Of a DNA stretch of 41,464 nucleotides, positions 1-41,464 are shown in pieces (positions within the stretch are counted from its first letter, which is position 1; each line of letters opens with the position of its first letter). The translations under genes were made by a program, and so were the position numbers. The stretch is taken from positions 1-41,464 of the forward strand of contig CANQBT010000003.1 in the NCBI GenBank assembly GCA_947589405.1, read 5' to 3'. The notes beneath the pieces are model-generated. The model searched no databases, was not told the DNA's origin, and was given only the letters and a program-made list of their open reading frames with translations. Origin of the DNA: an uncultured Clostridia bacterium (GTDB lineage Bacteria > Bacillota > Clostridia > Lachnospirales > CAG-274).

Positions 1-1718
1 CTGCCCTTGATACTCTTGAGAGCATAAAAAAGGCAACTGCCCATATAAACATTATTTCGGTAATAGGTCTGCCCTTTAAATACTGCTCCAATCTATACAA
101 CTGCGCAGCCGTTATATACAAGGGAAGCACATTGGCGCTTGTTCCCAAATCATTTCTGCCTAATTATAACGAATTTTATGAGATGAGATGGTTCAGAGAA
201 GCCCCTACGGACACTAAGATAATAAGCTTTCTTGGTGAGGATGTCTGCTTCGGCACGGATATTATAATAAAGTCTGTAAATATGCCTGAGCTTACTCTTG
301 CCGTTGAAATATGTGAGGACCTTTGGAGTGTCATACCTCCTTCTTCAAGACATGCTATGGCGGGAGCCAATATTATTGCAAATCCTTCTGCGGGAAATGA
401 GATAACAGGCAAGGCAATATACAGAAGATCACTTGTTGAAAATCAGTCTGCAAGAGCCATATGCGCCTATATATACGCCTGTGCAGGCTATGGGGAAAGC
501 ACTACCGACGTAGTGTATTCGGGACACGATATAATAAGCGAAAACGGTATTGTGCTGGCGGAATCTCAGCGGTTTACAAACTCCATAATATATGCCGATG
601 CAGACGTATACCGTCTTGCTTCCGAAAGGCAGAAAAATTCTTCATTCAGAACAGATGATGCGGACTATACCATAGTTGAAATAGATTTTAATGAAAATAC
701 AGCCGAAACAAACAGATATATAGATCCGGCGCCCTTTGTACCCAAAGATATGAAGAAGAGGGAAAAGCGCTGTGAAGAAATAATAAATATACAAGCTATG
801 GGTCTTAGAAAAAGAATAGAGCATATCGGCTGCAAAAATGTAGTGATAGGAATAAGCGGAGGACTTGACTCCACACAGGCTCTTATCGTATGCGCAAGAG
901 CCTTCGATATGGCAGGACTGGACAGAAAGGGCATCATAGCCGTAACTATGCCCTGCTTCGGCACTACGGACAGGACCTACAGCAATGCGGTAAGCCTTAT
1001 TGAAGCGCTGGGCGCTAAGCTTATTGAAATAAATATAAAGCCTGCCGTGCTTCAGCATTTCAAGGATATAGGCCATGACGAAAGCGTAAAAGACCTTACC
1101 TATGAAAATTCACAGGCAAGAGAGAGAACGATGATACTTATGGATATGGCTTCCAGATATAACGGCTTTGTGGTAGGCACAGGCGATCTGAGTGAGCTTG
1201 CTCTTGGCTGGGCTACCTATAACGGCGACCATATGAGCATGTACGGTGTAAACTGTTCTATACCCAAGACTCTTATAAAATACCTTATACAGTATGAAGC
1301 CGATACCACAAATGACAAGAAGCTCAGAGCCGTACTCTCGGATATACTGGACACTCCCGTATCTCCCGAGCTTCTTCCTCCCGACAAGGAAGGAAATATC
1401 GCTCAGATAACTGAGGACGTTGTGGGTCCCTATGAGCTTCACGACTTCTTCCTTTACAATATGATGCGTCTTGGCTTTGAGCCTGACAAAATATATTATC
1501 TGGCTAAAATCGCCTTTAAGGATAAATATGACAACAAAACTATTTACAAATGGCTCAGAAATTTCTATTGGCGCTTTTTCTCTCAGCAATTCAAGAGAAG
1601 CTGCATACCCGACGGTCCTAAGGTCGGTTCCGTAAGCCTGAGTCCACGAGGCGACTGGAGAATGCCAAGCGATGCTGTGGTAAATGAATGGCTCAAAAAA
1701 TTAGACGGTATTAAATGA
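1..1718 (+). CDS. nadE: Glutamine-dependent NAD+ synthetase, 5'-truncated by window edge
   Basis: Makes NAD+ from deamido-NAD+, ATP and glutamine in the cytoplasm; an N-terminal nitrilase-type glutaminase feeds ammonia to the C-terminal synthetase. The ORF track starts at a TTG (132), but the same frame is open back to base 3 and reads typical nitrilase sequence (GLPFKYCSNLYNCAAV), so the gene runs off the left edge; about 571 residues are visible and the family is usually about 640. Seen: the nitrilase lysine region (VPKSFLPNYNEFYE), the nucleophile cysteine in VEICEDLW, the ATP-pyrophosphatase loop ISGGLDST and the synthetase signature GTGDLSELALGW. The nitrilase catalytic Glu lies off the edge. 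It converges on the antiporter gene downstream. Identification is firm; only the start is unknown. Confidence 0.95.
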   Translation, partial: ALDTLESIKKATAHINIISVIGLPFKYCSNLYNCAAVIYKGSTLALVPKSFLPNYNEFYEMRWFREAPTDTKIISFLGEDVCFGTDIIIKSVNMPELTLAVEICEDLWSVIPPSSRHAMAGANIIANPSAGNEITGKAIYRRSLVENQSARAICAYIYACAGYGESTTDVVYSGHDIISENGIVLAESQRFTNSIIYADADVYRLASERQKNSSFRTDDADYTIVEIDFNENTAETNRYIDPAPFVPKDMKKREKRCEEIINIQAMGLRKRIEHIGCKNVVIGISGGLDSTQALIVCARAFDMAGLDRKGIIAVTMPCFGTTDRTYSNAVSLIEALGAKLIEINIKPAVLQHFKDIGHDESVKDLTYENSQARERTMILMDMASRYNGFVVGTGDLSELALGWATYNGDHMSMYGVNCSIPKTLIKYLIQYEADTTNDKKLRAVLSDILDTPVSPELLPPDKEGNIAQITEDVVGPYELHDFFLYNMMRLGFEPDKIYYLAKIAFKDKYDNKTIYKWLRNFYWRFFSQQFKRSCIPDGPKVGSVSLSPRGDWRMPSDAVVNEWLKKLDGIK

Positions 1719-1759
1719 TGTGAATAATTTTTGAAGATGTTGAATGGGGTGTACTGTTG

Positions 1760-1863
1760 TAGGGTCGCACCCTTCCGTCCGCCCAATGCAAATGTAATGT
1801 TATTTGAAAGAATTGGTTGGGCAGACACCTTCCCTTACGCCCTAAAGGGCTAAGGGACGGCTT
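1760..1863 (-). repeat. Hairpin-rich intergenic repeat, copy 1 (partial)
   Basis: Read on the minus strand this carries the boxes AGCCGTCCCT, GGGAAGGTGTC and GAAGGGTGC, which also occur in the copy at 7691-7873. Between the last two boxes is a stem (TGCCCAA pairing with TTGGGCG), and a GCCC/GGGC hairpin lies on the other side. Only the right-hand module seen in copies 2 and 3 is present. It sits between two convergent genes (nadE and the antiporter), where it could also help stop transcription. No coding potential is seen in the rest of 1719-1958. Confidence 0.6.
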
Positions 1864-1958
1864 ACGTATACGTAAATTCACATTTCTTAATTAGAAATAA
1901 ATTTTAGCTTTTCAACATTACAAAACATTTGAAAAAAGTTAACCTAAAGCCGCCCCTC

Positions 1959-2945
1959 TTATATAACAACACCACCAAATACGCCGTAATTCCTTGCGAT
2001 TATATAGGCGGTATACAGCACATACATTAATATCATAAAGGCGCCAATGCCCTTTCCTACGGTATTCTTTTTAAGTATTATTGCAAGCACTATAAGATTT
2101 ACCGCTATAAGAAGGCATACGTCTATGACGGATTCAAAGCCTACGGTTATTTTGTGTACAGAAGAGGAGATACCCAGAACAAGAAGTATATTGAATATAT
2201 TGGAGCCTACCACATTGCCAAGAGCAAGGTCGGCTTCATTTTTACGTGCGGCAACAATACTTGTGACAAGCTCGGGAAGAGATGTGCCTATGGCAACTAT
2301 TGTAAGACCTATAAGCGTATTGCTCATGCCAAATTCTTCAGCTATAAGCCTTGCGTTGTCTACTACAAGATCTCCGCCTATTATAACGCCTGCCAAGCCT
2401 ACGATTATAAGACCTATACTTACAGGAAGGGAACGCTGCTTTATTTCATCATCTTCCTCAATACCGATGCCCTTTGCCCTTGCGGCAAGAGTGGATCTTA
2501 TAAGCATTATAAGATAAGCGGCAAAGAATATGAGCATAAGTATACCGCACCAGTTTGAAAGACCGGGAGCACCGCCTATAAAATATACTATTAATAAAAA
2601 TACAAGAAGAAGCACCGTTGCCAATATTGAAATGGGATAATCTCTCTTTATAAGATCCTTTGTAATATTTACAGGCTGCATAAGGGCGCATACGCCTACT
2701 ACCACTAAAAGATTGAAGAAATTAGAGCCTACAACATTGCTTACGGCTATTTCATTGGCACCCTTGAATGCCGCAGAAATACTGACAGCCGTTTCCGGCG
2801 CAGATGTTCCCATAGCTACTATCGTAAGTCCTATTATTATTGAAGGGACCTTCAATATCTTCGCTATAGAGCTGCTGCCCTCCACAAAGAAATCCGCACC
2901 CTTTATAAGGCATACAAATCCTACTACCAACCATAAATACATCAT
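1959..2945 (-). CDS. CaCA-family sodium/calcium-type cation antiporter (YrbG-like)
   Basis: A 328-residue integral membrane exchanger of the Ca2+/cation antiporter superfamily. The two inverted alpha repeats are clear: TIVAMGTSAPETAVS with SNVVGSNFFN in the first half, and TIVAIGTSLPELVTS with GNVVGSNIFN in the second, each with the acidic residue of the ion site. About ten hydrophobic segments are visible. The start at 2945 follows a GAGGAGGA site. The gene is preceded by its own promoter and a long structured leader that looks like a yybP-ykoY (Mn2+) riboswitch with a terminator, so the exported ion may be manganese rather than calcium; that is inference from the leader. The substrate cannot be read from the protein alone. 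Confidence 0.92.
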   Translation of the reverse strand: MMYLWLVVGFVCLIKGADFFVEGSSSIAKILKVPSIIIGLTIVAMGTSAPETAVSISAAFKGANEIAVSNVVGSNFFNLLVVVGVCALMQPVNITKDLIKRDYPISILATVLLLVFLLIVYFIGGAPGLSNWCGILMLIFFAAYLIMLIRSTLAARAKGIGIEEDDEIKQRSLPVSIGLIIVGLAGVIIGGDLVVDNARLIAEEFGMSNTLIGLTIVAIGTSLPELVTSIVAARKNEADLALGNVVGSNIFNILLVLGISSSVHKITVGFESVIDVCLLIAVNLIVLAIILKKNTVGKGIGAFMILMYVLYTAYIIARNYGVFGGVVI

Positions 2946-2965
2946 TTGTTTTTTCCTCCTCGTGT

Positions 2966-3013
2966 AAAAAATAAAAGACCTTTACTGCATCAAAAAGACA
3001 CAGTAAAAGTCTT
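2966..3013 (-). terminator. Intrinsic terminator in the antiporter leader
   Basis: On the minus strand AAGACTTTTACTG pairs with CAGTAAAGGTCTT (one G-U wobble) and is followed by a U-rich run (TTTTATTTTTT). The wobble pairs only in minus-strand RNA. It lies just before the antiporter ribosome site, where riboswitch attenuators sit. Confidence 0.8.
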
Positions 3014-3112
3014 GCTTCTAAAGATACGTACCGGGGTATTCATTTCCCGTATTGACGATAGCGTATACAGCCGATATATTCCTTAGCTGTAAGCTACTCC
3101 CTTTTACTTGAT
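3000..3112 (-). promoter_or_regulatory. Candidate yybP-ykoY (manganese) riboswitch
   Basis: The minus-strand leader begins AAAAGGGAGTAGC, close to the GGGGAGUAG signature of the yybP-ykoY family. It continues through a stem (ACAGC...GCTGT) and a CCCCGG segment, and ends in GCAAGACTTTTACTG, the left arm of the terminator, as in family members where the aptamer 3' side competes with the terminator. That family senses Mn2+ and precedes metal exporters, which fits the antiporter. The consensus match was made from memory; a covariance-model search was not possible here. Confidence 0.7.
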
Positions 3113-3115
3113 TCA

Positions 3116-3145
3116 AGTATATATTAAAAATACATAGCTTGTCAA
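3116..3145 (-). promoter_or_regulatory. Promoter for riboswitch-antiporter transcript
   Basis: On the minus strand TTGACA (3145-3140) and TATACT (3121-3116) are separated by 18 bases. The predicted transcription start falls just before the GGGAGTAG motif. The promoter lies directly behind the thrC stop codon, so the antiporter is transcribed separately from thrC. Confidence 0.7.
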
Positions 3146-3148
3146 CAA

Positions 3149-4612
3149 TTATTTTAATTTATTTTTTACAAAATCCGCAAGAGCGTCCCTGTCTATAACA
3201 GACTTGTGAAGCACCTCTCTCTTGTCTATATCCTTTATCGGCTTGGGGATAGGGGTATTGCTTACCTCACTTAGCTTTTCAAGAGCAGCAAAGGCGTCGA
3301 TATTTTCGTATTTGCTGTCTATGGCCTTAAGCACGTCCTTTGCAAATTTATAAGGACTTGCAGTAGACACTATGACGTTAGGCGTATTATCTCCCGTTTC
3401 CGCAATATACTTATCATAGGCAGCCTTTGCAACGGCTGTGTGGGTATCCATAACATAGCCCGTTTCATAAAAGAGGTCGTGTATGGCCTTAAATGTTTCG
3501 GGTATAGTGGCAAATTCTCCCGTAAATTCGTTATCTATACTGAATTCATATCTTCCGCCCTTTGAAAGCTCGGACATAACAGTCCTTGTTCTGTCGCTGT
3601 CGCTGAGGTGATAGAGAAGTCTTTCAAGATTAGATGAAATAAGTATATCCATAGAAGGAGATACAGTCACTATAAATTCTCTGTTAATATCATAGGCACC
3701 TGTTCTGAAAAAGTCATAGAGCACCTTATTATCATTCGAAGCGCATATAAGCCTGTTTACGGGAAGTCCCATATTCATGGCGTAATAGCCTGCCAGTATG
3801 TTTCCGAAATTGCCTGTGGGAACGGTAAAGTTCACCTTCTCGCCCATAGCAAGCTTTCCTGCCTTTACCATCTGAGCATAGGCATAGAAATAATATACTA
3901 TCTGAGGTGCAAGACGGCCTATATTGATAGAATTGGCGGAAGAGAACACATAGCCCTTTTCCTTAAGCTCTGCCTTAAGTTCATTGTCTGTAAATATTTT
4001 CTTTACGGCTGTCTGAGCGTCGTCAAAATTACCTCTTATACCTGCAACACATGTGTTTTTGCCCTGCTGAGTCACCATTTGAGCCTTCTGTACGGCAGAT
4101 ACGCCGTCCTCAGGGAAGAACACTATTATCTGAGTGCCCTCAACATCTGCAAAGCCCTCAAGGGCGGCCTTGCCTGTGTCACCGCTTGTTGCCGTAAGTA
4201 TCACTATCTCCTCTTTAACGCCGTTCTTGACAGCGGCAGTTTTGAGAAGATAGGGCAGTATTGAAAGAGCCATATCCTTAAAGGCAATGGTCTTGCCATG
4301 AAAAAGCTCCAGAAAATCAGCATTTCCTGCGCTTACAAGGGGTGCTATAAGCTCTGTGTCAAACTTCTCGTCATAGGCGGAGGCTATACAGTACTTAAGC
4401 TCTTCTTCCGTATAGTCCGTAAGCACAAGCTTAAGGACCTCATAGGCAAGCTCTCTGTAGTTCCATTCTGTTATTTTCTCCAGCGGAAAATCTATAGTCG
4501 GCATAGCTTCCGGCACATAAAGTCCTCCATCTTCGGCAATTCCCTTTACTATTGCCTGACTTGCCGTTACATAGTTTTTATCTCCACGTGTACTTTTAAA
4601 CATTATATCCAT
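3149..4612 (-). CDS. thrC: Threonine synthase
   Basis: PLP-dependent enzyme converting O-phospho-L-homoserine to threonine, the last step of the pathway, in the cytoplasm. The 487-residue protein starts with the family-typical FKSTRGDKNYVTASQAI, has the PLP lysine in GKTIAFKD (near residue 112) and the TATSGDTGKAALEG phosphate-binding stretch, and matches the length of the long bacterial/fungal-type ThrC. Two in-frame ATGs lie at the start; the upstream one (4612) is chosen because GAGG sits about 8 bases before it. It has its own promoter, divergent from nrdR. No other threonine genes are present in the window. Confidence 0.95.
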   Translation of the reverse strand: MDIMFKSTRGDKNYVTASQAIVKGIAEDGGLYVPEAMPTIDFPLEKITEWNYRELAYEVLKLVLTDYTEEELKYCIASAYDEKFDTELIAPLVSAGNADFLELFHGKTIAFKDMALSILPYLLKTAAVKNGVKEEIVILTATSGDTGKAALEGFADVEGTQIIVFFPEDGVSAVQKAQMVTQQGKNTCVAGIRGNFDDAQTAVKKIFTDNELKAELKEKGYVFSSANSINIGRLAPQIVYYFYAYAQMVKAGKLAMGEKVNFTVPTGNFGNILAGYYAMNMGLPVNRLICASNDNKVLYDFFRTGAYDINREFIVTVSPSMDILISSNLERLLYHLSDSDRTRTVMSELSKGGRYEFSIDNEFTGEFATIPETFKAIHDLFYETGYVMDTHTAVAKAAYDKYIAETGDNTPNVIVSTASPYKFAKDVLKAIDSKYENIDAFAALEKLSEVSNTPIPKPIKDIDKREVLHKSVIDRDALADFVKNKLK

Positions 4613-4649
4613 ATGGCATACCTCATTTTAAAAAATATTAATATAAGTT

Positions 4650-4678
4650 ATGATAAACTAAATTTTATTATTTGTCAA
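4650..4678 (-). promoter_or_regulatory. thrC promoter
   Basis: Minus-strand TTGACA (4678-4673), a 17-base spacer and TATCAT (4655-4650), about 40 bases upstream of the thrC start. A near-consensus vegetative promoter. Confidence 0.7.
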
Positions 4679-4696
4679 TTTATACATATAAAAAAC

Positions 4697-4725
4697 TTGT
4701 GTATTTTCCGTTTATTTGTTATTAT
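4697..4725 (+). promoter_or_regulatory. Candidate nrdR promoter
   Basis: TTGTGT and TATTAT separated by 17 bases, about 45 bases upstream of the nrdR start in a very AT-rich divergent region. The -35 is weak, so alternatives in the same stretch are possible. Confidence 0.4.
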
Positions 4726-4768
4726 AAATATATAAATGATATTTGTTTAACAAAAGGAGACGACCTAT

Positions 4769-5227
4769 ATGAAATGTCCGTTCTGCGGAAAAGACGACAC
4801 TAAGGTAATAGATACAAGAGCTATGGAGGACAACACCGTTATAAGAAGGCGAAGATTCTGCGAGGGCTGCGGCGAAAGATTCACAACATATGAAAAGCCC
4901 GACACTATACCCCTTACGGTGGTAAAGTCCGACAACACAAGGGAAAACTTCAACAGAGAAAAGCTTATAAGAGGCGTGCTTATAAGCTGTAGCAAAAGAC
5001 CTGTATCCAGAGAAGATGTTGAAACTCTTGTAAACGATATTGAAAACAGTATCATAAATTCTGCCAAGAAGGAGATCGCCAGCAAGGATATAGGCGAAAT
5101 GGTCATGGAAAGACTTAAGGTGCTTGACGAGGTAGCCTATGTGCGCTTTGCTTCCGTATACCGTCAGTTTACAGATGTAGACAGCTTCATGAAAGAGCTT
5201 GGCAAGCTGCTCAAGGATAAAAAATAA
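4769..5227 (+). CDS. nrdR: Transcriptional repressor NrdR
   Basis: ATP/dATP-sensing repressor of ribonucleotide reductase genes; it binds NrdR boxes upstream of them. The 152-residue protein has the N-terminal zinc ribbon (Cys3, Cys6, Cys31, Cys34: CPFC...CEGC) with the RRRRFC basic stretch, followed by the ATP-cone domain (IPLTVVKSDN... to the C-terminus). Length matches the family (about 150). A strong AAAGGAG lies before the ATG. It heads a run of three same-strand genes with short gaps (18 and 30 bases) including a ferredoxin-like protein and a hydrogenase; whether NrdR acts on these neighbours is unknown. No reductase gene is in the window. Confidence 0.96.
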   Translation: MKCPFCGKDDTKVIDTRAMEDNTVIRRRRFCEGCGERFTTYEKPDTIPLTVVKSDNTRENFNREKLIRGVLISCSKRPVSREDVETLVNDIENSIINSAKKEIASKDIGEMVMERLKVLDEVAYVRFASVYRQFTDVDSFMKELGKLLKDKK

Positions 5228-5245
5228 TATCAAGGAGGATAATTT

Positions 5246-5488
5246 ATGGATATATATGTATGCGTGGGAAGCTCCTGTCATCTCAAAAATTCAAAGGCTG
5301 TTATAGATAAGCTGAACAGCCGTATAAAAAAAGAGAACCTAGAGGATAAGGTCGCCCTGAGAGGTGCTTTTTGCATGGGTAAATGCTCTAATCAGGGAGT
5401 TTCTGTAAAGGTGGATAACAATGTCTATTCCGTAACAGAAGAGAATGCTGATGATTTTTTTGACAAAAATATTTTAGGCATAGGCTGA
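5246..5488 (+). CDS. Thioredoxin-like [2Fe-2S] ferredoxin-domain protein
   Basis: Small (80 aa) soluble iron-sulfur protein of the thioredoxin-like ferredoxin family, related to the NuoE C-terminal domain and the HydC-type subunit. The cluster ligands are visible as Cys6 and Cys11 (CVGSSC) and Cys43 and Cys47 (CMGKC). It starts behind a strong AAGGAGG. It sits 30 bases upstream of a group B [FeFe] hydrogenase gene and is probably its electron-transfer partner or a linked redox module; that role is inferred from position. No flavin or NAD-binding subunit is nearby, so a complete electron-bifurcating complex is not encoded here. Confidence 0.85.
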   Translation: MDIYVCVGSSCHLKNSKAVIDKLNSRIKKENLEDKVALRGAFCMGKCSNQGVSVKVDNNVYSVTEENADDFFDKNILGIG

Positions 5489-5518
5489 TATATTGTTGCC
5501 GAAAGGAGATAAGCTTAT

Positions 5519-6970
5519 ATGGAAAATATTACCGATATTAACCAGATAAAAATGGCGGTGCTCTGTAAAATTGCGGAGTATGCTTATGAAGGTACATTAG
5601 ATGACAAAAAGGACGGGATACCCGATGAGCTTACGGATCCCATAAAGCCCTCATTCCGCTGCTGTGTGTATAGGGAAAGGGAAATATTAAGGCAGAGAGT
5701 AAGACTTGGCATGGGTCGTCTGCCGGCAGGACTGCATTACAGCAATGAAAACGGCTCACAGATAGTATACGTTATGAAGGCAGCCTGCGAGGGCTGTCCC
5801 ATAGACCGCTTTACCGTTACAAACAACTGTCACAACTGCCTTGCGCAAAAGTGTATAAAGGCGTGTAAATTCGGCGCTATCACAAAGACTCCTCACGGCG
5901 CCTACATAGATAAATCCAAGTGCAAAAAATGCGGTCAATGCGTAAAGGCATGCCCCTACAACGCCATTGTGGATATTGAAAGACCTTGTATAAAGTCCTG
6001 TCCTGTTGAAGCGGTAGATATGGACAGCAACGACTTGGCCAAAATAGATACGAACAGGTGTCTTAACTGCGGTCAATGCGTTCAGAACTGTCCCTTCGGC
6101 GCTATAGGCACCGTATCAATGATGACAAATGTTATAAACTCCATTACAAGAGGTATACCCGTATATGCCATGATCGCACCTTCTATTGAAGGTCAATTCG
6201 GCACGGCCTCCATACCGGCTCTCAGAGCCGCTATAAAGGATCTGGGCTTTAAGGACTGCTATGAGGTGGCTCTCGGCGCAGATGCCGTAGCATGGAGAGA
6301 AGCCGAAGAGCTGGCAGAAAAAATACAGCAGGGCAAAAAGATGACCACCTCCTGCTGTCCTGCCTTCTACAATATGATACAAAAGCATTATCCCGAAGTA
6401 AGGGACTGCGTTTCAACAACCATCTCTCCCATGATGGCTACGGCAAGACTCATACGTGCAAAGGATCCCGATGCGGAGATAGTGTTCATAGGACCATGTA
6501 TCGCCAAGAAAAATGAAGTGGTTTCCAGATACATAGATGAAATAAATGCCGCCATGACATTTGACGAGCTTGGCGCTATGTTTACGGTAAAGAACATTGA
6601 TCCCGAAGAATATGAGGATACAGCTCAGGAGGCTACACGCTATGGCAAGGGCTTTGCCAAAAGCGGCGGAGTTGCCGCTGCCGTTGCCAAAGTATTTGAA
6701 GAAAAGGGACTTGAACCTCCTAAGCTTAAGGCATGCAACGGCTGGGCAGAATGCAAGGTCGCTTTGCAGATGCTCAAGCTTGGCAGACTTTCGGAGGACA
6801 TAATAGAGGGCATGAACTGTGAAGGCGGCTGTGTGAACGGTCCCTGCAAGCAGACAGACCTTATAATAAGCAGAAGGGTATTTGACAAAAACGTAAATGT
6901 GGATAAAACGGAAATAGTTAAAAATTGTATGGAAAATGGATTTGAAGATATAGAAATGCATAAGCATTAA
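5519..6970 (+). CDS. [FeFe] hydrogenase, group B type
   Basis: Iron-only hydrogenase (2H+ + 2e- <-> H2). The 483-residue protein has an N-terminal region rich in cysteine clusters (CEGCPIDRF, CHNCLAQKCIKAC, then two ferredoxin-type motifs CKKCGQCVKACP and CLNCGQCVQNCP), followed by the H-cluster domain. All three H-cluster motifs are present: TSCCPAF (about residue 276), GPCIAKKNE (about 323) and MNCEGGCVNGPC (about 432). TSCCPAF and the GCVNGPC ending are typical of the group B family rather than the classical bifurcating enzyme. No signal peptide, so cytoplasmic. Maturases HydE/F/G are not in the window. Direction of catalysis and electron partner are unknown; the preceding [2Fe-2S] protein is the obvious candidate. 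Confidence 0.92.
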   Translation: MENITDINQIKMAVLCKIAEYAYEGTLDDKKDGIPDELTDPIKPSFRCCVYREREILRQRVRLGMGRLPAGLHYSNENGSQIVYVMKAACEGCPIDRFTVTNNCHNCLAQKCIKACKFGAITKTPHGAYIDKSKCKKCGQCVKACPYNAIVDIERPCIKSCPVEAVDMDSNDLAKIDTNRCLNCGQCVQNCPFGAIGTVSMMTNVINSITRGIPVYAMIAPSIEGQFGTASIPALRAAIKDLGFKDCYEVALGADAVAWREAEELAEKIQQGKKMTTSCCPAFYNMIQKHYPEVRDCVSTTISPMMATARLIRAKDPDAEIVFIGPCIAKKNEVVSRYIDEINAAMTFDELGAMFTVKNIDPEEYEDTAQEATRYGKGFAKSGGVAAAVAKVFEEKGLEPPKLKACNGWAECKVALQMLKLGRLSEDIIEGMNCEGGCVNGPCKQTDLIISRRVFDKNVNVDKTEIVKNCMENGFEDIEMHKH

Positions 6971-7107
6971 ATTTTTGGCTGTTCAAATGTTCTTTTTTAA
7001 GGCTAATGATAATAAAGAGAACGGAAATATACAAAAGGCGATCCATGTAATTGTAAAATAATGTAAGAATTTTTATAAAAAATTAATAACAAATACATAC
7101 AAAAATA

Positions 7108-7116
7108 TGTTATAAT
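7108..7116 (+). promoter_or_regulatory. Extended -10 promoter for lipoprotein gene
   Basis: TGTTATAAT is a perfect extended -10 (TGnTATAAT) about 30 bases before the start codon. No good -35 is seen, which is usual for extended -10 promoters. Confidence 0.65.
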
Positions 7117-7145
7117 CCCATTATCAAAACTAAGGAGGATTACAT

Positions 7146-7592
7146 ATGAAGAAAATAATGAGTTTAGTATTGGCAGGGACTCTTGTGCTTTCAATGGCTG
7201 CCTGCGGAGGCAGCAGTAATGAAGCGCCTGATGAAAATACCCAAGCTGTAGAACAGACTACACAGGATGAGCCCCAAGAGGTCACGGACATCAAAAATGA
7301 AGATGTGGAAAGCCTTGTTGTAAACACCTGCGGCAAGGATATAAACGAGCTGTACATAAGCACAGGTCAGGGCTGGAGTGAAGAGCTTCTGGAGGGTACG
7401 TCTATAATGAACGGCGGTACAATGCCTGTGACCATAGGCTACAATGTGAATCTGGAGAGCTATGATTTCAAGGCTGTATGCGACGGTGAGGAAATAGAGT
7501 TCAAGGATATGTACTTTAATCCCGAAGGTGCAAAGGGGATCACTATCAATCTGACAGAGACCGAAGGCGGTTATCTGGCAACAGCTGAATAA
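7146..7592 (+). CDS. Small acidic lipoprotein, function unknown
   Basis: A 148-residue predicted lipoprotein. The N-terminus has a basic-hydrophobic signal (MKKIMSLVLAGTLVLS) ending in MAAC, with the modified cysteine at about residue 20, followed by a Gly/Ser/Glu/Gln-rich linker and a compact C-terminal domain of about 95 residues. I do not recognise that domain; it contains the stretch LYISTGQGWSEELLEGTSIMN and ends in a beta-rich segment, and it could be a small extracellular binding or structural domain. It is a single-gene unit: extended -10 promoter, AAGGAGG site, and a strong terminator 14 bases after the stop. Confidence 0.8.
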   Translation: MKKIMSLVLAGTLVLSMAACGGSSNEAPDENTQAVEQTTQDEPQEVTDIKNEDVESLVVNTCGKDINELYISTGQGWSEELLEGTSIMNGGTMPVTIGYNVNLESYDFKAVCDGEEIEFKDMYFNPEGAKGITINLTETEGGYLATAE

Positions 7593-7605
7593 AAAGCAGT
7601 ATTAT

Positions 7606-7645
7606 AAAGGGCTGCCGCAAATTGCGGCAGCCCTTATTTTATTTG
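7606..7645 (+). terminator. Strong intrinsic terminator
   Basis: AAGGGCTGCCGCAA and its complement TTGCGGCAGCCCTT form a 14-bp GC-rich stem with a one-base centre (opening to a small loop), followed by ATTTTATTT. It directly follows the lipoprotein gene. Confidence 0.9.
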
Positions 7646-7690
7646 TAATTTTGGGGTTAGCGTAATATCAATATGATTTATCGCTTTAGA

Positions 7691-7873
7691 ACGACCCTTC
7701 CACCATTTCAAACAACGTTTGAAATGGTCCCCCTCCCCTCCGACGCCCTGCGGGCTAGGGGAGGCTAAAGAGAGGAGGAAGTTCAGCACTTTGCCTACGG
7801 CAAAGCCGACAGCTCCAACCTTAGCCGTCCCTCTCTGAGGGAAGGTGTCAGCGTAAGCTGACAGAAGGGTGCA
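7691..7873 (+). repeat. Hairpin-rich intergenic repeat, copy 2 (full)
   Basis: Begins CGACCCTTCCACC and ends CAGAAGGGTGC, so the ends form a short inverted repeat (ACCCTTC/GAAGGGT). Internal hairpins: CATTTCAAAC...GTTTGAAATG, CTCCCC...GGGGAG around GCCCTGCGGGC, and GTCAGC...GCTGAC. The same boxes recur in the copies at 1760 and 25621. It lies between the lipoprotein terminator and the end of the 51-aa peptide gene. No transposase is present; it resembles a miniature non-autonomous element. Confidence 0.65.
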
Positions 7874-7885
7874 ATATTCACTTCA

Positions 7886-8041
7886 TCAACCGCCAAACAT
7901 GTCGCTGTATTTTTCACTAGCAGGCTGACCGTTTGCACCGCCGTCAACAAGAGTGTTTGGTGACGGAGTACCGCTGGCAGTAATTATGTTTTCAACTTTG
8001 AATAATGAAATTGTTATCTCAGGTCTTATATATCTTTTCAT
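7886..8041 (-). CDS. 51-residue peptide following the pectin esterase
   Basis: Too short for the ORF track but well supported: an ATG at 8041 sits behind an excellent AGGAGGCGGG site, 12 bases after the esterase stop codon. It translates as MKRYIRPEITISLFKVENII followed by a Thr/Ser/Gly/Pro-rich tail ending in DMFGG. There is no signal peptide or membrane segment and no cysteine. The N-terminal pattern (basic start, PEI, hydrophobic core, acidic residue, then IITASG) reminds me of short unannotated peptides in other gut Clostridia, but I know no function. It is probably co-transcribed with the esterase. Alternatives are a regulatory or modified peptide. Confidence 0.7.
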   Translation of the reverse strand: MKRYIRPEITISLFKVENIITASGTPSPNTLVDGGANGQPASEKYSDMFGG

Positions 8042-8053
8042 AATCCCGCCTCC

Positions 8054-11000
8054 TTATTTATATGGCACGGTTTCGGAATAAACCGTTTTGCCGTCAACAG
8101 TCACAACATAAGGCGTTACGCTTATGTCTGCGCCTTCCGGAATATCCGTAACAGTAAATGCATATTCATATTGCTTATTGAGCTGATCAGGAGTTACGGA
8201 AGTATCTGAAATACGCTTATAAACCTTGTTATTGGCTTCTCCTGCCTTTGCAACGGCTCTTGTGACCTTCTTGCCGTTTGACTCAAATACAAAACCTGCT
8301 TCCTTGTAATTAAGGTCCTTTACGCCGGCTACGAATACCACGCTGCCATCGGCCTTCTTTTCAGGGATCACATTTGACTTATGAGCATCGTCACCTGCGG
8401 GAGTCTGAGTTGTTCCCTCTGTTGAAGGCTCGGAAGCTCCGCTCTTAAGGTCGCTGATAATGCCGTTTACATACTTATCCCAGTACTCACATGGTACAGA
8501 AGTATCGAATGTGCCTTCTGTATTTCTGCCATAGCCTGTAAATTCTCCTGAATTGTTGATTATAAATTCTGCATTGCCCTTATCGTCTGTAATATACATA
8601 GACTTTGAAGGAGCCTGTACGGCTGAAGCAAGACCTAAGCCTGAAGCCTTTATCATTTTAGCCATATCTCCTGCCAGAGCAAAGCCGCCCAGCTTGGAGT
8701 GGTGAGTCTTTTCGCCATTGGCAAAGAGTCTGTATGCAAGCTCGGAAGAGCCGTTTGCACCGTCCTCCTTATAAGCCTGCTCATAAAGCTCCTTAGATAA
8801 TGTGTAAAGGTCTAAGCAAACAAGACCGTTTTCTTCAGCAACCTGCTTTGTAGCAATTACATATTCGTCATGACTTCCATGATGTGATGTAATATTTCCG
8901 TTTGAATCAAAGTACATTCTGGAAACAGGAGTTACCATAACAGGTGTTGCGCCTACAGCCTTAGCTGCGTCTACCATGTACTGTAAATACCACTTGAATG
9001 AACCGTCTCCTGCACCGTCAGCTGAAGGAGCTGTATAAGGATAGCTGCCTGACGCATCGGGAGTGCCTACGGGAACATATCTGTCCTGATAGCTCTCTGA
9101 GCTGTCATTATGGCCAAACTGTATCAACAGGTAATCACCTGCGACCATCTGATCCTTTATCTTGTCCATATATCTGTCGGAGCCATCGCTCTTTGTACCG
9201 TCTATAAATGTTCTGGTGCTTCTGCCGCCTTCGGCATAGTCCATTACCTCATACTTGCTGTTGTCCAGATAGTACTTGAGGAATTCGCCCCATGAGCCTT
9301 CGGGTCTGTTGGCACCGCTGTTGTTTATAGCCCCTGCTGAATAATCCTTTACTGTAGAATCGCCTGCAAGGAATACGGCAGCCTTGCCTGAAGGTCTTTC
9401 CGTATCTACGGAGCCTGAACCCTTTGTTATTTCCTTCTCTGTTGTAACAGACTTAGCCGTACCTGTGCTGCCGTAAATGGTAGCAGGAGTTACGGTAGCC
9501 TTTATGAATGAGCCTATCATATCATCGGTAAGCACGATACCGTTGTTGGCAGCAGCTGTTGTTGCCTTGAATACAGTTTCCTTACCGTCCTTTATAAGTG
9601 AATAAACTATCTTTGAAGCATCGTTTTCATCATTAGCGCCTAATGAATACTTAACTGTGAATGTATTGCCCGTTGCCGGCAGCAATACATCGCCGTCTGT
9701 TGAGAAATACGGATCTACAGTAAATTCTACAGGTAAGCTTTCCTCTGTGTAATATGTAGGATCCCATGCAAGATAAGCCTTAGCGTCAATACCTGCTGCG
9801 TCTGCATCGCTCATAACGCCTGTTACTCTTTTTGAAGTATCTACAGGAGTACCGTCAGCATTTACTGTGCCGTATTCCTTGAACTTAGCCGCCGTAGGCT
9901 TAACACCGCTCATTTCTGTCCAGCCATCAGCTGTGATAGCGTCTGCATTATCCAAAGTAGTGTTGAGGAATGTAATATTGGAGCCTGCGTCCCAAGGTCT
10001 TCCGAAGAAGCCTGCTGCATGCTGCATACCTTCCTTATTTGTAACAGTACAAGCTCTGAAGAGATAGCCCATGTATCCCTCTGCTTCCTTATTGTTGGAA
10101 CGACCTGCTGTGATATAGCCGCCCATAGCTGTTTCAGAATAACCGCAGAAACGAAGCTCGCAGCCGTCAAATACTGCATTGCCTGAGCCGAATATGTAGT
10201 CTGTGTTGCCTTCTATTGTACAGTTCTTGTAATATGTGTGAGTTCCGTCACCCATGTAAAGGGTATCCTGTGAACCAAGGAATGTACAATCCTTAAGCTC
10301 AGCCTTGTCGCCTTCTATAACAAGAGCTGTTGCTCTCTCTGTAGCAGCCTTACTCTGAGCGTCTGTAGCATATGTTCTCTGAGGAAGAGAGCTTGAAGGA
10401 ATTACACCGTCAGCTATTTCTTCATCTGTTATATACTTGTTGAATGAAGCTTCAAATGTGATATTCTCAGCCTTGAAGCCAACAGCCGTATTCTTTACAT
10501 ATGTGGAAACGCCCCACTTGGCAGCTTCCATATCTCTTGAAAACTTATCAGCCGCATATTCTGCATTGTAATATCCGTCTGAGCCTACTGAATAGTACTT
10601 ATAGCCTATGCCGTAGTACCATGTAAGCTTGACCTCGCCATTGCCCTCCGGCTTAAGTGTAATGTAAGGAGTATCTATTATAAGCTGTTCTCTGTAAACG
10701 CCGGGAGCAATATGAATAGTAACTCTGTCAGCCTCTGACTTAGGATCAATGACCTTAGCGGCTGCAATTGCTTCCTTCATTGTAGCATAGTTATTTGTCT
10801 TGCCTGCTACGCCTACATATATATCCTTAACGCTTGTGTCTACCTGAGGTGCGGGCGGATTGTCCAATGCGAAGAGTATATCTTCTGTTACGTCCTTGCC
10901 TGCAACTGCTATATGAGCCATAGTATGATAGCCCTCAGCCGTTGCCTTTACCTCATAATTACCGTCTCTTAAGCTTACTGAATATGTGCTGCCTGAAACT

Positions 11001-12292
11001 GTTGCAGGATATTCATATCCGTCTGCCATATTCACAAGCTTCATTTCAGTAACATTGGCTCCGCCAAGTATATTGCCCTTTACGCTATGCATAGCCTTAA
11101 GAGCAACAGTAATATCCTGAACTATATCCTTGTTGTCGTTAAATACGGCGCCTTCTGTTATCTCATAGTCGTTAACGCCTGTAAGCTCAGCCGTATATGC
11201 AATATCAGGCTCCAACACAGCGCTGAAGGAGGTGCCTGTCATTGTTGCATCTACATCGTCAGCCATTTCATCGGGATCTCCCTTGAACGTAACAGCCAGC
11301 TTTGATACGTCATAGTCGGCTGCAAAGCCCTTTACTGAGCCTGATACCTTATATGTAGACTTAGGTTCAACGACCATATTCTGTACCTTGCCTGTTGTTA
11401 TTTCTTCAGGTTCAACGCTGAACTTTCTTGTAGCGTTTGTAAAGCCGTAGCCTATTGCTCCTGACATAACGGCAGTATAGCTGTAGCCGGGAGTAAGTGA
11501 AACCGTATATGTATCGCCTGTAACAACAGCCGCTGTAACACCGCCTGTAGCGTCGTTCTTAAAGCTGATAGTATAGTCTGATACGGGATTGCCTGCCTTG
11601 TCTACAGTACCTGTGACCGTAACGGGAGGTGTGGCAACTATTCTGTTTATAATAGGCTTGCCGCCTGCAGCATTGTACCATATCTTTGCAGTACAGTCCT
11701 CAGCTGCTATGAACTTAGCAATGCCGGAATCTCCGCCTGAGAAAACCACTTCTTCATTCTGTGAGCCGGCAGTAAATTCAAGTATACAGTCAACAGAGTT
11801 GGAACAGCCTGTGTATACCTTTATCTCAGTTCCTGCCTTGACTCCTTCTATTTCAACATATCTTCTGTTTTCTCCGCCTGTACCGTTGGCATACCACATA
11901 CCGTCGGCAGTATAGCCGTCAGGATAACCAAAAATGGCATCTCCGTTGGTGCCGTAGGATCTTATTCCGTCGGCGCCTGCATAGAACAGACGATCGTTCT
12001 TAAGAGTATTTACCTTAAGACCCTCGCCAAAGTCGTATGTGCCGTCGGCAAGGAATTTACCCTTGTCGCCGCTGGCTGCATCGCCTACGGCTTCAAATGC
12101 ATCTAAAAATGTACGTGTAATAACATTGGTGTAGAGCTCGCCCTCCTGGACAACTCCACCGAAGTCCCATACCTTTATGGGACCGCCTGTAGGCTCTTCA
12201 GCCTGTGTGTATACTACATTTGCAAACATTGCGCTTACAAGCATTACAAATGACAGAACACGGCTTATGAGCCTTTTAGAGCTTTTTGTCAT
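8054..12292 (-). CDS. Secreted bifunctional pectin esterase (CE8 methylesterase + CE12-like acetylesterase)
   Basis: A 1412-residue extracellular enzyme for removing methyl and acetyl groups from pectin. Order: signal peptide (about 1-31, ending near YTQAEE); a beta-sandwich, carbohydrate-binding-like module (about 38-220); three similar beta modules starting VTGTVDK, YKVSGSVKG and HSVKGNILG (about 222-480); a pectin methylesterase beta-helix (about 490-850) with GSQDTLY, GNTDYIFG and GRPWD; a linker domain; an SGNH/GDSL esterase (about 970-1215) with AGDSTV, GGRS, FGHND and THHSKLGG; and a C-terminal beta domain of about 100 residues. There is no LPXTG or dockerin motif, so it is probably released or non-covalently bound. 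The start follows AGGAGGAAG. It is divergent from a MerR regulator, which may control it. Confidence 0.92.
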   Translation of the reverse strand: MTKSSKRLISRVLSFVMLVSAMFANVVYTQAEEPTGGPIKVWDFGGVVQEGELYTNVITRTFLDAFEAVGDAASGDKGKFLADGTYDFGEGLKVNTLKNDRLFYAGADGIRSYGTNGDAIFGYPDGYTADGMWYANGTGGENRRYVEIEGVKAGTEIKVYTGCSNSVDCILEFTAGSQNEEVVFSGGDSGIAKFIAAEDCTAKIWYNAAGGKPIINRIVATPPVTVTGTVDKAGNPVSDYTISFKNDATGGVTAAVVTGDTYTVSLTPGYSYTAVMSGAIGYGFTNATRKFSVEPEEITTGKVQNMVVEPKSTYKVSGSVKGFAADYDVSKLAVTFKGDPDEMADDVDATMTGTSFSAVLEPDIAYTAELTGVNDYEITEGAVFNDNKDIVQDITVALKAMHSVKGNILGGANVTEMKLVNMADGYEYPATVSGSTYSVSLRDGNYEVKATAEGYHTMAHIAVAGKDVTEDILFALDNPPAPQVDTSVKDIYVGVAGKTNNYATMKEAIAAAKVIDPKSEADRVTIHIAPGVYREQLIIDTPYITLKPEGNGEVKLTWYYGIGYKYYSVGSDGYYNAEYAADKFSRDMEAAKWGVSTYVKNTAVGFKAENITFEASFNKYITDEEIADGVIPSSSLPQRTYATDAQSKAATERATALVIEGDKAELKDCTFLGSQDTLYMGDGTHTYYKNCTIEGNTDYIFGSGNAVFDGCELRFCGYSETAMGGYITAGRSNNKEAEGYMGYLFRACTVTNKEGMQHAAGFFGRPWDAGSNITFLNTTLDNADAITADGWTEMSGVKPTAAKFKEYGTVNADGTPVDTSKRVTGVMSDADAAGIDAKAYLAWDPTYYTEESLPVEFTVDPYFSTDGDVLLPATGNTFTVKYSLGANDENDASKIVYSLIKDGKETVFKATTAAANNGIVLTDDMIGSFIKATVTPATIYGSTGTAKSVTTEKEITKGSGSVDTERPSGKAAVFLAGDSTVKDYSAGAINNSGANRPEGSWGEFLKYYLDNSKYEVMDYAEGGRSTRTFIDGTKSDGSDRYMDKIKDQMVAGDYLLIQFGHNDSSESYQDRYVPVGTPDASGSYPYTAPSADGAGDGSFKWYLQYMVDAAKAVGATPVMVTPVSRMYFDSNGNITSHHGSHDEYVIATKQVAEENGLVCLDLYTLSKELYEQAYKEDGANGSSELAYRLFANGEKTHHSKLGGFALAGDMAKMIKASGLGLASAVQAPSKSMYITDDKGNAEFIINNSGEFTGYGRNTEGTFDTSVPCEYWDKYVNGIISDLKSGASEPSTEGTTQTPAGDDAHKSNVIPEKKADGSVVFVAGVKDLNYKEAGFVFESNGKKVTRAVAKAGEANNKVYKRISDTSVTPDQLNKQYEYAFTVTDIPEGADISVTPYVVTVDGKTVYSETVPYK

Positions 12293-12356
12293 AAAAACTT
12301 CCTCCTTTTATATTTTTGATCTTGCTATATATCCCTTTGGATATATTCGGTGTATA

Positions 12357-12384
12357 CACTATAATTTTATCAAAATTCATAGTG
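12357..12384. promoter_or_regulatory. Dyad over the esterase -10 region
   Basis: CACTATAATTTT and AAAATTCATAGTG form a near-perfect inverted repeat (one extra base) in the divergent region. It begins 3 bases inside the esterase -35 and covers the -10, a position where a bound MerR-type protein could act. The function is inferred from position. Confidence 0.5.
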
Positions 12385-12393
12385 CAAAGTCAA
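12364..12393 (-). promoter_or_regulatory. Candidate esterase promoter
   Basis: Minus-strand TTGACT (12393-12388) and TAAAAT (12369-12364) with an 18-base spacer, slightly longer than optimal, as is common for promoters activated by MerR proteins. Confidence 0.55.
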
Positions 12394-12414
12394 CTATGAC
12401 ACGATGTCATGGTT
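12392..12414. promoter_or_regulatory. Candidate operator upstream of esterase -35
   Basis: AACTATGACACGATGTCATGGTT: ATGACA and TGTCAT are perfect inverted arms around CGA, with AAC/GTT outer arms (one mismatch). It overlaps the esterase -35 and lies upstream of the regulator gene, so it could serve both promoters. Confidence 0.5.
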
Positions 12415-12503
12415 AATAAAGTTTTTTACAAAATTTTGTGCAGTTTTTTTGTATTTTATGTTAAAATCAGTTTATAGAAACAATAAAGACAGGAGATACG
12501 GAT

Positions 12504-13361
12504 ATGAGATACCTTACAAGCGATCTGGCAAAGCTTCTGGGAGTTACCCCAAACACCATAAGGCGATATGAAAAAAGCGGCTTCCTAAAGCCCGGAAGAG
12601 ATGTTTCAAACTACAGATGGTACGAAAGCAGAGATATAGACAGAGCCGCAATGGTTCGGCTATATATCAAGTGCGGCTTTTCCCATAAAGAAATAAGAGC
12701 CATGATGAACGGCGAAAGCGACGATATTAAAAAAATATGCTCAGATAAGCTTAATGAAATGGACAGTCAGATAGAAAGACTTACAAGACTCAGACATTGG
12801 CTCAAGGACAATATACAGCTTATGGATACCGTAAAGGAGCTTAAGGACAGCTATATCTTTATGAAATGCCCCGCTCTTATATACACCGTTTACAATATAG
12901 ACGACAACATTCTGAAGGAAAGAGAAAGGCTTGTGACCTTGAACAACTTTATGTACAGGGCTTCGGAGGTGCAGCTTATCAATCTGTTCCGTTTTGAGGA
13001 TATTAAAAGAGGAGTGTTTTCTCCCCATACCGGCTGGGCATTCAAGGAAATGGATATTGAAAAGCTCCACATGGAAGAAGTTATACGCAACAACAAATAT
13101 ATAGAATATTATCCAAGCAGAGAAAGTCTTTACTGGTCCGTAGAGATACCCGCAGAGGATATTGACAATGGCTCAAAGGCAAACGCCATAAGGACGGAGG
13201 CATTCATGAAGGCTAAGAAATATGCGGAATCAAGAGGCTATTGCATTGACGGAGATATTGCAGAGATAATAGTGAATATATTCGGCAGCAATCTAAATCT
13301 TCTGGAGGGCATTCCCGTTGAGAAAATAAACAAAGACCCTTCTGTTCAAAAAAAGTTTTAA
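12504..13361 (+). CDS. MerR-family transcriptional regulator with ligand-binding domain
   Basis: A 285-residue DNA-binding regulator. The N-terminus is a MerR-type winged helix (LTSDLAKLLGVTPNTIRRYEKSG, residues about 3-25; then YRWYESRDID), followed by a coiled-coil dimerisation helix (about 75-115) and a C-terminal domain of about 160 residues that looks like the GyrI/BmrR-type effector-binding fold (YYPSRESLYWSVEIP near its middle). No metal-binding cysteine pair as in MerR/ZntR, so an organic ligand is more likely. The start follows CAGGAG. It is divergent from the pectin esterase with two dyads between them, so it probably controls that gene and itself. The ligand is unknown. Confidence 0.85.
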   Translation: MRYLTSDLAKLLGVTPNTIRRYEKSGFLKPGRDVSNYRWYESRDIDRAAMVRLYIKCGFSHKEIRAMMNGESDDIKKICSDKLNEMDSQIERLTRLRHWLKDNIQLMDTVKELKDSYIFMKCPALIYTVYNIDDNILKERERLVTLNNFMYRASEVQLINLFRFEDIKRGVFSPHTGWAFKEMDIEKLHMEEVIRNNKYIEYYPSRESLYWSVEIPAEDIDNGSKANAIRTEAFMKAKKYAESRGYCIDGDIAEIIVNIFGSNLNLLEGIPVEKINKDPSVQKKF

Positions 13362-13370
13362 ATTTTCCTC

Positions 13371-13399
13371 TTTACAAATATATATTGCTGTGTTATACT
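13371..13399 (+). promoter_or_regulatory. trp operon promoter
   Basis: TTTACA (13371-13376) and TATACT (13394-13399) with a 17-base spacer and an upstream TG (TGTTATACT). The predicted start is about 13406, just ahead of the T-box leader. Confidence 0.8.
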
Positions 13400-13419
13400 C
13401 TATTTAATTTAAAACTAAT

Positions 13420-13644
13420 GTCGATGATTAAGAGTAGTAGCCTTAAGACAATGCTTCAGAGAGCCGTCGGTCGGTGCAAGACGGTGCAGGCGCTTTTGGT
13501 GAATGGACTTATGAGACCTGCGGTGAAATAACAGTAGCCGGCAGCGGGTTCTCCCGTTACAGAGACAGGATATGATCGTATCTGCGAATTGGTGGCTTTT
13601 TTGGTTATTTATGACTTTGTCCAATGCGGGCAAAGTCTTTTTTT
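13420..13644 (+). promoter_or_regulatory. T-box leader for uncharged tRNA-Trp
   Basis: Begins GATGATTAAGAGTAGTA (T-box stem I start), continues AGAGAGCCGTCGGTCGGTGCAAGACGG (stem I distal region), then GAATGGAC, where TGG (13504-13506) fits the specifier codon for Trp. The acceptor-pairing segment is GCGAATTGGTGGC; its TGGC can pair with a GCCA tRNA end, as expected for tRNA-Trp with discriminator G. A terminator follows. The usual ACCGCG part of the T-box motif is replaced by a T-rich stretch, so the antiterminator is divergent. The Trp specificity agrees with the downstream trp genes. Uncharged tRNA-Trp should permit read-through. Confidence 0.88.
13613..13644 (+). terminator. T-box attenuator terminator
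   Basis: GACTTTG and CAAAGTC pair, extended by weaker TCC/GGG pairs, and are followed by TTTTTTT. This is the conditional stop of the T-box leader. Confidence 0.88.
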
Positions 13645-13680
13645 GTAAAAAGGAACAGGGTCGTTTGTGTGGGTATATAC

Positions 13681-13771
13681 GAGAAATTCTATGAATTTCT
13701 CGGCGGGCGATCGATGATCGCCCCTACGGAGCAAGGCAAAACCTACGTGTAGGGGCATGCATTGCACGCCC
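13681..13771. repeat. Triple palindrome between T-box and trpE
   Basis: Three consecutive inverted repeats: GAGAAATTC/GAATTTCTC, GGGCGATC/GATCGCCC and GGGCATGCA/TGCACGCCC (one mismatch). CCCCTAC after the second and GTAGGGG before the third also pair, so the last two hairpins face each other symmetrically. This resembles a dispersed intergenic repeat rather than a regulatory site. It lies in the transcribed leader after the attenuator, upstream of trpE's AGGAGG site. Confidence 0.65.
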
Positions 13772-13806
13772 GGCTAAGACAACTAATATGAACAGGAGGT
13801 AATACA

Positions 13807-15198
13807 ATGACAAACCTAAAGACATTCGTAAGAGAATTTTCAGGCGATACGGAAACGCCTATCACTCTTTTTTATAAATATGTAGGAGATGAAAAGGGCT
13901 TTTTGCTTGAGAGCAGAGGAGAGGGCAAGACCAACTTTTCCGTAATGGGTAAGGACCCAAGAGCGGTGCTTTACGGCAACGATGTACTTACAATAGAGGA
14001 AAAGGGCAAGGAGCCGATACAATGCAAGGGCAGACTTTTGGACAGCGTAAGGGAATATATACACAGCTTCAATGTGGAAACCGATCTGGATATGGACTTT
14101 ATAGGCGGTGCAGTAGGCGCCGTAGGCTATGATGTCATAAGGCAGTATGAGAAAATACCCGATGAGAACAAGGAAGTAGTGGATACCCCTACAGTTCATC
14201 TTATGGTGTTTGACGAATTTATAGTATATGACCACCTTCACGACAGAATAAAGCTTATAGTGCTTGCCGATCCCAACGACAGTAAAAATGCCGAAAAAAT
14301 ATTGGACAGAATGGAAAAGGAGGTAAAGTCCTCCGTTCCTGCCGAGCACTATGCCATAAAGGAGCCTGAGCCTATAAGGTTTACGTCAAATATGACTCAG
14401 GAAAAATACGAGAGCATAGTCAAAAAGGCAAAGCAGTATATATACGAGGGAGATATTTTCCAGGTAGTGCTTTCGCAAAGGCTTACTGCCCAAACAAAGC
14501 AAAAGCCCATAGATCTGTACAGAAGGCTGAGGGCTATAAATCCTTCACCCTATCTTTTCTTTTTCAACTTCGGCACATATCATGTGGCAGGCTCTTCACC
14601 TGAAATGCTTGTTGAGGTAACGGGAGATACGGTAAGGACCTGTCCAATAGCAGGTACAAGAAAAAGAGGCAAGGACATAAAGGAGGATCTGGCTCTTGCG
14701 GAAAGTCTTTTGGCAGATCCTAAGGAAAGGGCAGAGCATATTATGCTTGTGGACCTTGCCAGAAACGATATGGGACGTGTTGCAGAAATAGGCAGCGTAA
14801 ATGTAAAGGAATTTATGCAGGTACATTACTATTCTCACGTTATGCATCTTGTATCTCTTGTAGAAGGCACAAAGAGAGAAAATATGGACAGCTTTGACGT
14901 GCTTTCCACATTCCTTCCCGCAGGTACTCTTTCGGGAGCGCCTAAAATAAGGGCTATGGAAATAATAGAAGAGCTGGAGGAGGAAAGACGAGGGCTTTAC
15001 GGCGGAGCGGCAGGATATTTCAGCTTTAACGGAAATATGGATATGTGCATTGCCATAAGGACAATGGTAATAAAGGACGGAAAGGTCTATATGCAGGCAG
15101 GCGCAGGCATAGTGGCCGATTCCGTTCCAACTATGGAATATGAGGAAAGCCATAATAAAGTAAGGGCTCTTGTAAAGACTATAGGAGGCGAGGTATAA
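13807..15198 (+). CDS. trpE: Anthranilate synthase component I
   Basis: Chorismate-using subunit of anthranilate synthase, first committed step of tryptophan synthesis; takes ammonia from TrpG. 463 residues. The LLES motif near residue 34 (GFLLESRGEG) marks the Trp feedback-binding site and separates it from most PabB proteins. The catalytic C-terminal half has IAGTRKRG (about 281), DLARNDMGRV, LSGAPKIRAMEI and GYFSFNGNMDMCIAIRT. The ATG follows CAGGAGG. First gene of the operon, under T-box control. The stop overlaps the trpG start (TAATG), so the two subunits are translationally coupled. Confidence 0.96.
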   Translation: MTNLKTFVREFSGDTETPITLFYKYVGDEKGFLLESRGEGKTNFSVMGKDPRAVLYGNDVLTIEEKGKEPIQCKGRLLDSVREYIHSFNVETDLDMDFIGGAVGAVGYDVIRQYEKIPDENKEVVDTPTVHLMVFDEFIVYDHLHDRIKLIVLADPNDSKNAEKILDRMEKEVKSSVPAEHYAIKEPEPIRFTSNMTQEKYESIVKKAKQYIYEGDIFQVVLSQRLTAQTKQKPIDLYRRLRAINPSPYLFFFNFGTYHVAGSSPEMLVEVTGDTVRTCPIAGTRKRGKDIKEDLALAESLLADPKERAEHIMLVDLARNDMGRVAEIGSVNVKEFMQVHYYSHVMHLVSLVEGTKRENMDSFDVLSTFLPAGTLSGAPKIRAMEIIEELEEERRGLYGGAAGYFSFNGNMDMCIAIRTMVIKDGKVYMQAGAGIVADSVPTMEYEESHNKVRALVKTIGGEV

Positions 15199-15764
15199 TG
15201 GTAGTTCTGGTAGACAATTACGACAGCTTTACATTTAATCTGTATCAGTATATAGGAGAATTCGACAGAGATATAAGGGTATTTCGCAATGACGAAATAG
15301 ACGGCAGCACGATACTTGAAATGAAGCCTGACAGAGTTGTCATATCTCCGGGTCCCAAAACTCCTGAGGAAGCAGGAAACTGCATAGAGATAATAAAGAC
15401 CGTAGGCGGAAAGATACCTATTTTAGGTGTATGTCTTGGGCACCAGTCCATAGCCGTTGCCTATGGCGCTATTGTAAGCAATGCAAAGGAGCTTTTTCAC
15501 GGCAAAAGCTCTCTTATGGCTCACAACGGAAAGGGCATATTTGAAAACTGCCCTAACCCTATGGAGGTTGCACGCTATCACAGTCTTTCGGTAAAGGAGG
15601 ATACCGTTCCCGACTACCTTGAGATCACGGCTAAGGCCGAAGGCGAGATAATGGCAATAAAGCACAGGGAATACGATGTTGTGGGACTTCAGTTCCACCC
15701 TGAGAGCATAAACACTCCTCAGGGCATGCAGATAATAAAGAACTTTATATCAGGCAAATATTAG
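15198..15764 (+). CDS. trpG: Anthranilate synthase component II (glutamine amidotransferase)
   Basis: Glutaminase subunit supplying ammonia to TrpE. 188 residues, a single class I amidotransferase domain: DNYDSFTFNLYQY at the N-terminus, nucleophile Cys in GVCLGHQ (about 79), and the catalytic His in LQFHPES (about 165). It ends there: there is no C-terminal phosphoribosyltransferase domain, so it is not a TrpGD fusion. In many clostridia this type of subunit can be shared with folate synthesis, but its place behind trpE argues for Trp. It is followed after 9 bases by trpC, exactly where trpD usually stands. Confidence 0.95.
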   Translation: MVVLVDNYDSFTFNLYQYIGEFDRDIRVFRNDEIDGSTILEMKPDRVVISPGPKTPEEAGNCIEIIKTVGGKIPILGVCLGHQSIAVAYGAIVSNAKELFHGKSSLMAHNGKGIFENCPNPMEVARYHSLSVKEDTVPDYLEITAKAEGEIMAIKHREYDVVGLQFHPESINTPQGMQIIKNFISGKY

Positions 15765-15773
15765 GAGGCTGTT

Positions 15774-16550
15774 ATGATACTTGACGATATAGTTGCAAAA
15801 AAGAAAATAACTCTTAAAGAAAAGCCCTATAAATTCGACGGAAAAAGGCTGTGCCAAGCTATGGAAAAGCCTGTGCCCTCCTTCTATGACGCTCTCAATA
15901 AAAAGGGGCTGTCCATAATAGGCGAGGTCAAAAAGGCTTCACCCTCAAGAGGACTCATAAAGCCGAACTTTGATCCTGTTGCCATAGCAAAGGAATACGA
16001 AGGCTCGGTAGACGCCATATCCGTGCTTACGGAGGAGGACTTTTTTATGGGAAGTCCCGAATATCTCAGGGCAATACACGAGGAAGTGAAGCTGCCTTTG
16101 CTGAGAAAGGATTTTGTAATAGATACATCTCAGATATTTGAAGCAAGAGAGCTTGGAGCGTCCTCTGTACTCCTTATAGCCGCCATACTCAATGAAAAGG
16201 ATATACTTTACAGATTCATACGCATTGCAAGAGAGGTAGGGCTTGAACCTCTTGTGGAAACACACAATGAGGAAGAAATTGACCTTGCACTTAGCGCAGG
16301 AGCTGATATAATAGGTATAAACAACAGAAATCTTAAGGACTTTTCCGAAGATATATATACTACGGTAAGACTTAGGGAGCTTGTGCCTGACCACAAGGTG
16401 GTAGTAAGCGAAAGCTCTATACATACGGCTGAGGATATAAAAATATTGAAAAGTGCCGGTGTAAGCGGAGTGCTTGTAGGCGAAAGCTTTATGAAAAGCG
16501 GCAATATAGCCCAAAAGGCAAAGGAGTTCAGAGATGCCTATGGATATTAA
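15774..16550 (+). CDS. trpC: Indole-3-glycerol-phosphate synthase
   Basis: Closes the indole ring from CdRP with loss of CO2 and water. 258 residues, a TIM barrel with KKASPSRG (catalytic Lys near residue 54), SVLTEEDFFMGSPEYL, LLRKDFVID, GINNRNLK and VSESSIHTAEDI. Not fused to TrpF. Start follows TAGGAGG. The end overlaps the trpF start by 17 bases. Confidence 0.96.
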   Translation: MILDDIVAKKKITLKEKPYKFDGKRLCQAMEKPVPSFYDALNKKGLSIIGEVKKASPSRGLIKPNFDPVAIAKEYEGSVDAISVLTEEDFFMGSPEYLRAIHEEVKLPLLRKDFVIDTSQIFEARELGASSVLLIAAILNEKDILYRFIRIAREVGLEPLVETHNEEEIDLALSAGADIIGINNRNLKDFSEDIYTTVRLRELVPDHKVVVSESSIHTAEDIKILKSAGVSGVLVGESFMKSGNIAQKAKEFRDAYGY

Positions 16551-17166
16551 GATATGCGGACTCCAAAGACCTGTTGACGCAGAGTATATAAGCGAGTTTG
16601 AGGAAATAAAGTATGCAGGCTTTATATTCTTTGATAGGAGCAGAAGAAATGTAACTGTGGACAGGGTATTGGAGATAAAGAAAAAACTCAGATCTGATAT
16701 AAAAACAGTAGGAGTATTTGCAGAATATGAGATCGATGATATAATAGACATTGTTGACAGGGCAGGCTTTGATATATGCCAGCTTCATTCCGATGAAACA
16801 AATGAAGACTGCGGCAGAATACAGATACCCGTATGGAAGTCAATACCTATGAAGGACAGCTCAAGTCTTGAAAGGGCAAAACTGTACACAAATGTGCAGG
16901 GCTTTGTGCTGGATTCCGACAGCGGAAACAAAAGAGGCGGCGTTGGCAAAAGCTTTGACTGGGATATTGCCGAAAGCTTTTCGCAAAAGTACTTTACGGT
17001 ACTTGCGGGAGGGATAAGCGCAGAAAATATAATCAACGCTTACAATACGGTACAGCCCAATGTTGTGGACCTCAGCTCCTCCGTTGAGGAAAACGGCTAT
17101 AAAAGCTATGATAAAATAAAGGAATTAATATATACTGTAAGAAAGGAAGACGGATATGGAATTTAA
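16534..17166 (+). CDS. trpF: Phosphoribosylanthranilate isomerase
   Basis: Amadori isomerisation of PRA to CdRP. 210 residues, a TIM barrel with the N-terminal IKICGLQRP (catalytic Cys), [18 protein letters not shown], and the C-terminal [10 protein letters not shown] and VDLSSSVE (family VDxSSGVE, with Gly replaced by Ser). Two ATGs are available; 16534 is chosen because AAGGAG lies 7 bases upstream. It overlaps trpC upstream and trpB downstream (11 bases), indicating coupled translation. Confidence 0.94.
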
Positions 17167-18340
17167 TAAGGACTTCGGCGTTTTCGGCGGTCAGTTCGTG
17201 CCGGAAACACTTATGAACGTATTGAAGGTGCTTGAAAAGGAGTTTAAGGAATACTGCTACTCCGATGAATTTAAAAGGGATTATATGTACTACATGAAGC
17301 AGTATGTAGGCAGACCCTCTGTGCTCTACTATGCGGAAAGACTTACAAAGGCTCTCGGCGGCGCCAAGATATATCTCAAGAGAGAGGATCTTAACCACAC
17401 AGGTGCACACAAGATAAACAATGCCATTGCTCAGGCTCTTCTTGCAAAGAAAATGGGCAAAACAAAGGTCATCGCCGAAACAGGCGCAGGTCAGCACGGC
17501 GTTGCGACTGCTACCGTAGCGGCTCTTTTCGATATGGAATGCCGTGTGTTCATGGGCGTTGAGGATATAGAAAGACAGAAGCTCAACGTTTTCAGAATGG
17601 AGCTTTTAGGCGCAAAGGTAGTGCCTGTAACAAGCGGCACAGGTACCCTTAAGGACGCAACCAACGAAGCTATAAGAACATGGGTAGCCGAAGCAGAGGA
17701 CACATTTTATATTTTAGGCTCTGCCGTAGGTCCTCACCCATATCCTACTATGGTAAGGGAATTTCAGAAGATAATCGGTCAGGAAACAAGAAAGCAGATG
17801 CTTGAAATGGAAGGCAGACTTCCGAATAAGGTATATGCCTGTGTAGGCGGCGGCAGCAACTCTATAGGTATGTTCTATCCCTTTATAGAGGATAAGGACG
17901 TAGAGCTTATAGGCGTTGAAGCAGCAGGACACGGTATTGAAACAGGCGAGCATGCGTCAGGCTTTGCTCCCGATGCCAGAATAGGCGTTCTGCACGGTAT
18001 GAAAACATATCTCCTTCAGGACGATGACGGACAGATAAAGACTGCCTATTCCATAAGCGCAGGTCTGGACTATCCCGGCGTAGGTCCCGAGCATGCCTAT
18101 CTTCACGACATAGGCAGAGTAAAGTATACCTCTATAAAGGACGACGAGTCTATAGACGCTTTTAGGACCCTTTGTAAATACGAGGGTATAATGCCGGCTA
18201 TAGAAAGCTCTCACGCTCTTGCGGAAGCCATGAAGGACGCTCCCAATATGGATAAGGACGATATAATAGTCGTATGTCTTTCAGGCAGAGGTGACAAGGA
18301 CGTAAATACTGTTGCCAAGTATCTTGGAAAGGAGATTTAA
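17156..18340 (+). CDS. trpB: Tryptophan synthase beta chain
   Basis: PLP enzyme joining indole and serine to tryptophan. 394 residues, the usual TrpB1 length. It begins with the family pattern [14 protein letters not shown], has the PLP lysine in [11 protein letters not shown] (about 85), the phosphate-binding GGGSNSIG (about 230) and [20 protein letters not shown]. It is the alpha-interacting type, consistent with trpA 3 bases downstream. Its start lies inside the end of trpF. Confidence 0.97.
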
Positions 18341-18343
18341 GTT

Positions 18344-19114
18344 ATGAACAGGATAGATGAAAAATTTGCACAGCTTAAGGCAGAAGGCAAAAAGGCACTT
18401 ATACCCTATATCTGCTCAGGAGACCCTGACTGTGGATCTACAGAAAGGCTTGTGTATGCCCTTGAGGAAGCAGGTGCAGACATTATAGAGCTGGGCGTTC
18501 CCTTTTCAGACCCTCTTGCAGACGGTCCCGTTATACAGGCAGCTTCCGTAAGATCCCTTTCAGGGGGCTTTAAGATCAGATTTGTTTTCGATATAGTGAG
18601 AAGTGTAAGAAAGAAAAGTCAGATACCTCTTGCCATTATGATATACTACAGCTCAATACTGGGCTACGGCAAGGAAAAGTTCGTAAAGGAATGTATAGAT
18701 TCCGGAGTTGACGGACTTATCATACCCGATCTCCCCTATGAGGAGTATGACGAAATGCTTCCTGTTCTGGAGGGTACAGAGCTTTATATGATACCTCTTA
18801 TCGCTCTGACATCAAATGACAGGATACCTATGCTTGTTAAAAACGCAAAGGGCTTTATATACTGTGTTTCTTCTCTTGGCGTTACAGGCGAAAGGAAGGA
18901 ATTTGACTCAAGAGTGGATTCCTTTGTTGCAAGGGTAAAGGAATGTACAGACACTCCTGCCTGCATAGGCTTTGGCATATCACGCAAGGAGGATACCGAG
19001 CGCTTCGGCAAGATAGCAGACGGCTGCATAGTCGGCTCCGCTATTATAAGAAGAATAAATGAAACGGGCTGCGATATTGAAAAGGTCAAGGAATTTGTAA
19101 AAGGCTTGAAATAA
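18344..19114 (+). CDS. trpA: Tryptophan synthase alpha chain
   Basis: Cleaves indole-3-glycerol phosphate to indole and G3P, passing indole to TrpB. 256 residues, a TIM barrel with catalytic Glu49 and Asp60 in ELGVPFSDPLADGPVIQ, PLAIMIYYSSILGYG, DGLIIPDLPYEE and GFGISRKED. Last gene of the operon; a 54-nt hairpin repeat follows the stop codon directly. No classical terminator with a T-run is seen behind it. Confidence 0.96.
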   Translation: MNRIDEKFAQLKAEGKKALIPYICSGDPDCGSTERLVYALEEAGADIIELGVPFSDPLADGPVIQAASVRSLSGGFKIRFVFDIVRSVRKKSQIPLAIMIYYSSILGYGKEKFVKECIDSGVDGLIIPDLPYEEYDEMLPVLEGTELYMIPLIALTSNDRIPMLVKNAKGFIYCVSSLGVTGERKEFDSRVDSFVARVKECTDTPACIGFGISRKEDTERFGKIADGCIVGSAIIRRINETGCDIEKVKEFVKGLK

Positions 19115-19115
19115 C

Positions 19116-19169
19116 AATAAGTATCAATAAAAAGATACCCATTTTCCCGTGACCAGGTCACGGGAAAAT
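19116..19169 (+). repeat. 54-nt direct repeat with two hairpins, copy 1
   Basis: Contains GTATC/GATAC (8-base loop) followed by the perfect palindrome TTTTCCCGTGACC-A-GGTCACGGGAAAA. The same unit, same orientation and length, recurs at 19911. It directly follows trpA and precedes the methyltransferase-like gene. Confidence 0.85.
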
Positions 19170-19188
19170 CTGTCAGATAGGTGATATT

Positions 19189-19887
19189 ATGTCATTCAAA
19201 CTTAAGAGCGTTGTGGCATGGGGCAGAAACGCAGATGAATATATTAATATGTTCAATATAACGTCGGCAGATATGGAATGTAAAATAGCAGGCTTTGGCG
19301 ACGGTCCCTCTTCATTTAATGCTGAGATGACGGCAAAGGGAGCAGATGTGACCTCCTATGACCCGATATATGCTTTCAGCGCAGAAGATATAAAAGACCG
19401 TATAGAAGATACACGCAATATTGTAATGGAACAGATGTCCCAAAATATGGACAATTATGTTTGGACAAATTTTAAAGGCTTGTCAGACCTTGAAAACACA
19501 AGAATATCTGCTATGAATAACTTTCTTTTGGACTTTGAAAAGGGGAAGAAAGAGGGAAGATATGTCGCCCATTCTCTGCCTGACAGTATAGATCTGCCCG
19601 ACAAGTACTATGATATAGGCTTAAGCTCTCATTTTTTGCTTATGTATACGGACTTGGGCTATGATTTTCATATAAGGGCTATAGATGAAATGCTAAGGCT
19701 GTGCAGAGAGGTAAGGATATTTCCCGTATGTGACCTTGACGGCAGGGACAGCAAGCTAATAAAAGATGTTATTGAATATTTCGACAGAGAGCACATAGTA
19801 GATATTTCTGAAACAAAATACGAATTTCAGAAAGCGGCTAATAAAGTGCTTAAAATAACCGATAGAAATGCAGCGAATAAAAACTGA
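19189..19887 (+). CDS. SAM-dependent methyltransferase-like protein
   Basis: A 232-residue soluble protein that I read as a class I methyltransferase fold. It has a glycine-rich SAM-binding region (IAGFGDGPSSFNAEM, about 33-47), an acidic residue after the next strand (VTSYDPIY), and the fourth-strand region YYDIGLSSHFLLMYTDLG followed by EMLRLCREVRIFPVCDLDG, where family members have a conserved motif. Motif I is atypical (GDGPS rather than DxGxGxG). The substrate is unknown. The ribosome site is weak (AGGTGAT). It is flanked on both sides by a 54-nt repeat and has no clear link to the trp operon upstream. Confidence 0.7.
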   Translation: MSFKLKSVVAWGRNADEYINMFNITSADMECKIAGFGDGPSSFNAEMTAKGADVTSYDPIYAFSAEDIKDRIEDTRNIVMEQMSQNMDNYVWTNFKGLSDLENTRISAMNNFLLDFEKGKKEGRYVAHSLPDSIDLPDKYYDIGLSSHFLLMYTDLGYDFHIRAIDEMLRLCREVRIFPVCDLDGRDSKLIKDVIEYFDREHIVDISETKYEFQKAANKVLKITDRNAANKN

Positions 19888-19910
19888 GGTACACCGAAAA
19901 GGACCTTTAT

Positions 19911-19964
19911 AATAAGTATTAATATAATAATACCGATTTTCCCGTGACCAGGTCACGGGAAAAT
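19911..19964 (+). repeat. 54-nt direct repeat with two hairpins, copy 2
   Basis: Same unit as at 19116. The first hairpin is GTATT/AATAC, a compensatory C-G to T-A change relative to copy 1, while its loop sequence differs; the second palindrome is identical. The last two codons and the stop codon of the opposite-strand apbE lie inside its 3' arm. Confidence 0.85.
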
Positions 19965-20939
19965 TTTTACTTTATCCTTGTTATCTACCCACACAACATT
20001 AAGTCCCTTTTCTTCGGCAATTTTTATGCCCTCTTCATAGGGGAGTATGAAAAGATAGGTGGAATAAATATCTCCCTCAAGAGAGCTGCTGCTTACTATA
20101 GTAACGGACTTATTGTTATCGGCAGGCAAAAGTGTGTCCTTATTTATTATATGGTGATATACCTTGCCTTCATACACGTAATATCTCTGATAATTTCCGC
20201 TTGAAACAGCGGCTTCGTTTTCTATATCCAGCTTGTATACATATTCTGAACTGCCTTCTGTTGGCTTTTGCACACCTATTTTCCATGAGGGCTTTACTTT
20301 ATCATTAAGACCTATTACATTCCCGCCTAAATTAAGCAGCCCGGCAGTTATGCCCTTTTCATTGAGATACTGTCTTGCCTTGTCGGCAGCATATCCTTTT
20401 GCTATAGCGCCTACGTCAATAGACGTGTTCTTATCCTTTATATATACGCTTTTGTCCTTTTCATTAAGCACAATGCTGTTTATATCCCTATGAAGCGCCG
20501 CTTCCTCAAGCTCTGCTTTGGTGGGAACAGCCGCCTTGTCGGGATCCGTCTCAGCCATTTCTCTGTAATCATGCCATACCCTCAGTACAGAGCCCATAGC
20601 TATGTTTATATAACCGTCTGTTTCATTATAGGCGTTTATGCCTTCCTTTATAAGAGCATACAAATCCTCGTCTACCTTTACGGGAGAAATCCCGGCATTG
20701 TCATTTATCGTTTTTAGATTTGAAATTCCTTCGTAATCGTTATAAATATCAAAGAGTTTATTGAGCCTTGCCATTTCGCTGTGAAGTCCTTCGGAGATCT
20801 CTTCAAACTCGCTTTGTGAAGAGCAATAGGCTTGAAAAGAGGTATAGGTATCAAACAGGTCAAAATACTGAGTGCTGTATTCCCTTTTGCCGCAGGCAGT
20901 AAGCATAAGCAGACACAAAAGCAATATGATTTTTTTCAT
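19953..20939 (-). CDS. apbE: FAD:protein FMN transferase (ApbE/FmnB-like lipoprotein)
   Basis: Attaches FMN covalently to Thr/Ser of extracytoplasmic flavoproteins, using FAD. 328 residues with a lipoprotein signal ending LMLTAC (Cys16), so anchored on the outer face of the membrane. Family marks: SSQSEFEEI region after YFDLFDTYTSF, DVGAIAKGYAADKA (FAD/Mg site), LNLGGNVIG, and SSGNYQRYYVYEGKVYHHIINKDT. Its start overlaps the end of the upstream membrane-protein gene (ATGA). The stop codon falls inside the 54-nt repeat. No protein with an FMN-attachment motif was found in the window, so its substrate must be elsewhere. Confidence 0.93.
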   Translation of the reverse strand: MKKIILLLCLLMLTACGKREYSTQYFDLFDTYTSFQAYCSSQSEFEEISEGLHSEMARLNKLFDIYNDYEGISNLKTINDNAGISPVKVDEDLYALIKEGINAYNETDGYINIAMGSVLRVWHDYREMAETDPDKAAVPTKAELEEAALHRDINSIVLNEKDKSVYIKDKNTSIDVGAIAKGYAADKARQYLNEKGITAGLLNLGGNVIGLNDKVKPSWKIGVQKPTEGSSEYVYKLDIENEAAVSSGNYQRYYVYEGKVYHHIINKDTLLPADNNKSVTIVSSSSLEGDIYSTYLFILPYEEGIKIAEEKGLNVVWVDNKDKVKIFP

Positions 20940-21445
20940 TTTACGCCCTCCTTAAGAGGATATGAAAGCACAGGCATAAGCGTTTTGAGAAGTACTCCCG
21001 TAATGCTGCCCATTACCACGCCCGAAGCTATAAGCACAGGCAGATACATATAGGCATAAGCATTGAGCATAAAGGAAACCGCTATTATCTGTCCTATATT
21101 GTGAAATATGGCGCCTGCTATGCTCAGTATAAGATAAGAGATACTGCTGCCGAAAAGGCGCAGAAGGAGTATTATAACAAGTATTGAAAGTATACCGCCG
21201 CATAAGCTCAGTATCCCTGCGACCGCACCTCTTGTGATAAGGGCAAAAAGTCCCTTTGCAATATTAAGGGCAAAGGCTTGTTTTTTGCCTATGAAAAATA
21301 CGGTAAACATTACCACAATATTGGCAAGCCCCAGCTTTACACCGGGTATGGCTGTAAAGGAAGGAAGCATTGACTCCAATATTGAAAGAACTATCGTAAG
21401 AGTCAAAAGCATAGCCATATATGTTAAATACTTTGTCTTATTCAT
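20936..21445 (-). CDS. Gx transporter / heptaprenyl diphosphate synthase component I family membrane protein (EetB-like)
   Basis: A 169-residue integral membrane protein with about five hydrophobic segments. It matches the Hpre_diP_synt_I / Gx transporter family (GVKLGLANIVVMF, ALNIAKGLFALITRGAVAG, GAIFHNIGQIIAV). The family name is historical; an ECF-substrate-binding-like or redox-linked membrane role is more likely. As I recall, the EetB protein of the Listeria extracellular electron transfer locus belongs here. It lies between a NusG-II protein and ApbE, with a 4-base overlap to apbE. Confidence 0.85.
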   Translation of the reverse strand: MNKTKYLTYMAMLLTLTIVLSILESMLPSFTAIPGVKLGLANIVVMFTVFFIGKKQAFALNIAKGLFALITRGAVAGILSLCGGILSILVIILLLRLFGSSISYLILSIAGAIFHNIGQIIAVSFMLNAYAYMYLPVLIASGVVMGSITGVLLKTLMPVLSYPLKEGVK

Positions 21446-21453
21446 ACTTCACC

Positions 21454-21819
21454 TCATAGGGACGCATCTACGCCGCTGTCAGATACTATCCTCAACACAA
21501 GTCTGTTTGGCAGACAGACGGCTGTCTGACCTTCTTGATCTATAAAGCCTGTATTTACACAGATCTTATCGGGACAATCCGAGCTTCTGAACCTTACGGC
21601 GCCATCTTTTACCTCAAACACCACATTGGGAAAGCCTTCGGGAGATACGGTTTTGTCCTCGCTCAGGTCAAGTGTCATTACAACACTATTGTTCAAAAGC
21701 ACCTCAGCCGTGTTTCCCTTTCTGCTCACAGCCTGTATGCCTATATACAAAAGCCCTGCCGCAGCCAGAACAGCGGCTATTATCAAAATATCCTTATATC
21801 TGAAAAAAGAATTATCCAT
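21454..21819 (-). CDS. NusG domain II-containing membrane-anchored protein (EetA-like)
   Basis: A 121-residue protein with a short N-terminal cytoplasmic stretch, one membrane helix (ILIIAAVLAAAGLLYIGIQA, about 12-31) and an extracytoplasmic NusG-II-type beta domain. The domain has the pattern SSDCPDKICVNTGFI...AVCLPNRLVL with three cysteines, typical of this stand-alone family; the cysteines may bind metal or form disulfides. As I recall, Listeria EetA is of this family. It is 4 bases behind the 66-aa gene and 8 bases ahead of the Gx-family gene. Despite the name it is not the transcription factor NusG. Confidence 0.87.
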   Translation of the reverse strand: MDNSFFRYKDILIIAAVLAAAGLLYIGIQAVSRKGNTAEVLLNNSVVMTLDLSEDKTVSPEGFPNVVFEVKDGAVRFRSSDCPDKICVNTGFIDQEGQTAVCLPNRLVLRIVSDSGVDASL

Positions 21820-21823
21820 AGCT

Positions 21824-22024
21824 CTACCACATTTTTACAATATCGTTTTCATCTATGCCGTACATTTTAATAAATTTCTTCATATCCTTATCGCTTTTAA
21901 CAGCCATAACATCAATAAACGTACCCTTTTCAATATCCTTGAAGCCCGCTACCTTTTCGCCTGTACATATGCTGCTCATTATTGCAGGCTTCATCTTTTC
22001 TCTGTCGTATTCCTTTTTAGCCAT
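21824..22024 (-). CDS. 66-residue conserved-looking small protein, function unknown
   Basis: The ORF track starts at 22063, but the ATG at 22024 directly follows GAGGTGAT, while the upstream candidate would overlap the -10 box; so 22024 is chosen, giving 66 residues beginning MAKKEYDREKMKPAI. It is soluble, basic-acidic mixed, with one cysteine (SSICTGEKVAGF) and a C-terminal segment MKKFIKMYGIDENDIVKMW. I recall similar small proteins in gut Clostridia, sometimes misnamed aspartate dehydrogenase, but no proven function. It is the first gene of the EetA/EetB/ApbE-like unit. Confidence 0.82.
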   Translation of the reverse strand: MAKKEYDREKMKPAIMSSICTGEKVAGFKDIEKGTFIDVMAVKSDKDMKKFIKMYGIDENDIVKMW

Positions 22025-22042
22025 AATATCACCTCTGCTATC

Positions 22043-22071
22043 AGTATAAACCATTTTATACAAATATACAA
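22043..22071 (-). promoter_or_regulatory. Promoter for the 66-aa/EetA/EetB/ApbE-like unit
   Basis: Minus-strand TTGTAT (22071-22066), 17-base spacer and TATACT (22048-22043). The predicted start is only about 12 bases from the ATG, leaving room for just the ribosome site. It shows the unit is transcribed independently of rlmH. Confidence 0.7.
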
Positions 22072-22072
22072 T

Positions 22073-22102
22073 GCAAAAAAATAAAGCGCTAAGGCTTTAT
22101 TT
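22073..22102 (-). terminator. Terminator of the murA-yycJ-rlmH unit
   Basis: Minus-strand AATAAAGC and GCTTTATT pair around CTTAGC and lead into TTTTTTT. The 5' arm includes the rlmH stop codon, so there is almost no 3' UTR. Confidence 0.82.
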
Positions 22103-22573
22103 ATGATAGGGTTCATTTTTTATTATCCTAAAGGCACGGTATATCTGCTCCAAGAGTATAACTCGCATAAGCTGATGAGGAAAGGTCATTTGCGAAAAGC
22201 TCAGCCTGTAGTCAGATATATCAAGCACCTGTTTGCTTAGTCCAAGAGAACCGCCTATAACAAATGTTATATGGCTTATTCCCCTTACCGTACAGTCTGA
22301 TATAAGGTCTGCAAAGCCTACGCTGTCCATTTGCTTTCCGTCTATGGCAAGGGCTATTACATAGCTTTTCTTAATTGCCTTGAGAAGTCTTTTGCCTTCA
22401 ATGTCCTTTATCTGCTCCTTCTGAGCGTCGCTCAGGTCCTCAGGCGCCTTTTCGTCAGATACCTGACATATTTCCACATCGGCATAGCGTGACAGTCTTT
22501 TGATATATTCATCGATACCTTGTGAGAAATACTTTTCCTTTATCCTGCCAACACAGGCAACAGTTATTTTCAT
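22097..22573 (-). CDS. rlmH: 23S rRNA (pseudouridine1915-N3)-methyltransferase RlmH
   Basis: SPOUT-class enzyme that methylates pseudouridine 1915 of 23S rRNA in the assembled ribosome. With the ATG at 22573 it is 158 residues, the standard family length; the longer ORF (22618) adds a non-homologous stretch (MGSGALWRKEE) that is only read-through of the upstream gene. Seen: KITVACVGRIKEKYF at the start, FVIGGSLGLSK (SAM-binding knot), FSQMTFPHQLMR and the C-terminal YHK. The ATG overlaps the yycJ stop (TAATG), indicating coupling. Confidence 0.95.
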   Translation of the reverse strand: MKITVACVGRIKEKYFSQGIDEYIKRLSRYADVEICQVSDEKAPEDLSDAQKEQIKDIEGKRLLKAIKKSYVIALAIDGKQMDSVGFADLISDCTVRGISHITFVIGGSLGLSKQVLDISDYRLSFSQMTFPHQLMRVILLEQIYRAFRIIKNEPYHK

Positions 22574-23367
22574 TAAAGCTCTATGCTCCTCTTTACGCCA
22601 TAGGGCGCCGCTACCCACATATCAAAATCTCCGCCTATCTCTGCTCCGCTTTCGCTTACTATATCCTTTACCGTGTCAAAGGCAAGACGTGGAGTATTGT
22701 TCTCCTTGCTGAGATGGCCTAAGAATACATATTTAAGACGGCTGTCGGCTATTCTGCTTAAAAAGCTGCCTGCCACATTATTGCTCAGATGCCCTGTGTC
22801 GCTTAATATCCTCTGCTTAAGAGTATAGCTGTAGGGTCCCTTCTTAAGCATATCCACATCATGGTTGCTTTCAAGCAAAAGTACCGAAGAGCCTTTAATA
22901 TTTTCTTTCACCGTTTCCGTAATATGTCCCATGTCTGTAGCAACGGTTATCTTATGCTTTTCGCCTATTATGCTGTAGCCCACAGGCTCCGCCGCATCAT
23001 GGGGTATCTCAAAGGGATGTATGCAAAGATCGTTGAAAATACAGTTCTCATCAGCATACACAGTCCTTCTGTTTCTTGGCCTGATCTCGCCTACCTTAGA
23101 CGGCATATTATCCCATGTGCCCTCTGTGGCATATACGGGAATATCGTATCTTCTGGACAATATACCTATACCGTCGGCATGGTCGGAATGCTCATGAGTC
23201 ACAAATATCGCATCTATATCCTTGCCTGTAAGCTCCAGCTGTGCAAGACCGTCCTCGACTCTCTTGCCGCTGAGTCCCGCATCTATAAGAATGTTGGTAT
23301 TTTCAGTACCTATGTATACGCAATTGCCTCCCGAACTGCTGGCAATCGTTGCAAATCTAAGCCTCAT
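22573..23367 (-). CDS. Metallo-beta-lactamase fold hydrolase, YycJ/WalJ family
   Basis: A 264-residue metal-dependent hydrolase. The N-terminus ATIASSSGGNCVYIG and the metal motif THEHSDHADG (about 57-66) are typical of YycJ (also VicX/WalJ), a dsDNA exonuclease-like protein tied to cell-wall or DNA-repair phenotypes in Bacillus and streptococci. Later metal ligands: DMGH, LESNHD and LGHLSKENN. In Bacillus it lies in the walRK operon beside rlmH; here no two-component system is near, but the rlmH link is kept. ATG overlaps the murA stop (ATGA). Confidence 0.9.
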   Translation of the reverse strand: MRLRFATIASSSGGNCVYIGTENTNILIDAGLSGKRVEDGLAQLELTGKDIDAIFVTHEHSDHADGIGILSRRYDIPVYATEGTWDNMPSKVGEIRPRNRRTVYADENCIFNDLCIHPFEIPHDAAEPVGYSIIGEKHKITVATDMGHITETVKENIKGSSVLLLESNHDVDMLKKGPYSYTLKQRILSDTGHLSNNVAGSFLSRIADSRLKYVFLGHLSKENNTPRLAFDTVKDIVSESGAEIGGDFDMWVAAPYGVKRSIEL

Positions 23368-24629
23368 CAGTCTTTGACCCTCTTAATATCGGCGCCTAAT
23401 GCCCTAAGCTTGTATTCTATCTGTTCGTAACCTCTGTCTATAAAACGGACATTTCCTATCTTTGTAATACCGGCAGCGGCAAGTCCCGCTATTATCATAG
23501 CGGCTCCTGCTCTCAGGTCCGTAGCCATGACCTCTGCACCATGCAGCACAGGTGCACCGTGTATTGTTGCGATCCTTCCGTCTACATTTATATTACAGCC
23601 AAATTTTTTAAGCTGATCCACATATTGGAAACGATTCTCCCATACGGTTTCCGTCAGAATGCTTATACCCTCTGCCATAGAAAGACCTGCTACCATTTGG
23701 GGCTGAAGGTCTGTGGGGAAGCCGGGATAAGCCATAGTCTTTACTCTTATTGAAGAAAGCTTGCCATTGGAAATAACGTCTATATAGTCATCTCCCTCTT
23801 CTATTGTGCAGCCCATTTCCCTAAGCTTTGCAGAAAGGCTGTCCATATGCTTGGGAATAATATTTCTGACCGATACATTACCTCCGCATACCGCAGCCGC
23901 TATCATATATGTACCTGCCTCTATCTGGTCGGGTATTATCATGTATTCGCTTCCATGAAGGCTTTCCACACCTGTTATCCTTATGACATCTGTACCGGCG
24001 CCCTTTACCCTTGCGCCCATCATATTCAGGAAATTGGCAGTATCGACAATATGGGGCTCCTTAGCAGCGTTTTCAATGACCGTAACGCCTTCTGCCATAG
24101 TAGCTGCAAGCATGATGTTGATAGTAGCGCCTACAGACACGGTATCCAAGAATATATTTGTGCCCTTAAGCCTGTCCGCCTTAAGCCTTATGATGCCCTC
24201 GTCATAGTCCTCTATTATCTCTGCGCCAAGAGCTCTGAAGCCCTTTAAGTGCAGATCTATAGGTCTGGTGCCGAAATTGCAGCCGCCCGGAAGAGCTACC
24301 TCTGCCCTCTTGAAGCGGGCAAGCAATGCTCCCATAAGATAATATGAAGCCCTTATTTTCCTTACTGAATCAAATGTCGCATTATAATTATTGAGATCGG
24401 AGGAATCTACCATAAGTGTCCTTTCATCTATAAGCTGACAATGAGCGCCAAGCTTTGTGAGAGTATCCTCAAGACACCTTACGTCCTCTATTCTGGGGAG
24501 ATTGTCTATAATACATATGCCGTTTGCAAGTATCGCAGCGGGAATAATAGCCACAACCGCATTCTTGGCACCGCTTATAACGACCTCGCCGTTAAGGGAA
24601 TTTCTGCCCTTTATTAACAAATGCTCCAT
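23367..24629 (-). CDS. murA: UDP-N-acetylglucosamine 1-carboxyvinyltransferase
   Basis: First committed step of peptidoglycan synthesis: transfers enolpyruvyl from PEP to UDP-GlcNAc; target of fosfomycin. With the ATG at 24629 it has 420 residues; the TTG at 24653 used by the ORF track is rejected because GAGAGGTG, the ribosome site, lies inside that extension. The catalytic cysteine is present in [13 protein letters not shown] (about 117), so fosfomycin would be expected to bind. N-terminal [15 protein letters not shown] and later [10 protein letters not shown] also fit. It may be one of two MurA copies, as in many Firmicutes; only one is here. Confidence 0.95.
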
Positions 24630-24801
24630 AAAAGCACGCACCTCTCTGAACAAAAACCGATTTATATAACATTCAAGCTTATTTCCATATACTGATCTAT
24701 GTATGGGACAAAAGCCCCTCTATATACTATATCATCATTTATGAGTTTTTTAAAGCTATTTTTTATTAAAATTCAACTTTTTTTGCATCACAAATTTGAC
24801 C
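24630..24801 (-). other. Long murA 5' leader, about 170 nt
   Basis: Between the predicted murA start site and its ATG is an AU-rich leader with an imperfect hairpin (CCATACA...TATATGG) near 24680-24710. I recognise no known riboswitch in it. The rest of the divergent region (to 24981) holds the two promoters and no gene. Confidence 0.35.
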
Positions 24802-24807
24802 AATGAT

Positions 24808-24836
24808 ATAATAGCAATAATGGAAGTGTTTGTCAA
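24808..24836 (-). promoter_or_regulatory. murA promoter
   Basis: Minus-strand TTGACA (24836-24831), 17-base spacer, extended -10 TGCTATTAT (hexamer 24813-24808). One of the best promoters in the window. Confidence 0.8.
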
Positions 24837-24922
24837 GTTAAATTAGTATTTTTTGCTGTAGGGACTGCTTTTTTATTTGCCTTTGCCTTACATATATTGC
24901 CGTTGTATACTCAATTGATATG

Positions 24923-24951
24923 TGGACAAAATCCAAATGCTGTGTTACTAT
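24923..24951 (+). promoter_or_regulatory. Acetyltransferase gene promoter
   Basis: TGGACA (24923-24928), 17-base spacer and TACTAT (24946-24951) with upstream TG. The predicted start is about 24 bases before the GTG start codon. Confidence 0.65.
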
Positions 24952-24981
24952 TGAATAAATATTTCAAAGGCGGTGATCAAA

Positions 24982-25533
24982 GTGCAGAAAACAGGGAAAA
25001 CACTTGAAGAAGAGCTTTATTATCCGGGTGATGAGGAGCTTTATTTAAAAAGACTCAGGTGCAAGGATATGTGCGCCGAGTACAATTCTCTTATGCCATC
25101 GGAGGAGGACAGACGTGAAGAGCTTATAAATAAAATTGTGGGTAAGGCAGGAAAGGACGCATGGATAGAGCAGAGCTTTTGGTGCGACTACGGCTTTAAT
25201 ATTGAGCTGGGGGATAATTTTTATGCCAATCACAATCTTGTAATACTGGACTGCGCCAAAGTGGTTTTCGGCAAGAACTGTCTTGTAGGTCCTAACTGCG
25301 GCTTTTATACCGCAGGTCATCCTATTGACCCGGAGCAGAGGAATAAGGGACTTGAATTTGCAAAGCCTATATATGTGGGAGATAATGTGTGGATAGGCGG
25401 TAATGTTTCCGTTATGCCCGGCGTAAGTATAGGCAGCAATTCCGTCATAGGCGCAGGAAGTGTTGTCACAAGGGATATTCCCGAAAACGTTACTGCCGCA
25501 GGCAATCCGTGCAGAGTGCTTAGAAAAATATAG
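24982..25533 (+). CDS. Sugar O-acetyltransferase (maltose/galactoside acetyltransferase family)
   Basis: Transfers acetyl from acetyl-CoA to a sugar hydroxyl. The ORF track starts at a GTG at 24973, but that codon lies inside AAAGGCGGTGATC, an almost complete complement of the 16S rRNA 3' end; the GTG at 24982, 8 bases further, is therefore taken as start (183 residues). N-terminal maltose-acetyltransferase helix (EEELYYPGDEEL), then a left-handed beta helix of hexapeptide repeats with the catalytic His in FYTAGHPID, and VYVGDNVWIGGNV-type turns (IYVGDNVWIGGN) to GNPCRVLRKI. Single gene with its own promoter, divergent from murA. Substrate unknown. Confidence 0.9.
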   Translation: MQKTGKTLEEELYYPGDEELYLKRLRCKDMCAEYNSLMPSEEDRREELINKIVGKAGKDAWIEQSFWCDYGFNIELGDNFYANHNLVILDCAKVVFGKNCLVGPNCGFYTAGHPIDPEQRNKGLEFAKPIYVGDNVWIGGNVSVMPGVSIGSNSVIGAGSVVTRDIPENVTAAGNPCRVLRKI

Positions 25534-25620
25534 TTGGGAATGTATTGGATATGCTGCGCAAAGGGCTGTCGGCTGGTTTCCGTTTAACATAAGTAACCAC
25601 AACGTTACTTTCACCTTAAA

Positions 25621-25890
25621 ACAACCCTTCCACCATGCTACGCATGGTCCCCCTCCCCTTGACGCTCAATATAAAATTGAGCTAGGGGAGGCTAGAGGTG
25701 GGAGGAGAAGGGACGTCTTAGGTTAACACACCTCAAATGCCTTAATAATGATAAAAAGCTAGTATTTATAACTAACTAAAAAATTATGAGGAACATCAAC
25801 CTAGGCTCCCCTTGGAGCTAGGGGAGCTGTCAGCCCAACCAAAAATTGCGAGTCGTGAACGGATTTGCATGGGCTGACTGAAGGGTCGAA
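25621..25890 (+). repeat. Hairpin-rich intergenic repeat, copy 3 (expanded)
   Basis: Starts CAACCCTTCCACC, ends CTGAAGGGTCG (ends inverted). Left module: CCATGC/GCATGG hairpin and CTCCCCTTGACGCTCAAT...ATTGAGCTAGGGGAG. Right module: CTCCCCTTGGAGCTAGGGGAG and a long-loop stem CAGCCCA...TGGGCTG. About 90 bases of unrelated AT-rich DNA lie between. It fills most of the 395-base gap between two convergent genes; I see no gene in that gap. Confidence 0.65.
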
Positions 25891-25928
25891 CTTACTATGC
25901 CAAACAAAAATTTATACAAATCCTATGA

Positions 25929-26846
25929 TCATATTTCTACATTTCTGAGGGCTTCGGCTCCTATTTCGGGAAGAATGGAATTTATGTAACAGCCGGTGCT
26001 GAATTCAAAGCCTGCCATATGTCCTATACGAGGTATTATCTGCATATAGAAATGGAAGTACTCATTATGCTCCATACCCTTAGGCGCAGAATAAAAGCAT
26101 ACGTTATAGCTTATGTCGGGATTGAGTATGCAAAGTCTTTTAACGGAATTTCTCAATATAATGCCAAAATTCACAAGCTGAGCATCGCTGAATTCCCTGA
26201 GAGATGAGATGTGCTTCTTAGGCAATATATCCATGCCATAGGGAAATTTGCCGTCGGCAGGTATATAGCATATAAAATCTTCATTTTCTTCAACTATCCT
26301 TGTGCCAAAATCCATACTGCAAAAATAGCATTTATTACCATGCTCTTCATAGTACTTTTTGAGCACGCCAAGAAGATGCTCCATTTTAAGAGGAACTACG
26401 CAAAGAGAAGCTATCTGCCAATGAGAATGGGACTGACTTGCCCCTGCGTCTATGCCCTGATTCTTAAACACCTGGACATAGGCGGAGCGCTTATCCTCCT
26501 CCAGATCGATAAAGCGAGCCTGAAGAGCCTTAAGGAGCCTGAACATATGACCGTCTGTAAAGTCCTTCATTTTTTCGGTGTGTTCCTTAGTATCTATGAC
26601 TACATCATGCTTGCCGAATGCCTCGTCATCTACGGGAATAAAGGGATATTTATTCGGCACTATCCTTATTTCATCATCATCGGACTCCCATATGGGAGGA
26701 GGTGTCATATGCTTGTTTGCAACGCAAAAGGGACAATACTGTTCAGGCGTATCCTGTACGTTCATACGCTTGAAGCTGTGGGGTCTTTTTGCTCTGTTTG
26801 TAGCATAAAACACATATTCGCCTGTCAAAAAACATCGTTTGATCAT
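25929..26846 (-). CDS. GalT/HIT-superfamily nucleotidyltransferase (galactose-1-phosphate uridylyltransferase-like)
   Basis: A 305-residue protein of the GalT branch of the HIT superfamily. Seen: zinc-type cysteine pairs CPFC (about 38) and CYFC; FKNQGIDAGASQSHSHWQIAS with the HxHxQ catalytic pattern (about 131-145), which forms the uridylyl-histidine intermediate in GalT; and YGMDILPKKHISSLREF plus HFYMQIIPRIGH in the C-terminal half, again with His motifs. It could be GalT proper or a related sugar-phosphate nucleotidyltransferase; no galK or galE lies beside it. Last gene of the polA-led minus-strand run, 4 bases behind a substrate-binding protein. Start follows GAGGTAAT. Confidence 0.75.
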   Translation of the reverse strand: MIKRCFLTGEYVFYATNRAKRPHSFKRMNVQDTPEQYCPFCVANKHMTPPPIWESDDDEIRIVPNKYPFIPVDDEAFGKHDVVIDTKEHTEKMKDFTDGHMFRLLKALQARFIDLEEDKRSAYVQVFKNQGIDAGASQSHSHWQIASLCVVPLKMEHLLGVLKKYYEEHGNKCYFCSMDFGTRIVEENEDFICYIPADGKFPYGMDILPKKHISSLREFSDAQLVNFGIILRNSVKRLCILNPDISYNVCFYSAPKGMEHNEYFHFYMQIIPRIGHMAGFEFSTGCYINSILPEIGAEALRNVEI

Positions 26847-26850
26847 AATA

Positions 26851-28392
26851 TTACCTCATTTGTATATACCATTGGTTTACATTGCCATATAAATTATTGA
26901 GCGCAGGCTGTATAAGCCCCTTTATACGTGGACCTGTGACAAGGGCTTCCGACTCAAAGCCTATGCCTATTACAGGAAGCTCTGCGCTAAGAGCCTTATT
27001 CAGCTCATTCAGAGTCCTTTTGCAGCTGTTCTCATCAAAGGCGTTGTTATATGCGGATATAAGAGCATCTGTAGTACTGTTTCCGCAGCCGCCGTAATTC
27101 ACGGCTCCATTCGTACCCACAATATGAGTCACGTCCATATTCTCTCTCAGTCTTACTCCGCCTATGAACATATCGAAGCTGCCCTTAGAAAGCCTGTCTG
27201 TATACTGTTGGAAATCCACCGCTTCAACGCTTGTATTGAAGCCGTTTTCATTAAACGCCTTGCTTATTGCCCGTGCTGTTTCCACTCTTACGGAATTTTC
27301 ACTATTTACAAGTATAGTAAATGTAAAATCGTTTTTTGTCAAGCCTCCTGCCGAAATAAAGGCGTTTGCCATATTGCTGTCTCTCTCATAGACATCTGCT
27401 CCCGTATCGCTGTAATATGGATAATTGGGATTTATGGGAGTGATGCTTTGAGTCATCTTGTTTATATATATATCGGAAATAATATCCTCAAAGGGCACTA
27501 TACAGGCTATGGCATGTCTTGCATTGACATTTGAAAAAAGAGGCTTTTTAAAATTCATTCCTATATATTCAAAGTGATTTGTGTTATAGTGCTGTGCGTT
27601 TCTGCCAAGAGAGCTGTCAAGTAAGCCAAGCTCATTTATATCCACACAGGCGCAATCTATAAGACCTGATGAAAGAGCCTGGAGCTGAGTTGCCTTATCC
27701 GGCATTATCTTCACATTTACATTTGTGATATAGGGCTTTCCTTTAAAGCAGCTGTCTGATGAAACAAGATTCATTTCCTTTACTGTGGTATAGTCCTTGA
27801 ATTTATAAAAACCGCTGCCTACAGGGTACATATCCACAGAGCCTTTTTTATAGTACTGAGCCGGTATTATGGGAAAGCACAGGCTATAGCCTGCCAAAGC
27901 CATAGGCTTGCTGTAATTTATAACGGCAGTCAGCTCATCGGTCTTGGAATATGACACCACATTGTCCATACAGCTCTTATATATGGAATCTCCTGCCGCT
28001 TCTCCCAATACCCTGAGAGAATATACAATATCGTCTGCCGTAACGGGAGCGCCGTCCTGCCACTTTATGCCCGACTTCAATTTTATTGTAACAGCAGTTC
28101 CGTTTTTGCTCAAGGTATAACTTTCTGCCATATTTGGAGATACCTGCATTTCGCTGTCTATTACGAAAAGAGGTTCAAATATGAGCCTAAGTACCTTGTC
28201 AACGCTGTCGTCCCTGTTAAGAAGAGGGTTGAGTGTCTCCGGCTTTTTCATGGCAAGCTCAAGAGTACCTCCCGTAACGGGAATACCCTGCTCGGCTGTC
28301 TGTTCACTATTGTCCGAAATCGTGCTGACATTCTCTCCGCAGCCACACAGCATCACAATTATAAGCAATATACTAAAAAATCTGAATTTCAT
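26851..28392 (-). CDS. Family 5 extracellular solute-binding lipoprotein (oligopeptide type)
   Basis: A 513-residue lipoprotein (MKFRFFSILLIIVMLCGCG, lipobox ending near residue 18) of the SBP_bac_5 family, normally the peptide- or nickel-binding component of an ABC importer. Family marks: TLNPLLNRDD, SVDKVLRLIFEPLF, ESYTLSKNGTAVTIKLKSGIKWQDGAPVTADDIVYSL (split here into short recognisable pieces) and INPNYPYY. No permease or ATPase gene is adjacent, so it is an orphan binding protein. Its start overlaps the end of the transglycosylase gene by 20 bases. The neighbour may hint at recycling of wall peptides; that is inference only. Confidence 0.88.
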   Translation of the reverse strand: MKFRFFSILLIIVMLCGCGENVSTISDNSEQTAEQGIPVTGGTLELAMKKPETLNPLLNRDDSVDKVLRLIFEPLFVIDSEMQVSPNMAESYTLSKNGTAVTIKLKSGIKWQDGAPVTADDIVYSLRVLGEAAGDSIYKSCMDNVVSYSKTDELTAVINYSKPMALAGYSLCFPIIPAQYYKKGSVDMYPVGSGFYKFKDYTTVKEMNLVSSDSCFKGKPYITNVNVKIMPDKATQLQALSSGLIDCACVDINELGLLDSSLGRNAQHYNTNHFEYIGMNFKKPLFSNVNARHAIACIVPFEDIISDIYINKMTQSITPINPNYPYYSDTGADVYERDSNMANAFISAGGLTKNDFTFTILVNSENSVRVETARAISKAFNENGFNTSVEAVDFQQYTDRLSKGSFDMFIGGVRLRENMDVTHIVGTNGAVNYGGCGNSTTDALISAYNNAFDENSCKRTLNELNKALSAELPVIGIGFESEALVTGPRIKGLIQPALNNLYGNVNQWYIQMR

Positions 28393-28969
28393 ATAGATCA
28401 GTCCCCAAAATAATTCTGTATATCTTTTTATACAGATCGATCTTTTTCACATAACGCTGAGTTTCGCCATATGGTATTGAATGAAGTGATTCTCCATTAT
28501 AGCTGTAGTCTGAGCTTTTAAGCCATTTCCGTACATTCCCTATGCCTGCGTTATAGGCGGCAGCCGCAAGCTCCTCATCGGAATCAAAGCTGTCCATTAA
28601 AAAGCTGAGTATCCAGCAGCCTATATCAATATTTGTTTCTATATCGTCAAGCCTTCTGTAATCAAAGTTCTCATAGCCCATTTGCTTTACAGCCCATTCC
28701 GCAGTATCGGGCATTATCTGCATGATGCCCCTTGCGCCCTTTTCAGACTCTATCTTTGCGGTAAAACGGCTTTCGGTATTTATTATGGCGCATACATATG
28801 CAGGATCCAGATCGTACTTTTCGCTGTATTTTTCTATTATATCCAAATAATCAACAGGAAACGCTATGCACAGCGCTATATAGCCTGCAAAGGCAAATAT
28901 TGCACACCATATTATAAGACCTATCGTAAATTTTATAAGCCGCCATAAAAATCTGAATATTTCAGTCAT
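28373..28969 (-). CDS. Membrane-anchored lytic transglycosylase (SLT domain)
   Basis: Cleaves peptidoglycan glycan strands, forming 1,6-anhydro-MurNAc. 198 residues: an N-terminal membrane helix (FTIGLIIWCAIFAFAGYIAL) anchors it, and the SLT domain follows (about 45-190) with the catalytic Glu in INTESRFTAKIES (about 66), ARGIMQIMPDTAEWA, AAAYNAGIGNVRKWL and ETQRYVKKI. It has the length and layout of the small YjbJ/Slt70-like enzymes. Its start overlaps the coaE stop (TAATG). Confidence 0.92.
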   Translation of the reverse strand: MTEIFRFLWRLIKFTIGLIIWCAIFAFAGYIALCIAFPVDYLDIIEKYSEKYDLDPAYVCAIINTESRFTAKIESEKGARGIMQIMPDTAEWAVKQMGYENFDYRRLDDIETNIDIGCWILSFLMDSFDSDEELAAAAYNAGIGNVRKWLKSSDYSYNGESLHSIPYGETQRYVKKIDLYKKIYRIILGTDLYEIQIF

Positions 28970-29541
28970 TATTTCCCAACTCTTTCATATATCTGTTCTC
29001 TAAGTCTGTCAATATCTCCATTGTTTTCTATAACAAAATCCGCATATTTTCTGAGCTGCTCTTCAGACATCTGATTTCTGAAACGCATAATAGCCCTTTC
29101 CTTTGTTATATTATCTCTTTTCATAACTCTCTCAAGCCTTGTTTTTTCATTGGCGCATACAAGCCATATCTCGTCGCATATATTTTCCATTCCCGCCTCT
29201 ATCAGAAGCGGCGCATCTATGACTGCATATTTTTTTGTACAGTTTTCAACAGCATTTCTGACATATGCATATATGTACTTATGAGTGATACTATTGAGGA
29301 GGTCAAGGCTCCTGCTGTCGCTAAAGACCCTTTCTCCCAATTTTTTTCTGTCTATGCTTCCGTCCTCCGAAACGGCAAAGGGAAAGGCAGCTGCTATTTC
29401 GCTGTACGCAGCGCCGTCCTTCTCCATATTTCTGTGAGCGATCTCATCACAGTCCAGCACAAGCGCCCCCAGTTCATTCATTATTTGGGACACCATGCCT
29501 TTTCCGCTGCCGCTGTTTCCCGTAAGTCCTATTACCTTCAT
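28969..29541 (-). CDS. coaE: Dephospho-CoA kinase
   Basis: Last step of coenzyme A synthesis: phosphorylates the 3'-OH of dephospho-CoA with ATP. 190 residues, with the Walker A loop GLTGNSGSGKG (about 5-15), the DCDEIAH motif, VIDAPLLIEAG and the LID region RVMKRDNITKERAIMR. In many Firmicutes coaE follows polA; here only one membrane protein gene stands between them. Start overlaps the end of that gene by 4 bases. Confidence 0.95.
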   Translation of the reverse strand: MKVIGLTGNSGSGKGMVSQIMNELGALVLDCDEIAHRNMEKDGAAYSEIAAAFPFAVSEDGSIDRKKLGERVFSDSRSLDLLNSITHKYIYAYVRNAVENCTKKYAVIDAPLLIEAGMENICDEIWLVCANEKTRLERVMKRDNITKERAIMRFRNQMSEEQLRKYADFVIENNGDIDRLREQIYERVGK

Positions 29542-29921
29542 TTTTCCCTCACCATTGTCAGCTCAAGATACAAGCCTATTGCCACAAGTACGTTGGAGGT
29601 GAATACAGATGTCCTTATATTTGTAAAATATGCATTTGAAAAAGCAAAATATGCAAAAACCAGCCAGCAAACAAGGCTTATTGCATGAAGTATAAAAAGC
29701 GCCTTGTTATCCCTTACAGCCGTTGATGAAATATAGAATTTCACAAGGGAGGGAATGCCCGCAGCAAACATGCAGAACCTTATGGGAGAAAACTGACCGT
29801 TGGTAATGCCTGCTCCCGATCTGTCCATAGTTAATACAATTATGAATACGGCTGCGCTTGCCAAAAAGGTCACAAGTGTCACAGCTATGCTTAACAGCCT
29901 TAAAAATTTAGTCTTGTCCAT
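29538..29921 (-). CDS. Small four-helix membrane protein, function unknown
   Basis: 127 residues with four clear hydrophobic segments (around residues 10-32, 48-65, 75-95 and 105-122), separated by short charged loops. I do not recognise a family or any catalytic motif. It lies between polA (8 bases upstream) and coaE (4-base overlap), so it is co-expressed with them, but the context does not point to a role. Confidence 0.8.
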   Translation of the reverse strand: MDKTKFLRLLSIAVTLVTFLASAAVFIIVLTMDRSGAGITNGQFSPIRFCMFAAGIPSLVKFYISSTAVRDNKALFILHAISLVCWLVFAYFAFSNAYFTNIRTSVFTSNVLVAIGLYLELTMVREK

Positions 29922-29929
29922 ATGATCAC

Positions 29930-32566
29930 CTACTTTGCTTCATACCATGTGCTGCCCTCATGTACATCTACCTCCATAGGTACAGCCATGTCTACGGCAT
30001 TTTCCATTTCCTCCTTGAGTATAGAGCTTATTCTGTCCGCTTCGTCTTTATAGGCTTCTATAAGAAGCTCATCGTGTACCTGAAGTATAAGCCTTGACTT
30101 TAGCTTTTCCGCTCTGAGCCTGTTATGCACCTTTACCATAGCTATCTTTATAATATCGGCAGCCGTACCCTGCACAGGCATATTCATTGCCACTCTTTCT
30201 CCAAAGGAACGCTGTATGAAATTAGAAGAATTTATCTCGGGTATATAACGCCTTCTGTTGAATACCGTTATGCCATAGCCCTTCTCCTTTGCAGACTCTA
30301 CACAGCCGTCTATAAATACCTTTATTTTGGGATATTTTGCAAAATATCCCTCTATATATTCATCTGCCTGCTTCTTTGTCGTGCCTATGTCCTGTGAAAG
30401 CGAAAAGGCGCCTATGCCGTATATTATGCCAAAATTAACTGCCTTTGCATTACTTCTCTGAAGAGGCGTTACCTCCTCAAAGGGTACGTTGAACACCTGT
30501 GAAGCAGTAAGCCTGTGTATATCCTGTCCTGTTTTGAAGGCATTTATAAGTGTTTCATCGCCTGACATGGCAGCCAATACCCTCAGCTCTATCTGTGAAT
30601 AGTCTGCATCTATATATACACAGTCCTCAGCAGGCACAAATATCTTCCTGAGCTTTCTGCCTAACTCCAGCTTAATAGGTATATTCTGAAGGTTTGGCTC
30701 TGTAGAGCTTATTCTTCCTGTCGTTGTTATGGTCTGATTGAATGTGGAATATATCCTGTTATCCTCATGGACAACTGCCAGAAGTCCGTCTGCATAGGTG
30801 GACTTAAGCTTGCTGTAGCTTCTGTATTCAAGGACCTTTCCCACTATCTCGTCCTTATCCTTTAGCTTTTCAAGTATATCTGCGGAGGTGGACCAGCCTG
30901 TCTTTGTCTTTTTACCGCCCTTTAATCCCAGCTTTTCAAAGAGTATATAGCTTAACTGCTTGGGGGAATTGATATTGAATTCTTCTCCTGCAAGCCAGTA
31001 TATTTCCTTTGTCAGCTCGTCAAGCTTCTTTTCAAGCTCATCTCTGTAGGCAATAAGGCCTTCTCTGTCTATGCCCATGCCTGCAAGCTCCATATCGGCA
31101 AGGACATATATAAGCGGAAGCTCTATGCTGTAGTACAGATATTCCTGATCATTTTCCTTAAGCTGTTTTTCCATTATGGGATACACTCTTCGACTTATAT
31201 CGCTGAGTCTGCCGCAATAGAGAGTAAAGTCGCTGCTGTTAAGACTTTCAAGACTTTTTCTGCTCTTTCCCTTTCCAAGTATTTCCTCTTCGGAAGGATA
31301 GCTTTCACCTAAAAACTCCTCTGCCAGCTCGCAGTAGTCGTATTTATCCCCTGCCGAATTAAGTATATATCCGCCAAGCATTGTATCAAAGGCTATATTT
31401 TTAAGCTCTATGCCCTTGCGCCTCAGAAGTACTATATCCTTTTTGCCGTTATGGGCTATTTTGCAGTTCTGATCTTCAAAAAAATCCCTGCATACAGACA
31501 AAAGCTCCTTCTCTTCAAGCCTTATGACAATGGCATTGCCTGCCTTTTCGGCAACGGAAACAGCCAGTATTTTATTATTTTCCTCTATTATATCGTAAGC
31601 ACAGTATTCAAAGGGATTTATTTCCGAAAGAAGCTCCCTTGCCTTATCCCTGTCTGTAACAAGGCTGTAGTCGGTTTTATGCTCCTCCTGTACCCTTTCT
31701 GTATCAAAGCGTGTAAGAAGGCTCCTGAAATCATGAGCTTTAAAAAGCTCATATGCCTTTTCATTAAAGACATCGTGGAGCTTGGTATCTTCAAGATCTA
31801 TTTCCATAGGAACATCGGTCTTTATGGTAACGAGCCACTTGCTCTTTAGAGCCTGCTCCTTATATTCCTTAAGATTTTCACTTGCCCTTTTGGGCTTTAC
31901 GTCATCGGCATGCTCTATGGCATTTTCAACGGAACCGTATTCCTGTATTATTTTTATAGCGGTCTTTTCGCCTATAGAGGGTACTCCGGGAACGTTGTCG
32001 CTTGCATCTCCCATAAGAGCCTTTACATCTATAAATTCCAAAGGCGTAACGCCGTATACGGACATAACGTCAGCTGCATTGTAATCCTCTACTACAGTAT
32101 TTCCGCTCCTTGTCTTTGGTATACGTATCTTTATAGTGTCGGTAGCCAGCTGCAAAAGATCCCTGTCGCCGCTTACTATCACAGGAGAAATGCCCTGTCT
32201 GTCAGCCTTAGCCGCAAGGGTACCCAGAAGATCGTCGGCTTCATAGCCTCCCATTTCAAATATGCTTATGTTCATTGCTCTGAGTACTTCCTTGAGCATA
32301 GGCATCTGTGGTATCAACTCGTCAGGCATTCCCTTTCTTGTACCCTTGTATTCCTTATACTCCAAATGCCTGAATGTAGGCTGATGTACATCAAAGCATA
32401 CTCCGCAGTAATCGGGCTTTTCCTCGTCCATAAATTTAAAAAATATGTTAAGAAAGCCATACACTCCGTTTGTAAATTCACCGTTTTTGTCTGTGAGCAA
32501 AGGCATGGCATAAAAAGCTCTGTTTATAAGGCTGTTCCCGTCCAAAAGCATTATCTTACCGTTCAT
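29930..32566 (-). CDS. polA: DNA polymerase I
   Basis: Repair and Okazaki-fragment polymerase. 878 residues: an N-terminal 5'-3' exonuclease (GNSLINRAFYA, GYEADDLLGTLA, SGDRDLLQL, VKALMGDASDNVPGVPSIGEKTA); a middle domain (about 300-480) where the proofreading motifs are degraded (CAYDIIEE in place of DTE, YDYCELAEE at the last motif), so 3'-5' editing is probably lost, as in Bacillus-type PolA; and the polymerase domain with DADYSQIELR (about 652), RSNAKAVNFGIIYG and VHDELLIE (about 831). First gene of a long minus-strand run. A TATAAT lies at 32605-32600 as a candidate -10, with no clear -35. Confidence 0.96.
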   Translation of the reverse strand: MNGKIMLLDGNSLINRAFYAMPLLTDKNGEFTNGVYGFLNIFFKFMDEEKPDYCGVCFDVHQPTFRHLEYKEYKGTRKGMPDELIPQMPMLKEVLRAMNISIFEMGGYEADDLLGTLAAKADRQGISPVIVSGDRDLLQLATDTIKIRIPKTRSGNTVVEDYNAADVMSVYGVTPLEFIDVKALMGDASDNVPGVPSIGEKTAIKIIQEYGSVENAIEHADDVKPKRASENLKEYKEQALKSKWLVTIKTDVPMEIDLEDTKLHDVFNEKAYELFKAHDFRSLLTRFDTERVQEEHKTDYSLVTDRDKARELLSEINPFEYCAYDIIEENNKILAVSVAEKAGNAIVIRLEEKELLSVCRDFFEDQNCKIAHNGKKDIVLLRRKGIELKNIAFDTMLGGYILNSAGDKYDYCELAEEFLGESYPSEEEILGKGKSRKSLESLNSSDFTLYCGRLSDISRRVYPIMEKQLKENDQEYLYYSIELPLIYVLADMELAGMGIDREGLIAYRDELEKKLDELTKEIYWLAGEEFNINSPKQLSYILFEKLGLKGGKKTKTGWSTSADILEKLKDKDEIVGKVLEYRSYSKLKSTYADGLLAVVHEDNRIYSTFNQTITTTGRISSTEPNLQNIPIKLELGRKLRKIFVPAEDCVYIDADYSQIELRVLAAMSGDETLINAFKTGQDIHRLTASQVFNVPFEEVTPLQRSNAKAVNFGIIYGIGAFSLSQDIGTTKKQADEYIEGYFAKYPKIKVFIDGCVESAKEKGYGITVFNRRRYIPEINSSNFIQRSFGERVAMNMPVQGTAADIIKIAMVKVHNRLRAEKLKSRLILQVHDELLIEAYKDEADRISSILKEEMENAVDMAVPMEVDVHEGSTWYEAK

Positions 32567-32780
32567 TTTATTTTTCTCCTTACTTCATCGCTATATACTA
32601 TTATACAGGATTTTTCAATATAAATAAAGGGGTAAGTTTAATTTTTGTATGCATATCGGCGCTTTATTGAAGGCTGTTCACCATTTCAATTATATTTGCT
32701 GTCTAAACGTTATTTTTTCGACAGTCTGAAATTATAATAAATGTCTGCTCTTCATATACTTTACAAAAGGAGATGATACC

Positions 32781-34061
32781 ATGACAATACACATTGTAAC
32801 AAAAGGTGAGACCATATCCTCTATAGCGGCTATGTACGGCATAAGTCCGCAGGATATAATAGACACAAATTTTCCTCCCGATCCCAATGCCCTTGTGCCG
32901 GGACAGACTCTTGTGATACTTCAGCCCGAAATAGTGCATACGGTAATGCAGGGAGATACTGTAGGATCTATAGCAAGGCAGTACGGCATAAGCACAGCTT
33001 CGATACTCAGGAATAATCCCTCCGTAATGCCCAACAGCTTACAGATAGGGCAAAGGATCGTAATAGCCTACAAGGATACGGCTCCGACTACCGAAATAGC
33101 GGTAAACGGATATACCTATCCCAATATAGACAGACAGCTTTTAAGACGCACGCTGCCCTATCTTTCATTTCTGACCATATTTACATACGGCTTTACAGAG
33201 GAAGGGCAGCTTATAACTCCCGATGACGAAGAGCTTATAGCCATTGCTTATGAATACGGTGTCGCACCTGTAATGCTTATATCCACACTTACGGCAGAAG
33301 GCACATTTTCAAACGAGCTGGCGGCGCTGCTTCTCTCCGATACGGATATACAGAACGCACTTACAGATAACATTATAAACAACATGGAAGAGAAGGGCTA
33401 TAAGGCTCTTGACATTGACTTTGAATATATTCCCGCCGAATACAGAGAAGCGTATATAGACTTTGTTTCCAATATTACCCAAAGGCTCAATCAGAGGGGA
33501 TATTTTTCACTTGTTGCCCTTGCTCCAAAGACATCGGCAGATCAGCCGGGTCTGCTCTATGAATCCCATGATTATTTCGGTCTTGGAAGGGCTGCCGACC
33601 TTGCTCTTCTCATGACTTATGAATGGGGATATACATATGGTCCGCCTATGCCTGTATCTCCTCTTCCCAATGTAGAGCAGGTCATAAGCTTTGGCGTAAC
33701 GCAGATACCCTCTCAAAAGGTGCTTATGGGAATGCCCCTTTACGGCTATGATTGGAGGCTTCCCTATGTAAGAGGAAAATCAAAGGCAGTTTCTCTTTCT
33801 CCTCAGCAGGCAATAGCCCTTGCATCGGACACAGGATCCGATATACAGTACGACACAGAGCTTTCGGCTCCTTTTTTCAACTATAATGAAGAAGGCAATG
33901 AGCATATAGTATGGTTTGAGGACGCAAACAGCGTCGAGGCAAAGCTGGAGCTTATAAATAAATACAAGCTTGCCGGAGTCAGCTTCTGGAATATAACAAG
34001 AGATTTCCCTCAAAACTGGCTTGTGCTCAACAGTCTTTTCAGGATAGCCGTAATATCATGA
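32781..34061 (+). CDS. LysM-GH18 glycosidase, SleL/YaaH-like spore enzyme
   Basis: Probable N-acetylglucosaminidase acting on spore cortex or cell wall. 426 residues: two LysM peptidoglycan-binding repeats at the N-terminus (about 3-47 and 52-97: HIVTKGETISSIAAMYGIS, HTVMQGDTVGSIARQYGIS), then a GH18 TIM barrel with the catalytic DxDxE in ALDIDFEYIP (about 210-217), LLMTYEWGY and MGMPLYGYDW. There is no signal peptide, as in SleL/YaaH, which is placed on spores during sporulation. It suggests a spore former. It is coupled to the next gene (ATGA overlap). No SpoVT- or sigma-K-type promoter could be assigned. Confidence 0.92.
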   Translation: MTIHIVTKGETISSIAAMYGISPQDIIDTNFPPDPNALVPGQTLVILQPEIVHTVMQGDTVGSIARQYGISTASILRNNPSVMPNSLQIGQRIVIAYKDTAPTTEIAVNGYTYPNIDRQLLRRTLPYLSFLTIFTYGFTEEGQLITPDDEELIAIAYEYGVAPVMLISTLTAEGTFSNELAALLLSDTDIQNALTDNIINNMEEKGYKALDIDFEYIPAEYREAYIDFVSNITQRLNQRGYFSLVALAPKTSADQPGLLYESHDYFGLGRAADLALLMTYEWGYTYGPPMPVSPLPNVEQVISFGVTQIPSQKVLMGMPLYGYDWRLPYVRGKSKAVSLSPQQAIALASDTGSDIQYDTELSAPFFNYNEEGNEHIVWFEDANSVEAKLELINKYKLAGVSFWNITRDFPQNWLVLNSLFRIAVIS

Positions 34062-35017
34062 AAAGCAGAGATATTACCGCTCTTTGCCTTTGCACACTTA
34101 TAGGCGCAGGATTTGCCACAGGCAGAGAGCTTGTAACATACTTTGTAAGATATGGGATATACGGCTTTATCGGTATCGCCCTTGCCTCTGTCATGTTCGG
34201 CGCCGCAATATATATGATACTTAAAAGTCCTTATAAAAGCATAAAGGAGCTTACTGAAAAAAGACTTTCTCCAATACCTGCCTTTATTGCAGACAAAACC
34301 GCTTTTTTATTCCTTATAGTGCTTTATTCAGGTATGCTTGCGGCATCGGGAGAGGTCTTTTCCGAAATACTGGGTATAGACAAGGGAATATGCCGCATGA
34401 TCTCCGCTGTTCTCTGTACTGTAGTGATATGCTCGGGAGCCGATGTCCTTACTCAGCTCAGCCGTATACTTATTGTGCCTATGGCTGTTATTATATTTGT
34501 CGCATCGGCTTATCTTTCGGGCAGAAATATTTCAATACCCCCTGAAAATGTACTCAACATAAGGACCGTCATATCGCCTTTTATATACCTTTCATACAAT
34601 ATGATAAGCGCTGTAGCCCTTATAATATCGCTGCCTGATACAAAAAAGCCAAAATTTGCCGCCATTGAAACAGCCCTTTGTATTTTTATGCTTTCCGTTG
34701 TGTCGGCTCTTCCTCTTTATACTCACTACAGCGATATATGTTCGGAACCGCTGCCTCTTATGTCACTTTTGAAGGGAAGGGGAATGCTTAAATACGCATA
34801 TATGCTTTTCCTGCTCTCCGCAATATTTACTACGGCAGTAAACAGCGGTTATTCCGCTCTGCTCCGTATAAGCGATAAGGGCAAAAATTTACTTCCCGCC
34901 TGTATGATAACGATTTTTGCTCTTTTTATTTCGGCAGCAGGCTTTAACAAAATAGTGGATAATATTTATTTTGTATTCGGCATTATGGGCTTTATTCTTC
35001 TTTGGTGCCTTAAATGA
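34058..35017 (+). CDS. YkvI-like multi-pass membrane protein
   Basis: A 319-residue integral membrane protein with about nine or ten hydrophobic segments. The N-terminus LIGAGFATGRELVTYFVRYG is the signature of the YkvI family, which is distantly related to amino-acid/sodium symporters (the GAGFATG loop resembles a substrate site in the unwound first helix). The substrate is unknown. It overlaps the LysM-GH18 gene by 4 bases and is followed by a terminator, so the two form one unit, perhaps expressed in sporulation. Confidence 0.82.
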   Translation: MKSRDITALCLCTLIGAGFATGRELVTYFVRYGIYGFIGIALASVMFGAAIYMILKSPYKSIKELTEKRLSPIPAFIADKTAFLFLIVLYSGMLAASGEVFSEILGIDKGICRMISAVLCTVVICSGADVLTQLSRILIVPMAVIIFVASAYLSGRNISIPPENVLNIRTVISPFIYLSYNMISAVALIISLPDTKKPKFAAIETALCIFMLSVVSALPLYTHYSDICSEPLPLMSLLKGRGMLKYAYMLFLLSAIFTTAVNSGYSALLRISDKGKNLLPACMITIFALFISAAGFNKIVDNIYFVFGIMGFILLWCLK

Positions 35018-35032
35018 CCGTCATATCAATAA

Positions 35033-35080
35033 AAAAAGGCTGTTCAAATGCCGTTTATCGACATCTGAACAGTCTTTTAT
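35033..35080. terminator. Bidirectional terminator
   Basis: GGCTGTTCAAATG pairs (with two mismatches or wobbles) with CATCTGAACAGTC; A-run on the left and TTTTAT on the right, so it can stop the YkvI-like unit and the giant surface-protein gene that converges on it. Confidence 0.85.
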
Positions 35081-35086
35081 ATTTGA

Positions 35087-38000
35087 TTATTGTTCCTTCT
35101 TTTTACGGAAGGTCAATGCAAGTACAGCAAAGGCTGCAATAAGTGAAGCCCATGCGATAGGAAGTGAAGTATTGTCACCTGTCTGTGGTGAACCGTTTCT
35201 GCCGGTTGAGCTTCCTGAACCATATGTTCCGCTGCTTCCCTCAGTACTTCCTCTTCTTCCGACAGTAGAAGCATTAGGTCTGTCGCCTGTCTTACCTGCA
35301 GTACCTGTGCCTACGGTATTGGCATTAGGTCTGCCTCTGCTGCTTCCTGCTGTTCCGTACTCGTCCTCATCATTCGGAGTTCCCGGAGTTCCGCCTGTAC
35401 GTATTGTAGTAGTTTCTGTTGTAAGCTCTGTACGTGGTGTGCCTCCGTTTACAGTAGTTGTTTCCGTTGTGGTTTCGGAAACGGTTGTTTCTGTAGTAGT
35501 TTCTGTAGAGCTCTCTGTGATCTCCGTTGTAGCTGCGGTGGTAGTTTCCGTTGTAGCCTCCGTTGTAGTAAACGTTGGAGTAGAATGTGGACGTCCGCCG
35601 CTTGGCTTTGTAGTTGTAGTTTCCGTAGCAGCTTCTGTTGTTACAACAGTTGTTGCTTCGGTAGTGGTCGTTGTCGGCTTAGGTCCCGGCGGTGGAGTAT
35701 ACGGCTTATCTGTTGTAGCCTCCGTTGTCGTTTCCGTAGTCGTTGTAGTTGTAGTTGTCGTAGTCGTAGTCGTTGTTGTCGTGGTCGTTGTGGACGTTGA
35801 CGTTGTCGTTGTAGACGTTGACGTTGACGTTGTTGACTCCGTACTTGTTTCCGTTGTCGTCTGCTTTGGCGGAGGCGGTGGAGTTGGCTTAGTCGTAGCC
35901 TGTGTAGTGGCTGTAGACGTTGTGGTCTCCGTACTTGTCTCCGTTGTAGTCGTAGACGTGGTCGTTGTTGTCGTAGTCGTTGTTGTGGTTGTCGTCGTTG
36001 TTGTCGTAGTCGTTGTGGACGTTGACGTTGTTGACTCTGTACTTGACTCCGTTGTTGTCGTATCCTTTGGCGGAGGTGGAGGAGTTGGCTTAGTCGTAGT
36101 CTGTGTAGTGACTGTAGACGTTGTTGTCTCCGTACTTGTCTCCGTCGTGGTCGTAGACGTTGTGGTAGTCGTTGTAGTGGTCGTTGTTGTTGTAGTTGTT
36201 GTCGTTGTTGTTGTAGTTGTTGTTGTTGTTGTTGTAGTTGTTGTCGACGTCGTTGTTGTCGTTGTCGATGTAGACGTAGTCGTTGTGGACGTTGACGTTG
36301 TTGTCTCCGTACTTGTTTCCGTTGTAGTCGTGGACTTTGGCGGAGAAGGCTTTGTTGTAGCCTGAGTCGTTGTAGTAGACGTTGTGGTCTCTGTACTTGT
36401 CTCCGTTGTAGTCGTGGACGTTGTGGTAGTCGTCGTCGACGTCGACGTCGTTGTCGTAGTTGTTGTAGTTGTAGTTGTCGTAGTCGTAGTTGTCGTTGTA
36501 GTCGTCGTAGTCGTTGTAGACGTTGATGTTGTCGTTGTGGACGTTGTTGTCTCCGTACTTGTCTCTGTTGTAGTAGTAGAGGTTGACGTTGACGTTGTGG
36601 ACGTTGACGTTGACGTTGTCGTCTCTGTAGACGTTGACGTTGACGTTTCTGTGGTAGTCTCTGTAGATGTTTCTGTCGTGGTTTCTGTAGTGGTCTCTGT
36701 AGATGTCGTAGTAGATATTTCCTTATTGTTTATATCTACGATACCCTTATTGTTATCTCCTTTAAGCTCTACAGAATTATTGGTATAATCAATATCCACT
36801 ATACCGTTTACGCCCTGTTCAAGTATCCTGCCGTTAATATCGGTCTCATATACGATGTACTGAGTACCGTTTTCAACATCGTAAGGCAGATTCTTGAATA
36901 CGACCTTATCCTTTGTACCTTCGGCTGAACCCTTTATCGTAAGGCTCTTTATAGAGCTTATTCTTACAGGCTTGCCGTCTTTCATTTCAAATACTGCAAA
37001 ATAGAATGTCTTTCTGCTGTTTGTATCGGAAACAAAGGTCTTGTTAAGTGTAATTTCACCATCATCGCCCTTGCTCTTTACCCATACGCCGACCTTTGCC
37101 GGCTCTGCAATAAGTCTTTGCTTCATTATTGCCTGAGGACCTACCGCCCTTGTAAATGAGTAAGCAAAGTTGTTCCATGCAATGTTGCTCTCGCCAAGAG
37201 TCGTAACGACCTCGGGAACACGTCCCGTAAACTTGATCTGTACACCTGCGCCTGCAGGTATCTGATATTCACTGTCAAAGAGGAATCTTACAAGAGAAGT
37301 ATTTTCTCCCGGTGAGGTGCTCCAGTCAGTAATATACTGGCTTCCGCCTGCCCAGTCCTCCGCATTCTCGTCATTGAATGTGGTTACTCTGTCGTCTGAG
37401 AAGTTAAGAGTGACCTGAGGATGATCCTCCTGACCGTTAGGCTTTGTAACGGTAGTTGAGATATAGTCATCCCATGCTACGTCAAACTTAGAATCTCTTG
37501 CATAATCCGTAATGACGCCAATATCGCCTACAAATGGCAGTCTGTCTATTACAGAGAAGTTCTTTATAGCAACATTTGAATTATTCTTAATGTTAAGAGT
37601 ATATGTAACTGTTTCACCCTGCATACCCTGAACATAGTTGTCGGGCTCATCTTTATAGCTGTAGCCCGTGTCTTCAACAGGGTCGTACTTGTGACCATCA
37701 GGTGTGTATTCTATTTCCTTCCAGGACTCTGTGGCAAGACCTAATATATTGAATGTGCCGCTGGAGCCTAATCCGCCTTCTATCTCGTGGCCGGAAGGTA
37801 TGTTCTCATCATCATATCTGCCTGATACCTTAAGAGCAACATCGTTCTTTATAACGCCCGTCTTACCTGCAAGACCTGACTTCATCTTTGTTGCAAAGGA
37901 GATCTCAATAAATTCACCGGGCTGAAGGTCGAACTCACGCATTCCTGTAAAGTCCCAAACGGCTATATCCTTTCTTTCCTCTTCGGGAACGGAAGGATCT

Positions 38001-41000
38001 GTGCTGCCCTTTATAACAGTAGCATCAATAAACGGAAGCTCTGTTCTTTCGCCTGTCAGCTCGTTTGTCTTATAAATATTGGGTCGCCAGTTTATAAGGC
38101 TGACATCATCAGCATTCATGTAGGTATATATGGCAGGGATACTATCCTCTACCTTATAATCCTTCATCACGGAGCCGCCGCCCTGTTCATCTGCTTCGTT
38201 TATTACAGCTATAGTCCATACTATACTGTCACCTGCGGTAACAACGCCGCCTACATTATTAAGAGTAGGTGAAGAAGCGGCAAATGAGCCTATACCCCTC
38301 TTGCCAACTCCCGGATGCATAGTTTCTTCCTTAACGGTAATGGTTTTCTTTACGGTCTTTTTTGTAGTGACCTCTCCTTCAGGAGTTTCAAAAGCATTGT
38401 TTGCCGTTATGGATACGGAATTGCTTACGTCTGACTGCTGTATGTAATACTTGCCGTCAACTACCTCTGCTGATGACACAAGCTTTTCTATCTCATCTTC
38501 GGTAAGCTGAGTTACATAGAATATATATGTAGGCTTCTTGCCATGATATATCTTAAAGTCATCGGGGAAAGTCACCGTAAATACGGAACCCGGTTCTTCA
38601 TTGTAATCAATTTGGGCTTGGTTATATATATAGAAATTATCGTCCTGCTCATAGTAAGCAGCATGTACCTCTATAGTTATATCTCTCCAGCCGTCCTCAA
38701 GCCTCTTCACAAGCTTCATGCCGTCAGGTATCTTATCATTGACTACAAGCTTACCTGCGTCATAGTCCTTTTCGCTTAAATTTTCAAGACTTATGACATA
38801 GCTGAATCTCATATCTCTGAGATACTGTCTCAGCTCCTCCTCAGAAGTTGCTTCCTTAACATAGAGATTATCCTTATCGGTAAAATGTCCGTTTTCGTCC
38901 CTAATAGGATTGCCGCTTTCATCTACCGCTACGGCTTCCTTCTTTATGTCAAGCACAGGATTGGAAGTGTTTACACCATAGTTGACTGTGACATTATCGC
39001 CGCCGTTTACGGATACCGTATTGGCACCAATTGTAAAATCCGCCTTAAGCTTAAGAGAATACTCAAGCTCTATATATCCTCCGGGCAGTACGCTAAAGCC
39101 CGGAATGCTGTTTACAACAGAGCTTACATTTCCGCCGGTGGTCGGACCTGAGCTTGAAGGACTGTTGGGATCATCGGAATCATAGTACTTAATATCTATT
39201 ATTCCGATACCGTACTGCATATTGGGGAATGTGTACTTATCGCCCTTTGTCACTCCGTTGATCTTGCTTACATCTGTAACAACAATATCAACGGGACCAT
39301 CGGCAGTCATTTTGTCTGCATTTGTGAGAACATCGTGTATTTCAAGATAATTAAATGTTTCAAGGGTATTGTTGTATACCTTTATCTTGAACTTAACATA
39401 TTTATCAAGATTTTCTTCCGGAAGCTTGCCGCTTTCCGTAACATCGTTGCCCTCATAGTCATATACATGCTTTTCAACGTCCAGCTTAACATTGGGATCG
39501 GGAACTGTTATTGTTCCTCCGGGACCTTCGCCGCCGCCCTTGTCGCTGTCTGTTTCAAATGTACCGTCCTTAAGTATGGCAATATTGTGTATTGTAGAGT
39601 TGACCTCTGCATCTTCTGCAACCTTTGCCTTTACGGTAAGTGTAAATTCCTGATTGCCATCTACCTTGCCTACATACTTAAATGTTATCTTTCTTGAATC
39701 GCTGTCATACTCTCTTGTCCAGCCCTGTGTTCCCTGAGCCTCTATATACACAAGACCATCGGGAAGTTCGTCCTCTACTATAAGAGGGTGCTCCTCTGTA
39801 TATTCGGCAGGAGAGTTCTGATTATTCTTTACCTTTATGGTATATGTAACCGTTTCGCCGGGCTTAACACGGCTGTTATCGGGAGTCTTTGTTACTATCC
39901 AGTTTTCGGGATTGAACTCATTCCTGGTATGGGTTACGGTAGATTCGCCTTCCTTTTTGCCGTCCGCCCAAAGCTCAGCCGTATTCTTAAGACTGTTGGG
40001 ATTGGCACTCTCAAAGCCTTCGTTTACAGCTACGGGAATGGTTATTGTAATATATCCCTGTGCAGGAAGATTTGTGACCTCAACGGAAATATTCTTTCCA
40101 TTTGTGTTATCTGTATATTCAACTCCGTCGCTTATATCTATTTTAATATCCCCTGCAATATCTACAAAATCGGGAAGTGCGTCCTTTATCTCATGAGGTA
40201 CAGTCATATCGCCTGTGCCTGTGTTCTTATAGGTGATAGTGTAGTCGAAAACATCGCCCTTCCTTATGAAATCCTTGTCGGCTTTCTTTTCAAATGTGGT
40301 GGAAGGAGTCTTTTTCTTAACCTCTATATCTTCTTCTACTTCCTTATCATAGGAATTGCTTGTAAGCTTTGCTGTATTTGGGATACTTGCGTCGCTGTCG
40401 TCCTTTACCTTTAATGGGATATAGCCTGCAAGTATACCATCTGGGTCTATATTTGAACCTTCAAATATGATCCCGTTGTTTTCATAATCATAATTTAAAT
40501 GGCAGCTGCTGCCCGAGTTACTGTTGTTTTCCATTTTCACCCATGCAACATAATCCTTGCCATTCACATTGAATGTGGAAAGTGAGCCTATATTCAGATT
40601 CTGATTATTCCAATCACTAAAATACTGCTTATATGCTTCAAGCTCATCGGCTGTTACAAACTCCAGTCCCTCAGGGATCATATCCTCGAAGCTGTGGCTG
40701 TAAAGAACATCGGTACCGTTGTTCTGAGATGTTATCTTATAAAGAATAATATCTCCTTCAACCACATAGCTGTTTGGATCCCAATCCCCTGTATAAGTGC
40801 CGAACTTGTCGGCTACATCGGAAATTGACTTTGTAAGAGCGTTTGCCAGCTCTGCATCGAACTGTCTGGGACGTGAAAGCAATATAGACGTATCTGCGTC
40901 ATTTTCCAGAACATGCTCTCCGTCAAAATAGTCGGTATATGTAGTCTTGAGCTTTGAGCTTACAGATGTTTCATTTTCAAATCTTTCGTCAAATGAAACG

Positions 41001-41464
41001 CTGTCCTTGCTTATTCTTACCTTTGGCTTAAAGCAGTCCATCTGCTTTTCGGGATATTCCTCAAGGTTAGGATTTTCAACAGTACCCCTTACGGTAAAGC
41101 CTGTTATCCTGCCCTCACCGTCTGTAACGGGAGTTATTTCTGCACCCTCAAGATTTTCTACGCTTACGGCAGAATTAATATCCGTACCTGCGGGAAGATA
41201 CATTCCCTCAGGAAATTCGTAGGTATTCTCAACAGTTACCTTCTTTGTATAAATTGTGCCTTCTGATGTCCATGTAGGATCATATTCGTTAAGTTCTTCA
41301 TTATAAAGGCTCTTGTCGTACTCAATTATGTTGAATACAAGGTCCTCAGGAAGCTTATATTCTCCCTCAGTCACCTGCTGAAGAACGATCTTGTCCTTGT
41401 CGGGCCATTGGTCGTGATCCCACTTAGGCTCTGCCGTTGCGGATACGGAAGCGCTTACGTCCGT
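35087..41464 (-). CDS. Giant wall-anchored surface protein, DUF11-like repeats and Thr-rich stalk (5'-truncated)
   Basis: The ORF track starts at a GTG (41374), but the frame stays open to the right edge (TDVSASVSATAEPKWDHDQW...), so the N-terminus is outside; at least 2125 residues are visible. About six DUF11-like beta domains follow each other (each with xGDxVxYTIxxKN and a later ExxLPDGL or IPDGM), then a CnaB-like domain (LNKTFVSDTNSRKTFYFAVF), then a stalk of about 420 residues made mostly of Thr with Ser and Glu and several Pro-rich breaks (KPTPPPPPK). The end has a sorting signal: SPQTGDN, a hydrophobic helix and RKKKEQ. The protein is probably anchored by a class of sortase recognising PQTG and acts in adhesion. 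No sortase gene is in the window. Confidence 0.9.
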   Translation of the reverse strand, partial: TDVSASVSATAEPKWDHDQWPDKDKIVLQQVTEGEYKLPEDLVFNIIEYDKSLYNEELNEYDPTWTSEGTIYTKKVTVENTYEFPEGMYLPAGTDINSAVSVENLEGAEITPVTDGEGRITGFTVRGTVENPNLEEYPEKQMDCFKPKVRISKDSVSFDERFENETSVSSKLKTTYTDYFDGEHVLENDADTSILLSRPRQFDAELANALTKSISDVADKFGTYTGDWDPNSYVVEGDIILYKITSQNNGTDVLYSHSFEDMIPEGLEFVTADELEAYKQYFSDWNNQNLNIGSLSTFNVNGKDYVAWVKMENNSNSGSSCHLNYDYENNGIIFEGSNIDPDGILAGYIPLKVKDDSDASIPNTAKLTSNSYDKEVEEDIEVKKKTPSTTFEKKADKDFIRKGDVFDYTITYKNTGTGDMTVPHEIKDALPDFVDIAGDIKIDISDGVEYTDNTNGKNISVEVTNLPAQGYITITIPVAVNEGFESANPNSLKNTAELWADGKKEGESTVTHTRNEFNPENWIVTKTPDNSRVKPGETVTYTIKVKNNQNSPAEYTEEHPLIVEDELPDGLVYIEAQGTQGWTREYDSDSRKITFKYVGKVDGNQEFTLTVKAKVAEDAEVNSTIHNIAILKDGTFETDSDKGGGEGPGGTITVPDPNVKLDVEKHVYDYEGNDVTESGKLPEENLDKYVKFKIKVYNNTLETFNYLEIHDVLTNADKMTADGPVDIVVTDVSKINGVTKGDKYTFPNMQYGIGIIDIKYYDSDDPNSPSSSGPTTGGNVSSVVNSIPGFSVLPGGYIELEYSLKLKADFTIGANTVSVNGGDNVTVNYGVNTSNPVLDIKKEAVAVDESGNPIRDENGHFTDKDNLYVKEATSEEELRQYLRDMRFSYVISLENLSEKDYDAGKLVVNDKIPDGMKLVKRLEDGWRDITIEVHAAYYEQDDNFYIYNQAQIDYNEEPGSVFTVTFPDDFKIYHGKKPTYIFYVTQLTEDEIEKLVSSAEVVDGKYYIQQSDVSNSVSITANNAFETPEGEVTTKKTVKKTITVKEETMHPGVGKRGIGSFAASSPTLNNVGGVVTAGDSIVWTIAVINEADEQGGGSVMKDYKVEDSIPAIYTYMNADDVSLINWRPNIYKTNELTGERTELPFIDATVIKGSTDPSVPEEERKDIAVWDFTGMREFDLQPGEFIEISFATKMKSGLAGKTGVIKNDVALKVSGRYDDENIPSGHEIEGGLGSSGTFNILGLATESWKEIEYTPDGHKYDPVEDTGYSYKDEPDNYVQGMQGETVTYTLNIKNNSNVAIKNFSVIDRLPFVGDIGVITDYARDSKFDVAWDDYISTTVTKPNGQEDHPQVTLNFSDDRVTTFNDENAEDWAGGSQYITDWSTSPGENTSLVRFLFDSEYQIPAGAGVQIKFTGRVPEVVTTLGESNIAWNNFAYSFTRAVGPQAIMKQRLIAEPAKVGVWVKSKGDDGEITLNKTFVSDTNSRKTFYFAVFEMKDGKPVRISSIKSLTIKGSAEGTKDKVVFKNLPYDVENGTQYIVYETDINGRILEQGVNGIVDIDYTNNSVELKGDNNKGIVDINNKEISTTTSTETTTETTTETSTETTTETSTSTSTETTTSTSTSTTSTSTSTTTTETSTETTTSTTTTSTSTTTTTTTTTTTTTTTTTTTTTTTTSTSTTTTTTSTTTTETSTETTTSTTTTQATTKPSPPKSTTTTETSTETTTSTSTTTTSTSTTTTTTSTTTTTTTTTTTTTTTTTTTTTTTTTTTTTSTTTTETSTETTTSTVTTQTTTKPTPPPPPKDTTTTESSTESTTSTSTTTTTTTTTTTTTTTTTTTTSTTTTETSTETTTSTATTQATTKPTPPPPPKQTTTETSTESTTSTSTSTTTTSTSTTTTTTTTTTTTTTTTTTTETTTEATTDKPYTPPPGPKPTTTTTEATTVVTTEAATETTTTKPSGGRPHSTPTFTTTEATTETTTAATTEITESSTETTTETTVSETTTETTTVNGGTPRTELTTETTTIRTGGTPGTPNDEDEYGTAGSSRGRPNANTVGTGTAGKTGDRPNASTVGRRGSTEGSSGTYGSGSSTGRNGSPQTGDNTSLPIAWASLIAAFAVLALTFRKKKEQ
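35460..36720 (-). repeat. Low-complexity Thr-coding repeat region
   Basis: In the coding frame nearly every codon is ACN (Thr), with TCN (Ser) and GAA/GAG (Glu) in a loose TETSTETTTSTS pattern, and at least three breaks of the type TTKPTPPPPPK. One uninterrupted Thr run is about 29 codons. Third bases vary (ACA, ACG, ACT, ACC), so this is not a pure trinucleotide repeat. Length variation between strains is likely. Confidence 0.9.

Follow-up and report, generated by a model that had tools for sequence, protein, structure and literature searches.

The eetA-eetB-apbE cluster of an uncultured Clostridia bacterium as a likely kit for supplying flavin to the Rnf complex and attaching it there

Results

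The window analysed here, by which we mean the whole stretch of 41,464 nucleotides, belongs to the MAG of an uncultured Clostridia bacterium (G000; 1.97 Mb, 88% complete) and contains four closely spaced ORFs on its minus strand. Read along that strand, these are a 66-aa ORF (22024-21824), an eetA-like gene encoding 121 aa (21819-21454; Pfam NusG_II, 96.4 bits, 1.4e-27), an eetB-like gene encoding 169 aa (21445-20936; Pfam PF07456, Hpre_diP_synt_I, 118.6 bits against a cut-off of 30, 3.1e-34) and an apbE/fmnB-like gene encoding 328 aa (20939-19953; Pfam ApbE, 226.8 bits, 4.6e-67). The ORF coordinates and Pfam matches bear out both the order given in the initial annotation of the window (66-aa ORF, NusG_II protein, Gx-family membrane protein, ApbE lipoprotein) and the family names EetA, EetB and FmnB/ApbE that it had used. 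The 66-aa ORF is separated from eetA by 4 nt and eetA from eetB by 8 nt, eetB and apbE overlap by 4 nt, and eetA, eetB and apbE are direct neighbours (19953-21819); rlmH flanks the cluster on one side and a convergent neighbour on the other. When the four ORFs were compared with those of one congener, codon positions 1 and 2 were 78-96% identical and position 3 was 47-68% identical, and since positions 1 and 2 change more slowly than position 3, all four look like real genes.

The cluster had also been credited with a promoter of its own. The intergenic gap after rlmH (22025-22096, minus strand), a putative cluster leader, has at its upstream edge a weak hairpin with a T-run (z -1.5) that reaches into the end of rlmH and makes a separate transcript plausible. 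A promoter scan upstream of the cluster returned 13 promoter-like sites against 13.0 in shuffled sequences and lends the promoter itself, plausible as it is, no support. At the other end of the cluster, a hairpin with a perfect 13-bp stem (19936-19964, minus strand; -18.9 kcal/mol, z -5.5) contains the apbE stop codon and is a likely terminator. A 50-bp stretch occurs in two near-identical copies (19120-19169 and 19915-19964), both of which contain a perfect hairpin (ATTTTCCCGTGACCAGGTCACGGGAAAAT). The copies, the second of which includes the apbE stop codon, flank an orphan 232-aa ORF (19189-19887) with no significant Pfam match. Paired copies of this kind were not seen in the other loci that we fetched, and because congeners have a gene resembling purine nucleoside phosphorylase after apbE, the copies are possibly the scar of a rearrangement. 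Elsewhere, the window encodes a 483-aa iron-sulphur protein (5519-6970) that by eye resembles an iron-only hydrogenase-type protein with ferredoxin-like 4Fe-4S motifs, and a 2095-aa protein (35087-41374) that looks cell-wall-anchored and has long Thr-rich repeats, the opposite strand of which contains spurious valine-rich ORFs.

The 66-aa ORF, which the initial annotation had counted as a member of the cluster, has no Pfam match, and NCBIfam gave nothing useful for it, for EetA or for EetB. Relatives of the gene are present in 25 of the 48 genomes of the family. Within the genus, it adjoins eetA in three of five members (G000, G007 and G008), whereas in the other two (G005 and G006) it and eetA-eetB-apbE are on separate contigs, and at the loci that we read in other genera its relatives stand alone. 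Across 80 eetB loci, the gene was found at one (L080). Its products form a family of 64-75 aa with a SIC[TN]GE...GF motif, mostly encoded alone (loci L005-L030). We therefore rejected the 66-aa protein as a fourth member of the module, because the gene, conserved and adjacent as it is here, is usually unlinked to eetA.

The EetA-like protein consists of one N-terminal transmembrane helix, as read from the sequence, and an extracytosolic NusG_II domain whose solved relatives are 4esn, 2kpp, 4obi and 3ld7. An alignment of the EetA family (A2) contains three invariant cysteines (C82, C87 and C102, in the motifs DCPDxxC and CLP), which could form a metal, thiol or flavin site; the first two of them are missing from Lin0431, a NusG_II structure of Listeria. 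A profile of the EetB family matched RibU (3p5n) over its full length (E=0.002). The AlphaFold model of EetB (pLDDT 91.5) is that of a membrane protein with six long helices, and its best matches in the PDB were RibU and other ECF S-components (TM about 0.65, probability 1.00, E only about 0.01). From its Pfam family, the profile match and this model, EetB is predicted to be an ECF S-component resembling the riboflavin S-component RibU and to act as an FAD-export subunit. The ApbE protein is a lipoprotein with the lipobox LTAC (N-terminus MKKIILLLCLLMLTAC) and has the conserved motifs AKG, HHI and GD..ST; its best solved relative is the FAD:protein FMN transferase 7esa (E=6e-39, aligned over residues 67-324), which we take to be Listeria FmnB.

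The genome of G000 encodes ApbE, EetA and EetB once each and has a single FMN_bind protein. This last is RnfG, whose gene follows rnfC and rnfD in a block at the end of contig C42. The rnfA and rnfB genes lie on contig C134, and RnfE presumably falls in the assembly gap between the two, since rnfCDGEAB is intact in the congener G008. The search for FMN-attachment proteins and Rnf genes that the initial annotation had proposed thus yields a single FMN_bind protein and the genes rnfCDG, rnfA and rnfB, and the genome does encode a candidate for an exported flavinylated protein. Thr166 of RnfG (TGAT motif) aligns with the FMN-bearing Thr164 of Clostridium tetanomorphum RnfG, and Thr169 of RnfD aligns with the FMN-bearing Thr153 of its counterpart in the same organism. 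Each of the near-complete congeners G005, G006 and G008 (97-100% completeness) likewise has one FMN_bind match, and the FMN_bind protein is RnfG in both G000 and G008, in which we read it. No PplA-like protein was found in these four genomes by the FMN_bind search, which overlooks flavinylated proteins too divergent to match that family.

The genes for EcfA, EcfA' and EcfT lie beside truA on contig C22 (names assigned by eye, except that of EcfT), and the other CbiQ match of G000 is within a CbiMNQO-like cobalt module. Only this general EcfT and the cobalt-type CbiQ, and no dedicated ECF-T (FmnA), were found in the 88% complete MAG, and EetB therefore probably shares the general EcfAA'T module. 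There are 14 Pyr_redox_2 (PF07992) matches in G000, a family too broad to stand for Ndh2; within the window we noticed no Ndh2-like ORF, and the prenyl synthase genes DmkA and DmkB are absent at the cluster.

We screened 116 genomes of the order for EetA, ApbE, FMN_bind and RnfD. EetA (above cut-off) and ApbE were each found in 93 of them, FMN_bind in 96 and RnfD in 92. EetA and RnfD occurred together in 88 genomes and were both missing from 19, leaving nine discordant genomes (EetA only in five, RnfD only in four; Fisher p about 1e-13, uncorrected for shared ancestry). Where a genome had a single FMN_bind match (42 genomes), RnfD was always present (42/42) and EetA nearly always (40/42). Of the five genomes with EetA and no RnfD, G131 is without any FMN_bind protein and the remaining four encode other members of that family, which suggests that the gene set has, or could have, additional targets. 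G131 and G113, which are congeners of each other, have ApbE (and, in G131, EetA) without an FMN_bind or RnfD match, and this pattern hints at an unrecognised flavinylation target.

Gene neighbourhoods provided a second view of the association. Within 10 kb of the 80 eetB loci, taken from genome contigs, EetA was encoded at 58, ApbE at 50 and rnf genes at 23. The rnf-linked loci were often contiguous, and several had the arrangement apbE-eetA-eetB-rnfCDGEAB; Clostridium tyrobutyricum and C. magnum are among the relatives with eetB beside rnf. In a tree of EetB from loci that left out Listeria EetB, the rnf-linked state was scattered (13 changes by parsimony, at least 7 of them forced by well-supported branches). 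The linkage between eetB and rnf has therefore formed or broken repeatedly, which fits a functional tie between the two. In G000 and its genus, eetA-eetB-apbE is not adjacent to rnf.

Discussion

Taken together, RnfG as the sole FMN_bind protein, the co-occurrence of EetA with RnfD and the linkage of eetB to rnf in relatives favour the tie to Rnf that the initial annotation had suggested as one option, and we consider it very likely that eetA, eetB and apbE constitute a kit that supplies flavin cofactor to the Rnf complex and attaches it there. In the mechanism that we propose, EetB and the general EcfT-EcfA-EcfA' module would carry FAD outward across the membrane, EetA would act as a membrane-anchored, extracytosolic putative partner, and the ApbE lipoprotein would use the FAD to attach FMN to the threonines of RnfG and RnfD; the flavinylated Rnf complex would then couple ferredoxin:NAD+ electron transfer to the pumping of ions. 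An extension of this scheme, which we regard as doubtful, is that in this genus flavin import and EetB-dependent FAD export are both powered by a single EcfAA'T module and that EetA, with the three invariant cysteines of its extracytosolic domain, is the factor that hands FAD over from EetB to ApbE.

The scheme has a precedent in Listeria monocytogenes, in which EetB binds FAD and the export of flavin to FmnB requires EetB along with EcfAA' and the ECF-T FmnA, whereas deletion of eetA had no phenotype (PMC9973259). The two systems have the EetA (PF07009), EetB (PF07456) and ApbE families in common, as well as the ECF S-component fold of EetB and the lipoprotein nature of ApbE. In contrast to the Listeria locus, the cluster described here is without FmnA, Ndh2 and PplA, no dedicated ECF-T was found in the genome, and the predicted target is Rnf and not PplA. 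Another parallel is provided by those Clostridia in which eetA-eetB-apbE lies beside rnfCDGEAB, which have the same gene set and the same presumed target, the difference being that in this genus the kit is apart from the rnf operon. The Rnf complexes of Clostridium tetanomorphum (7ZC6) and of Acetobacterium woodii (9ERI, as we take that entry to be) are counterparts of the recipients and not of the kit; their RnfG and RnfD are clear homologues of those in G000, with the FMN threonines conserved.

We weighed three other readings against this one. The same three families and an ApbE whose closest solved relative is 7esa, presumably Listeria FmnB, could be taken as signs of a reduced Listeria-type pathway of extracellular electron transfer, in which a dehydrogenase passes electrons via quinone to a surface protein that carries flavin, from which they reach iron or electrodes. 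This is very unlikely, since G000, G005, G006 and G008 have one FMN_bind match each, with no PplA-like protein found by that search, the proven role of EetB is the export of FAD for flavinylation, and eetB homologues accompany Rnf as often as they accompany extracellular electron transfer systems (PMC9973259). On the same grounds, the flavin-based module for electron export, whether reduced or of another type, that the initial annotation had proposed is not supported, the single FMN_bind protein found being RnfG and EetB being of a family whose studied member is an FAD exporter and not an electron carrier (PMC9973259).

It is quite unlikely, if somewhat easier to entertain, that the kit flavinylates another, unrecognised exported protein besides or instead of Rnf: such a target would account for ApbE in G131 and G113 (with EetA in the former) where FMN_bind and Rnf are lacking, and in other bacteria EetB also neighbours further ApbE systems, but in G000 the Rnf targets are present and no other FMN_bind protein was found. 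Going by the former Pfam name of PF07456 and by earlier annotations of loci of this kind (PMC7074142), the eetB-like gene would encode heptaprenyl diphosphate synthase component I, and the cluster would belong to quinone or isoprenoid synthesis. This can be almost entirely discounted, given a six-helix membrane model that is closest to RibU and other ECF S-components and a Listeria relative that binds FAD in experiments and is needed for flavin export (PMC9973259).

Seen as a supply of flavin to Rnf, the cluster is most likely the ordinary set already described in many Clostridia and not a new route of electron export. That apbE is coupled with rnf clusters had been observed earlier (PMC7074142), and a 2023 study described FAD export to ApbE driven by EetB, with Rnf among the main partners in Clostridia; in that study eetB homologues most often accompanied Rnf and extracellular electron transfer systems, and occurred with Rnf in 572 genomes, especially of Clostridia (PMC9973259). 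The presence of EetA, EetB and ApbE in an anaerobe is thus by itself no evidence of extracellular electron transfer, and in Clostridia these proteins often mark the supply of FAD to Rnf. Because the target complex (RnfG/RnfD), the transferase and the exporter are each present once, G000 offers a clean system in which to address the role of EetA and the question of which ECF-T exports FAD.
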